DNA of 64,000 bases from NCBI GenBank assembly GCA_949751835.1, contig CATKHK010000007.1, positions 558,001-622,000 of the forward strand. Reading direction: 5' to 3'. Of the stretch, positions 1 to 64,000 are shown one piece after another. The notes below the pieces were generated by a model. That model was not told the origin of the DNA and did not search any database. It worked only from the letters and a program-made list of their open reading frames with translations. The translations under genes and the position numbers were made by a program. The stretch is from Blepharisma japonicum (lineage: Eukaryota > Ciliophora > Heterotrichea > Heterotrichida > Blepharismidae). Each line of letters starts with the position of its first letter. Position 1 is the first letter of the stretch.

Positions 1-176
1 ATTTAATTAGCTTTCAATAATTATTAATCAGCATACAAATATTTTTAGATTTTTAGTAATAAAGCACCTGGTGTTAATAATAAACTAAATTTCATTTAAA
101 TTGTGCAGTAATTCTATATATCATTAATTAACAGTCTTGGAACCTATATTATACTCCAATATCATTGAATATTCGA
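1..176. other. AT-rich intergenic edge
   Basis: This holds the 3' flank of the Ser/Pro-rich gene that ends at 177. I see no coding frame, RNA gene or repeat in it. Confidence 0.5.
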
Positions 177-1061
177 TTATTTCTTTTGTGAATACAGATT
201 TGACCCGCTTGCATTCCTTACCAACTTTGGAGGATCTTTCATCTTTATTTCTTTGTTTTCCTGAGTCGAGGATCTTACGTTTACATTTGCAGAGGGAGAT
301 ATACCATTTTGCATAATTTTTCAACTCCCTGCAAAGCTTGACCTCACAGAATTATCAAATGTGCTTGAAAAATTCCTTGGAGAACTATCCTTCACAATAG
401 GCCTATCAATTTTGTCTGCTTTGCTTGCAATTAGCTGCTGGGGCAATGACCCTTGTGGAAAGCTTAATTTCCTTGAAAATGAAGGGCCTTCTCTTGGAGA
501 ATTGTCCTTTAAAGATATTGGCGATTTTGGAAAATCTTTATCTTTTTTTAAGCTAGAAAATTGTGAATGTGAAGAATATGAGTTGGGTGTAGATGATATA
601 GATTCTAAAGGGAGTGATCCTCGACGGATATCTAATTGCTTAGAAAATGACGGTTCGTCTTCTGATATACTGGCTCGAAAAGAAAATGATAATCCTTGCT
701 CATTAATAAACTTAGAAAATTGCTGCTGAGGGTATGGTGTTGGAGTTGATTGCTGGGGTAATGATCCTCGACGTATAATTGCTTGGTATGAAAATGGTGA
801 CTCATCTCCTGATACACTATTTCTAAATGAGATTGGATTTTGCGAATAAGCTCTTTCCTTAGTAAAGCTTGGAAATTGCTGTGGAGGGCATAGTGTATTG
901 GCTGTAACAGTGGGAAATTGATAAGATGATTCTGAGAATGGAATCTTCAGAATCTGTTGAGATGTTGTTTTGTGAATTTTGGTTGGGCTGATTATTTTAT
1001 TAATTGGCTGCTCACTTCCAGAAAATACAACGTTTGTTGGTTGATTATACCTTTTATCCAT
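177..1061 (-). CDS. Disordered Ser/Pro/Gln-rich protein, 294 aa
   Basis: Not a recognised family. The frame runs from ATG at 1061 through one TGA (321-323, read as Trp) to TAA at 177-179. Most of the protein is low complexity and probably disordered. It carries about three degenerate repeats of roughly 45 residues, each ending near a RRGSLP or PQGSLP motif and containing ISFR/SFR followed by a Ser/Glu/Pro-rich stretch; RRGSLP-like sites resemble basophilic kinase targets. The gene is divergent from the next gene (start 1178), with 116 bp between the start codons. A hypothetical intron that would switch to the frame ending at 124 was considered, but it has no 15/16-nt fit. Confident that it is coding; function unknown. 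Confidence 0.7.
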
Positions 1062-1177
1062 TTTTCTTTTTCAGATCAAAAACTCAAAAAGAAACTATAT
1101 TTACAGAAATTCTTATTTATTTTGATAAATTAATTAAGTCACTTTTCAATTTTCCTAATTTAATCTTGGTTATAAAA

Positions 1178-1483
1178 ATGTTCAGCAGGGCTATCAAAAC
1201 CAAATTCAATGAGAGCAAGTACATGCAGCTGAGTATTGTTAGGAACAGGCGTATCGCAGACGAGGATCTTCAGCCAGCCGCAAAGAGATTTGGACTGATA
1301 ATGGGAATCTTCTGCACATTCCATTTGATTAAACTCAAGAGAAAAGATCCTAGTCACAAGACCAACTATACTAGATGGAGCAAAGGTTTGTATACACTCC
1401 CTCACTTGCCATGGTATAAGAAATTGGAAGAAGGCTCTGTGCCAATGAAGAAACAACCAACTGCTCTTTATCCAGACGTATAA
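1178..1483 (+). CDS. Small basic protein, 101 aa, unknown
   Basis: Short conserved-looking frame starting MFSRAIKTKF, with a basic, amphipathic N-terminus that could be a mitochondrial presequence, a short hydrophobic stretch (FGLIMGIFCTFHLI, about residues 38-51) and an aromatic/basic C-terminus (LPHLPWYKKL). The open frame extends upstream to about 1004 without an ATG, so 1178 is the first ATG. Codon choice is less AT-biased than in neighbouring disordered proteins, which suggests a well-expressed gene. It could be a small subunit of a mitochondrial complex, but that is inference from the N-terminus and size only. Confidence 0.6.
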   Translation: MFSRAIKTKFNESKYMQLSIVRNRRIADEDLQPAAKRFGLIMGIFCTFHLIKLKRKDPSHKTNYTRWSKGLYTLPHLPWYKKLEEGSVPMKKQPTALYPDV

Positions 1484-1554
1484 CCAGAAATGGATAACTA
1501 AGAGACTTCATAGCAAACTAATCTTGTAAATAAATTCCAAATAAATACTTCTTC

Positions 1555-2097
1555 ATGGAAGGGAACACAAAAGATTATTATGGAACGCTTCAAGTCCCCA
1601 AAGAAGCTACCCTACAAGAAATTAAAACTGCCTACCGTCGACTTGCCCTTGCATTTCACCCTGACAAAAACCCTGACCCTTCCTCGAAGCAGAAATTCCA
1701 AAGCATCACTGAAGCATATTCAGTCCTCAGTGACCCAGAAAAAAGAGAAATGTATGACACCTATGGGACAGCAGAAATGGACGATCTTGACATGAGTGAT
1801 TTAGAAGACTTGCTGGGCAGCGATTTTATAGTAGATTTAGGCTTTATTGATATGATGGATTTCCTAGGGCCATTGATGGGAGTATTTAAGAAAGGAAGCG
1901 AAAGCGGAGAAAGCATGGACGAAGAAGAATTGAGAAATTTCCAAGAATTTGTCAATAATAATACAATAAAAATTGGGGACGAGTATAAATGTGGAATTTG
2001 TTCAAGGAAATTCAAAACAAAAGAAGCCACAACGAAGCATATTGGGAATAAACATGATGAAGTATTTTATGGGGAAGAAGATGAGGAAGGAGAATAA
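1555..2097 (+). CDS. DnaJ-domain protein with C-terminal C2H2 finger, 180 aa
   Basis: Residues about 6-70 are a J domain: KDYYGTLQV at helix I, LALAFHPDKNP with the HPD triad that stimulates Hsp70 ATPase, then YSVLSDPEKREMYD. The middle is acidic and Met/Leu/Asp-rich. Residues about 143-168 form a single C2H2 zinc finger (CGICSRKF...HIGNKH), ending in an acidic tail. J domain plus C2H2 finger is the arrangement of DNAJC21/Jjj1-type co-chaperones, here much shorter and without a recognisable middle region. It converges on the next gene with only 9 bp between the stop codons. Likely an Hsp70 co-chaperone; client unknown. Confidence 0.85.
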   Translation: MEGNTKDYYGTLQVPKEATLQEIKTAYRRLALAFHPDKNPDPSSKQKFQSITEAYSVLSDPEKREMYDTYGTAEMDDLDMSDLEDLLGSDFIVDLGFIDMMDFLGPLMGVFKKGSESGESMDEEELRNFQEFVNNNTIKIGDEYKCGICSRKFKTKEATTKHIGNKHDEVFYGEEDEEGE

Positions 2098-2106
2098 TGT
2101 ATTAAA

Positions 2107-3573
2107 TTAAGAATCTTCGGCTAAAAATTTTGGGATTCTACGGAGACGGATTGCACTTTTTGATTCTTTGGAGTCACTATGAGGGATTGGGGAGATATCG
2201 GGGAAAAGTTTGAAGCTTTTTCGGAGCTTTGAAGGGGTAAAACTGTGCCTTTGGCTGCTTGGGGTACGTGATTTTGATTTCGGGGAATATATTGGAACGA
2301 GTTTATTGGTATAAATTGAGCCAGACTGCAAAACTGTTTTAGTTTCTTCATTTGTGTCTATAGTAAGCTGCCGTTGAGAGCCTGTATTTGAAGCCAAATG
2401 CCGAATTGATTTTGTTTCTATCAAAGAAGGAGCCTCTAAAAGCATCCGAGTTGGAGATGGGCTCCTAATTTTAGGACTAAAATTCAAGGCTCTTGGATCG
2501 TGGCTGTTTCTGACCAGCTCCATTCTTCTGATATTTGACAATGCCTTACGGTTTGCCCTGGGGTAATCTTTTTCAGTATATTCAAAAGATTTATTAAAAT
2601 CAGTTTGACCTTCTGTATAGACAGATTGCGCAATAGTTTTGTCTATTTCTCCTCGTCGGTTTGCTCATCATTGAAGTTTGGTTTCAACGTTTTTTCTCAT
2701 TATTTCAAGAACTGCACTAGGGAATTCGTGCAATAAGGAATTTCGGTTTATTTTTAATGCAGTAACTGCAGTCTTCGCTATTACTGATAGCTCCATTGGC
2801 CGATCCAATAAAATTGAAGCTTCCCCTGCCCATTCTCCAGGCACTAAAATACCATAATTATAGCTTGATGTTGTAAGTGATATGAACCCTCATTTTTGGT
2901 TAATTGCTCCGTTTGAACATATAAGTTTACATTCACCTTCTTTAATTAAAAACGCATTTTCTGAAACTTCTCCTTCTCTAAGCAGTACTTCTCCAGGCAC
3001 AAGATTTATGCTTGAAAATAAGCCAAATAAGCTTAATTTCCCAGATTCACTGATAAGGTTACCACCCGGTATTGATTTCCCTATAAAATCAATTAACTGC
3101 TTTCTTTCGAGAAATGCTTTATATTTTTCTCCTATTTTTGTAAACTTCTTTTTAGGCACATAAATAATCAATGAGTCAGCCATTGCGCTTGCATTATACC
3201 GATCCCATAACTCTTCTTTGAATGGTGATGTGGAACCAAAAAGATCAAGATTGCCTTTTATTTCTGATTTTTTTCCAGGGCATTCAATCAAGACTTTTCC
3301 TGATAATATGATGTAAAAATCAATGGTTTTGTCTTTAATAGTGAAAATTTGGGAATTTTGAGGAATATCAAGAAGTAACATAAATTTGCAAAGCTATTTA
3401 CTGTTTACTTGTGCTTTCAAAGTCTGTGGCAAAGGTTTCAACTCTTCTATATCTTTGATATAAAATCTTATTTTCTGTTTAAATGCTACATTGATTTGTT
3501 CTTTTGAGCGAGATCTTGGAATTGAACTCAAGATTTGTTTAAGGTCTTCAATTGCTCTTGTGTACAACGCCAT
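2107..3573 (-). CDS. Cyclic-nucleotide-binding-domain protein, 483 aa
   Basis: Spliced gene: exon 1 3409-3573, 15-nt intron 3394-3408, exon 2 2107-3393. Three TGA codons in exon 2 are read as Trp. The protein has two CNB-type beta-roll domains. The first (about residues 60-160) has FYIILSGKV. The second (about 180-290) has the pattern VLLREGEVSENAFLIKEGECKLI, then GEWAGEASILLDRPMELSV, which corresponds to the phosphate-binding cassette. There is no kinase domain, so it resembles a regulatory-subunit or standalone CNB protein. The C-terminal third is basic, Ser-rich and probably disordered. The cassette lacks the canonical FGE...RxA pattern, so ligand binding is uncertain. Confidence 0.8.
3394..3408 (-). 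other. Intron, 15 nt
   Basis: GTAAACAGTAAATAG in the CNB-protein gene. Removing it bypasses an in-frame TAG and joins an ATG-containing exon to the CNB frame. Confidence 0.85.
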
Positions 3574-3909
3574 TCTAATGCCTTTTAGAATATGTTAAAA
3601 TTTGTAAGTATTGAAATTTAACTGAGAAATCATTAAAAATAAATTTTTGTGGTTGGATTAACGAATAGCTATTTATCTTTCTTTTACTGTCGGTCTATAA
3701 ATAATTACTTAGCAAAAGAGATAGCACAAGCTTAGTCAAAATGTGCTTAGCCCAAATCAAGATATGCTGCAAGAACAAATGGAGTTTAGCTAAAAATAAT
3801 ATTTCTCAAATTCATATTTGCTTACTCTTCTTAGGATAGTAAATTTATATGTAAATCAATAATTATCAGAGCCATAGAATCATGCCGTTGATTTAACTCA
3901 TAAATAAAA
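3574..3909. other. Intergenic, divergent promoter region
   Basis: AT-rich 336 bp between the divergent starts of the CNB protein and the TPR protein. I see no further gene, RNA or clear repeat. Confidence 0.5.
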
Positions 3910-6873
3910 ATGTTATTAAAATCCCACACTCCGCTTCGGCCTTCAAATTTCAGCATTCTTAACATAAGCAGATCAAAATACAGATCTCCTTCAAGGCAGT
4001 CGAATAACTCTTCAAAGAGTCCAAGTCATTTACGCAAAAGATTTACTCCAACCGTAAATAAATCGTTTACCCCTTATGAAGAAACTACCCCAATACATTT
4101 TCGAAGCCCTTCAGTAGATCGCACTCTAAAAAGTTCTACTATAATAGGAAGCGCGAAAAAAAGACGAAATCATTCACTAAAAGCTACAAGCAAGTTGTCA
4201 ACACTACTTGAAGAAAAAGAAACTTATTTAGATAGAGTAAAACAATTAATAAGCCAAGGGCACACAGAAGAGGCTTTAAAATATATTACGAAAGGAATTT
4301 CAAAATATTCAAAATTTGGGGATGGTTACATTTTGAGAGGTCAATTATATTTTGAGCAGCAGCTGTATGATAAAGCATTAAGTGATTTTAGAAAAGCATT
4401 TTCTTATAACTCAAAAGAGCCTTTGTCTCTGTTTGGAATTGCAGATTGTCTGCATGCTCTTGGAGATGATGAAGCTGCAATTGATTATATTGATCAAGCT
4501 ATTAATTTACCTCAATCTTATTTGCTTGCTTTATTTAAAAGAGCTAAACTATACCAAGAAAAATATCCTGAAAAAGCACTAGAAGATTTCAATGGCTATT
4601 TGTCTTGCAAGCCAGAAGAGCCTGAAGCTTATTTAAGCAAAGCCACAATTTTATTTAACTTAAAGCAATATTCTGAAGCAGCTTTATGCTTTGAGCAAGC
4701 TATAAAGTATGATAAAGAAATGAAATTCAGTCCTACTGCTATTTATTATCTTGGAGCGATTAAAATAAGGGAAAAAGACTTCTATGGCGCTTTGCATGCT
4801 TTTAATAGATGAAAGGGAGCAAGTGAGATGAAGCAGCAAAAAATTTTAAGATCTTTTGCTGAAGCTGTGATTTTTATGATGAAAAGAAAGTATAAGGAAG
4901 GGATCATTTTGTTTACGAAGTTAATTAAAAAAAAATACCCAGTATTGCAAGAGTATCAAGGAGGCTGCTATACTTATAGAGCATATGGATATAATGCATT
5001 AAATCAGCATGAAAAAGCTTTAAGTGATCTAAAAAAGGCATCTACTCATTTCAAGCTCGATAGCGCGTCACGTTATAACCAAAAATTATCACAAGGGTTG
5101 TATCATTATACTAAGAAAAATTATGCATCATCAATAAGCTACTTTCAAAAAGCCCATTCAATTTTTCCTAAAAATCCTGAACCTGAAATATTCCATTCAG
5201 CTGTTCTTCTCAAAATTGCATTTGATTCAAAGCCAGCAGATAAAGAATTATTAGAAGAAGCTGAAGAGCTGGTTAATAAAGCTGCCAAAAAGCGAGAAAT
5301 TGAAAGTGAAACTTATTTTTTTAGGGCTGTTCTTCGATATTTAAATAATAAAGCTAAAGACGCATTAGACGACGTGAATTTAGCAATTGAAAAAGCAGAA
5401 GATAACCAATATGAGCATTATGTACTAAAAGGGCTCTGCCATGCAGCTTTGCATATATTTCAGGATGCAGCCCAAGATTTCAGCATAGCCCATCAGCTTA
5501 ATGAGACTTTATTATACATCCTTTCTTATAGAGGAAGATGTGAATATCTTGTAGACGACACCAGTTCAGCATTTTCTGATTTTCAAAAACTTGTTATGAA
5601 TGATCCAAATAATATATCATTTCACATGCAAAAAGCCGATTTATTTATGCTCACAGGAGCTTATGATGATGCTATTAAAACGCTAGATGATATACTTGAC
5701 ATTGAAAATAATTTTGATGCAACTTATCAAAAATTAAAATGCTTTATTCTTATGAATAGAATAGAAGAAAGCTTTATTGAAATCAAAAAAGTGCTTCAAA
5801 TGAAGCCAAATCATAAAACAGCTCAATTTGATATGGAGTGCCTTAAATATTTAAGAAAAATGATAAAGTTAGAAAAAACTGCTGAAGATTGGAAAGAAAT
5901 GATAAGAGTTTGTCAAAATTGGATAGATATGGGTAAAGGAGAAATATTTGATAAAAAATATATTTTGTGGATTAAAGGGGTTTCGCTGATGTATACAGGA
6001 GAGTTTGATGAGAGTTTGTATGAATTTCAGAAAGTTTTGGAAATTATTCATGCGAAAGATGTGAGTTTGCTGAATTCGGATGAAGCACTAATAGCAGAAG
6101 AAGAAAATTGTGAAATTTTGTTTAACATAGCCTTGTGTCATTTAGATAAAAGCATGGCGCATTCCTTACAAATCTTTCAAGATTTAGCCAAAATTTTGAA
6201 CAGTAAGCACAAAGGACAGATGCTATTTCTATGTGCATTGATTGAAATTTCCTTAGAACATTCAGACTCCGCAGAATCCCTTTTAAAAGAAGCTTTTCGA
6301 TGTGATCCAGATTCCATAAAGCCTTTTTTGAATAATGAGCCTACCCATATAATGCCATTAAATACAAATAACGACTTCGCATCTAACTTCCCATTCATGG
6401 ACCTCCCTTTCAACTGCAACCCTAAAGTCCAAATTCGGCCAGCAATTTCTCTACCTCGAGTTGACCTTCCTTCTTTAAATTTTGATACAGCAGAAGAAAG
6501 AGTTAGAGAGTTTTTCACGGTTACCAAAGTCACTCCTAAGCCTGAAGCTCCATGACTAAATAGAGTTAGAGGCTCAATTCAGTTTACTGAACTAATTGTA
6601 GACATTGATACTGAGACTACTGAAATTTCTGACGAAGATACAAAGCCAACGCTTCAAAAATCTTCAGTATCAGAAGACAGTGAAATAAAAAGACAAGTAA
6701 AATCTGCAGCTCCACTTAGGCATTTTTCTTCTTCATGAATAAGATCAGATGAAGATATTGCTAAGCTTGGTGAATCTATTAAAAATGCTGAGGAAAATCG
6801 GCATGTACCAGAAATATCGAATGCTCCAGAAGATGTTTTGCAAAAGATCAAGCAAATATGTAAACCTGTATAA
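3910..6873 (+). CDS. Large TPR-repeat protein, 987 aa
   Basis: One continuous frame with in-frame TGA (Trp) at 4810, 6553 and 6736; standard-code reading would break it in three. The N-terminal ~95 residues are basic and Ser/Pro-rich (RSPS-type motifs). Residues about 105-820 contain many tetratricopeptide repeats with the usual spacing of small and aromatic residues (EEALKYITKGISKYSKFGDGYILRG; YDKALSDFRKAFSYN; DDAIKTLDDILDIE). The tail is acidic and Ser/Thr-rich. TPR arrays are protein-interaction scaffolds. Ciliates have many large TPR proteins, several ciliary, but nothing here identifies the partner. The length and lack of catalytic motifs point to a structural or adaptor role. Confidence 0.85.
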
Positions 6874-7067
6874 ATTTTAATTTTACTTAAATGAATAAGC
6901 AGAAAAAGATAAATTTGATTTCTTTAATATATATTCTTTTTTTTGATAAGCACATAGCAGACTTTGCTATACCAAAGATTCGCAGAATTCCAAAAGACAC
7001 ATATTTATTTATATCACACATTACTAAAATTGAAGTTCTTGAATATGTGCTTATTCTAAGGATTCTA

Positions 7068-7685
7068 TTAGCAGCATCCTTTTTTTGTTTTTACAGCAGG
7101 TTTTGCCTCCAATTTTTTAGTCGCGCTGACTATTTTCGATTCAACTCCACCTTCTTTTATTGGGCACTTATTCATCATTTCGGTTACAAGCATCATTAAA
7201 GCCTTTTCTGTGTTGGCACCTGTTTTTGCGGATGTGAAAATTCCAGCCAAAAAATTGCGAGATCCCGCAAACTCATTGAGCTCATCTTGTGTCATGCAGG
7301 AGTGCGGATTCGTAAGATCATACTTATTTGCACACAAAATCATTGGTATATGGGTTCCATCAACCAATCTGGAATTTTCGTCTATATTCGCCTTTCAGCT
7401 AGTCGCTTTATCTAAAGTTTCTCTCCTAGTGATATCTGTGATTACTAAAGCTCCATTCGCATCTCGGCAGTAAAGACGTGAAATTCCTCCAAGCCTATCT
7501 TGTCCAGCAAGATCCCACAATTGGATTCGTACATTTTCACCATTAATGTCTATCACTTTTAAGCCAAATTCGCACCCAATAGTCGCTTTATATTTTTCTG
7601 TGAAGGTGTTGTAAACAATCCTATTAACTAACGAGGTTTTTCCTACCCCAACATCGCCTATGACAAGTATTTTGTAAAAACTCAT
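7068..7685 (-). CDS. Rab32/38-like small GTPase, 205 aa
   Basis: Complete Rab: P-loop GDVGVGKTS (residues about 10-18), switch I followed by TIGCEFGLKV, WDLAGQD (catalytic Gln present), NKYD in place of the usual NKxD guanine motif (still Asn-Lys-x-Asp), TSAKTGAN for the SAK box, and a C-terminal GCC for geranylgeranylation. The TIGCEF(A/G)LKV stretch and the insertion around NSRLVDGTHIP resemble the Rab32/38 family, which acts on lysosome-related organelles and mitochondria-associated membranes. One TGA (7395-7397) encodes the conserved Trp after DKATS. Assignment to Rab32 rather than another Rab rests on these motifs only. Confidence 0.88.
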
Positions 7686-7742
7686 TAATTACAACAATTT
7701 TATTTTAATTGGATTATATCGTAAATTTTAGCAAAATTTTCA

Positions 7743-8759
7743 TTAGGAGTCTGTTGATATACCAATATTAATCACATGGGCTTTTGGGGTCATCTCGTTT
7801 TTATGATAAAAACCTATAGAATTTCGAGGGCGATAAGTAGGAGAAATATCACGAACTTCTTCTTCCAGAAAAATTAGACTTGCCTTGGGGAGCTTGGAGG
7901 GAGGACCTGGGGTGTTAAATTTATAAAATTCAGTTCTTGTAATTGACTTTAAGTCTCGAGGTGACGAGTGGATGGCATTAGGAGTGTGGAGGGTGTATCT
8001 CGGACGAGGAGTATTAAAAGAAGCAGATTCTTCTTGTGTCGAAGAAGCATAACAAACTTTTGGCGACTGAGATTGCCGAGTTCTAATAGCAATTGAGCCT
8101 CGCTTGGGGAAATATTTGTGAGGGATATGCTGTCCTATCAGTCCAATGTCTGATAAAGCAATTTTTTCAGAAATCAATCTTTTGTGATTCTGTTGAAGCT
8201 TTACTGGCTTAGGCAGCAAGTCTTTGAATAATTCATGCTCAATTTTTTCTAAATTAGTTTCAAACATCTCAAAATCATTAACGAATCTTGTGTTATTTTT
8301 ATCATTCTCATGATGATTTCTCGCAGAATCATCATTGCTTGTATCTTTGTTTGTAGATAGTTCAGGGCTAGGGCTCACTTTATTAATGAAATCAATGGGT
8401 GGTAAATATGTTACAGCATTGTTTTCTAAGAAATGATTAAGTGTTGCCTCAATAAAATCTTCTTTAGGCTCTTCAATACTTATCGACTTTGGCAATGAGG
8501 CAACTATTGTTTCTTCTGACAAGCGTGAATTTTTAAGGTTGAGATTTTTAGTGATTTTAACAGGCTCAACTTTTATTGAAGGGTTTTCGACTTGGCTAAT
8601 AACCTTATGATCATCAAAATATATCTTTTTCCTCAGATTTCTGATTTTTGAAACTGGGGTACTGACTTGATGAGTAATACTCATCCTCTTTCAGGCTAAC
8701 CAATTTGGTTTGGGCTCTGTATTTCCTTTTATACTTGGATAAAACTGGACAGCTTTCAT
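7743..8759 (-). CDS. Disordered Ser/Pro-rich protein, 338 aa
   Basis: No recognised domain. Stop is TAA at 7743-7745. The first in-frame ATG is at 8759 (MKAVQFYPSIKGN...), giving 338 aa with one TGA-encoded Trp; an internal ATG at 8684 (MSITHQVSTP) would give 313 aa. The upstream start is preferred because the added residues look protein-like rather than AT-rich noise. The sequence is rich in SP and TP sites (ARP RYTLHTP, SSPRDL, NTPGPPSK), typical of a phosphorylated disordered or cytoskeletal protein. Function unknown. Confidence 0.6.
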
Positions 8760-9106
8760 AAAGCTATTTTATTTATTGTTAATATTCAATTACATATTTA
8801 CTTGAGGAAGTGTATTTTTGAATATAAATGATTTTAACTCGTGCTTTTTAATGTATCTTTAACGAATCATATATAAGATATTTATCTTTTTTCTCTTCAA
8901 TTCTATGCAAAATCAAGCTTCTTAGCATGTTTTATATGATTTTGCCTTTTAGGTATTCTTCAATTTATCGTCTTTATTTTGATAAAGATTCTTCAATTAT
9001 CTTCAATATATTTAAATACTTAATATTTATGGGGTATTATTTATAAAAATATGAAGCGTTACTATAATACATATTAAAACATCAATTATATCAGTTATTT
9101 ATAATT
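8760..9106. other. Intergenic
   Basis: Very AT-rich 347 bp between the 5' end of the disordered protein and the 3' end of the Atg8-like gene. Nothing recognised. Confidence 0.5.
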
Positions 9107-9460
9107 TTATAGGCTACCAAGAGTAGGCTCCGTTAGATATTTGATATACAATATCTTGTCTTTTTCTTGGTACTCTTCATATAAGTTTGAAATTTTAGTG
9201 TCTAATTTAGCAAGCTGTTTTCCGTTTATTAAGAGAAAAATTGCATGAGTTTTTGGTAGTTGCAGTCTTCTTCTCAAATGAAACAAAAGTTCATGAACTG
9301 TAAAAGAATTAGGCACAAGGAATCTATTCTGATCAAGGAAAAAGGGTAGCTCACCTTCAGGTTCTATGATAATTGGGATTTTGTTTGGAGGGAAAACTGA
9401 TACTGACACAGGTTCTGTACTAGTTTTTTGCTTCTGATTTTCATCAAAATACGTTGTCAT
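9107..9460 (-). CDS. ATG8: Divergent Atg8/GABARAP-like ubiquitin-fold protein, 117 aa
   Basis: The body matches the Atg8 fold in order: KIPIIIEP (strand 2, like KVPVIVEK), FLDQNRFLVPNSFTVHELLFHLRRRLQLP (like [25 protein letters not shown]), AIFLLINGKQL (like LFFFVNN) and NLYEEYQEKDKILYIKY (like QLYQEHHEEDFFLYIAY). It ends LGSL, leaving a glycine with two trailing residues, as expected for Atg4 cleavage before conjugation to phosphatidylethanolamine. The first ATG is at 9460; the open frame upstream has no other ATG. The N-terminal helices are atypical: the usual FEKRRxEGxKIRxKYP segment is missing and replaced by a Thr/Gln/Lys-rich stretch. It lies just downstream of an Atg18-like gene on the same strand (89 bp apart). 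Likely autophagy membrane marker or a specialised paralogue. Confidence 0.78.
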   Translation of the reverse strand: MTTYFDENQKQKTSTEPVSVSVFPPNKIPIIIEPEGELPFFLDQNRFLVPNSFTVHELLFHLRRRLQLPKTHAIFLLINGKQLAKLDTKISNLYEEYQEKDKILYIKYLTEPTLGSL

Positions 9461-9549
9461 ATTTATATAATTATTACTCCTGGTGAAATTCAAAAAATTC
9501 CCTTTCTATAATAATCTTAATATAAAATATATAAATTATTACAAGAAAT

Positions 9550-10666
9550 TTAATCTAAGGTTATCCATTCCGTATCGTCTGAGATCTCCTCAAATGATTG
9601 CATAAAATAATTATTTCTCTCAATTGTAATCAAATTTTGGACTTCATCAAATTTACACAAATATAATTTCCCATCCAAATGAGCTACATAAAATTCATTT
9701 TCTCCTCTTCAGCATATTGCTGGGCCAGTCGATGTTGATTGTTCGCATGCCAACAATAGCTCAGGTATTATTTGGATTTTGGCAACACTTCTTTCGTAAT
9801 TAAAATAAGAAGAAAGCCGACCCATTATCTTTGAGACTGACAAAGACTCAGTGGCTTTTAAATTTCATACGTGAATTGTAGACTTGTTGCTTGCAGCTAA
9901 CAAATATGCCCCATTAGGACTAAAAGCCATGCTTGATATCAATGCAGGAGAGCTTCCTCTTACAAAATCATGAATAACATCTAGCGTTTTGCAGTCGAAA
10001 ACTCTAATTATGGTCCCATTAGCAACTGAGCAAGCCCCCAAATTCCCAAAGAAGTCGACCATAATAAACCCTATTGGGCTACCGTACATTAATTTTTCAT
10101 TGACTTCTCCTTGATAAAAATTTTCAACTCTAATCGTCCCTATCCTCGTATTTAAAGTTGCTAAAATAAAATTGTCTTTATCATAAGAAATTGCGCCTAC
10201 CCCAAACTCGTTATCAAGAGTAGGGATCGATGCGACAGGTTTCAAGGTATTTAACATGTAAACATATGTCTATATATTTCCTACCAACTTTTCCAGGATG
10301 ATAACTACCATGTCTCTTCTTATGAGCACATTTTTGACAGGTGTTCGAAATCTTATATCGCCTTTAGCCTTATTGTTATACTCGTCTCAAAAATATAGGT
10401 AATTCGGTGGATAATTTGTATTGAGAGAACTCCCAACCAAGCATAAAAGCTGAGTTGAAAACATAGGAGCGATTAGAGAAAATCCGCCTATAAATTGTTG
10501 ATTAGTAGAAATTTCATGTAATGATGATACAGAGCCATCATCAACTTTTACGATTCTAAAGCCTTTAGATGTCCCCACAAAGAGCAATGACTATATAGGA
10601 AATCACGTTTGTTTGGTTTAGACATAATCGAAGAATCTTATTTACGCAGTCCTCTGGCAATGACAT
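9550..10666 (-). CDS. ATG18: PROPPIN / Atg18 (WIPI)-like WD40 protein, 361 aa
   Basis: Three exons: 10607-10666, 10285-10590, 9550-10269, separated by a 16-nt and a 15-nt intron. The N-terminus NSLLFVGTSKGFRIVKV, then LIRRDMVVIILEKLTYVYMLNTLKPVASI (first blades), and FVRGSSPALISSMAFSPNGAYLLAASNKSTIHVW in blade 5-6 match PROPPINs, which bind PI3P and recruit the Atg2 and Atg16/Atg8 machinery to autophagosome precursors. In the family, the loop carries F/LRRG, whose two arginines sit in the two phosphoinositide sites; here it reads FVRG, so one arginine is replaced. Length (about 360) is normal. Three TGA codons are Trp. Upstream neighbour of the Atg8-like gene. Confidence 0.8.
10270..10284 (-). 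other. Intron, 15 nt
   Basis: GTAGGAAATATATAG in the Atg18-like gene; removal bypasses an in-frame TAG and restores the LEKL-TYVYMLNTLK reading typical of PROPPINs. Confidence 0.85.
10591..10606 (-). other. Intron, 16 nt, GTG 5' end
   Basis: GTGATTTCCTATATAG in the Atg18-like gene. It begins GTG rather than GTA. Removal joins CLNQTN to SLLFVGTSKGF in frame. Confidence 0.75.
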
Positions 10667-10948
10667 GTATAAAATATTTTTAAATAAATTCAGGGATGAG
10701 AAAAGGACTAAAATTAGTCCCTAAATTACAAGGGCACACTATCAATACAAATTTTAAAAATATTAAATAAAATTTCTTCAAGTGATTTCTAGCTTATTTA
10801 TACTATATTCAAAAATAAATCTTCCCCAATAATATCATAGGGAATTATTTTTGAAAAATTCAATTTGTAAATATCAGAACTATTGCGAATTTTGAAATGA
10901 ATTATGACCATTTTTTAGCTACATTTTTAAGATTAATAAATAATTTAA

Positions 10949-12667
10949 ATGAAATTTACCGATGTACTGTTTGTATTTCTTATCGGGTATTCGGTAGGGC
11001 TGGAATACACATCGTGCCATACTCTCACTTGTGGAACAGGGAACACCACATCAGAATGTATCTCTATCTCATCATCAGATGGAAAGGTGACAGTTACCCC
11101 CTGCTCAGCTGGTTTACAGTGTCAAGATAATGGACAATTTACTTCAACAACAGGGGGCTGGAATTCGTCAAATTGCACAACAGCCACTCCTCAAAACAGC
11201 ACGACCAGCTTGATCAGGCATTCGGCAGCAGGCTACCCTTGCGGATCTAACTCAGATTGTGCTAGCAATACTTGTCAGAATGGAATTTGCCAAGGAATTC
11301 CTGAAGGGCAGAATTGCACACTAGACGATGAGTGTCAGCCCAATCATTATTGCTATGTTCAAACCACAAACCAGACCACATCTAATAACTCCACTTCAAA
11401 TAACTCTACATCAGGCAATACATCAAACAGCACAAATGGAACTAGCACAAACACAAGCACTGGTGGAAATACAACTAATTCCACTGGTTCATCAAACTCC
11501 ACTAATCAATCAAGCTCTAATGGAACTTCTACAAACAGTTCGACTGGGAATGCTACAAATAGCACAAGTGGTGGGGTTACCCCTTCTAATAATACAAACA
11601 GCTCGACAACTTCTAATACGACAACTTCTAATACAACGACTACTAATACGACAACTTCTAATACGACAACTCCTAATACGACAACTTCTAATACGACAAC
11701 TTCTAATACTACAACTTCTAATACGACCACTTCTAATACTACAACTTCTAATACGACCACTTCTAATACGACGGCTTCTAATACAAGTGGCTCAACAGCT
11801 AATAATTCTGGGTCTAATACAAGCTCTAACACAAATGCAACATCTTCTAATACTACGACCTCTAATGCAAGTTCAGGAAGCAATACATCTGGAAACTCCA
11901 GCACAGGTAACACATCAAACACATCATCTGGAACAAACACTTCATCAGGAAATTCAACAAGCAATACAACTACAACTAATACTTCAAGGCGCTTGCAAAC
12001 TGTAACTTCTGATCTCAGCAGTCAAGGTATATGTATGGCCGCAAATCCGGTAGATACTGCCTGCTCGTCTGACTCTCAATGTCAAGTCGGATATGGCTGC
12101 AACAACCTTGTATGCACAAAACTTTTCTCAGTAGCTGTTGGAGCTGCAGCTTCCAGTTCAAAATTCTGCGTAACCAATCTCGCAAGAAATGGAGTCTGTG
12201 AAGGTATCGTAATTGTATCTCAAAATAAAACTCTGAGCAGTCCTTACCAATGCTCTATAGGCTCTGATTGTATATATCAATATAAAACAGATGGAGCTAA
12301 TTTCACTACAGATCATTGCCAATGTGACGGTACCAGCACATCAGTAGGGTACTGTGGAATGGTCTCAGGAGTTATTGGTGTTTGGGACCAAGTTTATCCT
12401 AAACTCCAATACACAGTGTCAAATTGTTCAGGAACCTTGACACATACAGATGATGTTCAAGATCTCATAGCTTGTGGATCTCTTTCTAATGACACTCAAT
12501 CATACTATAACCAAGCAGTTCAAGAAACAAGTGCATGGTCTTTATACCAGTCAGGAGCGATAGACAAATGTGCTTCTTCCCTTGGTCTGTTTGCACCAAA
12601 TTCAACTAATGTCGCAAGCTCAGCTTTTGCGCTTGTTTTGTCGGCAGTATTCTTACTTTTCATTTAA
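10949..12667 (+). CDS. Mucin-like Asn/Thr/Ser-rich surface protein, probably GPI-anchored, 572 aa
   Basis: A signal peptide (MKFTDVLFVFLIGYSVG) is followed by a Cys-rich region (to about residue 130) with CxxDxxC-type pairs resembling EGF/Dickkopf-like cysteine spacing (SDCASNTCQNGICQG). Residues about 130-345 are Asn/Thr/Ser repeats dense in NxT/NxS sequons, so heavily N- and O-glycosylated if secreted. A second Cys-rich region follows. The C-terminus is a hydrophobic tail (SAFALVLSAVFLLFI) with no cytoplasmic residues, as for a GPI-anchor signal. The DNA behind the repeats is a 15-bp tandem array. Ciliate surface (immobilisation-type) antigens are GPI-anchored Cys-rich proteins, so this is plausibly a cell-coat protein. 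No match to a specific family is claimed. Confidence 0.85.
   Translation: MKFTDVLFVFLIGYSVGLEYTSCHTLTCGTGNTTSECISISSSDGKVTVTPCSAGLQCQDNGQFTSTTGGWNSSNCTTATPQNSTTSLIRHSAAGYPCGSNSDCASNTCQNGICQGIPEGQNCTLDDECQPNHYCYVQTTNQTTSNNSTSNNSTSGNTSNSTNGTSTNTSTGGNTTNSTGSSNSTNQSSSNGTSTNSSTGNATNSTSGGVTPSNNTNSSTTSNTTTSNTTTTNTTTSNTTTPNTTTSNTTTSNTTTSNTTTSNTTTSNTTTSNTTASNTSGSTANNSGSNTSSNTNATSSNTTTSNASSGSNTSGNSSTGNTSNTSSGTNTSSGNSTSNTTTTNTSRRLQTVTSDLSSQGICMAANPVDTACSSDSQCQVGYGCNNLVCTKLFSVAVGAAASSSKFCVTNLARNGVCEGIVIVSQNKTLSSPYQCSIGSDCIYQYKTDGANFTTDHCQCDGTSTSVGYCGMVSGVIGVWDQVYPKLQYTVSNCSGTLTHTDDVQDLIACGSLSNDTQSYYNQAVQETSAWSLYQSGAIDKCASSLGLFAPNSTNVASSAFALVLSAVFLLFI
11605..11790 (+). repeat. 15-bp tandem coding repeat (TTSNT)
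   Basis: About a dozen imperfect copies of a 15-bp unit like ACTTCTAATACGACA, encoding Thr-Ser-Asn-Thr-Thr. Variation is mostly third-position A/G/T/C changes, so selection keeps the peptide. An open frame on the opposite strand is an artefact of the repeat. Confidence 0.9.
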
Positions 12668-12842
12668 TTTGGGAAAAGATTATTCTATAACTTATAAATT
12701 CATTTATATAATCAGTCTAAAAAAATAATATTATTAATATAATAAACAACTTTCTAATAAAGCGAATATTTTCTTTATTTCCTATTCAAAAAAATTTTTC
12801 TCATAATTAAAATTTATTCTTAATTTAAATTAAACAATTATT

Positions 12843-14321
12843 TTAATATTCATTATCGCCTACTATCTTTGGCCATTCCGATCTATTTTCAATACATTCT
12901 AAGATCATATGCCTAAAATCATGGTCCAGTAAAACATAATTTCTTACCGGCTTTTCTGGTAATATTAGTTCCATACCTTCACTCCGGTTCTTTTCTCTTA
13001 TGAATTTGCATTTATTTTTATATTTTTCTAACTCAATCAAAAATTGATTAAGCCTCTCTTTTAATTTCATTTTTATATAGAATTCTTTTACTTCATCAGG
13101 AATTGTTGAGTTTCCTAAAATAGCTTTATGCTCAATAGGTTTATGAAGCTCATCTTTATTATACCTCCTCATCTTAACTAGCTGCTCTCTATGCATTTTA
13201 TATTCAACTTTATTTCATATTGCTTTTCTTATGATCATGCTTGTCTTCTTTTCTATATGCATATGTTTCCATGTTCTTTGTATAAAGACCAGCCTATTCC
13301 TCCACCATGCCATCAGCTGAAAAAGTGTATCCCACATTAAAGTCCTCTCAAAAACGTCTGTTATTCTATTTTTATATGTATTTTTAACAATCTTCAAGTG
13401 AATATGAATAGGCTTTGATAGAATTTGCAGTCTTTTAACAGCTAAATTTGATCTTGCTCTATGAGCAAGAATCTTAAATTTCCCGATGCTTTTACACATA
13501 ATAAAAAGCATTTTTAGCACTTTTTGTGATCTTGCATGTAAATCTTTTCGATCTTTGATCTTATAAGTAATTTCTGTATTCCAAGAGTTTACAATTAATA
13601 AAATGCACCAAGCTTTCGCAATATGTGAAACTTGGGCTCTTTTTATTTTCATTAAAATTCTTCTTTGTTTATCTTCAATTTTGCTTTGTATTCCAATTTT
13701 TTTTTGAAAAAGTAGAAATTCTTTTTTCCTTTTCGCTTGGCAAATGCGGGCAGTTTCAATTTCTGACTTGATTTTGCTTAGATATAGCCTATTTGAAGGA
13801 TTGTGCTGAAGCATATCTTTGTTATGTTTCAAAATATCTGTGGCAGACTTGGATTTATCTTGAGATGCATAAAATGCAAGAGATTCTGGTCTTCGAAAGC
13901 GGCAAGATGTGCTGAATTGAAAAGATGTTCCTCCAAGTGTGCTTAATCCGATATTATAATACCCAGGACCTAATCTAGGACCTGCACAATCTACAGTAAG
14001 ATTAGCTCTTCCATAATCGAAGGAAGCTTGATATTCATTTAGTAGTCTCTCAATTTCATTTCGGCTCTTAATAAAAATTACAATTTTTCTACTAGAATCT
14101 GCAAACCTTGAAGTTGATTCTGGATAATTTGGAGACTTTGGTGTTCTTTCTGATTGAATATTGCGAAATTCTGAAAGGTTTCCATGGTCAATTATTTTTT
14201 CCATACTTATTTGATTTTTCAGTGTTAATGCTTGATCTTTTGAGTCTTGCTGAGGGTCATCTGTGACTGTAATGTGTGACAGAGATATAACAGGCAGTAG
14301 TCCTTGTCTTTCAGATTTCAT
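12843..14321 (-). CDS. Basic protein with STPGR-like motif, 492 aa
   Basis: One frame from ATG 14321 to TAA 12843-12845, with one TGA Trp at 13215. About residues 115-145 contain GPRLGPGYYNIG followed by FSTSCRF, resembling the sperm-tail PG-rich (SHIPPO/ODF3) repeat, found in microtubule-associated ciliary proteins. The remainder is helical, very basic, with IQ-like spacing (RILMKIKRAQ...AWCILLIVNSW). The combination suggests an axonemal or cortical microtubule protein, but only one PG-rich motif is visible, so the assignment is tentative. Confidence 0.7.
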
Positions 14322-14437
14322 TAAATAGATTTATTTTCAGTATTAACTATTTTTTTTCATAAAGTAGATACATAATTAGCATTTTGGTAATTTCTGTTTT
14401 AATTATGTTTAACATTGATAAATTAAAAAGAGTAAAT

Positions 14438-15460
14438 TTAACTCAAGCTAGTTGAAGAGCCTTTTGCATAGACAAGTCTCTCAAGCTTTGCTATTCTTTC
14501 TCTATATCTCTTATTTTTCTTCATTTCTTTTGCAATGTCACTTTCATACTTGCTGATGCTTTTACTAAGCAGGTTAGTTTCCTGCTTTGCAGCATCTCTA
14601 GCAGGGACAATTTTGCTTACCTCATATTCATGCTCTTCAAGCTTTTTTTGAGAGTCAAACAAAGAATCTTTCAGATTTTGCAAATCATTATCAGTTTCTT
14701 GCTTTCTCAATTCAAATTCTCTCCTCAAATGGCTTATTTCATATTCCAAATTTTGAATCATCCTTTCTTTTGCATCCAATTTTTTCTCAATTTCTTTAGC
14801 TTCATTACTTTTTTCCTTTTTAAAGCCCTCTATTTCTTTGACATGCCTTTCTTTTAGATTTTCCAGGGTTTCTTGAAGTCTACCAATTTCATTTTTATGG
14901 ACATCAGCGATTTTTTCTTTTAAAAAATCAAGCTCACTGGTTAATTCAAGTTTTTTGTCTTGCAGCTCTTTGATTTCGTCTTCTTGTTTTAGCTTGAGTG
15001 AGTTCATTTCCTTTTTCTTGGATTCTAGCAAGTAGCCTTCTTGCTCAGCTTTTATTTTTAACTCATTTAGATGGTTTGTAAGCTCTTCAACTTCTTGAGA
15101 TTTTTGAGATCTTACTTCGTCGAACTTTCTCTGGTATTCTTTTCTGATTTTTTCTGCATCAATAGATTGCTTTTTGATTCGATTTTCAATTGATTCTCTA
15201 GTTTTCGCAATTTGTCGCTTTAAATCGTCAACTTGAAGTTCATGTTTGGTTTCTTGCTCTTTTAGTTTAGATCTTAAAAACGAAATTTCTTGATCGTGCT
15301 TTCTTTCTATCTCAGCTACATAGTCTCCTGGATGCATTATTGGATCAACTCTTTGTCCAGATCTTAAAACATCTTCATTTGTAGAATATTCTCTTGAGCT
15401 TTCAGGTCGAAATGTGTAAAGATTGGTTAATCCGCTTGAATATTGGTAAGGAAAAGTCAT
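14438..15460 (-). CDS. Coiled-coil protein, 340 aa
   Basis: A short N-terminus (MTFPYQYSSGLTNLYTFRPESSREYS) is followed by about 270 residues of nearly uninterrupted coiled coil rich in Glu/Lys/Gln/Leu heptads (EIERKHDQEISFLRSKLKEQETKHELQ and onward). No motor, nuclease or membrane segment is seen. Likely a structural basal-body, ciliary or cortical component as is common in ciliates, but coiled coils alone cannot identify it. Confidence 0.75.
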   Translation of the reverse strand: MTFPYQYSSGLTNLYTFRPESSREYSTNEDVLRSGQRVDPIMHPGDYVAEIERKHDQEISFLRSKLKEQETKHELQVDDLKRQIAKTRESIENRIKKQSIDAEKIRKEYQRKFDEVRSQKSQEVEELTNHLNELKIKAEQEGYLLESKKKEMNSLKLKQEDEIKELQDKKLELTSELDFLKEKIADVHKNEIGRLQETLENLKERHVKEIEGFKKEKSNEAKEIEKKLDAKERMIQNLEYEISHLRREFELRKQETDNDLQNLKDSLFDSQKKLEEHEYEVSKIVPARDAAKQETNLLSKSISKYESDIAKEMKKNKRYRERIAKLERLVYAKGSSTSLS

Positions 15461-15641
15461 TGTTTTATTTTTAAATTTTTTATATTAATAGTAATGAATA
15501 TATTGCTAATTAAAACTTTTTAGAAACCAAGAGTAAAAATAACATTTCTAAATAAAAACTAGTTTATTAATAAAGAACTAATTATTTTAGAATTCTAATT
15601 GCAAAACGGATAATTATTTAGTTTGTATTTGTATTAAGAAG

Positions 15642-16217
15642 TTATGACGTACCTTTCAGCATTGTAACAAGCCTAAATAATTTTTACCAGTCAAACCCTT
15701 CAGAAATCCCTTCTCCTTTTTTAGCGCTTGCTGCACAAATTCTCCACTGTCGATTTCTAATTGTATGAAGCCCTAATCTGTCACTGACTTCAGCTTCTTT
15801 CATTGCATTCGGCATATCTTGTTTATTTGCGAAAACCAATAATGGGCATCCTGCCAAATCTTCTTCTTGCAGCATTGACAGCATTTCTTGTTTACTAATA
15901 TCAACCCTATCTCTATCTACGCTGTCAACAACATACACAACTGCATTTGTGTTAGGATAATAGCAGCGCCAATAAGGTCTAATTGTTCCTTGACCTCCTA
16001 GATCCCAGACTTGAAGCTTAAGGTTGTTATATTGGACTGTTTCTACATTGAATCCAATAGCTGATTAAAAATTACTTGGAACTGTCTCTATGACTTGATT
16101 TAATTGAAGCTTGTATAGAAGAGTCGTTTTTCCAGCGTTGTCGAGACCCAATATCAAAATTCGTATTTCACTGCTTCCGAAAAGTGAAGAAAAGATGCGA
16201 GAAAAAAGCATGCCCAT
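15642..16217 (-). CDS. ARL1: Arf-family GTPase, Arl1-like, 181 aa
   Basis: Three exons: 16076-16217, 15688-16060, 15642-15672, with two 15-nt introns. MGMLFSRIF has Gly2 for N-myristoylation. Motifs: P-loop [21 protein letters not shown] created across the first splice junction, [21 protein letters not shown], and SAKKG ending [12 protein letters not shown] across the second junction. The stretch RPYWRCYY and the overall pattern fit Arl1, a trans-Golgi GTPase recruiting GRIP golgins, better than Arf1 (RPLW). Length is typical. Correct splicing of both conserved motifs is strong evidence for the 15-nt introns. Confidence 0.9.
15673..15687 (-). other. Intron, 15 nt
   Basis: GTAAAAATTATTTAG in the Arl1-like gene; splits the Trp codon of FDWLV and restores the normal C-terminus. 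Confidence 0.92.
16061..16075 (-). other. Intron, 15 nt
   Basis: GTAATTTTTAATCAG in the Arl1-like gene; removal creates the conserved TVPTIGFNV switch I. Confidence 0.93.
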
Positions 16218-16454
16218 TTTCCTTGTTGGAATTATTACTTTTTTGTTTAAGAATTTAATTTACCTAGAAATATATGTATGCCTTAAAAAGATCTAATAAA
16301 CTATTTTTATCCAGTTTGCAGCATGTAATTAATTTATTTGTCATAAATTAGAAATTAATATAAGAGATTGAAAAATATCAATAGAAAAAATATTATTTTG
16401 TCCATGAAAAACCGTTCAGTGCATTTATAATTCATCAGGACTATTAAAAGTTAA

Positions 16455-17306
16455 ATGGACACTCAGCTTGAAGAAATCAAACAGCTTTTTAGAGAAGATA
16501 GACTAATTCTTGCCCACAAAAAACTAACTGAGCTAGGTAATTTTAAAATAGAAGCAGAACTTTCAGCTGAAGAAAAGCTTTCTTTTTCACAAATCTCTGA
16601 AATTGGTGTTATTAAAGAAGATCTCCGCTTAGCAAACCTACTATTAGAGCTGTTGGGAGACTTAGAATCATGAGAACTTGTGGCTCAAGATGAAGATATT
16701 GCTACTTTTTCCAAAAATACGGCCTCCGAAGTGATAGTTCGTGGAGAAATGCTTTTGCACACTCCAATAACTCCTTTATTAGCGTTGTTTTCTGAGTGCG
16801 ATTTATTGAAAAACTGGGTCCCTATCCTAAAAGATGCAAAGTGTTTGGGGCAGCCTAGCATTTTCAGAAGAATAATCCATTACTTTTTTGATTTGCCCTG
16901 ACCAGTAACTAATCGTGATATGGTTGTAAGTGCTGTAGGTATCCCTATCCCTGAAAACAACTCAACTTTAATGATTTTAAGAAGTATTGATGAATTTTCA
17001 AGCTTTTTAGATATTAATATCCCTGCTTCTGAAGGTGTCAGAATCACAATGAACTATGCATGTTTAAATATAACCTATATAAGTCCTAATGAATCACAAA
17101 TTTCACTGATCGCAAGATGTGACCCGCATATGGCCTTAATCCCAACTTTTCTAGTAAATTATGTAACTAAGCACGGAATACTGTACTTTTTGCAGTCTGT
17201 CAGAGAGCAATGTCAACAGTATGAAGGGAGCGTCCATCAAGAATATGTTAATGCAAACCCTAGATATTATGAAGAAGTTATGAAAAGAATTAACGTTGAA
17301 ATCTAA
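16455..17306 (+). CDS. START-domain lipid-transfer-like protein, 283 aa
   Basis: One frame with two TGA-encoded Trp codons (16671 and 16899). The C-terminal ~200 residues look like a StAR-related lipid-transfer domain: SEVIVRGEMLLHTPITPLLALFSECDLLKNWVP near the start, the characteristic LPWPVTNRDMVVSAVG central motif (the second Trp is TGA-encoded), and a C-terminal helix after HMALIPTFLVNYVTKHG. START domains form a hydrophobic pocket for sterols, phospholipids or ceramide. The 70-residue N-terminus is helical and unassigned. Its stop codon is one base from the stop of the convergent kinase gene. Confidence 0.78.
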
Positions 17307-17307
17307 T

Positions 17308-20016
17308 TTAAAAATCTTCATCCCAATTTGGTGGAGGGGCTTTACAACTTTTTCTTAAAATTTCATGACGGTCGGCGATTTCTTCTTTCTAAATAGAAAT
17401 TACTCTGATAAAAGTTATAAGTTTTTTATTTTTTTGGAGGCCGCTTTCAATGTCTGTAGCTAAGTTTTCTAATTTAGGCACATGTGGTGGCTTGATTTGT
17501 TTGCCTATTAGTTTGTCCCAATTGATGTTTTGGAACCATGGAAGGGCTTTAATTGATTCAACTGTTCCTCTCATACCTGGGTTCCTATTCAATAAATGCT
17601 CAATAATAGGGGCTGCTTTTAGCTTAGATCCTATACATTTAGGATAAGCTAATTTCCTTTCCAAAACTTTTTCATAGACTTTATAAGGATCCTCTTCTTC
17701 TTCTCCAAAAGGAACGCCTCCACATAAGAATTCATAGATCATAATACCTACACTCCAGTAATCAGATGCCAGCCCATATCCTTTTCCACTAATTACCTCT
17801 GGGGCCATATAATGAGGAGTCCCCACTACAGTATATGTCCTTCCTTCTACAATTTTTGTAGTCCCAAAATCAATCATTTTTGGATACCCTTCTTCATCAA
17901 CCATTATATTTTCAGGTTTTAAATCTCGGTGAATAATTCGTCGCTCATGCAAATGTTCAAGCATAAGGAAGATGCAAGCTGCATAAAATTTTGCATCATC
18001 ATCTGTTAATAGATTGAGAACCCTCAGCACGTCGAAAAGGTCTTTTCCTCTTACATATTCCATAAGGAAGTAAACTCTTTCTTCATCTTTAAAAGTTTTG
18101 ACAAGTTTCATTATTAAAGGATGATCAATTTGAAGGAGAATTTTTCTTTCTGATACCAAGTCTTCAGAAATGCCAAACGCACCAACTTTGGATCTGGAAA
18201 CTGTTTTTATTGCATATGGCATTCCTGTTTTTTTGTTGACTGTTAAAAATACATTCCCAAACATCCCTTTTCCAAGGACCTTAATGGGGCATAAATCAGC
18301 TAAAACTACTGAATCATCTTGTAAATTGATCCTTTTTATTAGTTGGTTTCTAATGCCTTCATCAATCATTCCTAGAAAATCATGTTTTTCTAAGACCCAG
18401 CACGAAACATTTTTCCCATTTGCTAAAACTGAAGCAGTCCTTCGTTCATTAGATATCATTGATCTTTCTCCAAAGAAGTCGCTTCTTGTAATAGTTCTAA
18501 TATGAACTCCATCCTTAACAATATCAACTTGTCCTTCTTTTACAATATAAAAGTCATCACCTTCATCATTTTGGTTAAAAATCGGTTCTTGGTTTTCATA
18601 ATGCCTTACTTTAATTGTAGATGCCAAAGCTTCTAATTTATTCATTGGTAGAGATCTTAATAGCTGGACTTTTCGTAGGATTGATAAAACTTCGTTTTGA
18701 GATGCAATATTTGATAAAGAGCCTCCGATACATTCTTCTAGCTCATGTCAAGAAATTTCAGCTATATCTGATTTTCCGACACATTTAAATTCGGAATCAT
18801 ACTTCCTTTTTGATGAATGATGGCTATCTTCGTCTCCTATGCATTCGAAAACATTTACTATTCGAGACTTATCGTCTGAAATTATACAACCTTTTAATAC
18901 CATCCAGATTTTTTGTTTTTTTGGAAAATTTCTTTGTATGACCACTTGGCCATCTGTATAAGTGCAGATTTGCATTTTTTCAATAACCAGCTCAATTTGG
19001 GACTTCGTAAGAATTTTTAATGTCTTGGAATTTTCAATAGAAATTCTTTGCGAATTTCTATAGATAATACCTTGCAGCTGGTTTCCTAAAACTCTTGTTA
19101 AAGCTTCTCTGCCTAAAGATAAAACAGTGACTGGGGAGACTGCTGTAACAGTAGCTGTTCTCTGTGTGTTATAGAGCAAGGCTTGCTCCCCAAAAAACTC
19201 CCCTTGAGACAGTTGCCTTATTTCTTTTCCTTTTACAGTGCAATTAACAGTGCCTTTTTTAATAATATATAAAAGATCTCCTGGGTCGCCTTCTATAACA
19301 ATTTTTTGCCCATGGATAAATTCTTGAGAAACGACCACCGATAGCAATAAATCTTTTTGTTGTGGAGTTAATAAGCTTAAAATGGGTACACTGTCAATAA
19401 ACTGCTTATTTTCTTTGTATTTATTTGAATTTACATTCTCGATTGCCGTTCTGAATTCTTGTCTTCCAATTCCCCACAAAGTGACTCTATCAATTGTTTT
19501 AATCGTTGCTGTCCTTTCACTATTATGCAGTAGTGCTAGCTCTCCGAAGCATTTTCCTTTTGTTAAAATTCCTTTAGTTTCACCATTCACAATTACTTCG
19601 ACTTTTCCTGAAGAAATGATAAAAAAGTTATTTCCATGATCTCCCTGATTGAATATGGCTTGTTTTGGACGCAATAAATAAAGTTTCATTTGGTCGATTA
19701 CTAATGAAACATTTTCATGTGAAAGGGAATTAAAGAGGGAATGAGACAGAAGGATTTTTTCGAGCTCACTTTTTTCTTTTTTCGATTTCGGACGATCTGA
19801 TATTTCGGCTGTAGGCGCATCAGAGTCTTCGAAATTTTGATTTCGGGCATCAGCGATTGGTCCTTTTTTTTTAATTGCTTTTCTTGGGTTTTGGCAGCTT
19901 TTTAATTCTTCGTCAGTGGACTGAGGGAGTGCAAATGTTCCTAAGCTGTCGTTTGAAATTTTAGAATGGTTATGCTTATGTTTTGAAGATCCTGAGGATT
20001 TTACACAATTTCCCAT
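17308..20016 (-). CDS. cGMP-dependent protein kinase, four-CNB alveolate type, 897 aa
   Basis: Exons 17404-20016 and 17308-17388 with a 15-nt intron. MGNC start suggests myristoylation plus palmitoylation. CNB-A (about 90-205) and CNB-B (about 210-325) have good cassettes (CFGELALLHNSERTAT; FFGEQALLYNTQRTAT). CNB-C (about 335-430) is degenerate without a cassette. CNB-D (about 455-565) has FFGERSMISNERRTAS. The kinase (about 575-835) has GKGMFGNVF, AIK, HRDLKPEN, DFG and APE, followed by an AGC tail ending PPNWDEDF supplied by the last exon. Four CNBs with a degenerate third is the PKG plan described in apicomplexans and other alveolates. One TGA (18748) encodes Trp in CNB-C/D linker. Probably a membrane-bound cGMP effector controlling motility or secretion. 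Confidence 0.92.
17389..17403 (-). other. Intron, 15 nt
   Basis: GTAATTTCTATTTAG near the 3' end of the PKG gene; removal bypasses TAG and adds the NWDEDF AGC-kinase tail. Confidence 0.9.
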
Positions 20017-20383
20017 AACTAGTTTGTTTTTTAATATAAGATATTATGATTTAATTAATAAAGTGAATAAATTTTTAATATTAACAAATAAAGCATCAAT
20101 TTTATATTTTAAACTCAGATTAGTATGCAGTTTTGAATTTCATTGTTGACTTTTTTGAATTTTACACTCCATTAATTTTTCTATGATATTCATTTTTATG
20201 CACAAGATATAGTCTGTCTCATCTTTATTGAAATTCAAAATTTGTAACAATCAATAATTTAAATAATTTTCTTTAGCTGGATTATCTTAAAAATAGCAAT
20301 AAATATTATATATAGAATAATATAAAAGCATTAAAAAATTATTTTTTATAATTTTTATGCAGATTATAATGCACAAAATTTAA
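20017..20383. other. Intergenic
   Basis: AT-rich 367 bp upstream of the PKG gene and downstream of the small acylated protein. Nothing recognised. Confidence 0.5.
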
Positions 20384-20716
20384 TTATGAGATTTGATTTC
20401 CAAAATTTGGAGTTTTAGGTTTTATTTGAGGAGATGAAAATAAAAAGTCTGAATCTGACATAGCTCGCTCTGCATATCGTGAAAAATTATTTTTAGTTTC
20501 ATCCTGATTAGTAGATTTAGCATCATTTCCTAAATTTTCTACGCAGTTTTTATTGCTCTCATTTTCTAATCAGGATTGCGAGTCTTGATCTAATAGAGGT
20601 TTTTCTTCATAAAGCTGATTTTTACTTGACACAAATTGGTCTGAAAATTTTAGCTGAGCTATGATAAATTCTCCTTTTTCGTGATTATATTGGCAACAAC
20701 CCATAGAAGCTCCCAT
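20384..20716 (-). CDS. Small dually acylated protein, 110 aa
   Basis: Easily missed because a TGA (Trp) splits it. ATG at 20716, TAA at 20384-20386. The N-terminus is MGASMGCCQYNHEKG: Gly2 for myristoylation followed by two adjacent cysteines for palmitoylation, a classic dual membrane-targeting signal. The rest is polar and acidic/Asn-rich with SSP and KTP sites; no domain is recognised. It is encoded just upstream of, and on the same strand as, the MGNC-type PKG gene, so both products may sit on the same membrane. Role unknown; the coding call rests on codon-like composition, clean start and stop. Confidence 0.65.
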
Positions 20717-21004
20717 TTCTGTCCTATTTATATTTAAATTGTAATAATTATTATATAATAAATCAAGAAAGCATTAAAATTTTCATTTGAGACCTAATAA
20801 AATTCACTTTGGGAAACTAATATCTTGCATTATTTTATTATAAGGCTATGCATATAGTATCTATTTTATAATAGTATAATTAATCTGTGCAGGCATCTGC
20901 TAACTAAAACAAATGAAAGAAAATAGCATAGGCATTATATAAAATAAGACTAAAGTTATATAAATTAGTTAGAACCATAATTTAGATAGATAATCATAAT
21001 AACG

Positions 21005-22117
21005 ATGGAGAGCATGATCCCAAAAAATGAAATTAAGCTACTTAAAGCAGAAATAGCTCATTTAAGCAGAATAATAAATGAGAAAGGAATTGAAAATGTA
21101 AAAGAGACCAAAAAATTAAAAGCAAGCGTTCCTAATACTCAAATAAGTCCCACTACAAATGATCTTAACAGAAAACTTGAATATATAGATGTCTTAAGAA
21201 ATAAAACAGCTGAGATCTTGATTAGACCAAACAATCGAGAATTAGAGATGGATTTCAGAGCAACTTGCTCAGCATATCAGGCCAACCCTAGTCTTCATGA
21301 TCCCCCCCTAATTCAAGCTTACCAAGATTATCTTAATGCTTATGAACAAAAGACATCTCTTTATAATTTTACACCAGATAGTAAGTTAATGATTTATAAC
21401 ACTGAAACTGAAACCAAAAAATTACAAGGCTGGCAGACTCTTAAACTACTATACTCTGTCACTTGCATAACTCAACTTCCAAATAGCAAGCTATTCTGTT
21501 TTGGTAGTGATGCTCGACGTTCTGGAATTACAGTTCTAATTGATGTGAATGGTGGAGTCGAAGTGTTTCCATCTGGAGCTTATAACACATGCTATTCATG
21601 TATCTATTTCAACAACAGCGTCTATTGCTTTGGATGATATCATAATAAAGATTTAAATCTATCCAGCAGATTTGATTTGGATCAAAAGCGATATATTCAA
21701 TTAACTCCTATGCCAAAAGCTGATTGACTTTGCAATAGTATAATATTTAATGGGAATATTTTGATTTCTGGATATAAAAATAGAAATCTTTTGTTATACT
21801 CAATTGATATTGACTCTTTCTCGACAATTCCTTATGAGTTTGCAGCAGATACAGGAAAGATATTGATAAATCCAGACAGACTGTATTTGATTGAATCCGG
21901 TGGTGGATCAATCTATGAAAGCGAAATTGGAAGTGATACAAATTGGAGAAAAATAACAGACTCAACAGTGTGAATTTCATTTGGCTTAATTTATTGTTTA
22001 TATAATAAAGGAGGAATATACATTGGAGAAAGCTCTTGGGGTGATTATGGCTACTACAAGTTTGATTTGAATGAAAAGAAATTAATTCTTTTAGAGCAAT
22101 GATGTGTGAATATTTAG
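21005..22117 (+). CDS. Kelch-like beta-propeller protein, 370 aa
   Basis: ATG 21005 to TAG 22115-22117, with five TGA-encoded Trp codons, so it appears as three fragments under the standard code. The N-terminal ~60 residues form a coiled coil (KLLKAEIAHLSRIINEKG). From about residue 130, repeated units of the form xLPNSKLFCFGSDARRSGITVLID, CIYFNNSVYCFGWY, IIFNGNILISGYKNRN, LIYCLYNKGGIYIGE resemble a Kelch-type propeller of about five or six blades. Many ciliate Kelch proteins have this coiled coil plus propeller plan. Partner unknown. Confidence 0.75.
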
Positions 22118-23038
22118 TTAGTTAAAAGTAGCTTTTAATGCTCATAAATATAAATGCAGATTATTGATAATGCTTTATAATAAATGTTATTTCTGCAAAT
22201 AATCCTGCGTATTTTCTTTGTTTAAAATCTTAACTCGCTCTCATTTGATTTAAAACAGCAAAATTTTAGAACTTTAATTAATATTAGGATAAGAACTTAT
22301 CTTGTAAAAGCTATTTATATTATTTTTCATCTGTAACTGTTTTTCTTCATTTTCTAATTTATGATGCCGATTTTTGGGCTAAATATTTGAAGAGAATTAA
22401 ATCTTGATACCGTTAAAATGGGATAGGTTAACGTTCGTACCTTCATATTAGTAGAGCTTTATTTTTGCTTATTGAATGAGCAAGAAAAGGAAGATGAAAA
22501 AAGTATCCAAGAGTATCTATCTATCTATTATGTATTTGCATTCCCAATGCAAAAGCTCTTATGAGCTTTCTTGAGTTTCTATGCTTCTTTCATACTTTCC
22601 TCTTCAACTTTTTTTTCTCGTTTTGACTGATCTTACTTTTGGGATTCTTGCTGGCTAGTTTGCTATATTTTTCTTTAGAGTCGACAAATATTTCCAAAAT
22701 GAGACGTCTTAAGTATTTTGCTGAGGAAAAGCAAATTGGCATGAGAGGAGCAGGCGACAAACTGAGAGAAAATCAAGAAACAAAACTTATGTCGAAGAAT
22801 CAAAAAGACAATTGGCCAAATTGCCACGATTCGATTTTTTTGGTCCTTGAAGTAATTTCGTGCTTTCACTTTTTTTGCTTGTAAAAATACTCTCTTGGAA
22901 GCAACAAATTTTTTTTGCTAGCAGAATTTAATTATCTTATATTTCTTTGATAAATACATAAGATAAAGTTTAAGATTTTATATTAAAGTCTATATAAAAG
23001 AGCCCGGTCTTATCTATAATAAATTATATAAATTTAAA
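22118..23038. other. Long region without an assigned gene
   Basis: At 921 bp this is the longest unassigned stretch. It holds an ATCT microsatellite (22515-22530) directly followed by two short hairpins: TTTGCATT/AATGCAAA (22535-22553) and AAAGCTC/GAGCTTT (22552-22569). Purine-rich and pyrimidine-rich tracts alternate between 22450 and 22880. Weak frames exist: minus 22521-22742 (73 aa, Lys/Arg-rich, one TGA), plus 22699-22884 (61 aa), plus about 22477 onward (K-rich, ends at TAG near 22655). None has homology I recognise, and they overlap each other, so none is called. A noncoding RNA is possible. Confidence 0.4.
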
Positions 23039-24382
23039 GTGAGAGAAATAATATCAATTCATATAGGGCAAGCTGGTGTTAAAACTGGAAATGCTTGTTG
23101 AGAACTTTTGTGCTTCGAACATGGGATAAAAAGCGGAAGGCAATCTTTAAGACGAGATGAAAATTGTGATGATAATATTACTACTCTTTTTGCAGAAATT
23201 CAAGAAAATGAATATGTTCCAAGATCACTCTTTATCGATTTGGAGCCTACAGCTATCAACGAAGTAAAAGGAGGAGGAAACGGCCAGCTATTTCTTCCTG
23301 AACAATTTATTTCTGGGAAAGAAGATGCTGCAAGTAACTATGCCAGAGGGTATTATAAAGCAGGCAAAACAATTATTGAAGAGAGCCTCGATAAAATACG
23401 AAAAATTGCAGAAAATTGCACAGGATTGCAAGGATTCTTACTTTTTGATTCTGTAGGAGGAGGGACTGGATCTGGATTTGGATCTTTATTGCTTGAAAGG
23501 CTTTCTGTTGAATATTCCAAAAAAATAAAAGTGAGTCTTGCAATATATCCTTATCCAAAACTATCAACTTCTGTAGTAGAGCCTTATAATTCAGTCCTTG
23601 CAACATATAAATTGCGTGAATATGTTGATTGATCTCTTGTGCTTGGCAATGATGCAATTTATGATATCTGCAATCAAAAATTAGATATAGAGCAGCCAAC
23701 CTACACCAGCATAAATAGGCTGATTGCACATGTCGTTTCTGGTATGACAACAACCATAAGATACGATGGATCCATAAATACAGATTTATATGAATTTTAC
23801 AAAAATCTAGTTCCATACCCAAGAGTACATTTTATGCTATCATCATATGCCCCTTTTATTTCACCTATGCGAGGATACCATGAAGATCCATCTGTTTTCG
23901 ATATAACGGACTCAGTTTTTGACAGGACACATATGATAGCAAAATGTGATCCAACGAAAGGAAAATATATAGCGTGTAATTTAATGTATTTTGGAGACAT
24001 AATTCCAAAAGATGCAAATGCAGCAATAATTAAAACGAGAGAAAAAAAAATGATAAAGTTTATTGACTGATGCGCTACAGGGGTACGATGTGGAATTAAT
24101 TATAATTTGCCAATGGTACCTCCTGGGGGTGATATGGCAAAAGTGATAAGATCTGTATTCAATATAAGCAATCACTCATCAATTACCCAAGTATTTTCAA
24201 GAATTAATAAAGATTTTGATTTAATGTATGAGAAGCAAGCTTTCCTTCACTGGTATTATAAAGAAGGAATGGAAGAGGATGAATTATATGAGGCAAGATA
24301 TGATATGGAAGCTCTTAATGGTGATTATAAAGACCTTGAAGGAAATTCGCATGAAGAAGAGGAAAATATTGATGGAGCATAA
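23039..24382 (+). CDS. Divergent alpha-tubulin A, GTG in place of ATG, 447 codons
   Basis: Full-length alpha-tubulin frame with three TGA-encoded Trp codons, including the conserved Trp21 position and [14 protein letters not shown]-binding signature GGGTGSG is intact and [10 protein letters not shown] carries the alpha-specific S9-S10 insertion. The canonical opening [13 protein letters not shown] is present except that the first codon is GTG (23039-23041). There is no in-frame ATG upstream back to a TAA at about 22964, nor any ATG at all in the preceding ~100 bp, and no 15/16-nt intron can supply one. Lys40 is Glu (ENEYVPRS) and the tail lacks a C-terminal Tyr (ends ENIDGA). First of three tandem, same-strand copies. 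Either non-AUG initiated or a silent gene. Confidence 0.8.
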
Positions 24383-24845
24383 ATAATTTTTAAATCATAT
24401 TTTTTGAAATTTTAATTTGTTTTTTGGGTGAGTTTTGGCTTTTATAACAGTAATAAGGTTCTTAATTTATAAATTAAAATCTCGAAAATATTAAATCTTG
24501 AAAAGCATTATTAGTTATTGGAGAAATATAGGTGTGACGCTTGGAAAAGGGCTATCTTAATATAAAGATTAAGACGAATTACTAAACCAACGTTATTTTT
24601 ATGAAAATGAAATGACATAAAAATAAAACGCATTAGCAAAAAGGATGAGTAGAATTTTGAAGCGTTTATAAGGATAGTTTGAGAAAAGCATTAAAAGAGG
24701 ATTTAAATCATTTTCAAATAAAAGATCTGTTTTCAAATAATTTAAGTCTATGGAAATAAGAAGAAAAATTACAAAAATCGATAATTGTTCTAATAATTAA
24801 AAACAATTCACTTACAATATTATAAAACGGGATGATAAAATTAAT
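24383..24845. other. Intergenic between tubulin copies A and B
   Basis: AT-rich 463 bp. I see no gene. An out-of-frame ATG lies 17 bp upstream of the CTG of copy B. Confidence 0.5.
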
Positions 24846-26180
24846 CTGAGAGAAATAATATCAATTCATATAGGACAAGCTGAAATTCAAGTTGGGAATT
24901 CTTGCTGAGAATTATTTTGTTTAGAGCATGGATTAAAAGGCAATAGAAAATTTGTCAATGAGGATACGCCTTATGATGATTACTTAACTACTTTTGTTGC
25001 AGAAATTCAAGAAAATGAATATGTTCCAAGATCACTCTTTATCGATTTGGAGCCCACAGCTATCAATGAAGTAAAAAGAGGAAAAAACAGTGAGTTATTT
25101 CTTTCTGAGCAATTCATTTTTAGTAAAGAAGATGCTGCAAGTAACTATGCAAGAGGCTATTATTCAACTGAAAATAGAGTAATCGACGAAAGTCTTGATA
25201 AAATACGAAAAATAGCTGATAATTGTACAGGATTGCAAGGATTTTTAGTTTTTAGTTCTGTAGCTGGTGGGACTGGATCTGGATTTGGGTCTTTATTACT
25301 TGAAAAACTTTCTGCTGAATATTCGAAAAAAACAAAAGTAAGTCTTGCAATATATCCTTCTTCAAAACTTTCAACTTCTGTAATTGAACCCTATAATTCA
25401 GTCCTTAAAACGCATAAACTGCGTGAACACTCAGATATAACTTTTGTGCTTGATAATGAAGCAATTAATGATATATGCAAGCAGTGACTATATTTTCATC
25501 AGCCATCCTACACCAACATAAATAATATAATTGCTCAAGTGGTTTCTGCCATGACTGCATCCATTCGATATGAAGGCTACTTAAATACAGACTTGCATGA
25601 ATTACAAACAAATCTCGCTTCTTATCCAAGATTAAATTTTCTGCTTTCGTCTTATGCTCCATTTCATTCTTCTGAGCGACCGATCTATCAAATTCCTACG
25701 GCTTCAGATATAACTGAATCAGTGCTTGAGGCTCCAAGTATGATGGCTAAATGCAACCCAAAAGAAGGAAGGGCTATTTCCTACAATTTAATGTATAGAG
25801 GAGATGTTGTGCCAAAAGACGTATCTGCATCAGTAGCTGCTGCAAAAGCTAAAGGTTCATTTCGCTTTAGTAATCGATTTCCAAGTATTTTAAAATGTGG
25901 AATTAACTATACACAACCTATGATACTTCCTGATAGTTTTATGGCAAATTTGTTAAGATCTGTATTGAGTATTAGTAATCATTCAGCAATTACTCAAGTA
26001 TTTTCGAGAATTAATAAAGATTTTGATGAAATGTATGCAAAAAAAGCTTTTCTTCATTGGTACTACAGAGAAGGAATGGAAGAGGAAGAATTTCGTGAGG
26101 CAAGAAATGATATAACAGATCTTGAAAAAGATTATGAAGAATTAGTAAATGCAAATGAAGTAGAGAGTTTTAGAGAATAA
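24846..26180 (+). CDS. Divergent alpha-tubulin B, CTG in place of ATG, 444 codons
   Basis: Continuous alpha-tubulin frame beginning CTG AGA GAA ([21 protein letters not shown]) at 24846, with TGA Trp at the Trp21 position and at 25485. No in-frame ATG is available before an upstream TAA. The nucleotide-binding loop is altered: AGGTGSG instead of GGGTGSG. The usual FVDWCPTGF region reads FSNRFPSIL, losing a near-invariant Trp, and GGDLAK reads DSFMAN. Lys40 is Glu; the C-terminus is ESFRE without Tyr. It is the most altered copy. Despite this it has no frameshift or TAA/TAG over 1.3 kb, which argues against a long-dead pseudogene. Confidence 0.75.
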
Positions 26181-26262
26181 TTTAAAATGTATAATTTTTT
26201 GTAGTTACAAAAAAAAATGTAATGATTTATTTTTTATAATTACGAAATGAAAATAAATTAAT

Positions 26263-27603
26263 CTGAGAGAAATATTATTGATTCATATTGGGCAAGCTGG
26301 AATTCAAGTTGGAAATACTTGCTGAGAATTATTTTGTTTAGAGCATGGATTAACAAATGACAGACATTTTGCTAACAAAGATAATCCATATGATGACAAC
26401 TTTACAAGCTTTTTTGCAGAAATTAAAGAAAACGAATTTGTGCCAAGATCACTCTTTATCGATTTGGAACCCACAGCTATCAATGAAGTAAAAAGAGGAA
26501 TAAATAAGCAGCTATTTCTTCCTGAACAATTCATTTCTGGCAAAGAAGATGCTGCAAATATTTATTCTAGAGGATACTCTTCAATTGGAAAAGAAATCGT
26601 AGTCGAAAGTCTTGACAGAATAAGAAAAATAGTTGAAAATTGTATAAACTTTCAAGGGTTTATAGTTTTCCATTCAGTAGGAGGTGGAACAGGATCTGGC
26701 TTCAGTTCTTTATTGCTGGAGCGTCTTTCAGTCGACTACGGAGGAAAACCAAAGATAAGTTTTTCTATCTACCCTTCTTCAACTACATCAGTTTCTGTAG
26801 TTGAGCCCTACAATTCAGTCCTTGCAACTCATAAATTACTTGAACACTCTGATGTATCTCTTGTCCTTGATAATAAAGCACTTTACGATATATGCAACTG
26901 GCAACTAGCTATTGACCGACCAACCTACACAAATCTTAATAATTTAGCAGCCCAAGTAATTTCCTCTATAACTTTATCTATGCGAAGTGGCGGAGCATTA
27001 AATGAAAATCTATACGAACTTAAAAATAACATGATTCCATATCCAAGAATTCATTTTCTGATTTCATCATATGCTCCACTATTTCCATCGACTAGCACAC
27101 CTTATGATCCAACGTGCTCAGATATAACGAGTCGTTGCTTTGAACCTATATATATGATGGCAAAATGTGATCCTAAAAACGGCAAATATATGGCAGTCAG
27201 TTTGATGTATCGCGGTGATGTTGTGCCTAAAGATGTATCTGCGTCAATTGCTTGATGCAAAACAAAAAGAACTATAAATTTTGTTGATTGATGCCCAACG
27301 GGATTAAAATGTGGGATAAACTATAAGGCACCTGATGTAATTATAGGTGGCGACATTGCTAAAATGCGGAGGTCAGGACTTATGATCTGCAATCATACAG
27401 CAATTTCAGAATTTTTTTCTAGAATTGATGGTGAATTCGATTTAATGTATAAGAAAAGGGCTTTTGTTCATTGGTATATAGCTGAAGGAATGGAAGAAGG
27501 TGAATTCACAGAAGCTAGAGAAGATTCAGAAGCACTCGAAGCTGATTATAAAGAGTGCGCATCAGATACTCTTGAAGAAAATACACCTGAGGAAGAAAGT
27601 TAA
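26263..27603 (+). CDS. Divergent alpha-tubulin C, CTG in place of ATG, 446 codons
   Basis: Continuous alpha-tubulin frame beginning CTG AGA GAA at 26263 ([21 protein letters not shown]). Intact GGGTGSG and [11 protein letters not shown], and a good C-terminal helix ([30 protein letters not shown]). TGA encodes Trp at three sites. The 16 bases before the CTG nearly match those of copy B (AATTAATCTGAGAG), so the flank was duplicated with the gene. The nearest upstream ATG is out of frame. Lys40 is Glu, and the tail ends EEES. The closest of the three tandem copies to canonical sequence in the C-terminal half. Confidence 0.78.
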
Positions 27604-27725
27604 TTAACTGCTATCTAAAATATCTTCCTATTAATATCATTGGCTAATAACTTACTTTGTGATATGCTAAAATTTTGACTTAAAATTATAAATTAGTCAA
27701 ATAAGATAAATAAGTTACAATTATA

Positions 27726-29075
27726 TTAATAGTGCTCATAATCTATATCTTCCTCAGGTTGCACAGTTTCAGCTGAAATCTCTTCATAGTCTCTTTCCAA
27801 AGCAGCCAGGTTTTCTCTCATTTCACTAAATTCTCCTTCAGACATTCCTTCTCCAACAAATCAATGGACAAAAGCCCTCTTTGCATACATTAAGTCAAAT
27901 TTATGCGAAATTTTTTCAAAAACTTCTTTAATAGCTGAAGAATTGCTAATCATAGTAGCTGACCTAGGAGTTTTAGCTAAATCACCTCCTGGTACCACAG
28001 TTGAAATCTGGTTGTTTATTCCACATTTAAATCCAGTTGGGCACCAATCTACAAAACTCACAGTCTTTTTAGCTTTTATTGTATCAATTGCCGAATAAAC
28101 TTCTTTAGGCACAACATCACCTCTATATGTTAAGCAGCAAGCAATATATTTACCATTTGTAGGGTTGCATTTTACCATCATTGATGAAGGCTCAAAAGCT
28201 GCTTCAGTGATATCATAAACAGATAATGCTTCATGATATGCTTTTTCTGCAGAAATAAAAGGTGCATAAGATGAAAGCATAAAATGTACCCTAGGAAATG
28301 GTACTAAATTCGTTTCAAATTGATTTATATCTAAACTTAAACTGCCTTCAAATCTTAATGGAGCAGTAAGCGAAGAAATTACTTGAGCTATTAGCCTGTT
28401 TAAATTTGTGTAGCTGGGAGATTCAACACTAAGGTGGCTTTGGCAGATATCATAAATCGCTTCATTATCAAATGCAATTGCGACATTTAAATGCTCAATT
28501 GCAATGTGTGTAAAATATGTAGCATTATATGGCTCCACCACAATACAGGAAATATGGGGAGCAGGATACACTAAAAATCCTATCTTTGGGAGTTTATAAT
28601 AAACAGATAATCTTTCCAATAGTAATGATCCGAATCCTGAGCCTGTTCCTCCTCCTATTGAATTAAATACAAAAAATCCTTGAAGCTTCTCACAGGATTC
28701 AGCTAATTTTTGAATTTTTTCACAGCAAATATCAATAATTTCTTTTCCCAATGTATAATGACCTTTTGTGTAAAGATTTGCAGAGTCTTCTTTTGAGTTA
28801 ATTAATGAGTCAGAATTGAATAGATTTTTATATGTGCCAGTTCTTATTTCGTCAATTACAGTTGGCTCTAAGTCTATAAATAGGCTGCGAGGGACATAGT
28901 TTCCTGATTTGGTTTCAGAAAAAAGGGTGTTAAAACTGTTGTCAGAGATATTATTTGAGGAATCATCCATCTTACCATCAGGAGTAATTCTGTGCTCAAG
29001 ACAAAAGAGTTCTCAACAGGAGTTTCCAATTTGTAGTCCTGCCTGGCCAATGTGAATAGATATAACTTCTTTCAT
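27726..29075 (-). CDS. Divergent alpha-tubulin D, normal ATG, 449 aa
   Basis: The only cluster member with an ATG (29075: [13 protein letters not shown]). It is convergent with copy C and divergent from the coiled-coil gene at 29224. Two TGA codons are Trp (Trp21 position and VHW near the C-terminus). [27 protein letters not shown] and [15 protein letters not shown] are canonical alpha. Notable changes: the residue aligned with catalytic Glu254 of alpha-tubulin is Gln (codon at 28320-28322, in DINQFETNL instead of DxTEFQTNL); Lys40 is Asn (TKSGNYVPR). The tail ends DIDYEHY, so it does keep a terminal Tyr. Probably an expressed specialised isotype. Confidence 0.9.
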
Positions 29076-29223
29076 AAAAAAAATAAGATTTTCACCAATT
29101 AATATTTTCAAAATCATCTATACTCTATAATCTTTAATTATTTTACTATTTTACTGTATTGTAAAGAAACAATAATATCACTCAAGTTGCACATTTATAA
29201 AGAGACGTTAATTATTATATTTA

Positions 29224-30627
29224 ATGGAAAACCGTCGCTATCTTCAACATAAAAATGATGGAGAATGGGCAGCTGTAATTAATGCTCAAGCTGCCACTAC
29301 TAAATTTTTGCAAGAAGAAGAAAAGCAACTTCAAGCGCTTTCCAAAAAACTTTACAAAGAAGAGTTAGATCGACAAATTCGTGAAAAAGTTTCCAATAAA
29401 ATGCAAACTCTTGAAGAGCTCAACAAAGAACGCCAATTTTTATCTGCCCAACAAATCGCAATGCAAAATTTCGAAGCAAGACGAAGAAATGAAGACAAAT
29501 CATTCCAAAATATTTTTTCTAAAGAATATTCAAATGAAATTAGTGAAAAACAAAGAAAAATAAATCAAGAGCGAGAAGCTGCTATGCTTAAAGAACAAGA
29601 AAGAATAAGAAAGGCACAGTTTGATTTAGAGTTTGAGCAGCAGAGGATGATAGAAAATAAGATGAGATCAATTAGCTTAGAAAGGGAAGCTTTAATGAAG
29701 CAGCAAGAAGAAAAAAGGCGACTCCAAGAATCAAAAGAAGCTGAAAAATACAAAGACAAAATAGAAATCGAGAGAAATATGAAAGAGATGGAAGCTAAAG
29801 AGAGAGCCTTTAGAGATTTTTATAACAAAAGATTAGAGGAACAAGAAAGAAAATTCAGAAATTATAGAGCTATTCCAAACGAAAAAGGGGTATATGAGAC
29901 AGAAATGAGGAATAAAGAATGAGAAAGGATTGTGCTAGAGCGAGCTGCTTTAAAAGAACAATTTGAAAGAAATATGAAAGATAAAGCTTTGAGTGACATG
30001 AAAACTGAATTAAATCGTCAAATTGATGCCAGAAAAAGAGAAAAAGAGCTTGAATACTTAGAAAGCATTAGGGAACAAGAAAGAGCAAGAAATAATGCCA
30101 GACAAGTGGAGTTTCAAAGTGCAGTTGAAAATGAAAGACGAATGAGAGAAAAACGAGAGCTTCAAGAAGCCTTAGAAAAACAATTAACTGAAAAGCAGAA
30201 GAATTTTAGAACACAAGAAGAAATGGATGAGATTGAAAGGAGATATAACATGAATATATTAAAAAGCATTGAAAAACAAAATAAAATTGCTTTTCCTGGA
30301 GTCCCTGGAATTCATAGTACTGAATCACCAATAAAGCAGCAATTCGCTAAAGTTTATCTTAATAAGGGTTATGAAACGACAGAATCTTCAGAAAGAGTTT
30401 CGGTAAACCAATCATATGAAAATGGAAGGAGGGTTTCCAGGTCAGTGGGTGGAGATCCTATCAACAGGAAAAATGTTTTTTATTGGCCTGATCCTAATCA
30501 GCATAACCCTATCACAAATCCTATTGGATCAAATGGGCCACGGATATTGCCAGGTCAAAGACTTCCAAAAGGAAATAATGGTTCTCGCTCAAAACTTGCT
30601 GTAGCTGCTAATTCTATATTTGGATAA
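29224..30627 (+). CDS. Charged coiled-coil protein, 467 aa
   Basis: ATG 29224 to TAA 30625-30627 with one TGA Trp (29920). Residues about 20-350 are a long, highly charged helix rich in Glu/Lys/Arg/Gln (QEEEKQLQALSKKLYKEELDRQIREK; IEIERNMKEMEAKERAFRDFYNKRLEEQERKFRNY), like trichohyalin-type and ciliary CFAP proteins. The C-terminal ~110 residues are Pro/Asn/Gly-rich (YWPDPNQHNPITNP; GPRILPGQRLPKG). It shares a 148-bp divergent promoter with alpha-tubulin D, consistent with, though not proof of, a ciliary role. Confidence 0.8.
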
Positions 30628-31119
30628 TACTAATAATTAATGCAAATTTTGCAATAATTTATTTTTAAATTAAAGAATAGAAGACTCAATTTATAAGTTT
30701 AATGCTTTCTAAAACCCAGCTTGGGCTGCAATAGATATAACTCCGCTAGAAAGAAGAGCTAATATCAAATTTTCTGCATTATTTTTATAAAATTGCATCA
30801 CATAGATTTATGAAGTGAATATTCATTAAGAGAGGTTGCGAAGGTAGAAAATAAGAAAAAATAATTAAACTGAAATATAGGAATGCTGAGGCTAAGTGTT
30901 AAAGTAAAAAATGTTTTCCCAAATAGTGTGGGTCCCCTTTAATTTCAATATAAAATGCAATATAATAGCATTAATGTTCTAAATTTTGCATAAGCTTGAA
31001 ATAGTTACAATCATTTTTAAAATAAGCATAAGTGTCAAAACTTAATTAATATTTAAATAAAAAATACTGGCAATAAGCAGCCTAAGATTATAACCAAACA
31101 AGCAATATTATTTTTATAG
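30628..31119. other. Intergenic between convergent genes
   Basis: AT-rich 492 bp between the 3' ends of the coiled-coil gene and the PAP2-type gene. No frame, tRNA or repeat recognised. Confidence 0.5.
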
Positions 31120-31890
31120 CTATAACTGTAATTTATTATAAGTCCCCTGGGAGTCTTTGTATCCGCCCCATCGATCTAGATAAGGAGAAACCCACCCTGA
31201 AATAATCCAAAAATAGTGCGCAAAAACTATCCCTGCAAACATGTCAACTGCATAGTGTGCTCTAAGTACCAATAGCACAAAAAATTCAAAAAATGCTGTA
31301 AAAATCGACAAATACATCAAGAATCGATTTCCTTCATGTCTATTCTCCAACGCACAGAATACCATGACTCCTACATGCCCTGAATAGAAAAAATCAGTTG
31401 TTCGAAGATATGTGACTGTTATAGATGGGATTCCTGGATAGTCCCACAAGTTATCATCAGGGAATTTCATTATAAATACACTCTGAATTAGTGTCCTAGT
31501 CAAATAGAACGACACAAATCATATCAAAGGCCTCCAGGATTTACCCCACAAGATGTACCGGACTGAGAAAATGAATAGAATTGAGTCAATCAGGGCTGAT
31601 GACAAAATCATCATCCCATGCTTTATTCCTTCATTTTCTTCGAAATATTTATTAAGTGGCTGAGTGGCGACGAAAAAGCCATCCCACATGCATTCAGTTT
31701 CGGTTTTCTGCACTGCCATTCCTGTCACTGCATTTGTGATTGAAAAAATTACAAGAGAAACCATGACTGTCATCCTGACCCCAAACATTATCTTTTTAGT
31801 TGGCATACTAAAATTATTTTCTTCTAATAATCTTTTGTATCTGTAATATCGCTGTTGCAGCTCTCCTGTAAGAAGTCCTTTATCTGCCAT
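31120..31890 (-). CDS. PAP2-type membrane lipid enzyme (PDCT/sphingomyelin-synthase-like), 256 aa
   Basis: ATG 31890 to TAG 31120-31122 with one TGA Trp (31519). About six membrane segments. The lumenal catalytic triad of the PAP2_C group is visible: FFYSGHVGVMVF supplies His, and LRAHYAVDMFAGIVFAHYFW supplies His and Asp. This pattern occurs in sphingomyelin synthases and plant phosphatidylcholine:diacylglycerol cholinephosphotransferase, which transfer phosphocholine between lipids. The SGHV and RxHYxxDxxxG spacing is closest in feel to PDCT. The N-terminal ~40 residues are cytosolic. Substrate cannot be read from the sequence. Located in ER or Golgi by family. Confidence 0.75.
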
Positions 31891-32030
31891 AATAAAAAGA
31901 AGCCAATTATTATGCTTTATCAGTTAATGTTAAAATTTTATTTTTTAATACAAGTTTATTAAGGATTATTACAAATATTAATGGCAATTAGAACAGCTTA
32001 GTGGTTGTAATTATCTCAAAGTCTTAAGGA

Positions 32031-33662
32031 TTATTTATCTTTATCAGTTCCAATTATACTCTCATATTTCTCTTGTAAGACCTGCCTGGTTGTCATATCT
32101 TCATTAATATTTTTAGGAATAGCTTCAACAGTTGTAGAGTGGCTGCTAATTATGAGTTCATCATAGTCTTCTTTATGAGGCTTTAAGTTTCCTTTCCTCT
32201 TAAGTTCTTCTAGAAATGCTTCATTAATCGATTTATTTAGTTTTTCTCTTATATCCTGCACATCTGTGGCTTCAGAAAGGCGATATTTTAGCCCATTTAC
32301 TGTCGTGTCAACTGATTTTCTTATAAAATCCAAAAATTCGTTCCTCACAATTTTCATGTCACTTTTGATCATAGAGACCATTTCATTTTTAATCGCATAT
32401 ATGCAGAAATTCAAAAAAATAATTTGTTCCCATAACTCCATAGGTGTATCCTGGTTCATTAATTTCAAGAAATAATTCGAGTCTAGTAATAAATACTTCT
32501 CCCATGGCTCTGTTTTTATATTAAGCTTAGATCTGGCTTCTTCAAGCTCTTGCATTTGTTTAAGCTCAGAAAAAATCTCAATAAATTCTGCTCTTATTGA
32601 CTGTAAAATAGGATGCTGCCAAATAATTGGGATTTTTTTACCTTTGGTAAAGTCTAATGAAGGGCGATTATCGATAAATGGCTTTTTATTGGTCTCAAAA
32701 TTAACGACTTGGTTGACAAAGGAGCGCATATGGACTGCCATTCCTAATGATAAAGTATTGTGAATGTTATCTTCGTTATTTTCTTCTAAAATAGTTACTG
32801 AGGTAAGCGAAGACTTATCAGATAAATATTTTGAGTGCTCAAAAATCATATTTGCTATGTTTGTCGGCATTAGTTTGTATTGGTAAAATAAGGATCTCTC
32901 GATAAATGTATGGTGGAGTAAATCATTGATAAGTAAAAAGACATGGTTTCCTTGGTCCCTTAAATAACATGCATGAGCCAAAGCAAAGTAGGGCGTGAAG
33001 TATTGGGAAATGTCAGAACTCAAGTGTCTTGAAGAATAAATCACAGAATTAGGGGAATTTATATAAGCTTGCAATGCACTTGCATTTATGTAAGGATTTG
33101 GGTTTGCAATAACAACTTTATGGTTGTCTCCAGCATTTAAAAATTGTTTGGCAGCACTCATGGCAAGCTTTGTTTTTCCTAAGTTTGATTTTCCATATAG
33201 CATTACCGATTGGCCATAGCTTAAAGGCTGCATCAAATCTACTTGTAAATATCCACTTGTCAGCATTTTAGTGCATGGCAAATGCTTTAGACTTGGCTTT
33301 AAATTAAGAAATTTACTGAAATCAAGACCTTCATTTTTTGGAGATAGAGGATGTAAAATTGAATTCATAGCGTTGACTGGGACTTGGAGTTTGAAATTTG
33401 TGTCAAGTGTGACATCTCCTTCTAATCTTTCAATTTTTTCGCTTAAACATGCTGCTAGCACCTTTTCTTCAAGTAAAGCAAAAACCCATGCATGATTATC
33501 TCCGATTTTTACAAAATCACCTTTTTTTGCAGCATTTACTCCGAATATAGAGACAATATTATCTGTTTATCATTTACTTTTCACTGACTCTACATAGCCT
33601 TGAGTTGGGCTAAGTTCTCTCAGATTTTTAAGACTGCGAGAGATCCTTGCGGCTAAGGCCAT
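32031..33662 (-). CDS. Divergent ATP-synthase alpha-subunit-like protein, 538 aa
   Basis: Exons 33578-33662 and 32031-33562 with a 15-nt intron. The order of features follows F1 alpha: N-terminal barrel (GYVESVKNNIVSIFGVNAAKKGDFVKIG...WVFALLEEKVLAACL), SGYLQVDLMQPLSYGQSVMLYGKSNLGKTKLAM (cf. TGxxAVDxxxPIGRGQRxLIIGDRQTGKTAIA), then TPYFALAHACYLRDQGNHVFLLINDLLHH (cf. [25 protein letters not shown]), and a helical C-terminal region. The P-loop is GKSNLGKT rather than GDRQTGKT, and the DDL site is NDL. Length is close to mitochondrial alpha (about 550). It is either a very divergent mitochondrial subunit or a paralogue without classical nucleotide sensing. No clear targeting peptide beyond MALAARISRSLKNLRELSP, which is basic and plausible. 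Confidence 0.72.
33563..33577 (-). other. Intron, 15 nt
   Basis: GTAAATGATAAACAG in the ATP-synthase-alpha-like gene; removal joins GYVESVK to NNIVSIFGV in frame. Confidence 0.85.
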
Positions 33663-33952
33663 ATTATAACACAAATTATAGTGATAAATTTTAAAAGTTG
33701 GACAAATAAGCCAAATTGGTCTAAAAATCCTGTAAAATCAAAAATTATGAGAAAAATCCTTCAAATTGAATTTCAATACTAAAATATAAAATAAATCTTG
33801 TTTTAGCCTAATAAATAAGATTCGTTATCATTATAGCTGTTTTCTAAATAATAAATATCTTTAATCGATAAAGAATTTTGTGCTATTCAAAATTTAAATT
33901 ATATTTTTGAAAGAATGATTGATCCGTAAACCCACCTCAAATTTCATAATAA

Positions 33953-35726
33953 ATGGAGGGATACAATTTATTTCCTGAAGTCTTAGAAGTAAATATACAA
34001 CTAACTGAAGAAATCAAGTCAGATCCTATTTACCAAAGCTATTTACAATGACTCACTGATAATGGTTGCATTTTTCCAAACCTAGACTTCCCTGTTGCAT
34101 TTGGTGATTACGGATACATCGGGGCAAAAGCCAAAACTGATATCCCTTCTCTAAAGGTAAAACCTATATAGGCTTTTTTATTTATTCCTTTCAACATTAT
34201 TATTACGCCCCAAAAAGCACGAGAAAGTCCAATTGGCTTTGTTTTCAATGAATGCGATTTTTTATTTAAATTAGGACATCGATCTGATGATTTTATTTTA
34301 TGAGTGTACCTGATGTATGAGTTTTTTCTAGGCGAAGAAAGCTTTTATTATCCTTATTTCCAGACAATACAAAATCCTGAAATGCTTATGGACTGAAACC
34401 TTGAAGAATTGAAACTATTGCAAGATAAATTCTTACTACTAGATGCAAGAAAAAGCTACCGAGAGGCAACAATTTATTTTAATTCCTTAGCACAAATTTT
34501 TGAAAAACATCCAAATTTTTTCCCTCCAGAAAAGTAACAAAATATTCAGAGACTTAAAATCAGCCTTTTTTTGGGCTTATAAAATAGTGACAACCAGAGC
34601 TTTCTGCTGGGGAGATGGCATGATAATTCCTTTAGCAGACAATTTAAACCATGAAGATGTGTATATAGATTACTTAACCCTTTCAAAAGAATTTCTTACT
34701 GTTAAAGCAGAACAGCCAGTATTACTTAAAGATTATTCTGATTTTTTAGGCTCTTCTAAACAATCAATTGTGCCAATGAGAAGCCGCTCCCATTTAAATA
34801 AGCTTGAAAAATATGTAAGATGGTACCAAGATGAAGGCTTTACAGACCATTCTTCAGTTTGGGAACTAGAAGAGTCTTTTCATAGCTTAGAAAGTAGTTC
34901 TGATGAAGAAGAACGCGTCAATGGAAGCTCAGGAGAGGAAACTGATAGTGAAGCTTCATCGTCTGAAAGCAGCAACAATTCAGAGAATTCAGAAGAAGAT
35001 TTAAGCTTCAGACTGGATGTGATTAACAAATATTTTGTAATGAGAGCTGGAGAAGATGGAAGCTTTAAAGAAGGCTCTCAAGTATTCAACTGTTATGGAA
35101 GACTAAATAACGTCGATTTGCTGCTTGATTATGGCTTTTGTTTACTTCCAAACAGATATGATAGCGTGTATGTAAGAGTACGATTTATTTAGATGTACAA
35201 AGCCAGGGTGAAATCGGAAGGAGGGAGGGTTGAGATCAGCAAACCTGATATAAAGACAGAAAATTCGTTAAAAGATGCAATTAATATTTTTTATCTCAAG
35301 TACAATAAACTCAATGAAAAATTTTTGAATTATTTTAGGAAATTAGTGTGGAATACAAGAGAATACGAAAATTTAAGGGTTGCTGCTCATGTTGAAGCTA
35401 ATATAATCCAAGGAGCTTGTGATGTTATTAAAGAGCTAATTAGGACGCATCCTACAACACTGAGCGAAGATGAAGACGCTATAAGAAATCCGCAACCAAT
35501 GAGAACTTTATTCGCTTTAAAATATAGGATTTCTCAAAAGCGAATTTTGCATAAGCAAGTTGAGCTGCTAGAAAATTTGAAAAAAATTGTAGAAGAAATT
35601 GAAGCTGGAAACTCTGTGGAGAGTGCTCATTGGAAAGAAATGAACATTGAGAATGCAAGGAAAGTGTACCCGTTCCGAGGATATTTGAAAAAACTTAAAG
35701 ATTTAGATGTTTGGAATCTGGATTAA
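33953..35726 (+). CDS. SET-domain protein methyltransferase (SETD3/RLSMT-like), 575 aa
   Basis: Four exons: 33953-34156, 34172-34533, 34550-35177, 35193-35726; introns of 15, 16 and 15 nt. Three TGA codons are Trp. The SET domain is of the split type found in Rubisco-LSMT, SETD3 and SETD6: GYIGAKAKTDIPSLKAFLFIP at its start, an inserted helical region, RAFCWGDGMIIPLADNLNHED (the xxPLADxxNH motif for AdoMet binding) and GSQVFNCYGRLNNVDLLLDYGF (cf. YGxxxNxxLLLxYGF). An acidic Ser/Glu-rich insertion (about residues 310-350) sits between these motifs. The C-terminal ~180 residues match the Rubisco-LSMT substrate-binding helical domain in position. Substrate unknown; SETD3 relatives methylate actin His73. 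Confidence 0.85.
34157..34171 (+). other. Intron, 15 nt
   Basis: GTAAAACCTATATAG in the SET-domain gene; phase 0. Confidence 0.87.
34534..34549 (+). other. Intron, 16 nt
   Basis: GTAACAAAATATTCAG in the SET-domain gene; removal bypasses TAA and changes frame to the one carrying the SET motifs. Confidence 0.87.
35178..35192 (+). other. Intron, 15 nt
   Basis: GTACGATTTATTTAG in the SET-domain gene; removal bypasses TAG and links SVYVR to MYKARVK. Confidence 0.87.
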
Positions 35727-35803
35727 CAATTAACAAATTATCTTCTGCTACTCTTTAAAAAAATTATCTAAATAGTTAATAGATGCATCCATTGTAAATT
35801 ACT

Positions 35804-35909
35804 ATTTATATTGATTGTTATTTTAGATCAAATTAATAAATAAACTCTCTGAGACTTACAATATCAGCCATAATGAGCAAAATACAAATATTAATTACTG
35901 AGAAAACTC
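35804..35909 (+). repeat. ~105-bp direct repeat, copy 1
   Basis: Begins ATTTATATTGATTG and ends near TTAATTACTGAGAA. It is about 85-90% identical by eye to 39404-39510, same orientation, offset exactly about 3600 bp. This copy covers the 3' flank and last four codons of the axonemal-type gene on the minus strand. Confidence 0.85.
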
Positions 35910-38900
35910 CTCCATCATATTTCTCTGATAATTTTCATAATTTTCTATCAGGATTTCAAAAGCTCTATCCAAATCAATGAGCCCATTCGGATTCAAATTT
36001 TTTGGATCTGCTATGACTTCTTTTTCTAGCTCTGCAACAATGTTCCCAATAGCTGTTTTATCCAAAATTTTATCGAAAATTTCTTTAGCTGATTCAATAA
36101 CTCTTATGCTAGGGTACATAAGTTTATCTGCATAATCATCAATCCCAAAAATAATCCCAATTTTAGAGTTCATTACCAATCCTAAAATATTCAAAAAGAA
36201 AAGAAAGCTATTTCAGCTATAATTTGTGGAGCCAAGCTTTTCCCCACACCCTAAAAATCGTAAATAAATCATCGCCCTTCTTCCACTAGAATTTTTAATT
36301 AAGGAAGCTACGAATTCCAAAAATTTTTTGTCTCCTATAGATTTCAGTCCATACTTTGTAATGAAAATGTCATAAGTTTCTTCTAGCAAGCTATCAACTT
36401 CCTCAGATCGATTTAGTTTTGACCTAATATCTTGATACATAGTAAATATCAAGTGATATAGCATTTTCCTGCTAATTGTAGCTTTCCTGCTGATTCAATT
36501 CACATCTTTTTGTAGAAATCTTTGAAGGATACCATGAGATGGGTGATTTTTTTTGATTGAGCTTGCTTCGTGGTGGAAATTAAATTCCATAAATTTTGTA
36601 GAGTCTTTGTTTGTGGTTTTTTTCTTTCTTGAAGCAGCTTGGCTAGAATGGGTTCTTGCTTCTGTAAAGATATTGTCTTCTGGCTCAAGTACGAAGCTTT
36701 TTGTCAACTTATCGTCTACCCAAAATGAGTTTGACTCAATGTTTTCTTTTACAGCTGTTAAATAGCCATTTTGATGGCCTTCTTCATACCCTAACACTTT
36801 TCCATCCTTAAAGCCAAACTCTTTTCCAGTTTCAAAACCAGAGCTGAACCCTGCTTTTCACGAATTAAGGTCAGCGTCCTTAGGCATGTATTCTGTTATA
36901 TTGATAGAAATATTAGGATAATTCGAGATCGGAAATGATAATGAAGTGTCAGGTCTACTGTTAGATTGAGAAGAATTAAGCCTTTGCTCATCAAACCCTG
37001 GAGTTAAAAATGGGCTTACACAATTAATTGAGTTTTCAAACGACTCTATTTTTGCATTCAATTTTTCCAAAATTTTCAATTTATTTTCTATTTCTTTATT
37101 AATTGCATCAAGCTCATCTTTCTTGTGTTCAATTATGGTATTGTTTGAATCCTGCCTTATAAAAGAAAATTCCTTGTTTTTGCCATTAGAAAATTTCAAG
37201 AGTTCCGGGGTTTCGTTTTTTATTTCTTTATTCACTCTTGAAGTTCTTCTCGAAGTCTTTGATTGTTTGAATTTTTTATTGATAGAGTTTCTTTTCTTAA
37301 TAGCCACTGGGCTCGAATTAGGCCTTTCAATTATAGGATGAAGTGGAACTGAAGATTTTTCATATCTGACTGATCCTTTACTAGAACGAATAGGAAGAGG
37401 GACAATAAATTTTTCTTTTGTTTCTTTTATCTCTTTTCCAGGATCAAAAATATTACCATAATCATCCAGCATTGAGATTTCAGCATCATCATCAATAATG
37501 TCTTCATCTTTAAACTCATTTTCGTCCTTTATTTCAATATATTCTTCTTCGGCATTAATCTTTTCATCTGTATTAATCTTTTCTTTGTTATTAATATTTT
37601 CTTCGTTATTAATCTTTTCTTCGTTATATACAGATGGTTCTGTTTGCACCTCTTTTGAGTCAATACTTTTGCTTTCTACTTCAATTTCTAAGGTCTCGGT
37701 TTGTGTTTCTCTTTCATTAGTTTGTATTGCAGATACTTGCACGATTTCCTCATCTTTTATGTCTTCATGCTCTTCTTGAAATTGCTCATTTTCTTCTATT
37801 TCTTCATTTTTAGGTGTTTTCTCATGGCTGTCATCAGTAATTGTCTTGCTGGCCCATATGATTTGTGCTTTTTGCTCTTCATTTTCTTCAGTTTGTGGGA
37901 TTTCTTTTTCTTCTTCGCTGTCTGACTGCTGAGTTTCAACAGTTTCAGGGTGTTGCTGTTGTTCTTTTCAATATACAACTGAAAGTTTGTGTTCCATAAT
38001 TGGTAGTGTATTTGTCCTCGTCTTTAAGTTTGCTTTAATCATTGATTTATCTATCCTGGCTTTAAATTCCAGATGTCTTTCTAAATTTTTGATTCTTGCT
38101 TTATAAGCTAGCAAATTGTCATCGGATTTTATCTTGGCAAGTCTTTCTTGTTCTCGTTGATCTTCGATTGCTTGTATTTTCAAATTCATTTGTGCAATTT
38201 CATTACTATGAGCATTTTTTATATCAAAAATTTCTTTTGTGTGTTTATCCTTTAACTTTCTCATTTCCTCAACTAAAGATTCACATCTTCTCTCTCTGAT
38301 TTCTGGCTGCTTTTCTAAAACTTCTCTGAGAAGCTCTCCCCTATTAATACAATGGACAGTTACTTGTCTAACTAATTCTTTTCCACACATTCCATAGATT
38401 ATTTCTGTTGCATCCAAGTCTCCATTAGATAAATATTTCGATTTCATCAAGCTGAATCATTTTCTCAAGTTTTCAATTTCTTGTCGACCAGTAGGGTTGC
38501 CTAAATAAAACCTTTCAAATGTCTCATAAGGACTTAAAGGCCTCAAAGTATTTTCTTCAATCTCTGAATTTTCTTCCACAAGTGCAGCTAAATTTAATCG
38601 CTTGCTAGAGCTTGAAGACGGTATCGTTGCAAGTGCTCTATTTACACACGCTTCTCTTTTACAAGAAATCGGGCTGGTTAGCCCAGTGGGGCTAAATGAG
38701 CTGGTAATTCCTCGATAGTCTGAATTAGCTAGAAGTGTTTTTACCTGATCTAGTTCTGTAGGAAGCTCCATACTGTTTAAGATGGTATCAAGATCTAATT
38801 CAGGGATTTTAATTTTGTCCTTTAGATGAGAAACATCGCGAGTAATTTTTGTCTCGACTCATTGGACTCGTTTTCGCTGACTTTCTGATTTTAATAGCCC

Positions 38901-39125
38901 ACGAACTTTATCCAGCTCAGCGATAGTTCTCCTGTCAAAAGTCTTTTCTGAGTTCAAGTCTAATAAACCTGTAACTTTTTCTATTTTTTTCTCAAAAACT
39001 TGGGTTTTTGTGTTTTTAGGAGTTTCTATAGGTCTTTGATTTACCGTTAAGTCTTCTACTTTTGTGCGGTGCTTGATTTCAATAAAAGGTGCTAAAGGGC
39101 TGAGTTTTGATTTACTTTTTTTCAT
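35895..39125 (-). CDS. Axonemal-dynein-light-chain-domain protein (AXDND1-like), 1076 aa
   Basis: A single frame once six TGA codons are read as Trp; standard-code reading gives seven fragments. About residues 235-390 resemble the Ax_dynein_light domain of p28/DNALI1: IIYGMCGKELVRQVTVHCINRGELLREVLEKQPEI (cf. ELxxxCFDELIRQVTINCAERGLLLLRVRDEI), followed by a coiled coil. AXDND1 has this domain in a protein of about 1000 residues, so length fits. The middle is very acidic (EEKINNEENINNKEKINTDEKIN imperfect repeat) with ERETQTETL and QTEPS motifs also seen in AXDND1-type proteins. The C-terminal 300 residues are helical. Likely a ciliary protein. Flanked on both sides by a ~105-bp direct repeat. 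Confidence 0.72.
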
Positions 39126-39549
39126 ATGTTTGATTATGTATTAACCCAATTTTTTAATTTTTAACACTAAATTCCATGTAGAACGTTTAGAAATTACTTC
39201 AATTATTTTGACTTTTAGCATAGCTCATTAAATATCGGTGCAAAAATGGTTTCTGCAAGTAAGAAACAAAGCTCTTTTATTTGGATGAAAAAGGACTAAA
39301 TAATCAGAATAGATTGCTATTTCAATAAAAAATAAAATGATTTGACGTTTTTTATCACTAAATTATTCTAAATTATTATTAAATTCATCTTTTGCATATT
39401 TCGATTTATATTGATTGCTGTTTTTAGACCAAATTAATAAAGAAACTCTCTGAGACCTATAATACCAGCCACAATGAGCAAAATACCACAATTAATTACT
39501 GAGAAGCTCGCAGATTATAAGTACTTTTCAGTATCGTCATAATATTAAA
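39126..39549. other. Intergenic, divergent promoter region with repeat
   Basis: This 424-bp stretch lies between the divergent starts of the AXDND1-like gene and the large membrane-protein gene. Apart from direct-repeat copy 2 it is AT-rich with nothing recognised. Confidence 0.5.
39404..39510 (+). repeat. ~105-bp direct repeat, copy 2
   Basis: Second copy of the element at 35804-35909. Shared core includes AACTCTCTGAGAC and AATGAGCAAAATAC. It ends 39 bp before the ATG of the large membrane-protein gene, so it lies in that gene's promoter or 5' UTR. Confidence 0.85.
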
Positions 39550-42500
39550 ATGGTCGAAGAAATTTTATTTCCTAAAATTCTTGTCTTACTCCTCCTGCTT
39601 TTGTTCCCACTGCTTTGTAAGGCCGACGAAATTGTCCAGCTCTATGATCTCTCTACCCTTAGAGTTTCTTACAACTCAGTTCGAAATCTTCCCCTTCAAT
39701 ATTATATCCAAGGTCAAAACCTCACTTATTCGCTCAGCGGATCATATGAAGGTGGCATAAACGCTGTGGGTCCTTCTATAACCCAAGGCATCAACTTAAT
39801 TTCGACAACAAAAAAAGCAGCCTCAAATAATCCTCCCAACAGTTTTGACCTGATCCAACAAGACCAAAATAACCCTCAGCTCTTGTATACAGTTGAAGGG
39901 TCCAATCTTAATTTTTGGAATATTGCTAGTTTAAGCAGCATACAGCTTTTAGGGTCTTCTCCAATTTCAGGGACCGGGACAGTTGTAGGGGTTTATTCAG
40001 TCTATCTTTCAAATACAGCTTATTATATTATTTTGCAGAGTAGCAAGACAGGAATTTCAGCATCGCTTTATAACTTAACAAAAACAGCGACAATTGCACC
40101 TATTGCAGGGTTGAGTTATACGATTTCTACAAGTTACTCTTTAATTGGGTCGTCTTTTACGACATTAAATAACAATATTTTCAGCTTTGTTCAAGTGGGT
40201 GGTACAACTCCTACAATTTATGTAGTTGCTTTTGATACTTTGCATTCAACTGCTACTTTGTATAATCAAATTAATAACAGCACTGTGCAAGCAAAAACTT
40301 TTAATCCCATTGCAACGGGCTTTTCAAATAAAGATTATGCTTACATTTGTGATACAAATAATGGGGTGTTCTTATTTAATGCCACTGCTTATTTAGCAGC
40401 TCCTAATACAGCTATCGATATTCCAATACTGCTGCAAGATCCGAGCGATTATGGGTATATTTTTTCTTGTTCGTTGGATAATGATTGGCTGGCTGTAGGG
40501 ACTTCTCAAGGAGTTGCTTTGTATTTATTCCCATCTCTTCAATTTGTGAAAAAGTTATCAAGATATGCTCGCCAGCATGAAGCTACTAGTCTTTTAGGAC
40601 TACAAAGATTAAGTAATACATATACTTTTACAACTAGCTTTTTTATCAGCAACCTAACAACAAGCTTCAGAGTGCAATACTTGCAATCTCAATTACAAGA
40701 AAATTTATTAATATCAGAAGTTTCCTATGATCTTTTCTCCACTGATGCAAGTGTATTAGCACCTCCATATATTGTCCTCGCAATGAACAATATTTGGTAT
40801 GCTATTTTCAACACTCCTAACTACCTTTGGGTTTATCAAATCAATCGGCCATATGCATCCTCTGTGGCTTTGACCGCTCCATATACCTTCAAAGGAGAGC
40901 TGGTAGTCAGCAACCTAAATACGGAAATTCAAGTTCCTATAGTTTTAGAAGGGGTTGACCCAAAAAGCTATGAAATTTATGGCTATAAAGGATTTGCTCA
41001 AGACGCTGGCTTTGGATATCCTTCTTATATAAGTATGTATATGAATACTAATGTTACTAAACAAAATTTTGAGTTTTATATGCCTGTATCCAATTATTAT
41101 GCTGGACAAGGTTTAGCTTATAAACTTCAAGCATATAACACTGTTCAGGACCTGACTATCGGAATTATTTTACCAGAAAAATATATGCAAACTTCAAATA
41201 TAAACACACAAGCTTCTATAACTTTTAGTCCTGTACTGGCAACTGATTTCAATGAGCTCATCCCAATTGCAGTAGCCATACCAACAGGTGACTCTAATAT
41301 TACGATTTACAGCTTAAATCCTTCATCAGGCCCTATGCGTCAGTCAACTTTTACTTGCCAAAACAGCTCAATGTATAGCAATAACGCAATAACTTTTATA
41401 GGAGGCAATATCAGGTTTTTAATTGTAGAATGCTATCTACAAAATCAAAATACTGGGGCTTATGATGTAGACTGGTACATTTACTCTGTAAGCAGTAGCT
41501 ATCAGATAACTTTTTTAAACACTAATTCATGGACTCAAATACTCCCTTCAACAAAACTAAGCATTATTTGCACAAACATAGCAGCACTTAGAGGGCAACA
41601 AATAGAAATTTATCAGTTTGACCAAACAACTTATAAATTTACGCCTTGGACGCCCATAAGTACAAATAGTATATCAGGAATCAATCAATTCATGCCTATT
41701 GATTTTGTAATAGAAAATAATGGTGGGAGCTGCAGCAACATTTATGTTTATGACTTCAATGCTGGCCTCATTCAAGTCACAGTCTCAAACTCTGCTGGAC
41801 CATACACAGCATCTACAATTGGGACAATCAGCTCTTTGCAAGACATATATGCACGCATAAGCACATATGGAGAAAATGTGTTCATTATTTCACCTCAATC
41901 TGACTCTGCAATGAGCTTTGCTGGAGTTCAAGTCACTTCTTCTAGCTACCAAATCACCTATTACCCAGTCTTTTCTGGCTGCAGCTATACAGCTATTGAT
42001 ATAAGTGACACATTTGTTGTTGTTTTGTGTGAAAACATTGATGGAAACCAAATTTTGGTGTTTGATTATAATGACTACACCTTTGAAAATTTATACACCT
42101 CGATCCCAGTTGACAGCATTGGAGCAATTTCTTTAGAGGGAGGCTCTATAAACTCTCTATTTGTGTATACAGGACAATATTTCTCTTCTTATGCCCTTAG
42201 CCAAATTGCTGATGATTTCAGTCCTCCAGTGAATTCTGATTTTATTCCTCAATATTATAGTGGTGTAACTACATGGGCTTTGGTATGGTTTAATTTTACA
42301 GCTGCTCCTTCAGCTGAATATGTTATTGAACTTGAATTAAATGCAACTAACAGTTACAACAGTAATAAAACTATCATTACTTTTAACTTACTTCCAAGAG
42401 GAACAGCTATTAAGCAACAGACTGGCTATGATACTAGCAGCAGCGTCCTCACATCTGGAGAAAAGGTTAAAATCACTGATACTTCATTTGTTCAGCCAAT

Positions 42501-44055
42501 CCCTCTTAACGCTTTTATGGGGAATAATATTAATTTCGGCTTATTGAACAATAAAAATGGAACTTTGATACAAAACTCCCAGCTTTGTCCAGTTGAATCA
42601 GCCCCTATATGTATTCTAGGTAAATATAAGGTTGATAGTACTTTATCGTATGAGTCAGCAATTGTTTCTGCCTTTGATATCACTCAGCATGGAACCATTC
42701 TTTACGTCTCAATAGAAAATGCGATCATTGCTTATGATACTACATCCAGCCCATATGAAAATGTAGGAGCTTACAATTTGACTGATTTCCGTGGATCTTA
42801 CACTACAAATTGTTTGAAAATACAAAGCACGCCTTATAGCAATGTATTAATTATGTCCTGCACTGAATGGAAGACTGAAACTTCAATGTACAGCGACACT
42901 TATCTGACTGTGCTTAATTTAACAATTATTAAAACCCCTCAACAAATAATGCTTAGATCATACCCAGCTGTCCTGATTACCATAGCTGATGATACAACTC
43001 AACAATACCCATTGGCTTATGTCCATGATTTCCAAACTGTCGATGTGTACCAAATCGTCACAAATAATGGCCAGGTTTCTTTAAATTTGGTCTCTTATAT
43101 TGACCCTGAGGTGATTGAGACCAATACTTTCTTTATTTGTTCAGTTCTCTATATTAACAGCACAGATCTTATTTTACTGGAAATTTATAGCGGATTCATA
43201 TACCTTAAAGCAACCCAAACAGTGAATCCCGTAGGATTTACTTACTCTATTCTCGCTACTTTCCCAGTACCATCACAAATAGTTAATTATGAAAACACTT
43301 ATTACACTTCAGCTTATATGACAAGTGACAAGAAAACAATCATTGCTACTGAAGTAAGAGGGGATGTGTATTTTTATGATATAACTAATGACGGATTATT
43401 AATCTCAAACCAGTTCCCTCCACTTACTCAAGAGTATGCGTATTGAATTAACTCAATTTCTGTGAACGAAACTCTAAAACTGATGGTTTTCCCTGTTTGG
43501 GATACTACCAAAGTAAAGCTTAGGGTCTTGAATTACACACAACAAGCTATAAATGCTATTTACACTGATATTGATGTAGGAATACCTTTATCTTCTCAGT
43601 CATTCGGAAGTATAGCAAATATAAATCTTGCTTATAAAGATGAAAATACAATTAAAATTATTTCATTTACCCAGCTTGTACAAAAGACTTCTAGTGAAGT
43701 TGTTTTAGCTGAAATTAATTTGTTGCCTCAGGTCATAATTTCTCCTATTGATACATCAGTTTCAGTTGATTATTCATTAACTGCTTATATTCAAGAATCA
43801 GGAGCACAAGTGGAGCTAGGAACTTTAAGCTTGATTTTTGGAAAAGGATCAAGCCCATCAGATGGTAGCAGTAGCAGTGGCGACAACTCTGACTGGTATA
43901 AAGAATGGTGGGTTTGGTTTATTATTCTTGTGGGTGTTATTTTGGTGGTTTCTACACTAGTTATTGCTATTTATTTCATCAAAAGATCCCGCAAAAAGAA
44001 ACAGATGGAAAGTTTGCTTATGGTTGATAAGAAATTTAGTCTTAATACTAACTAA
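39550..44055 (+). CDS. Giant single-pass membrane protein with beta-rich ectodomain, 1501 aa
   Basis: ATG 39550 to TAA 44053-44055 with one TGA Trp (43444). A strong signal peptide (KILVLLLLLLFPLL) starts the protein. The ectodomain of about 1430 residues is Ser/Thr/Tyr/Asn-rich with many short beta-strand segments like FVVVLCENIDGNQILVFDYND and DKKTIIATEVRGDVYFYDITND, suggestive of successive beta-propellers and a C-terminal Ig-like/cadherin-like part. NxS/T sites are frequent. A Gly/Ser linker precedes one transmembrane helix (WWVWFIILVGVILVVSTLVIAIYFI, about 1455-1480) and a short basic tail RSRKKKQMESLLMVDKKFSLNTN. A type I receptor or adhesin-like surface protein; similar giant proteins are frequent in ciliates. 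No named family. Confidence 0.87.
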
Positions 44056-44065
44056 TACCATTATT

Positions 44066-44791
44066 TTAAACTTTTTCAGAGCTTTCACTATCAGCGTCAG
44101 TTTTTGCAATTTTCGTTGGAAGCGATTTTCGCTGTTCTCTTTCTTCCCTCAAACTTTTATAAAAGCTATCCCTAGGGAATAGATAGGTGTTCATCTTTTT
44201 CTTTAAAAATATAAAATAAATCCCACTTGAAACTGATAAAAATACAGCGAAAAACATAAGAATAACTCCAAAGTAAATTTTCAGGTCATAATCTGAGTCA
44301 TAGTTGCTAGGTGGCGACATGTTGTAGAATTGTGAAACTGATAAATAAAGCACCACCGCCACAATATAGACTGCAGGATATACATAATGTGGAAAATCAT
44401 ACTTCAATAATCCCCACATTCTGCATCCACAAGCTTTGCCAATCATATTGAGTATTCCATATGCCATAAAAGCATGCGCCAAAGATGAAAATACCACAAA
44501 TAAAATCCCTGCTATCTCCAAATTGTCTTTATTGTCACACAGTTTTTTGCTTAAAAACTGTGCATAGAGGCCTGGGTCACAAAAATGATCTGAGAACTGT
44601 TCATATGACGCAACAAGCTGGGCTTCTAGACCATACTGCTTATTGGTGTAGTCATATCTGATCCCCAGCAGTCCAATGTAGTACTTGTCCATAAATTTAA
44701 AAATCTCTACAAAGTACACAGACAAAACTACAGAAAAATACAGAATATCGATGCCGATTTTGTAAAAAATAGTTGACCTAGCACTTACCAT
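44066..44791 (-). CDS. Four-TM (tetraspan) membrane protein, 241 aa
   Basis: Four hydrophobic helices: IGIDILYFSVVLSVYFVEIF, IAGILFVVFSSLAHAFMAYGIL, YVYPAVYIVAVVLYLSVSQF and IYFGVILMFFAVFLSVSSGIYFIFL, with a long first loop containing Cys residues (HFCDPGL...KKLCDN) and a charged C-terminal tail. This is the general topology of claudin/tetraspan-like proteins, but no signature motif is present. The stop lies 10 bp from the stop of the giant membrane-protein gene and the start lies 21 bp from the stop of the Kelch gene, so packing is very tight. Confidence 0.75.
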   Translation of the reverse strand: MVSARSTIFYKIGIDILYFSVVLSVYFVEIFKFMDKYYIGLLGIRYDYTNKQYGLEAQLVASYEQFSDHFCDPGLYAQFLSKKLCDNKDNLEIAGILFVVFSSLAHAFMAYGILNMIGKACGCRMWGLLKYDFPHYVYPAVYIVAVVLYLSVSQFYNMSPPSNYDSDYDLKIYFGVILMFFAVFLSVSSGIYFIFLKKKMNTYLFPRDSFYKSLREEREQRKSLPTKIAKTDADSESSEKV

Positions 44792-44812
44792 ATTATTATC
44801 GACTTTTTATAT

Positions 44813-47191
44813 TTAATAGTTATCAGAAAGTTTAGCCTTTTTCAAATATTTGCCTAGGTCAGCAAACATAAACATAGCAGGTTTTCTCCATTTGAATTGT
44901 CCAGTTATGTATGAGATCATGTCGTCATTTAAGAGCTTGATAATCCAGCAGCCATCACGAGATCTTTTTTGCCCATTTTGGAGATTTTCGACAGCTTCCC
45001 AGTATACTAAAACGCTTTCTCTATATATAAGGACTTTAAAATTTGGAATCCCAAAAGTTTTTTGAATTTTATAGTCTGTATGTAAGAGAATTTCTGTGAA
45101 TTCTAATTTATGGACATCAATAAAAGCGACTTCGTGGGAATTTATAATGAACCTGAGAGGGAAAGGAGACTTATAAAACTTGTACATAAAATATTGTATA
45201 AGGGAAAAAGAGTTGCAAATTATGTCATGATTTTTTAGTGAAAATTCTTGGGGATAAAGGTAAATTTTGGTGCCTTTTTCTTTAGGGAAAAGTGAATCAT
45301 GGTTAAAGTGGCTTCTGTTAAGAATATTCATTAGGTTAGGCTGGAAAATGTCTTTACTAGGATAAACTGGCTGGTTTAACTTATCAAATACAACAAAAAA
45401 GCAAGGGACATAGAGGTCTGTTTTTTCAACGAGTGCAATTGATAGGAATTCTTCTGTTCTGCTAAAAATTATTGCTATTGGTGAAAGCTTCATCATTGGA
45501 ACTAATAAATTTCTACCACTAGTTCCAACGCAATAATTTCCTACTTCCTGTGGGTTTAATTCCAGCTTGCTTGAGACTTCTAAAACCATCACTTTTGCGT
45601 CTAAATTGCTAGAATCCCACGATTTCAGCATTTTTTGTCTAATATCGAATTCTCCGTCCTCTTGATTCTCAGGTAAAAATTCAAAATCCATAGGTTCAGC
45701 TTTCGGAATTATTTTAATAATTTTGCCTTTCCTCATATTCACAGTCCCTCTCGAGTTAATTCCAACTACCCCTCTTCCTATAATTTCACAAATTTTCGAA
45801 AGTGCATTAAAATCATTTAAAAATTCTTTCCCCATCCCTTCAATAGCAGAAATCGGAATACTTGCCTTACAGAAAAAATTCATTCTTGGGTACCCTATTT
45901 CCGGAAATCTTTTCAAAAATTCGCATGTGCCCTGTGAGTGTCCACAAAGCGCGCACATATGATTTTGCAGCTGCTTTTTGACAGGTTTATTATTGATTTG
46001 TTCAATTTTACTTTTCCCGAAGGACAGCACAGCCATTTCATTTTTTGCAATTTTTTCATTTCCCATTCCTCCAAATATAAAAAGTGAATTTTTAAAAGTT
46101 GCAGCAGAGTGAGCCATTCTTCCAGGAATATAATTCATAGGCTTAATTTCAGTTCAAGTATTTCTTTCAATGCTATAAACCCATATATCGCTTATTGCAG
46201 CTTTCGTAGAACTTTCTCCTCCAAAAACTATAAGAAAATTTACATTTAATGGAGACATAGAATGGGAAAGCCTTTTTGGTGGACAATTATCGCTAATTAT
46301 GCGTCTGCAAAAGGCTGTATCATTTTTTATTTCGATTTCAAAAAAGTCATTGGTGTATTCGTCGACTTCAGAGGAAAGCTGGCTTGTGTTTCCTCCAAAT
46401 ATTCAAAGCCTATCTTTAGTTGAGGCAAAACCCATAGACTCTCTATGGCCTGGGTGATCTCCTTGCCATTTCAAAGATTTTCATTCAAAGGAGTTCAAAT
46501 TCATAGAAAAAATATCGTCTAAAAGGCCTTGAGAACCATTTCCTCCATATATGATCATTTGACTTCTGATCACTCCAGCAGCGTGCCCATCTCTTCCTGC
46601 TGGTTTGGCGCCGGTTGTTTTGTATTCGTCCCAAGATTTTGTGTTTATATCTAACACCCAGACGTCGTCATATGGCTCAGTATTGCCTTCTCCACCTTCA
46701 CAACCTCCAAACACAATAAGCTGCTGCTTATAAGGAACCATTGAATGCCCTTCCCTGGGCATTGGAAGATTCGTGGTTTTCATTGAAAAAAACATTTTCG
46801 GGCCAAGTTCAAGTACATGGCACGAGTTTCTGGTCTTCGAATCAGTCCCTCTACCGCCAAAAAGATACAATTTCCCTTCAATTTTAGCAGAAGCACATCC
46901 CCATCGAGCTAATGGTCTTCCACTAACTAAATTACAATTACCTAAAGAAGGAACGATTGTCCATTTGCAGCTTCATGATTCAGAATCTTGGTTTTTGCCA
47001 GGCCCATTTGTGGTGTGTAACTGGGAAATCAGGTCAGTGATTGATAAATTATTGGACCTGGAATTGCTTAGAATTTTGTAAAACTAAGTAAAATCTACCT
47101 TTTCGTGCTCTTCTGTGGTCAGTTGGAGCAGGTTGCAGTTAATTGAGCTTGGATCTGGGTTAGAGATGTCCATATTTTTCATTATAACCAT
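44813..47191 (-). CDS. Kelch-propeller protein with novel C-terminal domain, 787 aa
   Basis: Exons 47099-47191 and 44813-47083 with a 15-nt intron; several TGA codons are Trp, two of them in Kelch blades. Residues about 75-400 carry six Kelch-type units (YLFGGRGTDSKTR; LIVFGGCEGGEGN; MIIYGGNGSQG; LWIFGGNTSQ; LIVFGGESSTK; LFIFGGMGNEK), each with GG and a Trp/Tyr about 20 residues later. After these comes a Cys/His cluster (MCALCGHSQGTC) and about 360 residues of unknown globular sequence (PFPLRFIINSHEVAFIDVHKLEF, etc.). The Kelch part mediates protein binding; the C-terminal domain is not one I recognise. Confidence 0.85.
47084..47098 (-). other. Intron, 15 nt
   Basis: GTAGATTTTACTTAG in the Kelch gene; removal bypasses TAG and supplies the only usable ATG. 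Confidence 0.82.
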
Positions 47192-47280
47192 TGCTTGCTT
47201 AAGTGATGAAATGGGACCTAACGATTATTTAATTTAAAAGGCATTTGGGGACTTATAAAGAGAAATGTTAAATATGTATT

Positions 47281-49527
47281 TTACATGTGATTCTGAAGGA
47301 AGGATTTTTCAAATTGGGAGACAATGCTATTAAAAATGGGATGACCAAGTTTGGCCTTGATAGAGTTTCATTTGGTATTATTGAAAGTTCTAAGGAGATT
47401 ATCGTATTCAAAGCTGAACTTTGAACGAAAATCATTTGCCATTGCACTTAGACAACCATACAATATAGGCAGATATGATCGATCAACTGTGGATGGGTCC
47501 CAACTCATTATACTGCTTATAGAGCGCCATGCACTATTTATGTCTTGCAATAGGATTGCATAGCTTGCAAACAGCTTTCCAAGAGCTATATTTTTGATTA
47601 TTTCAGCATTAACGATTTTCTGGATTTCATACATTTTTTTCTCTTCAAGGTCTTTCATTTGGCATTTGTGTAGAGCAAGTTCTGGGGATATTGCATTCGG
47701 GATTAAAATTTCAGCCCTAAAGAACATCTCCAATTTAAAAATTTCAATCAGTGGAGAAGAGGTTGAAAATTTTGAAACTTTTTCAAGCAATTTGATATAC
47801 TGTTCACCATAGCCATGAATTTTTGGAGAGTGCAGAGAGGTCTCCAAATACAAATCTATTAATTTAATGCAAAGGTAGATATGAGCTTTGGTCAGTAAAT
47901 TTATATTTGAAAATTTGGCCATTGAATTTCTTAGTGTCGTTGATATTGATGTCAGCTTTATTTCACTGAACTTTGAGCTTATATTCCATAGAGCTAGGCA
48001 AACATCTTTTCTGAATTCTAAAAATTCTCGACAATTTTCAGCTTCGTATCGATCTTTAGCATAATCTTGCATTTTTTTTATAATTTCTGATATAGAAGCA
48101 TTAACCATTCCTGTAGATTCTGGATTATTTAATTTCGGATAATTAAATGGTGCTGATATACTCATAGGAGGGTTTGATATTGGGGGGAAATTGGTAGAGC
48201 TAGAAGTATTGGGGTATGTCATAGTTGGCATTGAAAATGTGTTTGCTGGTAATGGTGCAGATAGCGCTATTGGTTGAAATGGTGATGCTACTTGCTGAGA
48301 TGGGATTAAGGTTTGTCTTGTGTTTAATGCTATTGGTTCAAATACATTTGCTGGCTTTTGAATAGGGAAAGGAGGCTGCTGAGTTTGAAAATTTGGCTGG
48401 TTAGTTAGTGTAGTTTGCTGAAAAGGTTGTGTTGGCTGATTAGTTAGTGTAGTTTGCTGAAAAGGTTGTGTTGGCTGATTAACAATTGTGGCTTGCTGGA
48501 AAGGCTGTGCTGCATTTAATGGTTGAGAGGTGAAAACATTTTTGTATGCTGGACTTGGTGAAAATTGATTTATTGGCTGCTGAAATGAATTTTCTCTTGG
48601 AGCATTTTGACTGGAAAAACTATTTTGGAATGCTCCCTGTTGGCTTGGAATGACAGTTTGAGGCTTCCATTGAGAGTTAGTCATATATGTATTTTGAATT
48701 TTCATCGGATAATTTTGCTGCATGCTGCTCCCCATATCTTGCTCCATTGATTGATTATCCTGAATAGGTTTAATTGGATTATTTTCAAGCTTTACGATAC
48801 TATTTTGCATCATTGGCTGAACAGGAGGATTATTTTCTATAATTGGCTTTACAATAGGATCTTTAACTGAAAAATCAAAGTCAAACGTATTGTTTTTGAA
48901 TGGTTCATTCTTCACTTCTTTTACTTCATTTAAAGGTTTTATATCCATCACAGTTATCTGTTTTTCAAGCAAAGGAGGCTCTTTTATTTCTTCTTTAGTT
49001 TCATTAAGTTTTTTAGTGTCTTCTTCTTTCTTTTTCTTTTCTAATTCTTCATTGGTTTTATGCACGCTATTTAGGGTCTTTTCTATGCTTTCAAGAATCT
49101 GATTAAAACCTCCATACATTTTTTCAGTTTTCTCTGATTCTATATTGTCCATTTCATTCCAAGCAAGCCTACTTTTGTTATAGCTTTCTCTTAGCTTAGA
49201 ATATGCATCTTGAAATTCAGGATTTGGAGATTTTAGTTCTTCTTTTAGGAGTTTTCCTGCTTTTTTGAACTCAATTGATTGGGTTTCTAAGTTCTTGGCT
49301 TGCTTTTTCCTTGTTATGACACACTTTTTATCAAAAAAACTAGGAATATAGGAAGGTGCTGTAATTTCATTTTGGCTGCATTTGTAACTTGCCTCTTCTT
49401 GAAAGAGAAAGGATTCATCATAGCGGCTTCTTGTTTTAAACACAGGTGAGTCGGTAATATTGTCGAAATTTAATCGTTTTGACGGACTTGGATATAGGTT
49501 TGAATTATTCTTTTTACTAGAATCCAT
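47281..49527 (-). CDS. Gln/Pro-rich protein with Gle1-like C-terminus, 748 aa
   Basis: ATG at 49527 (MDSSKKNNSN); an open frame upstream lacks ATG. One TGA Trp (47368) extends the C-terminus beyond the apparent stop to TAA 47281. The N-terminal 230 residues are charged with a coiled coil (SIEKTLNSVHKTNEELEKKKKEEDTKK). Residues about 250-480 are Gln/Pro/Phe-rich, with a 13-residue repeat around PTQPFQQTTLTNQ, similar in composition to nucleoporin repeats. The C-terminal 250 residues are helical; the stretch from KNIALGKLFASYAILLQ to the end (AWRSISSIMSW...YLPILYGCLSAMANDFRSKF) resembles the Gle1 HEAT-like domain that activates DEAD-box ATPase Dbp5 during mRNA export. Gle1 identity is tentative. 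Confidence 0.72.
48396..48495 (-). repeat. 39-bp tandem coding repeat, ~2.5 copies
   Basis: Two nearly identical 39-bp units plus a degenerate third encode PTQPFQQTTLTNQ-type peptides in the Gle1-like gene. The first two are almost base-identical, so the expansion is recent. Confidence 0.85.
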
Positions 49528-49891
49528 TTTGATTTTATAATATATAGCTTTGGTATCAATTTTTATTTTAAAGCTCCTCTTAATCAATCTTTATTATAAT
49601 TTATATACCTTACACTGTTTTTTAAAATTAACTTAATAATTTAATGATTATCATTTTTTGAATTTATCAGACACTTCATATATATACATGTAAAAATGCG
49701 ATGAATATTATTAGAAATATGCAGGTATTTATAGATAATAGAAATATGCAAGTATTTATAGATAAAAATGAATTTAAATTCTTTTAGATATGCATAAGCA
49801 ATCTTAAATAATTTGGCTAGTCGTTAATTTATTTAATGGATTAAAAGCATCTGATAAGGATAAAAAAATATCAGTATTTTCTTATTTAAAA
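49528..49891. other. Intergenic, divergent, with a 27-bp tandem duplication
   Basis: This 364-bp stretch lies between the divergent starts of the Gle1-like gene and the first RING gene. A 27-bp unit (AGAAATATGCAGGTATTTAT...) is repeated twice at 49713-49766 with one mismatch. Nothing else recognised. Confidence 0.55.
49713..49766 (+). repeat. 27-bp tandem repeat, 2 copies
   Basis: AGAAATATGC(A/G)... repeated with a 27-bp period, in the intergenic spacer upstream of the RING-H2 gene. Confidence 0.8.
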
Positions 49892-50353
49892 ATGAAATGT
49901 TGTTTTAACCCTTTGAAAATTCTTGCTATAGGGTATTTTACAACGTTTGCAGTCGGACTTTATATATTTGCCACATTTCAAATGAATTCACTGTAAAGAG
50001 TATTAAGGTTTGCAATTATATGAATTTTAAGCATGCTTATTATCCTTCTGATTATTATCTGCGTTTCACGTAAATCAAGATCAAGAAGATTAAGGTACTA
50101 TAGTCAGACATATGCTCATTCACAGCGCTCCGAGCCTCTTTTAGCATCAAGATATGATTTACATATTGTTTCTGAGTTAAGTACCGGCAGAATAGAACCA
50201 TTAAATTTAGACGATGAATGTGCAATTTGTAAGCAACTGTACAGGCCGAACGAAATAGTTGCTAGAACTGATAGGTGCTTCCACCTGTTTCATAATAGCT
50301 GCTATACAAATTGGATGAGGTATAACAGTACATGCCCAATATGCAGAAAATAG
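49892..50353 (+). CDS. Membrane RING-H2 E3 ligase, 148 aa
   Basis: Exons 49892-49992 and 50008-50353 with a 15-nt intron. Two hydrophobic helices (PLKILAIGYFTTFAVGLYIFATF and LFAIIWILSMLIILLIIICV) precede a basic stop-transfer (SRKSRSRRLRYY). The C-terminus is a canonical RING-H2: CAIC, then C-F-H-L-F-H-NSC, then CPIC, the zinc-binding order C-C-C-H-H-C-C-C of membrane E3 ubiquitin ligases that recruit E2 enzymes. The small two-TM RING-H2 layout resembles ciliate and plant ATL-type proteins. The first part is only coding after splicing. Confidence 0.85.
49993..50007 (+). other. Intron, 15 nt, AAG 3' end
   Basis: GTAAAGAGTATTAAG in the RING-H2 gene. It ends AAG instead of TAG or CAG. Removal bypasses TAA and joins the two hydrophobic helices. 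Confidence 0.82.
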
Positions 50354-50556
50354 ATGTATAATTTAAATAAAAATGTGATTTCTCTTACCGTGATATTGCC
50401 TTGCATTTATTTTATGTTTTCATTAATTTTGATATGCTGTCTAAAACAAATTATATAAGTACCGAGTAAAAAATATTTTTTAATAAATTACAATCACTCC
50501 TAATTAAAATTGATTGCTCAAGTATTAATCATAGATAACCTGACTATTTAAACTGC

Positions 50557-51799
50557 ATGCTTACCTCATTATTAATAATAATTATATTGGTTGTAATGAA
50601 TAAAATCATTGATAACTCAGGATGGGTTCTGACCATTGAAAAGTCATCGACCACAAAAGAAATTTTTGAAGCAATTTTAGAAAGCAGAAAGTTCGAAAAC
50701 AATATATCACTGTATGATATTCCAAAACTTGACCTCGTTGCTGAAAAATGATGACAGATTTTACCATCAATTAGACCATTTTATGCTGTCAAATGCAATG
50801 CAGACCCATTTGTGGTATCTAGGATGGTATCTTTAGGAGTAGGCTTCGATTGTGCAAGCAAGCAAGAACTTGAATTAGTCAAAGCAGCAAATGCAAATAT
50901 AGAAAATGATGTAATATTTGCGCAGCCTATTAAATCAAGCAGAGATCTCACAGCAATATCGAGCCTTGGAGTGAAATATGCTACCTTTGACTGTGCAGAA
51001 GAGCTTCAAAAAATTGCAAGTTCCGGACTGCCGAGCCTGAAAATGGTATTGAGGATTTATTCAATCGATAAATTAGCTTCACATACTTTTAAACACAAAT
51101 TTGGTGCAGTAAAGACTGATTGAGTAAATATATTTGAAGAAGCTTCGAAATTAGGTATAGAAATAGCTGGAGTCAGCTTTAATGTTGGCTCAAGAGTTAA
51201 GGATACGAACGCATATTTCAGGTCTATAAGAGATGCAGACGAGGTGTGGAGTATAGGAGAACAATATGGCTTTAATATGCATCTTTTGGATATAGGAGGA
51301 GGTTTTACTCCTCAAAATTTTCAAAGTGCAGCAGAAGAAATCTATAGAGGGATAAATCAATATTTTTCACGAAGAGAAATAGAGATTATTTCAGAGCCTG
51401 GATTTTTTTCGCACACTCAATAGTGTCAAGCTGTTTTACTATTGTAGGAAAAAGATCAAGAGTAGTAAATGGGGAAAGTAAAGTTGATTACTTTTTGTTA
51501 GATGGATTATTGGGACATTTTCAAGCTTAGTGTTTTATCCTGATTTTTTACCAAAACCTATACTGTTAGGAAAAAATAGAGAAGCAAGCATAAAAGTAGC
51601 TTCAACATTGTATGGGCCGACTTGTAATGGGCTAGATAAAATAGTTGAATGCGATATCGAAGATGGAAAAATTGGAGATATGATGGCATTCGAAAATATG
51701 GGTGCTTATAATCAATCTTTGGCTACTGATTTTAACGGAATTCCAATGGCATCGAATACAAAATTATATATGTTTGAGCAAGATTCTGTTACAAATTAA
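50557..51799 (+). pseudogene. Ornithine-decarboxylase-like pseudogene
   Basis: Upstream paralogue of the intact gene at 52053-53258. Homology starts at the ATG at 50596 (MNKIID), though an in-frame ATG lies at 50557. Reading TGA as Trp, the frame is intact to the SEPG motif. It then breaks: relative to the intact copy one base is missing in a T-run (51403-51409), giving TAG at 51421, and one base is missing in a G-run near 51512. The downstream frame resumes and ends at TAA 51797-51799. Conserved motifs remain (PFYAVKCN, GFDCASK, LDIGGGF, YGPTCNGLD). Neither break can be an intron. Either a young pseudogene or two homopolymer sequencing errors. Confidence 0.8.
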
Positions 51800-52052
51800 T
51801 AAAATAACTGATGGCAAGTTATTAATTAATCTAAAAAAAATTATATTAGAAATTTTAATCTCAGCTGGAAAAATGCTAAAGTTATTCAGAATTATCTAAT
51901 TGAGTTCGCTGTCAGATTAAAATTTTTCCTATATTATTCATATATTTTGATCTTATCCAATGCAAATGCTACTAAACCTATCAAAAAAAATATTTTACTT
52001 TTCACTATTGAATTATTTATTCTCCTTTCAACTAATTATTATACATCGCTTA

Positions 52053-53258
52053 ATGTCCAAAATTATTGACCAAGAAGGATGGGTCCTGGAACTTGAAACC
52101 GATAAAAGCACCAAAGAAATTTTTGAAGCTATTTTAGAGAGCCGAAGTTTTGAAAACAACATATCACTCTATGACATTCCAAAGCTTAGCCTCGTCTTAG
52201 AGAAATGATACCAGCTTTTGCCGTCAATCAGACCTTTTTATGCAGTCAAATGTAATCCTGATCCATTTGTGGTATCTAGAATGGTTTTTCTAGGTATAGG
52301 TTTTGACTGTGCCAGTAAATATGAGCTTGAGTTAGTCAAAGCTTCAAATGCCGATATAGAAAATGACGTAATATTTGCACAGACCATCAAATCACATAGA
52401 GATCTTACAGCAATATCAAACCTTGGGGTTAAATACGCAACCTTTGATTGTGTCGAAGAACTTCGAAAAATTGCAAACTTCGGACTTCCCAACCTAAAAT
52501 TAGTATTGCGAATATTTGAAATTGACGAAAAGGCTGTTTTAAGTTTCAGACATAAGTTTGGGGCAATTAAAACTGATTGGGTGAATATATTTGAAGAAGC
52601 TGTAAAACTAGGCATTGATATTGTAGGGGTAAGCTTTAATGTTGGCTCAAGAGTTAAAGATACAAATGCTTATTTCAGAGCCATAAGAGCTGCAGATGAG
52701 GTATGAAACCTAGGAGAACAATATGGGTTTCATATGCATCTTTTGGATATAGGAGGAGGATTTACTTTGCAAAATTTTGAAAACGCAGCAGAAGAAATTA
52801 ATAGAGGGATAAATCAGTATTTCTCACTAAGAAACGTACAGATAATATCAGAGCCAGGCATTTTTTTTGCAGAAACGATAGTTTCAAGCTGTTTTTCAAT
52901 TGTAGGGAAAAGATCAAGAATGATAAATGGGGAAAATAAAGTTGATTATTTTTTGTCAGATGGATTAATAGGGACTTTTTCAAGTTTGCGGTTTTATTCA
53001 GATATTGTTCCTAAGCCAATATTGCTGGGAAGAAACAGAGAAGAAGGCCAAAAGGTTCTTTCAACACTATATGGACCAACATGCAATGGACTAGATAAAA
53101 TAGTTGAATGTGAATTTGAAGATGCAGAAATTGGAGATATGGTTGCTTTCGAAAACATGGGAGCTTACAATCAAGCTTTAGCTACTGATTTTAACGGAAT
53201 TCCTATGGCTTCAAATACAAAGCTTTACATTTTTGAGCAACCTTCCGTTACAAATTAA
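52053..53258 (+). CDS. Ornithine-decarboxylase-like protein with altered active site, 401 aa
   Basis: Group IV PLP-dependent decarboxylase fold (barrel then beta domain). Two TGA codons are Trp. Conserved: PFYAVKCN with Lys66 for the PLP aldimine, GFDCASK, HKFGA, LDIGGGF, SEPG with Glu267, DGLIGTF, YGPTCNGLD with Cys344, ENMGAY. Changed: the His that stacks on PLP in ODC (FHVGSG) is Asn196 (FNVGSR); the Arg after EPG that binds phosphate is Ile270; the Asp after the catalytic Cys that binds the substrate amine is Asn345. This suggests lost or altered activity, as in antizyme inhibitors. Start at 52053 is chosen because homology to the upstream copy begins there; an in-frame ATG at 51960 would add a hydrophobic, unconserved 31 residues. 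Confidence 0.85.
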
Positions 53259-53554
53259 TTTATTTAATTCTTTTAAGCTATTTTCAGTCATCTATACAAG
53301 TATTTTCTTGCAAAGTCTTTTTTAAATCCCTTCTTTTTAAAATTAATATATAGAAAATTAATTCTTATATCCGGAGACTAAAATATCTTATAATTACATG
53401 AAAATTTATTAAATCATTGAAATTTTAATCTATTTCTCTTTGAACGACTTTCACTTAAAAGACATCTTTTAAAGTTGGAGAGTATTAATTCACCATATCA
53501 ATTATTTCAAACTAAACCTGCAAAAGTAGCAAATTCTATTAATTTTGTGAACTA

Positions 53555-54277
53555 ATGGTGCAATGGTACTCTCTATTCAGCATCAGATTCCTCCTCTGCC
53601 AATGTATCATTGGTGCTATCGGCTATTCCATTTATTATCATGATAAATACTTGTAATTTTAAGTCAGATGCGACTTGGTTTTTGTATGTTGGACTTACTC
53701 CCTGCTTATTCTTTGTCTAATAGCACACGTAATTATATCATGCACCAAGGATAAAGCCTCATACGCCTCTGTCTATTTGGCAGCTTTTCATATTCCGGCT
53801 ATATATTTTGACTTCATAGGTGGAGCGATTTATTTTGTTATTAATGGTCTTCCTTCATGCTACCACGATCAAGGACAGCTGGCAATTGTAGGAGCATTTA
53901 TCTTGTTTGTGGCTTTTAATTGTCTCAATTTATTGGCCTCATCTTGCATAATGCTGTCTAATGTACCTAATATTTAGAGAAGAAGACAATTGAGAAGACG
54001 AGAAAATGAGAATTTAAGCTATTTATTGGATGCCAATCAGCAGGATATTGGAATTAATAGAGGAAATATACAGGAGCCAAATAATATTAATTGGATGAAG
54101 GAACTTAAAGTAACTAGGGCAATGCTAAATATGCCCTGCACTATTTGTTTGGAAAATTTTGTACAGAGTGAAAAATTTGTGGAGCTGCCTTGTCTACATG
54201 CTTTTCACCCCAAGTGTATCATGAGGTGGCATATGGTAGATCATAGCTGCCCAATGTGCCGACAAAGATTAGATTAA
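53555..54277 (+). CDS. Multi-pass RING-H2 membrane E3 ligase, 230 aa
   Basis: Three exons: 53555-53652, 53668-53962, 53978-54277, with two 15-nt introns. About four transmembrane helices lie in residues 1-130 (SLFSIRFLLCQCIIGAIGYSIYY; LVFVCWTYSLLILCLIAHVIISC; VYLAAFHIPAIYFDFIGGAIYFVI; LAIVGAFILFVAFNCLNLLASSCI). An Arg-rich stop-transfer (RRRQLRRREN) and a C-terminal RING-H2 follow: CTIC, CLHAFHPKC, CPMC. Same family as the RING gene at 49892 but with more helices, so a local gene family brackets the ODC-like pair. Likely an organelle-membrane ubiquitin ligase. Confidence 0.87.
53653..53667 (+). other. Intron, 15 nt
   Basis: GTAATTTTAAGTCAG in the multi-pass RING gene. Confidence 0.85.
53963..53977 (+). 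other. Intron, 15 nt
   Basis: GTACCTAATATTTAG in the multi-pass RING gene; removal bypasses TAG and links the last helix to the Arg-rich and RING parts. Confidence 0.88.
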
Positions 54278-54340
54278 TTAATTTATATTTTTTATTTAAA
54301 ATAATTTTGTATGGATTGATTTAATAGAAATGCATATTAA

Positions 54341-56434
54341 TTATGACAGTTTTCTTTGTCTTGTTTTTGATCTTGTTTGAACAGAAAAATTAATTTGATT
54401 ATTGCAGCTGTCGCAGTATCATTCTTTTTTAGGAGCCTTTTTTAAGCCAATGCAAGAAAAATGTACAACTTTGGGGCAGACTTCACATTGGATTAATCTT
54501 CCTCCATTTTCACAAAAAAAGCAAACTTTCTCATGCTCAAATTTTTCAAGATTTTCTGGTTCTTTTTCTTTTTCTTCGTCTTTAGTTGCTTTTGTGTCTG
54601 TTTCATAAGCCATACTTTCTTGCTTCTTTTCAATATAATTATTTAAAATCGTAGAATAAATTTCTATATCAATAGTCAGCTGCCCTAAAGTTGTAATTGA
54701 TTGTGTTAAATTTTCCCAAAAGCTGTGATAATCGCCTAAGTCCTGCCATATTCTAATAGAAACTTTGCGGTATTTGTGCTTTTCTTCCTCTTGGTTTTGG
54801 TTTGAAACTGAAAGCCGCAGTGGGTTTGAGGATTTTTGAGAATGTTCAAGCATAAGAATTGCTAAATCTTGAGGGGTTTGGGATTGGGCAACATCTTTTC
54901 TCCAATCTTCTAGCCTTTCATTGTTGTCTCATTGTTTGTGACCCTTCTTGAGAAAGCTTGAAAACTTTTTATCTAGATCAAGCATTATTTGTTTCAAATC
55001 TTCTAACCCTAGATTTCTACCTTCAAGTTTTGTGCCTTCATTAATATAGAAAGCTACAGTTTCATTTTCTGAAGTAATAAATTTGGCTTTTACAGCTTTT
55101 AAACCTTCAATCAATTTTGACTCTTTTAATCCTCTTATTCAAAGAGCTGTAATTAGCTCATCTATTTGGCTTTGATTAGTATAAGCATACCATGAATTTG
55201 TATTATTTAATGAATCTGCAGTTTCGTTTTGTTTTGTGTATGGTTTAACATATATTCGAGAAACATCAAATTCAAAAAAATAATATTCGTTCAAATCGCT
55301 GTCAGTACCGATTGGGCTGGTTCGAATATGGATTTTTTCAATTTTTTGATTAATGCTTTCAAATTCTTTGTGAAGTTTCTGTATTTTTTCTGATGACTTT
55401 CTTATAGCTGCTTCTTTTGTTTCACAGTTTTGGCATTCTATATCTCTAATCTGAGTCATAATCAGCCCTTTTTCTCTGATTAAATCTGTCTTCAGTTCTA
55501 TTCTCTTTGACAATTCTTCGTGGATTTCTCTAAAATCAAATACAGAATTTAATAAAAATATTAAAATCCCAAGTTTTTCTTCAAAGCTATAATCAAAATA
55601 GCAATTTTCAATAGGGAATTCTTCACTTTTTTGCAGTATATTTTCAATGATAGTATCCTCAGAATAATCTTTGAATAATGGAAGTCTCATAAGTTCATTA
55701 ACTAAGGTTAGTCATGAATCAGGGAGAATTTTATTGATATCGAAAACCTCTCGTAGTTGGGAAATAGAATATAAAAATCCAGTATCTATATTTAAGGTTT
55801 CGTTAGAGCTTTCCTTCTCTAATACATGGCTTATCAATAGCTTTATAATTGACATATGTAATTCTTTGACAAGATTGGTCTCTTCATTAGCTCTTAAACT
55901 CTTATACAGCTGTTCTGCAGAGAATGGGGTCATTTTAAAAATTTCTTGAAAAGTAAATACACTATCACAAATGAACAGTAAATCTTCTATTTTTTCTGTT
56001 TCAAATTCAAGCTTTTCTGGCCTAGGCAACTCTTTATTCTTTATTTCTTCTAAATTTTTGGTGTGTTCAGGCACCCTGCCATTATTATTTTTCGTACTGA
56101 CGTTTTGAAAGTTTAATTCTTTATTTGAATCTTCAATGTATTGAGTTTGAAAAAAAGATACACAAAATGAGCAGTAAAGAGTGCTGTATGACAAACTCGG
56201 ATTGTAAAAACTGGCACAAATCGGATGATATGAGTTTGAACAATTTTGACATATCAGAAAAGCTTCTGGTCCGTGGCACACAGCACATCGAAAATCATTT
56301 AATGAGTTCATGGGAATAAAACTAAGAGGTATTAGGGCAGTATTTTGTGTAAATCTGCCATTATTTTTTTCTTGGCTGCTTTCGATACTTTCATAGTTCG
56401 AGTTAAGATGATCAGTCATTCCTCTTGCTATCAT
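54341..56434 (-). CDS. DDT/WHIM/PHD chromatin-remodelling subunit-like protein, 697 aa
   Basis: One frame with five TGA codons as Trp. In order: an N-terminal Cys-rich PHD-like finger (CAVCHGPEAFLICQNCSNSYHPICASF...LYCSFC, about 48-92); a DDT domain (IEDLLFICDSVFTFQEIFKMTPFSAEQLYKSL...LVKELHMSIIKLLI, about 155-215); WHIM1-like (FDYSFEEKLGILIFLLNSVFDFREIHEEL); WHIM2-like (RTSPIGTDSDLNEYYFFEFDVSRIYV then WYAYTNQSQIDELITALWIRGLKESKL); and a C-terminal PHD (CFFCENGGRLIQCEVCPKVVHFSCIGL...WYCDSC, about 635-680), whose last Trp is TGA-encoded. This is the layout of BAZ/ACF1-type partners of ISWI ATPases, which space nucleosomes. PHDs may read histone H3 tails. Expected nuclear. Confidence 0.87.
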
Positions 56435-56780
56435 ACTTTTATTGTTGCGTTTATTACGGAATAAAAATGGATCAAATTTAAATTTAAACCAGTGACTAGC
56501 CTATGCTATAGATTATTATTTCCAAATAAAAATTTTTATGATTTTCATATTTAAGGATGATCAAAACCTATAATACCAATTTTATTTATATAATAAACCT
56601 TTATTTTTGAGTATTATAATAATGCAGAAATATAAATAAAAATAATTGATGTAGGATTTAGGAATCTGAAAATTATTTTATGCTAATTCCTCACAATATA
56701 TCAAGGGTACGCCAAAATATTTATTATATAGCTTAGTTTTTAATAAAAATAATTAAAATTAGCCTCTACAAGAATCAATA
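56435..56780. other. Intergenic
   Basis: AT-rich 346 bp between the start of the DDT/PHD gene and the stop of the Dr1-like gene. Nothing recognised. Confidence 0.5.
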
Positions 56781-57251
56781 TTAATCATACTCATCCACAT
56801 CTTCAGTCATCTTAATTTCTCTCTCTTCTGCTTGACTATTTTGCTGAGCTGATGCTAAAAGTTTTTCTTGCTCTTCAATGAGTTCATCATGAGATTTTCC
56901 TGATTTCTGAAGCTTAAGTTGCAAACTTGGCTTATTCTAAGTTAATTTTACAGATTTCATGTCTTCATATGCAGCAATTTCTTTTTCAAGCTCTTCTTTA
57001 TTGATAGGGAAGTGCATTGACTCAAGCGCGGCAAAAACATTATCTGGAACAATTGTTTTCTTTCCTTTTGCTACGCAGTCAGAATAGGATTTTGAGACAA
57101 GCTCATGGATAAACGCTAAATTATTCTTACTTAGTGCAATCCCTCCTATTGCATCAGATATCTCAACAGAACTGTTTCTTAAAGATGGGCTGGTGTATTT
57201 TTTCACGAGCGCTTTAACAGATGAGCGTGGCAAAACTATCTCTGATTCCAT
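56781..57251 (-). CDS. Histone-fold protein, Dr1/NC2-beta-like, 151 aa
   Basis: Exons 56952-57251 and 56781-56936 with a 15-nt intron. Residues about 5-90 are a histone fold of the H2B/NF-YB class: LPRSSVKALVKKY, VEISDAIGGIALSKNNLAFIHELVSKSYSDCVAKGKKTIVPDNVFAALESMHF. The second exon supplies SHDELIEEQEKLLASAQQNSQAEE, matching the Dr1 helix (EELLRQQQELFAKARQQQAE), which favours NC2-beta over the related Pol-epsilon subunit Dpb4/POLE3. With DRAP1, NC2 clamps TBP on promoters and represses or redirects TFIID transcription. The partner is not in the window. Acidic C-terminal tail. Confidence 0.82.
56937..56951 (-). other. Intron, 15 nt
   Basis: GTAAAATTAACTTAG in the Dr1-like gene; removal bypasses TAG and adds the Dr1-type C-terminal helix. 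Confidence 0.87.
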
Positions 57252-57645
57252 ATAATTTTATAAAAAGTTAATCAACACAAAATTGGGTTTTTAATTTCTT
57301 GGGGTTTGAGCTAGATTAGTGTCTCATAATAATTCATATATATGACGCCTCTAAATCCAATATGAGATATAATAATTTTCAAATAAATAATGCTAAAATG
57401 AATACTTTTAGAGTCTTGAATCATGCTGCTCTAACTTGAGGTAGGATAGATAAGAAAATAATCCAGATATACTTACAATTAATATATCTTTAATAAGAGA
57501 TTAATTAATATAAAGATTAATTGATTCTTCAGTAAAAACATTAAATTCTTTAAAAAATCGAAAACTAATTTTGCACCGAAGTTTAAGTATTATTGTTTAA
57601 TTTAATTATTCATCGACAAATTACTGATCTTGCATCCTGATTGGC
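57252..57645. other. Intergenic
   Basis: AT-rich 394 bp upstream of the Dr1-like gene. No gene, RNA or repeat recognised. Confidence 0.5.
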
Positions 57646-57843
57646 TTAAGAGGTCTTTCCATGATAAATTCCTCTTCTTATTTCAATATCCCTTTGTCTT
57701 TGTTGTTCTTTTAGATCTCTTTGATGCGCTTCAATCATATCAGTATATTGATTTTTATCAAGTCCTATCACTTCAACCAACACCTCTCCCCAGAACATTG
57801 TCTCATCCCACAGCCAATTGCCAAAATTTTTCATCGACTCCAT
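57646..57843 (-). CDS. Small FAM177-like protein, 65 aa
   Basis: ATG 57843, TAA 57646-57648. MESMKNFGNWLWDETMFWGEVLVEVIGLDKNQYTDMIEAHQRDLKEQ... The pattern of an aromatic-rich stretch (W-WDE-FWGE), then LGLxxxQY/KYxxxIxExxR and a charged helix resembles the core of FAM177 proteins, small eukaryotic proteins linked to Golgi and centrosomal regions. It is much shorter than vertebrate members, but that core is the conserved part. In-frame TAA lies just upstream of the start region, so this ATG is forced. Moderately sure of coding, less of family. Confidence 0.6.
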   Translation of the reverse strand: MESMKNFGNWLWDETMFWGEVLVEVIGLDKNQYTDMIEAHQRDLKEQQRQRDIEIRRGIYHGKTS

Positions 57844-57918
57844 TTCCAATTAAATCCAAATTTTATTATTGAAAATTTTTATTCTAAATCAATTCGCAAT
57901 AAAATAAATTAACAAATA

Positions 57919-60900
57919 TTAATACCTTATGTTTTCATCTCTTTTTCTTTTTCCATCATTACTATTTCTACTCATTGAGCTAAGCGGCCTGCTAGCATTG
58001 CAATTTTTAAGTCTTAAAGGAAGAGGAGAGGATTCATGTGTTGCAGAGCTTGATGGTGTGCTGTATTCTGTGCCTTTATCATCATATTTCTCCTTCGAAA
58101 ACTCTTCATATGAGGAATTTTCCATAAAGCTTGGTATGAATGACCTATTTAACGTCATTGGAGGCTTAGCTCGTATATTGCTTGAAGGTCTTGGCTTAGT
58201 TGGTCTCTCTGATCTATATTTTTCAATTTCTCTTATAAGTGACTCTTTTCTTTTTTCAAGCCTTTCAATAAGATCTTGTGATTCATTCTTTTGTTGCAGA
58301 AAAATGTCTCTTTCTAAAGCCCATTTTGCTTTTTCTTTTTCATGTTCCAAAAATATCTGGCTTTTTTGATGATCGCTTTCCTTTACTTTTTGTTCTAGCT
58401 CAATATATTTATTTTTAAAATTTTCTTTTTCATTTTTAATAAAATCTGCTAATTCTTTAATTTTTTTGTCTTTTTGCTTTATAAAAACTTCGAATTCTGA
58501 TTTTAATTTTTGCTCATTTTCCATTAGTTCATTAATCTTTTTTTCATAATTTTCGTTTTGGAAATAATTATTTTTCTTGGAACCTAAGTCGTCTTTTGCA
58601 GCTTGTAGCTCTCTTTCTAGCAGAATTATTTTGTTATTTAATTCATTTATAGTAGCAAGATTAGTTTCTTGGATTTCTTTAATTTGATTGCTATATCTGC
58701 TTTCTACTGAAGCAATAAGCGATGCTGTGGCAGTCTCTATTTTGTCTTTTTCATGCATTTCTCGTTTTTGGAGCTGTTCTAATGCGATATCAAACTTTTT
58801 CTGGTGGTCAGCTAAGTCGTTTCTAGCTTGATCTCTTTGAGAAAGCAAAAAATTAAATTTGTTCTCCCATAGAATTTTGTCTCTTTCTGCTAAAATTTGT
58901 AATTCATTTACCTTATGCTCCAATTCAGTAGCTCTTGCTCTTAATGCATCACAATCATTTAATACTGATGATTTATCACTAAACACTAATCCTCCTCTTA
59001 ATGCTAATTGTTCTTGAAGATCTTTAATTTCTGAGCTCAATCTATTTTCAATTTCATCTTTTTTGTTATTAACATGGACTAAATTTTCTTCTAATAAAGC
59101 TTTTTCTTTTTCCAAAATATTTACTTGGCGAATATGTTTCATTTCTAGATCTTTGGTTACTTTACGTTTTTCCTCTAATTTTTTTTCTGCGTATTCTTTT
59201 TCTAAGCTGAGTTTTTCAATCATTTCTGATAGTTCTTGTCCGTTTTCAGTTTTCCATGATTTGATTGAATCATTATATTTAACAGAGTTTTCTTGGAGCG
59301 ATTTTTCAAGATCTGCTATTTTTTTAGCTTGAAATTCAATATGCTGATTCGCAAGCGCTATTTCACGCTTATAGTCGCTTTTCTTTTTATTTACTTCATC
59401 TGCAAGCTTATGATTTGCTTTTTTAGCAGATTCGATTCTTTCAATATATGAAACTCTTTCTTTATTAAATTGTTCTTTTAGTTCATCAAGCTCTCTTTCT
59501 AAATTTCTGATTTTTGATTCATTTTGTTCAGTTTTGAAAACAAAGTTTGAAATTTCTCTATCTTTAAATGTAGCTTCGTTGCTTAATTTTTCAATTTTTT
59601 CTGAAAGGAGGACTCTTTCATTGTTGAAAGATTGTAACTGGCTCTCAGAAGCTTGAGTATGCGAATTTTGGATTAATGATAGCTGCTCTTTAGTGTTTTG
59701 TAGATAATTTTCAAGATTATCGATTTTTTGGGAGTATAAAGCAATTTTATTGTTATGCTGCTGGGTCTCTTGAGCATTAGCTTCTTGGAGCTCTCTAAGC
59801 TCTTCATGAAGCGAATTAATTTCTTCTTCATATCTTTCTTGCTCTTCTCTAAGCCTATTTTCATATTCTTCACAAGCCAATGCATATTTTTTATCATATC
59901 TTTCTTTTTCGTATTTTGTTCGTTGCTCAATAGCCTGTTTTTCATTTGTCATTAATTGTTTAATTTGATTAAGAACTTGATCATTATCCCTTTTCAAAGA
60001 GTCTACTTCTTTTCCATGGTTGATATTTAGTTCTTCGATTCTTAACTCAAGGTCTTTTATTCTCTTTTTCAATCTTGCTTCATTATCCTCATTTGCAGAA
60101 TTTTCAGCATAATTTTTATTTTTTTCTTGGAGTTGGATTTTTTCTTGCTTTACAGTTTCTATGATATTTAATAATTCATTTTGCTTTGCAGTAGCTTCAT
60201 TAAGGAGAGAATTATATTGAGTTTCAGCTAGATCTTTGCCTTGTTTAAGTCCTTTAATGTTTTCATTTAAATTTTTGATGAGTTCTTCATATTTCGATTC
60301 AGTTTCTTTTATTTGATCTGTATGAGATGATTTTAGTTTTTCTATTTCAAATAATAAATCTTCTTCTTTAGGGGAAAGACTAACTTGCCCAATGGTATAA
60401 AGCATGCTTTCATGCGATTTTCTTTCATCTTCTAAGTTATTTTTAGTCTCTAACAACTCTTGCTCTAAAAATTCAATTTTCTGCTGAAGAATTGCAATTT
60501 CTTTTTGGCTTTGAGATTGAGAATTCAATACAAATGTGTCTTTTTCCCTTAAGTTGCCTTCTGTTTCATGGAGTTTTTCACGCAAATGTTGGATTTCCAG
60601 CTCAGCTGACTGTTGAAGATTTTTTAATTCTTGCTTGTAAAAAATTTCTTTTTTATCGAATTTTGTTTTTAAAAGCTGGGTTTCTTCTTTAGTTTCTTTT
60701 ATAATAGTAGATAGCTGTTCTTCATTTCTATTTAGAAGAATTTTGAATTTTTCAATTTCTGTGTCTTTTTCAAAGACAATTCTTTCAAGCTCATTAAATT
60801 TTTCTGTTTCTTGAAGAACTTGAGCTTGAAGATCTGCTATATAATTTTCATGCTTAGCATTAATATCTTTAACAGCTTGTGTATACATTTGTTTTTGCGT

Positions 60901-61428
60901 TTTTACTTCATTAGAAATCTTTTTCTCCCTTATCAGGCCTTCTTCCAAAGAAGCCTCTAGGAAAGAAATTTTTTGTTCTAGTAAAGCAATTTCTTGTGAT
61001 TTTTCAGCTTTTAAATGAAAGATCTCGTTTTCGAATTCTTTAATTTTTTCTTCTAATGGTAAATCCATATCTTCTTTTTCAGGTCGCTGGCTTGAGTAAT
61101 CTTCAATTATTTTTTCATTTCTTTCAGTGGTGCTTTGAGAATTTTCAGTCCAGGATTCTAAAAGATCCTCTTCGTCAATTTTTGAATTTTCGTTTTTTTC
61201 TGTAATGGGTATTTGCAGGTTTTCTGCCTTTTCTTTATAAGCAGTATCATTTATGGCTTCATTTTCAGCTTCTGAATTTTCTTCAATTAATTCATTTTGG
61301 CTTTCGACATCATTTTCTCATTTTTCAGAAGAATACTCTGATGATGAATAGTTTTCTTTTATCTCTGTTGCTTCTTCGTCGGAAGATTCTTCGTTGTAGA
61401 TGTCTATTGTTTCTTGTATATCTCCCAT
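57919..61428 (-). CDS. Long coiled-coil protein, 1169 aa
   Basis: ATG at 61428 (MGDIQETIDIYNEESS); an internal ATG at 61068 would give 1049 aa but the upstream extension is an open, acidic, protein-like stretch with a TGA Trp. Residues about 120-1060 are an almost unbroken coiled coil (IKEFENEIFHLKAEKSQEIALLEQKISFLE onward) like golgins, centrosomal or rootletin-type proteins. The C-terminal ~100 residues are Pro/Ser-rich and basic (RPTKPRPSSNIRAKPPMTLNRSFIPSF; SRNSNDGKRKRDENIRY). No motor head or membrane anchor. Likely a fibrous basal-body, rootlet or cortex component. Confidence 0.83.
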
Positions 61429-61899
61429 TTTAATTTAAATTATGAATAAGGATAAGGTGATAAAATATTTAAAAGTAGCGCCTACATTTTTTTATCATTT
61501 CATATTATTTTGTAGGTGCCTTTCTAAAATTAAAAACAATTTTTTTGAAAACTACTTAAATTCGATTTTTTGTAAGTGTACTTTTCTGAGTAATCTTAAA
61601 TTAAGCACTATTTACTAAAAATATCTAAACTTATTAAGATAATCTTTATTTTCTGGGTTGTTTATTATATTTTTTTATTATATTGATATTAGGCTGCTTA
61701 AGACTTAAAATTTTATTTAATTTATATAGGTTTATATATGAGAGGTGAATTAAAAGCTTAAATTGATTAAAATACATATTAATAAAATATGTTGATTTCT
61801 GGTATTTTTCTTGAGCTTAAGCCTTAAATGTTTATTCTAAAAACGTATGTGTAAAATTAATTAAAAATAATTTATATATCAATCAGCCTAATATATTCT
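61429..61899. other. Intergenic, divergent promoter region
   Basis: Very AT-rich 471 bp between divergent starts of the coiled-coil gene and the multi-pass membrane gene. Nothing recognised. Confidence 0.5.
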
Positions 61900-62982
61900 A
61901 TGGATCTATCTGCAATTTCAAATTCAGATAAATGAAAATTATTCTTTAAAATGAAATCTCAGGAATTAATCGATACTCCTGTTTTTATATATTCCGATAC
62001 AACATTCGAGACTCTAAGAGAAATAAATGAGGATGCTAGCCCAAATATTAATTATGAAAATCTAGATGACTACACTACTCTATCTAAAGATGAAATTCAA
62101 GATATACCAGGTGGATGACTATACTCAAAATACACAGAGCAGCACATCGAAAAAATGCGGCTGTTCCATATACTTGGCGTAGCTTTTGAGGCGATTGGAC
62201 TACTTCTGGGGGAAGCTTTGGTAGCAAGCGAAGCGAGTCACGGTATCAATTCTTTTACTCCACAGCATTACTTTATACTTTCTGGGTGAATTTCTATTTT
62301 ATCATTAGGAGTATTTTTTCTCTATATGCTCTACAGCAAAACATTGGCTTCCAGAGAAATCATGGTAAATCAATTAGGCTATCTAGCATATGTGGTTTAC
62401 GCATTAGATGGTATTTATTTATCACTAAGAAACTTCACAGAATTGCTATATGTAAACATCATCTGCACAGTTCTTCTAACTGCATTGATGATTATTGTAT
62501 TTAGATTACATAGAAGGGTAAAGTATGAAGACGACGGGCGATTTGTGGTTTCTCGATCTGTATTTTTAGGTATCCATGCAAAAATCAGCTTATTACTTGG
62601 ATGGCTTTTAATATTATTTCTCCACAGAATTTTCATCTGTTTATCTTTCTCCGAAACATCATACAATCTCCTAGGCTGGCCCAACGAAAATTGGTCAATC
62701 TTAGCTTTATGTTTGGCCTTCGCAATCGGTGTAATTTTTATGAGTACTTATAAAGATGTGTTTTACGCCATATCTTTAGTTTATTCCTTTATTGGTATTT
62801 ATGTCATGCAGACCCACGACCACATGTGCAAATCAGTGATGCAAGAAAACTGTAGCAAAGATGTAGGAACTTGTGCTATAGCATTGGCATCAATTTTTCT
62901 TATATTCATCCTCATCACCTTGATCTTTTATTACGACACCGTCTGCTATAAAAAGCGCCGAATTCTCCCCAGCAACCTATAG
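61900..62982 (+). CDS. Multi-pass membrane protein, 360 aa
   Basis: Three TGA codons are Trp. In-frame ATGs lie at 61900 (MDLSAISNSDKW) and 61951 (MKSQELIDTP); the first is used here, the second would give 343 aa. The ~85-residue N-terminus is acidic and cytosolic. About eight hydrophobic helices follow (FHILGVAFEAIGLLLGEAL; HYFILSGWISILSLGVFFLYML; LAYVVYALDGIYL; LLYVNIICTVLLTALMIIVF; ISLLLGWLLILFLHRIFICL; LALCLAFAIGVIFM; VFYAISLVYSFIGIYVM; CAIALASIFLIFILITLIFYY). No transporter or receptor signature recognised. Stop lies 72 bp before the adenylate kinase ATG on the same strand. Confidence 0.75.
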
Positions 62983-63054
62983 CATGCTATTTCTAACTAT
63001 TAACCCAAATCTAACTAATTCATAAACTGATAATCAATCAGTTACTTTAAAATC

Positions 63055-64000
63055 ATGGAGCAATCGAATATTTTTGAAGGCAAAGGGCCGCGCATCATAT
63101 TCGTTACTGGAGGTCCAGGAACCGGCAAAGGAACCCAATGTGCCGTTCTTGTGGAAGAATATGGCTTTATGCACATCTCAATAGGAGATCTCATGAGACA
63201 TGAAATCCGAAGTGGAAGCGAAGAAGGGCAAAACATCAAAGCAATAGTGCAGAGTGGAAATTTAGTCCCAAAAGAACTCACTGTAACTCTACTAATGAAA
63301 GCTTTAAAATCTACAAGTGCCCATACAGTCCTGATTGATGGGTTTCCACGATCTGTGGATCAGGCAGTCTATTTGGAACAAATGGGATTAAAAATCAATT
63401 ATTTGTTGCATTTTGATACAAATAAAGAAGATGTGCTGCTAAATAGACTGATTGAGAGAGGAAAAACAAGTGGAAGAGCTGATGATAATGAAGAGACTAT
63501 CGTTAAAAGGTTTAGAGTCTATAAAGCAGAGTCATTGCCTGTCCTTCAGCTATATGAACCTTTTGGAATTGTTCGAAAAGTTGATTGTTTAGCGACAATC
63601 CCTGAAGTGTTTCATAGAGCTGTATGCACCTTAAGGCCTGAACTTTTATTTGTAGCTGGGTCTAAGTTTTCAGGAAAAACCACCTTAAGCAAAATTTTAG
63701 CTGAAAGGTATTATTACTATATGTCACTGGACAGTATTTTAATAATCAAAAGAGAAGGGCAAAAAGTGAAAATAACTGATGACGAAGAAATTGCTAGAAG
63801 ACTTGTAAAACAATTACAGAAATTAAAACATCATACAAGAGTACTTGTGGATGGGTTTCCTATGAATTTAGTACAGGCTCAGCTGTTTGAAGGATTATTA
63901 GGAGCTCCTAATAAAGTTATTTATTTACATTGTCCAAGAGATGTCTGTCAAAACAGACAGTTAAGTTTAGGGAAAAAATCGGAAAATTATATTCCTTCAA
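63055..64000 (+). CDS. Tandem adenylate-kinase-domain protein, partial at window end
   Basis: ATG 63055; open to the end of the window (315 codons), so the 3' end is missing. Domain 1 (about 10-205) is an AK1/UMP-CMP-kinase-type adenylate kinase: P-loop GGPGTGKGTQ, ISIGDLMRHEI for NMP binding, LIDGFPRSVDQA, and a short LID (IERGKTSGRADDNEETIVKRF) with its arginines. Domain 2 (from about 208) is a degenerate copy: VAGSKFSGKTTLSKILAERY, LVDGFPMNLVQAQ, LHCPRDVCQNR. Tandem AK domains with degenerate copies occur in ciliary AKs (AK5/AK8/AK9-like, Chlamydomonas Oda5-associated AK), which regenerate ATP in axonemes. A minus-strand frame here is a shadow. Confidence 0.87.
   Translation, partial: MEQSNIFEGKGPRIIFVTGGPGTGKGTQCAVLVEEYGFMHISIGDLMRHEIRSGSEEGQNIKAIVQSGNLVPKELTVTLLMKALKSTSAHTVLIDGFPRSVDQAVYLEQMGLKINYLLHFDTNKEDVLLNRLIERGKTSGRADDNEETIVKRFRVYKAESLPVLQLYEPFGIVRKVDCLATIPEVFHRAVCTLRPELLFVAGSKFSGKTTLSKILAERYYYYMSLDSILIIKREGQKVKITDDEEIARRLVKQLQKLKHHTRVLVDGFPMNLVQAQLFEGLLGAPNKVIYLHCPRDVCQNRQLSLGKKSENYIPS

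Follow-up and report, generated by a model that had tools for sequence, protein, structure and literature searches.

Three tandem, divergent alpha-tubulin genes of Blepharisma japonicum have GTG or CTG at the start-codon position and may be translated from near-cognate codons

The analyzed window, a stretch of 64,000 nucleotides of the Blepharisma japonicum genome (contig CATKHK010000007.1), contains three tandem alpha-tubulin-like frames, here called copies A, B, and C, in which GTG, CTG, and CTG, respectively, stand exactly at the alpha-tubulin M1 codon. Judging from the genomic sequence, we consider it reasonably probable that these copies are functional, divergent alpha-tubulin isotypes without a start AUG, which would use a near-cognate codon to produce full-length tubulin at a low level. 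The frames, their first codons, and the neighboring copy D are as follows (positions within the window).

23039 to 24382, plus strand: copy A, alpha-tubulin-like frame of 447 codons including GTG, then TAA; Pfam Tubulin and Tubulin_C
23039 to 23041, plus strand: first codon of A, GTG replacing the start ATG; A at −3
24846 to 26180, plus strand: copy B, alpha-tubulin-like frame of 444 codons including CTG, then TAA
24846 to 24848, plus strand: first codon of B, CTG replacing the start ATG; A at −3; in-frame ATT two codons upstream, at 24840
26263 to 27603, plus strand: copy C, alpha-tubulin-like frame of 446 codons including CTG, then TAA
26263 to 26265, plus strand: first codon of C, CTG replacing the start ATG; A at −3; in-frame ATT two codons upstream, at 26257
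27726 to 29075, minus strand: copy D, alpha-tubulin-like neighbor with a normal ATG; 449 codons plus stop

These results agree with the initial annotation, which had described three full frames of about 445 codons with GTG, CTG, and CTG in place of the ATG, next to a copy with a normal start. With TGA read as Trp, the frames are open up to the TAA codons ending at 24382, 26180, and 27603, with no internal TAA or TAG and no frameshift. In each copy, the first codon is directly followed by AGA GAA (Arg-Glu), and all three replaced start codons have the form NTG.

All three copies match Pfam families PF00091 and PF03953 above the curated cut-off. The best 60 of 69 PDB matches of copy A were all alpha chains, and its identity to other tubulins of the genome was 45 to 63% within the alpha group and at most 37% for a group with a beta-like N-terminus, which we take to be the beta-tubulins. 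Copies B and C were placed as alpha-tubulins by their grouping with A in trees; the three form a clade of their own with 100% support, and their identity to other alpha-tubulins does not exceed 62%. The catalytic residue E254 is present in A, B, and C and is Q in D, and the nucleotide loop GGGTGSG is kept in A and C and reads AGGTGSG in B. The K40 position is occupied by D, within a shortened loop, in all three copies; since K40 is not universal among alpha-tubulins, this does not bar them from the family. The predicted structure of B, made from a four-row alignment, was uninformative (mean pLDDT of 35).

The region ahead of the first codons contains the following features.

22988 to 23039, plus strand: possible 52-nt GT-AG intron of A, whose removal joins A to TG and gives MREIISIH
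24832 to 24858, plus strand: out-of-frame upstream ATG of B, short frame MIKLIWEK and stop, overlapping the CTG (read by eye)
26247 to 26261, plus strand: out-of-frame upstream ATG of C, MKIN and stop, ending one base before the CTG (read by eye)
26254 to 26256, plus strand: in-frame TAA of C, three codons ahead of the CTG

In-frame stops lie upstream at 22964 (A), 24798 (B), and 26254 (C), and there is no in-frame ATG between these stops and the first codons of the three copies. The TAA at 26254 entails that an unspliced C must start at ATT (26257) or CTG (26263). The earlier statement that no short intron could supply an ATG also held: GT-AG introns of 14 to 17 nt, searched over 500 nt upstream, yielded none in A, B, or C, which rules out an AUG leader exon spliced by introns of this kind, and a comparable search did recover 15-nt introns in two control genes.

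A hidden upstream exon that carries the ATG could instead be joined by an intron longer than 15 to 16 nt or by one with unusual ends, which we consider quite unlikely. A longer intron could rescue copy A, where removal of the 52-nt stretch gives A followed by TG AGA GAA and thus exactly the expected N-terminus, and a 108-nt GT-AG option in C (26160 to 26267) gives MQMKEILLIH, its ATG and donor lying inside the end of B. Against this, the only two GT-AG options of B (189 and 204 nt) both lose the Arg-Glu pair, and the shortest one in C, of 67 nt, has another residue in place of the Arg (MYNFLEILLIH). Blepharisma introns are described in PMC9942806 as predominantly 15 and 16 bp long; both control introns are 15 nt and begin with GTAA, whereas the stretch in A begins with GTCT. 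Other splice ends (GC-AG, AT-AC, GT-TG, GT-GG, AT-AG, and GA-AG, with up to four examples shown per type) also offered options, among them short AT-AG stretches of 17 nt in A (MREIISIH), 11 nt in B (MIKEIISIH), and 13 nt in C (MKIKILLIH), but these vary in length and have ends unlike those of a GT-AG intron. Such ends were considered an improbable source of an ATG, there being no single length or boundary common to A, B, and C. In AT-rich DNA, many chance options are expected, and A alone has 20 of the GT-AG type. Frameshifting from the ATGs ahead of the first codons, at −14 in B and −16 in C, was rejected, as the two would need differing frame changes (by eye).

Selection on the frames was assessed with codon models fitted by maximum likelihood to 435 of 460 alignment columns (ungapped, without codon 1) and 9 of the 14 alpha-tubulins; piecewise fits used 5 of the 14. 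The branch values of omega were 0.18 (A), 0.34 (B), and 0.13 (C), and omega = 1 was rejected on each (2ΔlnL = 30.5, 6.7, and 18.3) and for the four clade branches together (216), so that the copies depart from the ratio near 1 that the initial annotation had named, together with a lack of transcripts, as the mark of pseudogenes. On the internal A–B branch (omega 0.34), neutrality was not rejected (2ΔlnL = 0.6), which counts against translation from near-cognate codons. Alignment columns 2 to 240 alone gave a clade omega of 0.20. Going downstream, an in-frame ATG is first reached at codon 236 (A and B) or 240 (C), and with the first half of the protein under constraint, a start is needed at or near codon 1; a downstream ATG as the start was therefore rejected.

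The same data bear on recent silencing, in which the ATG would have disappeared too recently for the frames to have decayed. The clade omega of 0.20 is higher than the background value of 0.065, and B is altered at sites otherwise invariant among 14 alpha-tubulins (G142A, W346R, and C347F); both points speak for silencing, and the second also counts against near-cognate translation. A copy that had been neutral for up to about 0.12 to 0.15 changes per codon would keep at least a 5% chance of having no stop. However, B and C, which have the CTG and its flank in common, have diverged well past this limit, free of stops: since the shared CTG end, tB + tC amounts to roughly 0.65 neutral changes per codon or above (from the 29 codons 2 to 30, interpolated on the profile). 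When neutral evolution was simulated at 0.65, B and C together acquired 13.4 stops on average and not one of 20,000 runs was free of stops, while none is observed; even at 0.3, the probability of zero stops was 0.0015. Decayed tubulin pieces do occur elsewhere in the genome, at two places (C66) that lack the N-terminus, but these carry stops and, by eye, frameshifts. Only if B and C had lost their ATGs separately and very recently would recent silencing apply to both; otherwise, three separate losses would be needed, all to NTG and all recent. Recent silencing, which the initial annotation had offered as the alternative, is thus strongly disfavored for B and C, provided that the CTG they share arose only once, and less firmly excluded for A; overall, we regard it as unlikely. 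Conservation of TG in the three NTG codons is no more than suggestive: P was 0.013 when branch lengths came from the whole gene and 0.08 when they came from the 5' end.

Gene conversion among the copies is evident from identical runs of 58 nt between A and B (0 of 1000 permutations), 36 nt between B and C (P = 0.004), and 26 nt between A and C (P = 0.027). In trees of the whole gene, A is the sister of B, whereas codons 2 to 30 prefer B with C, a tree different from that of the remainder of the gene. The CTG and flank shared by B and C, noted earlier, are real, but the proposal that the change preceded the duplication of B and C, with A changing independently, is only one possible order of events given the conflict between these trees, and with gene conversion it is too simple. 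The conversion tracts and the differing tree of codons 2 to 30 would also suit silent, never-translated cassettes that conversion keeps intact, either among themselves or with a working gene. No ATG-bearing close relative of A to C that could act as the working partner was found in the genome, in line with the ceiling on their identity to other alpha-tubulins, and conversion among dead copies would presumably spread stops rather than purge them; we judge this explanation to be very improbable.

Tubulins were found at 35 or more places in the genome (a lower bound), made up of A to C, the two decayed C66 fragments, and 30 others. An in-frame ATG stands at, or a few codons from, the expected place in all 30 of these other loci, each of which has an N-terminus. 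Forty non-tubulin controls (20 Ras, 12 HSP70, and 8 actin) were drawn from near the top of lists totalling 214 places (31 + 150 + 33), leaving out incomplete matches, a small number of others, and matches containing TAG or TAA, most of which bear introns. An in-frame ATG precedes the domain in 38 of the 40, and in the other two after removal of a 15-nt intron. Among the genes examined, a general habit of non-ATG starts is thus not seen, and ATG loss is specific to the A–B–C clade. The AUG could conceivably be supplied by alternative macronuclear DNA processing or RNA editing, or the missing ATG could be an assembly error. The somatic DNA of ciliates does undergo processing, but the letter would have to be altered at three separate sites, the change needed to give ATG differs between CTG and GTG, and we know of no such editing in ciliates; we attach hardly any weight to this possibility.

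Near-cognate initiation is the best fit to the constraint data, namely omega well under 1, the lack of stops, and a constrained N-terminal half, and the earlier proposal to this effect is partly supported. The NTG form and the A at −3 common to all three first codons also speak for it, as do the in-frame TAA of C and the restriction of ATG loss to this clade among the genes examined. Ribosomes would start at the codon that replaces M1 (GUG in A, CUG in the other two) and, in B and C, perhaps also at the AUU lying two codons upstream; initiator Met would be inserted at the near-cognate codon, and the output would be full-length tubulin at a low level. The copies would presumably be transcribed, and their products may have a role in the cell. 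Some features count against near-cognate initiation: the out-of-frame upstream ATGs of B and C would impede scanning if present in the mRNA, only 82 nt separate the stop of B from the start of C, and position +4 is A in all three copies, not the G described as favored in PMC9082881. A stem after the start codon was also rejected, because the RNA folds of A to C from +1 to +60 (−7.9, −2.8, and −4.2 kcal/mol) are no stronger than those of ATG-bearing tubulins (−2.4 to −17.1 kcal/mol).

That the copies are kept at a low level, as had been proposed, is only suggested by their low GC3 (0.19 to 0.23, vs 0.37 to 0.43 in C17, C55, and C57, the canonical-looking and most conserved alpha genes of the genome), by their use of TGA for Trp, and by the absence of a CATGGGG box that lies about 70 nt upstream in these three genes; the ATG-bearing D shares all three features. 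Copies A to C belong to the same family as C17, C55, and C57, with an N-terminus of the form REI/V..IHxGQA and 55 to 62% identity; in contrast to A to C, these genes start with ATG and keep K40.

Few genes are known that rely entirely on a non-AUG start, and most of them are single cases. Mammalian EIF4G2 (DAP5) is thought to start exclusively at GUG, with a minor AUU start shortly upstream, according to PMC9082881. Like A to C (putatively), it would make the full-length product of a nuclear gene from a near-cognate start, and its minor AUU resembles the upstream ATT of B and C. As described there, EIF4G2 is one gene with ribosome-profiling support, whereas A to C are three ciliate paralogues, with both CTG and GTG, known from the genes alone. 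Yeast ALA1 (ACG) and GRS1 (TTG) are further nuclear genes of a unicellular eukaryote with near-cognate starts, as A to C putatively are, but PMC2909995 presents these as alternative initiator codons, unlike A to C, which have no ATG start for the full-length product. Among the matches listed from the open-licence literature (titles and abstract openings), none reported a non-AUG tubulin or a ciliate nuclear gene with only a non-AUG start.

We tentatively entertain, as a possible but more far-reaching history, a single AUG loss in a small alpha-tubulin family, followed by duplication and a change from CTG to GTG in A, with near-cognate-only starts under selection and start-codon strength setting the dose of the isotypes. 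If true, a paralogous family under selection would use a weak start codon as a stable inherited setting of gene dose, for tubulin, a protein whose balance cells control closely, and the heritable use of start-codon strength would be lineage-long, unlike isolated cases such as EIF4G2. Since the first in-frame ATG lies so far into each frame, gene predictors that rely on ATG would miss or shorten such genes, and more of them may therefore be hidden in ciliate genomes.

The first codons of three tandem α-tubulin genes of Blepharisma japonicum, here called A, B, and C, align with Met1 of other α-tubulins and are in each case followed by AGA GAA:

23039, + strand: GTG, first codon of A
24846, + strand: CTG, first codon of B
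26263, + strand: CTG, first codon of C

The frames stay open up to TAA for 447 (A), 444 (B), and 446 (C) codons, and each gene contains the two tubulin Pfam domains. No in-frame ATG lies upstream of the first codon before the frame closes at 22964 (A), 24798 (B), and 26254 (C). The initial annotation had thus correctly described intact frames with GTG, CTG, and CTG at the Met1 position. In C, the stop TAA is followed by just three codons, ATT, AAT, and CTG, ahead of Arg; an unspliced start therefore has to be ATT or CTG.

A tubulin search of the same genome (45.2 Mb in 224 contigs; the window is C7:558001–622000) gave at least 35 places, consisting of A, B, and C, two decayed fragments with stops on contig C66, and 30 others, all of which (30/30) have an in-frame ATG at the expected site or a few codons away. 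As controls, 40 starts (20 Ras, 12 HSP70, and 8 actin) were taken from 214 places listed, skipping partial matches and places with TAG or TAA within the match; an in-frame ATG lies ahead of the domain in 38 of these, and in the other two once a 15-nt GT–AG intron is removed. These two introns have the form GTAA...AG, and TGA encodes Trp in A, B, and C, including at the conserved Trp21. Both features match those described for Blepharisma stoltei, namely UGA as Trp and introns of mostly 15 and 16 bp (PMC9942806).

The kind of search that solved the two controls found no 14- to 17-nt GT–AG intron in the 500 nt upstream that would supply an ATG to A, B, or C. Longer or odd options exist: a 52-nt GT–AG stretch in A would yield MREIISIH exactly, a 108-nt GT–AG option for C, yielding MQMKEILLIH, begins within the end of B, and AT–AG options of 17, 11, and 13 nt occur in A, B, and C, respectively. 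We take these to be probable chance occurrences in AT-rich DNA.

The initial annotation had proposed dN/dS (ω) as a check on the copies. Codon models with TGA as Trp (nine α-tubulins, 435 columns) gave ω values of 0.18 (A), 0.34 (B), and 0.13 (C), compared with 0.34 for the A–B stem, 0.08 for the clade stem, and 0.065 for the remaining branches. Fixing ω at 1 was costly for each copy, with 2ΔlnL values of 30.5 (A), 6.7 (B), and 18.3 (C), and 216 for all four together; on the short A–B branch, it cost only 0.6. Selection on A, B, and C is weaker than on other α-tubulins yet clearly present, and weakest in B. Neutral simulation along the full branches, which modeled stops, produced a mean of 15 to 27 stops per copy; zero stops becomes less likely than 5% once neutral evolution of a copy exceeds about 0.12 to 0.15 changes per codon.

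The pairing of B with C in the initial annotation fails in all four trees of the whole gene (built on protein, on all positions, on positions 1+2, and on codons), which join A and B with 99 to 100% support, C adjoining, and survives in codons 2–30 by themselves, where B+C is favored by 4.3 lnL. Codons 2–50 and 51–105 are hardly decisive, and from column 106 onward, A+B is favored by 39 lnL. Over-long identical runs link A–B (58 nt, 0/1000 permutations), B–C (36 nt, P = 0.004), and A–C (26 nt, P = 0.027); among controls, the pair C66a–C66b also gave P = 0.038, and D–A and C–C17 had no excess. Codons ~55–80 are nearly identical among A (23196–23267), B (24999–25075), and C (26420–26500), the flanking stretches differing, which is probably gene conversion within the array. 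The long runs and conflicting tree regions together indicate that conversion probably shifted pieces between the copies. One possible order has an ancestral CTG that turned into GTG in A; the other has a CTG that originated in B or C and was then copied from that gene to its partner.

Under both orders, B and C have diverged since their shared CTG without acquiring stops, which argues that the frames work without ATG. In codons 2–30, the profile puts tB + tC at ~0.65 or more, and neutral simulation at 0.65 gave a mean of 13.4 stops in B+C, with zero stops in 0 of 20,000 runs. This is the strongest single argument for working ATG-less frames, based on 29 codons and on the assumption that the CTG common to B and C arose once; that each gene acquired CTG separately and very recently is possible but less likely. 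That the first codon has kept T and G as its second and third bases is only suggestive of conservation (P = 0.013 with whole-gene lengths, 0.08 with 5′-end lengths).

Alignment columns 2–240 are constrained (ω = 0.20) and the first internal in-frame ATG is codon 236 (A and B) or 240 (C), so a start at or beside codon 1 is needed. In all three genes, positions −3 and +4 are both A. Ribosomes would initiate at the GTG or CTG, inserting Met, and such near-cognate initiation is the best-supported reading, one we consider more likely than not. Several observations count against it. B has lost residues that are invariant in the rest of 14 α-tubulins, the 82-nt B–C gap leaves scant promoter space before C, and out-of-frame ATGs ahead of B and C would, if transcribed, be an obstacle to scanning:

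24832–24858, + strand: short out-of-frame ATG frame, MIKLIWEK*, just before the CTG of B
26247–26261, + strand: short out-of-frame ATG frame, MKIN*, just before the CTG of C

These frames are possibly regulatory.

The initial annotation had also suggested low-level expression. GC3 is 0.19 to 0.23 in A, B, and C versus 0.37 to 0.43 in the ATG-starting genes C17, C55, and C57. A candidate promoter element, CATGGGG preceded by AAAT or AAAC, lies 66 to 73 nt ahead of five α-tubulins (C17, C55, C57, C66a, and C66b), and at −28 in one divergent tubulin (L044); it is absent from the 200 bases upstream of A, B, C, and the neighboring gene D. Low GC3 and the missing box in A, B, and C would fit low output. 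D, however, has equally low GC3 and no box yet starts with ATG, and C66a and C66b carry the box at GC3 values of only 0.24 and 0.27; neither mark therefore follows the start codon.

In D (27726–29075, − strand), Q replaces the catalytic E254, making this gene the sole exception among 14 aligned α-tubulins; its product may bind GTP without triggering hydrolysis. On C66, at ~62100–63650 (L051), decayed α-tubulin 3′ pieces are interleaved with copies of a different sequence unit next to two intact genes, a picture of a tubulin array in decay in this genome. HSP70 pieces with several stops (G000:C94:52792–54371), with longer HSP70 matches nearby on the contig, are perhaps a further decaying tandem copy.

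Exclusive non-AUG initiation is known for single genes; in A, B, and C, it would be found in a tandem ciliate tubulin family.
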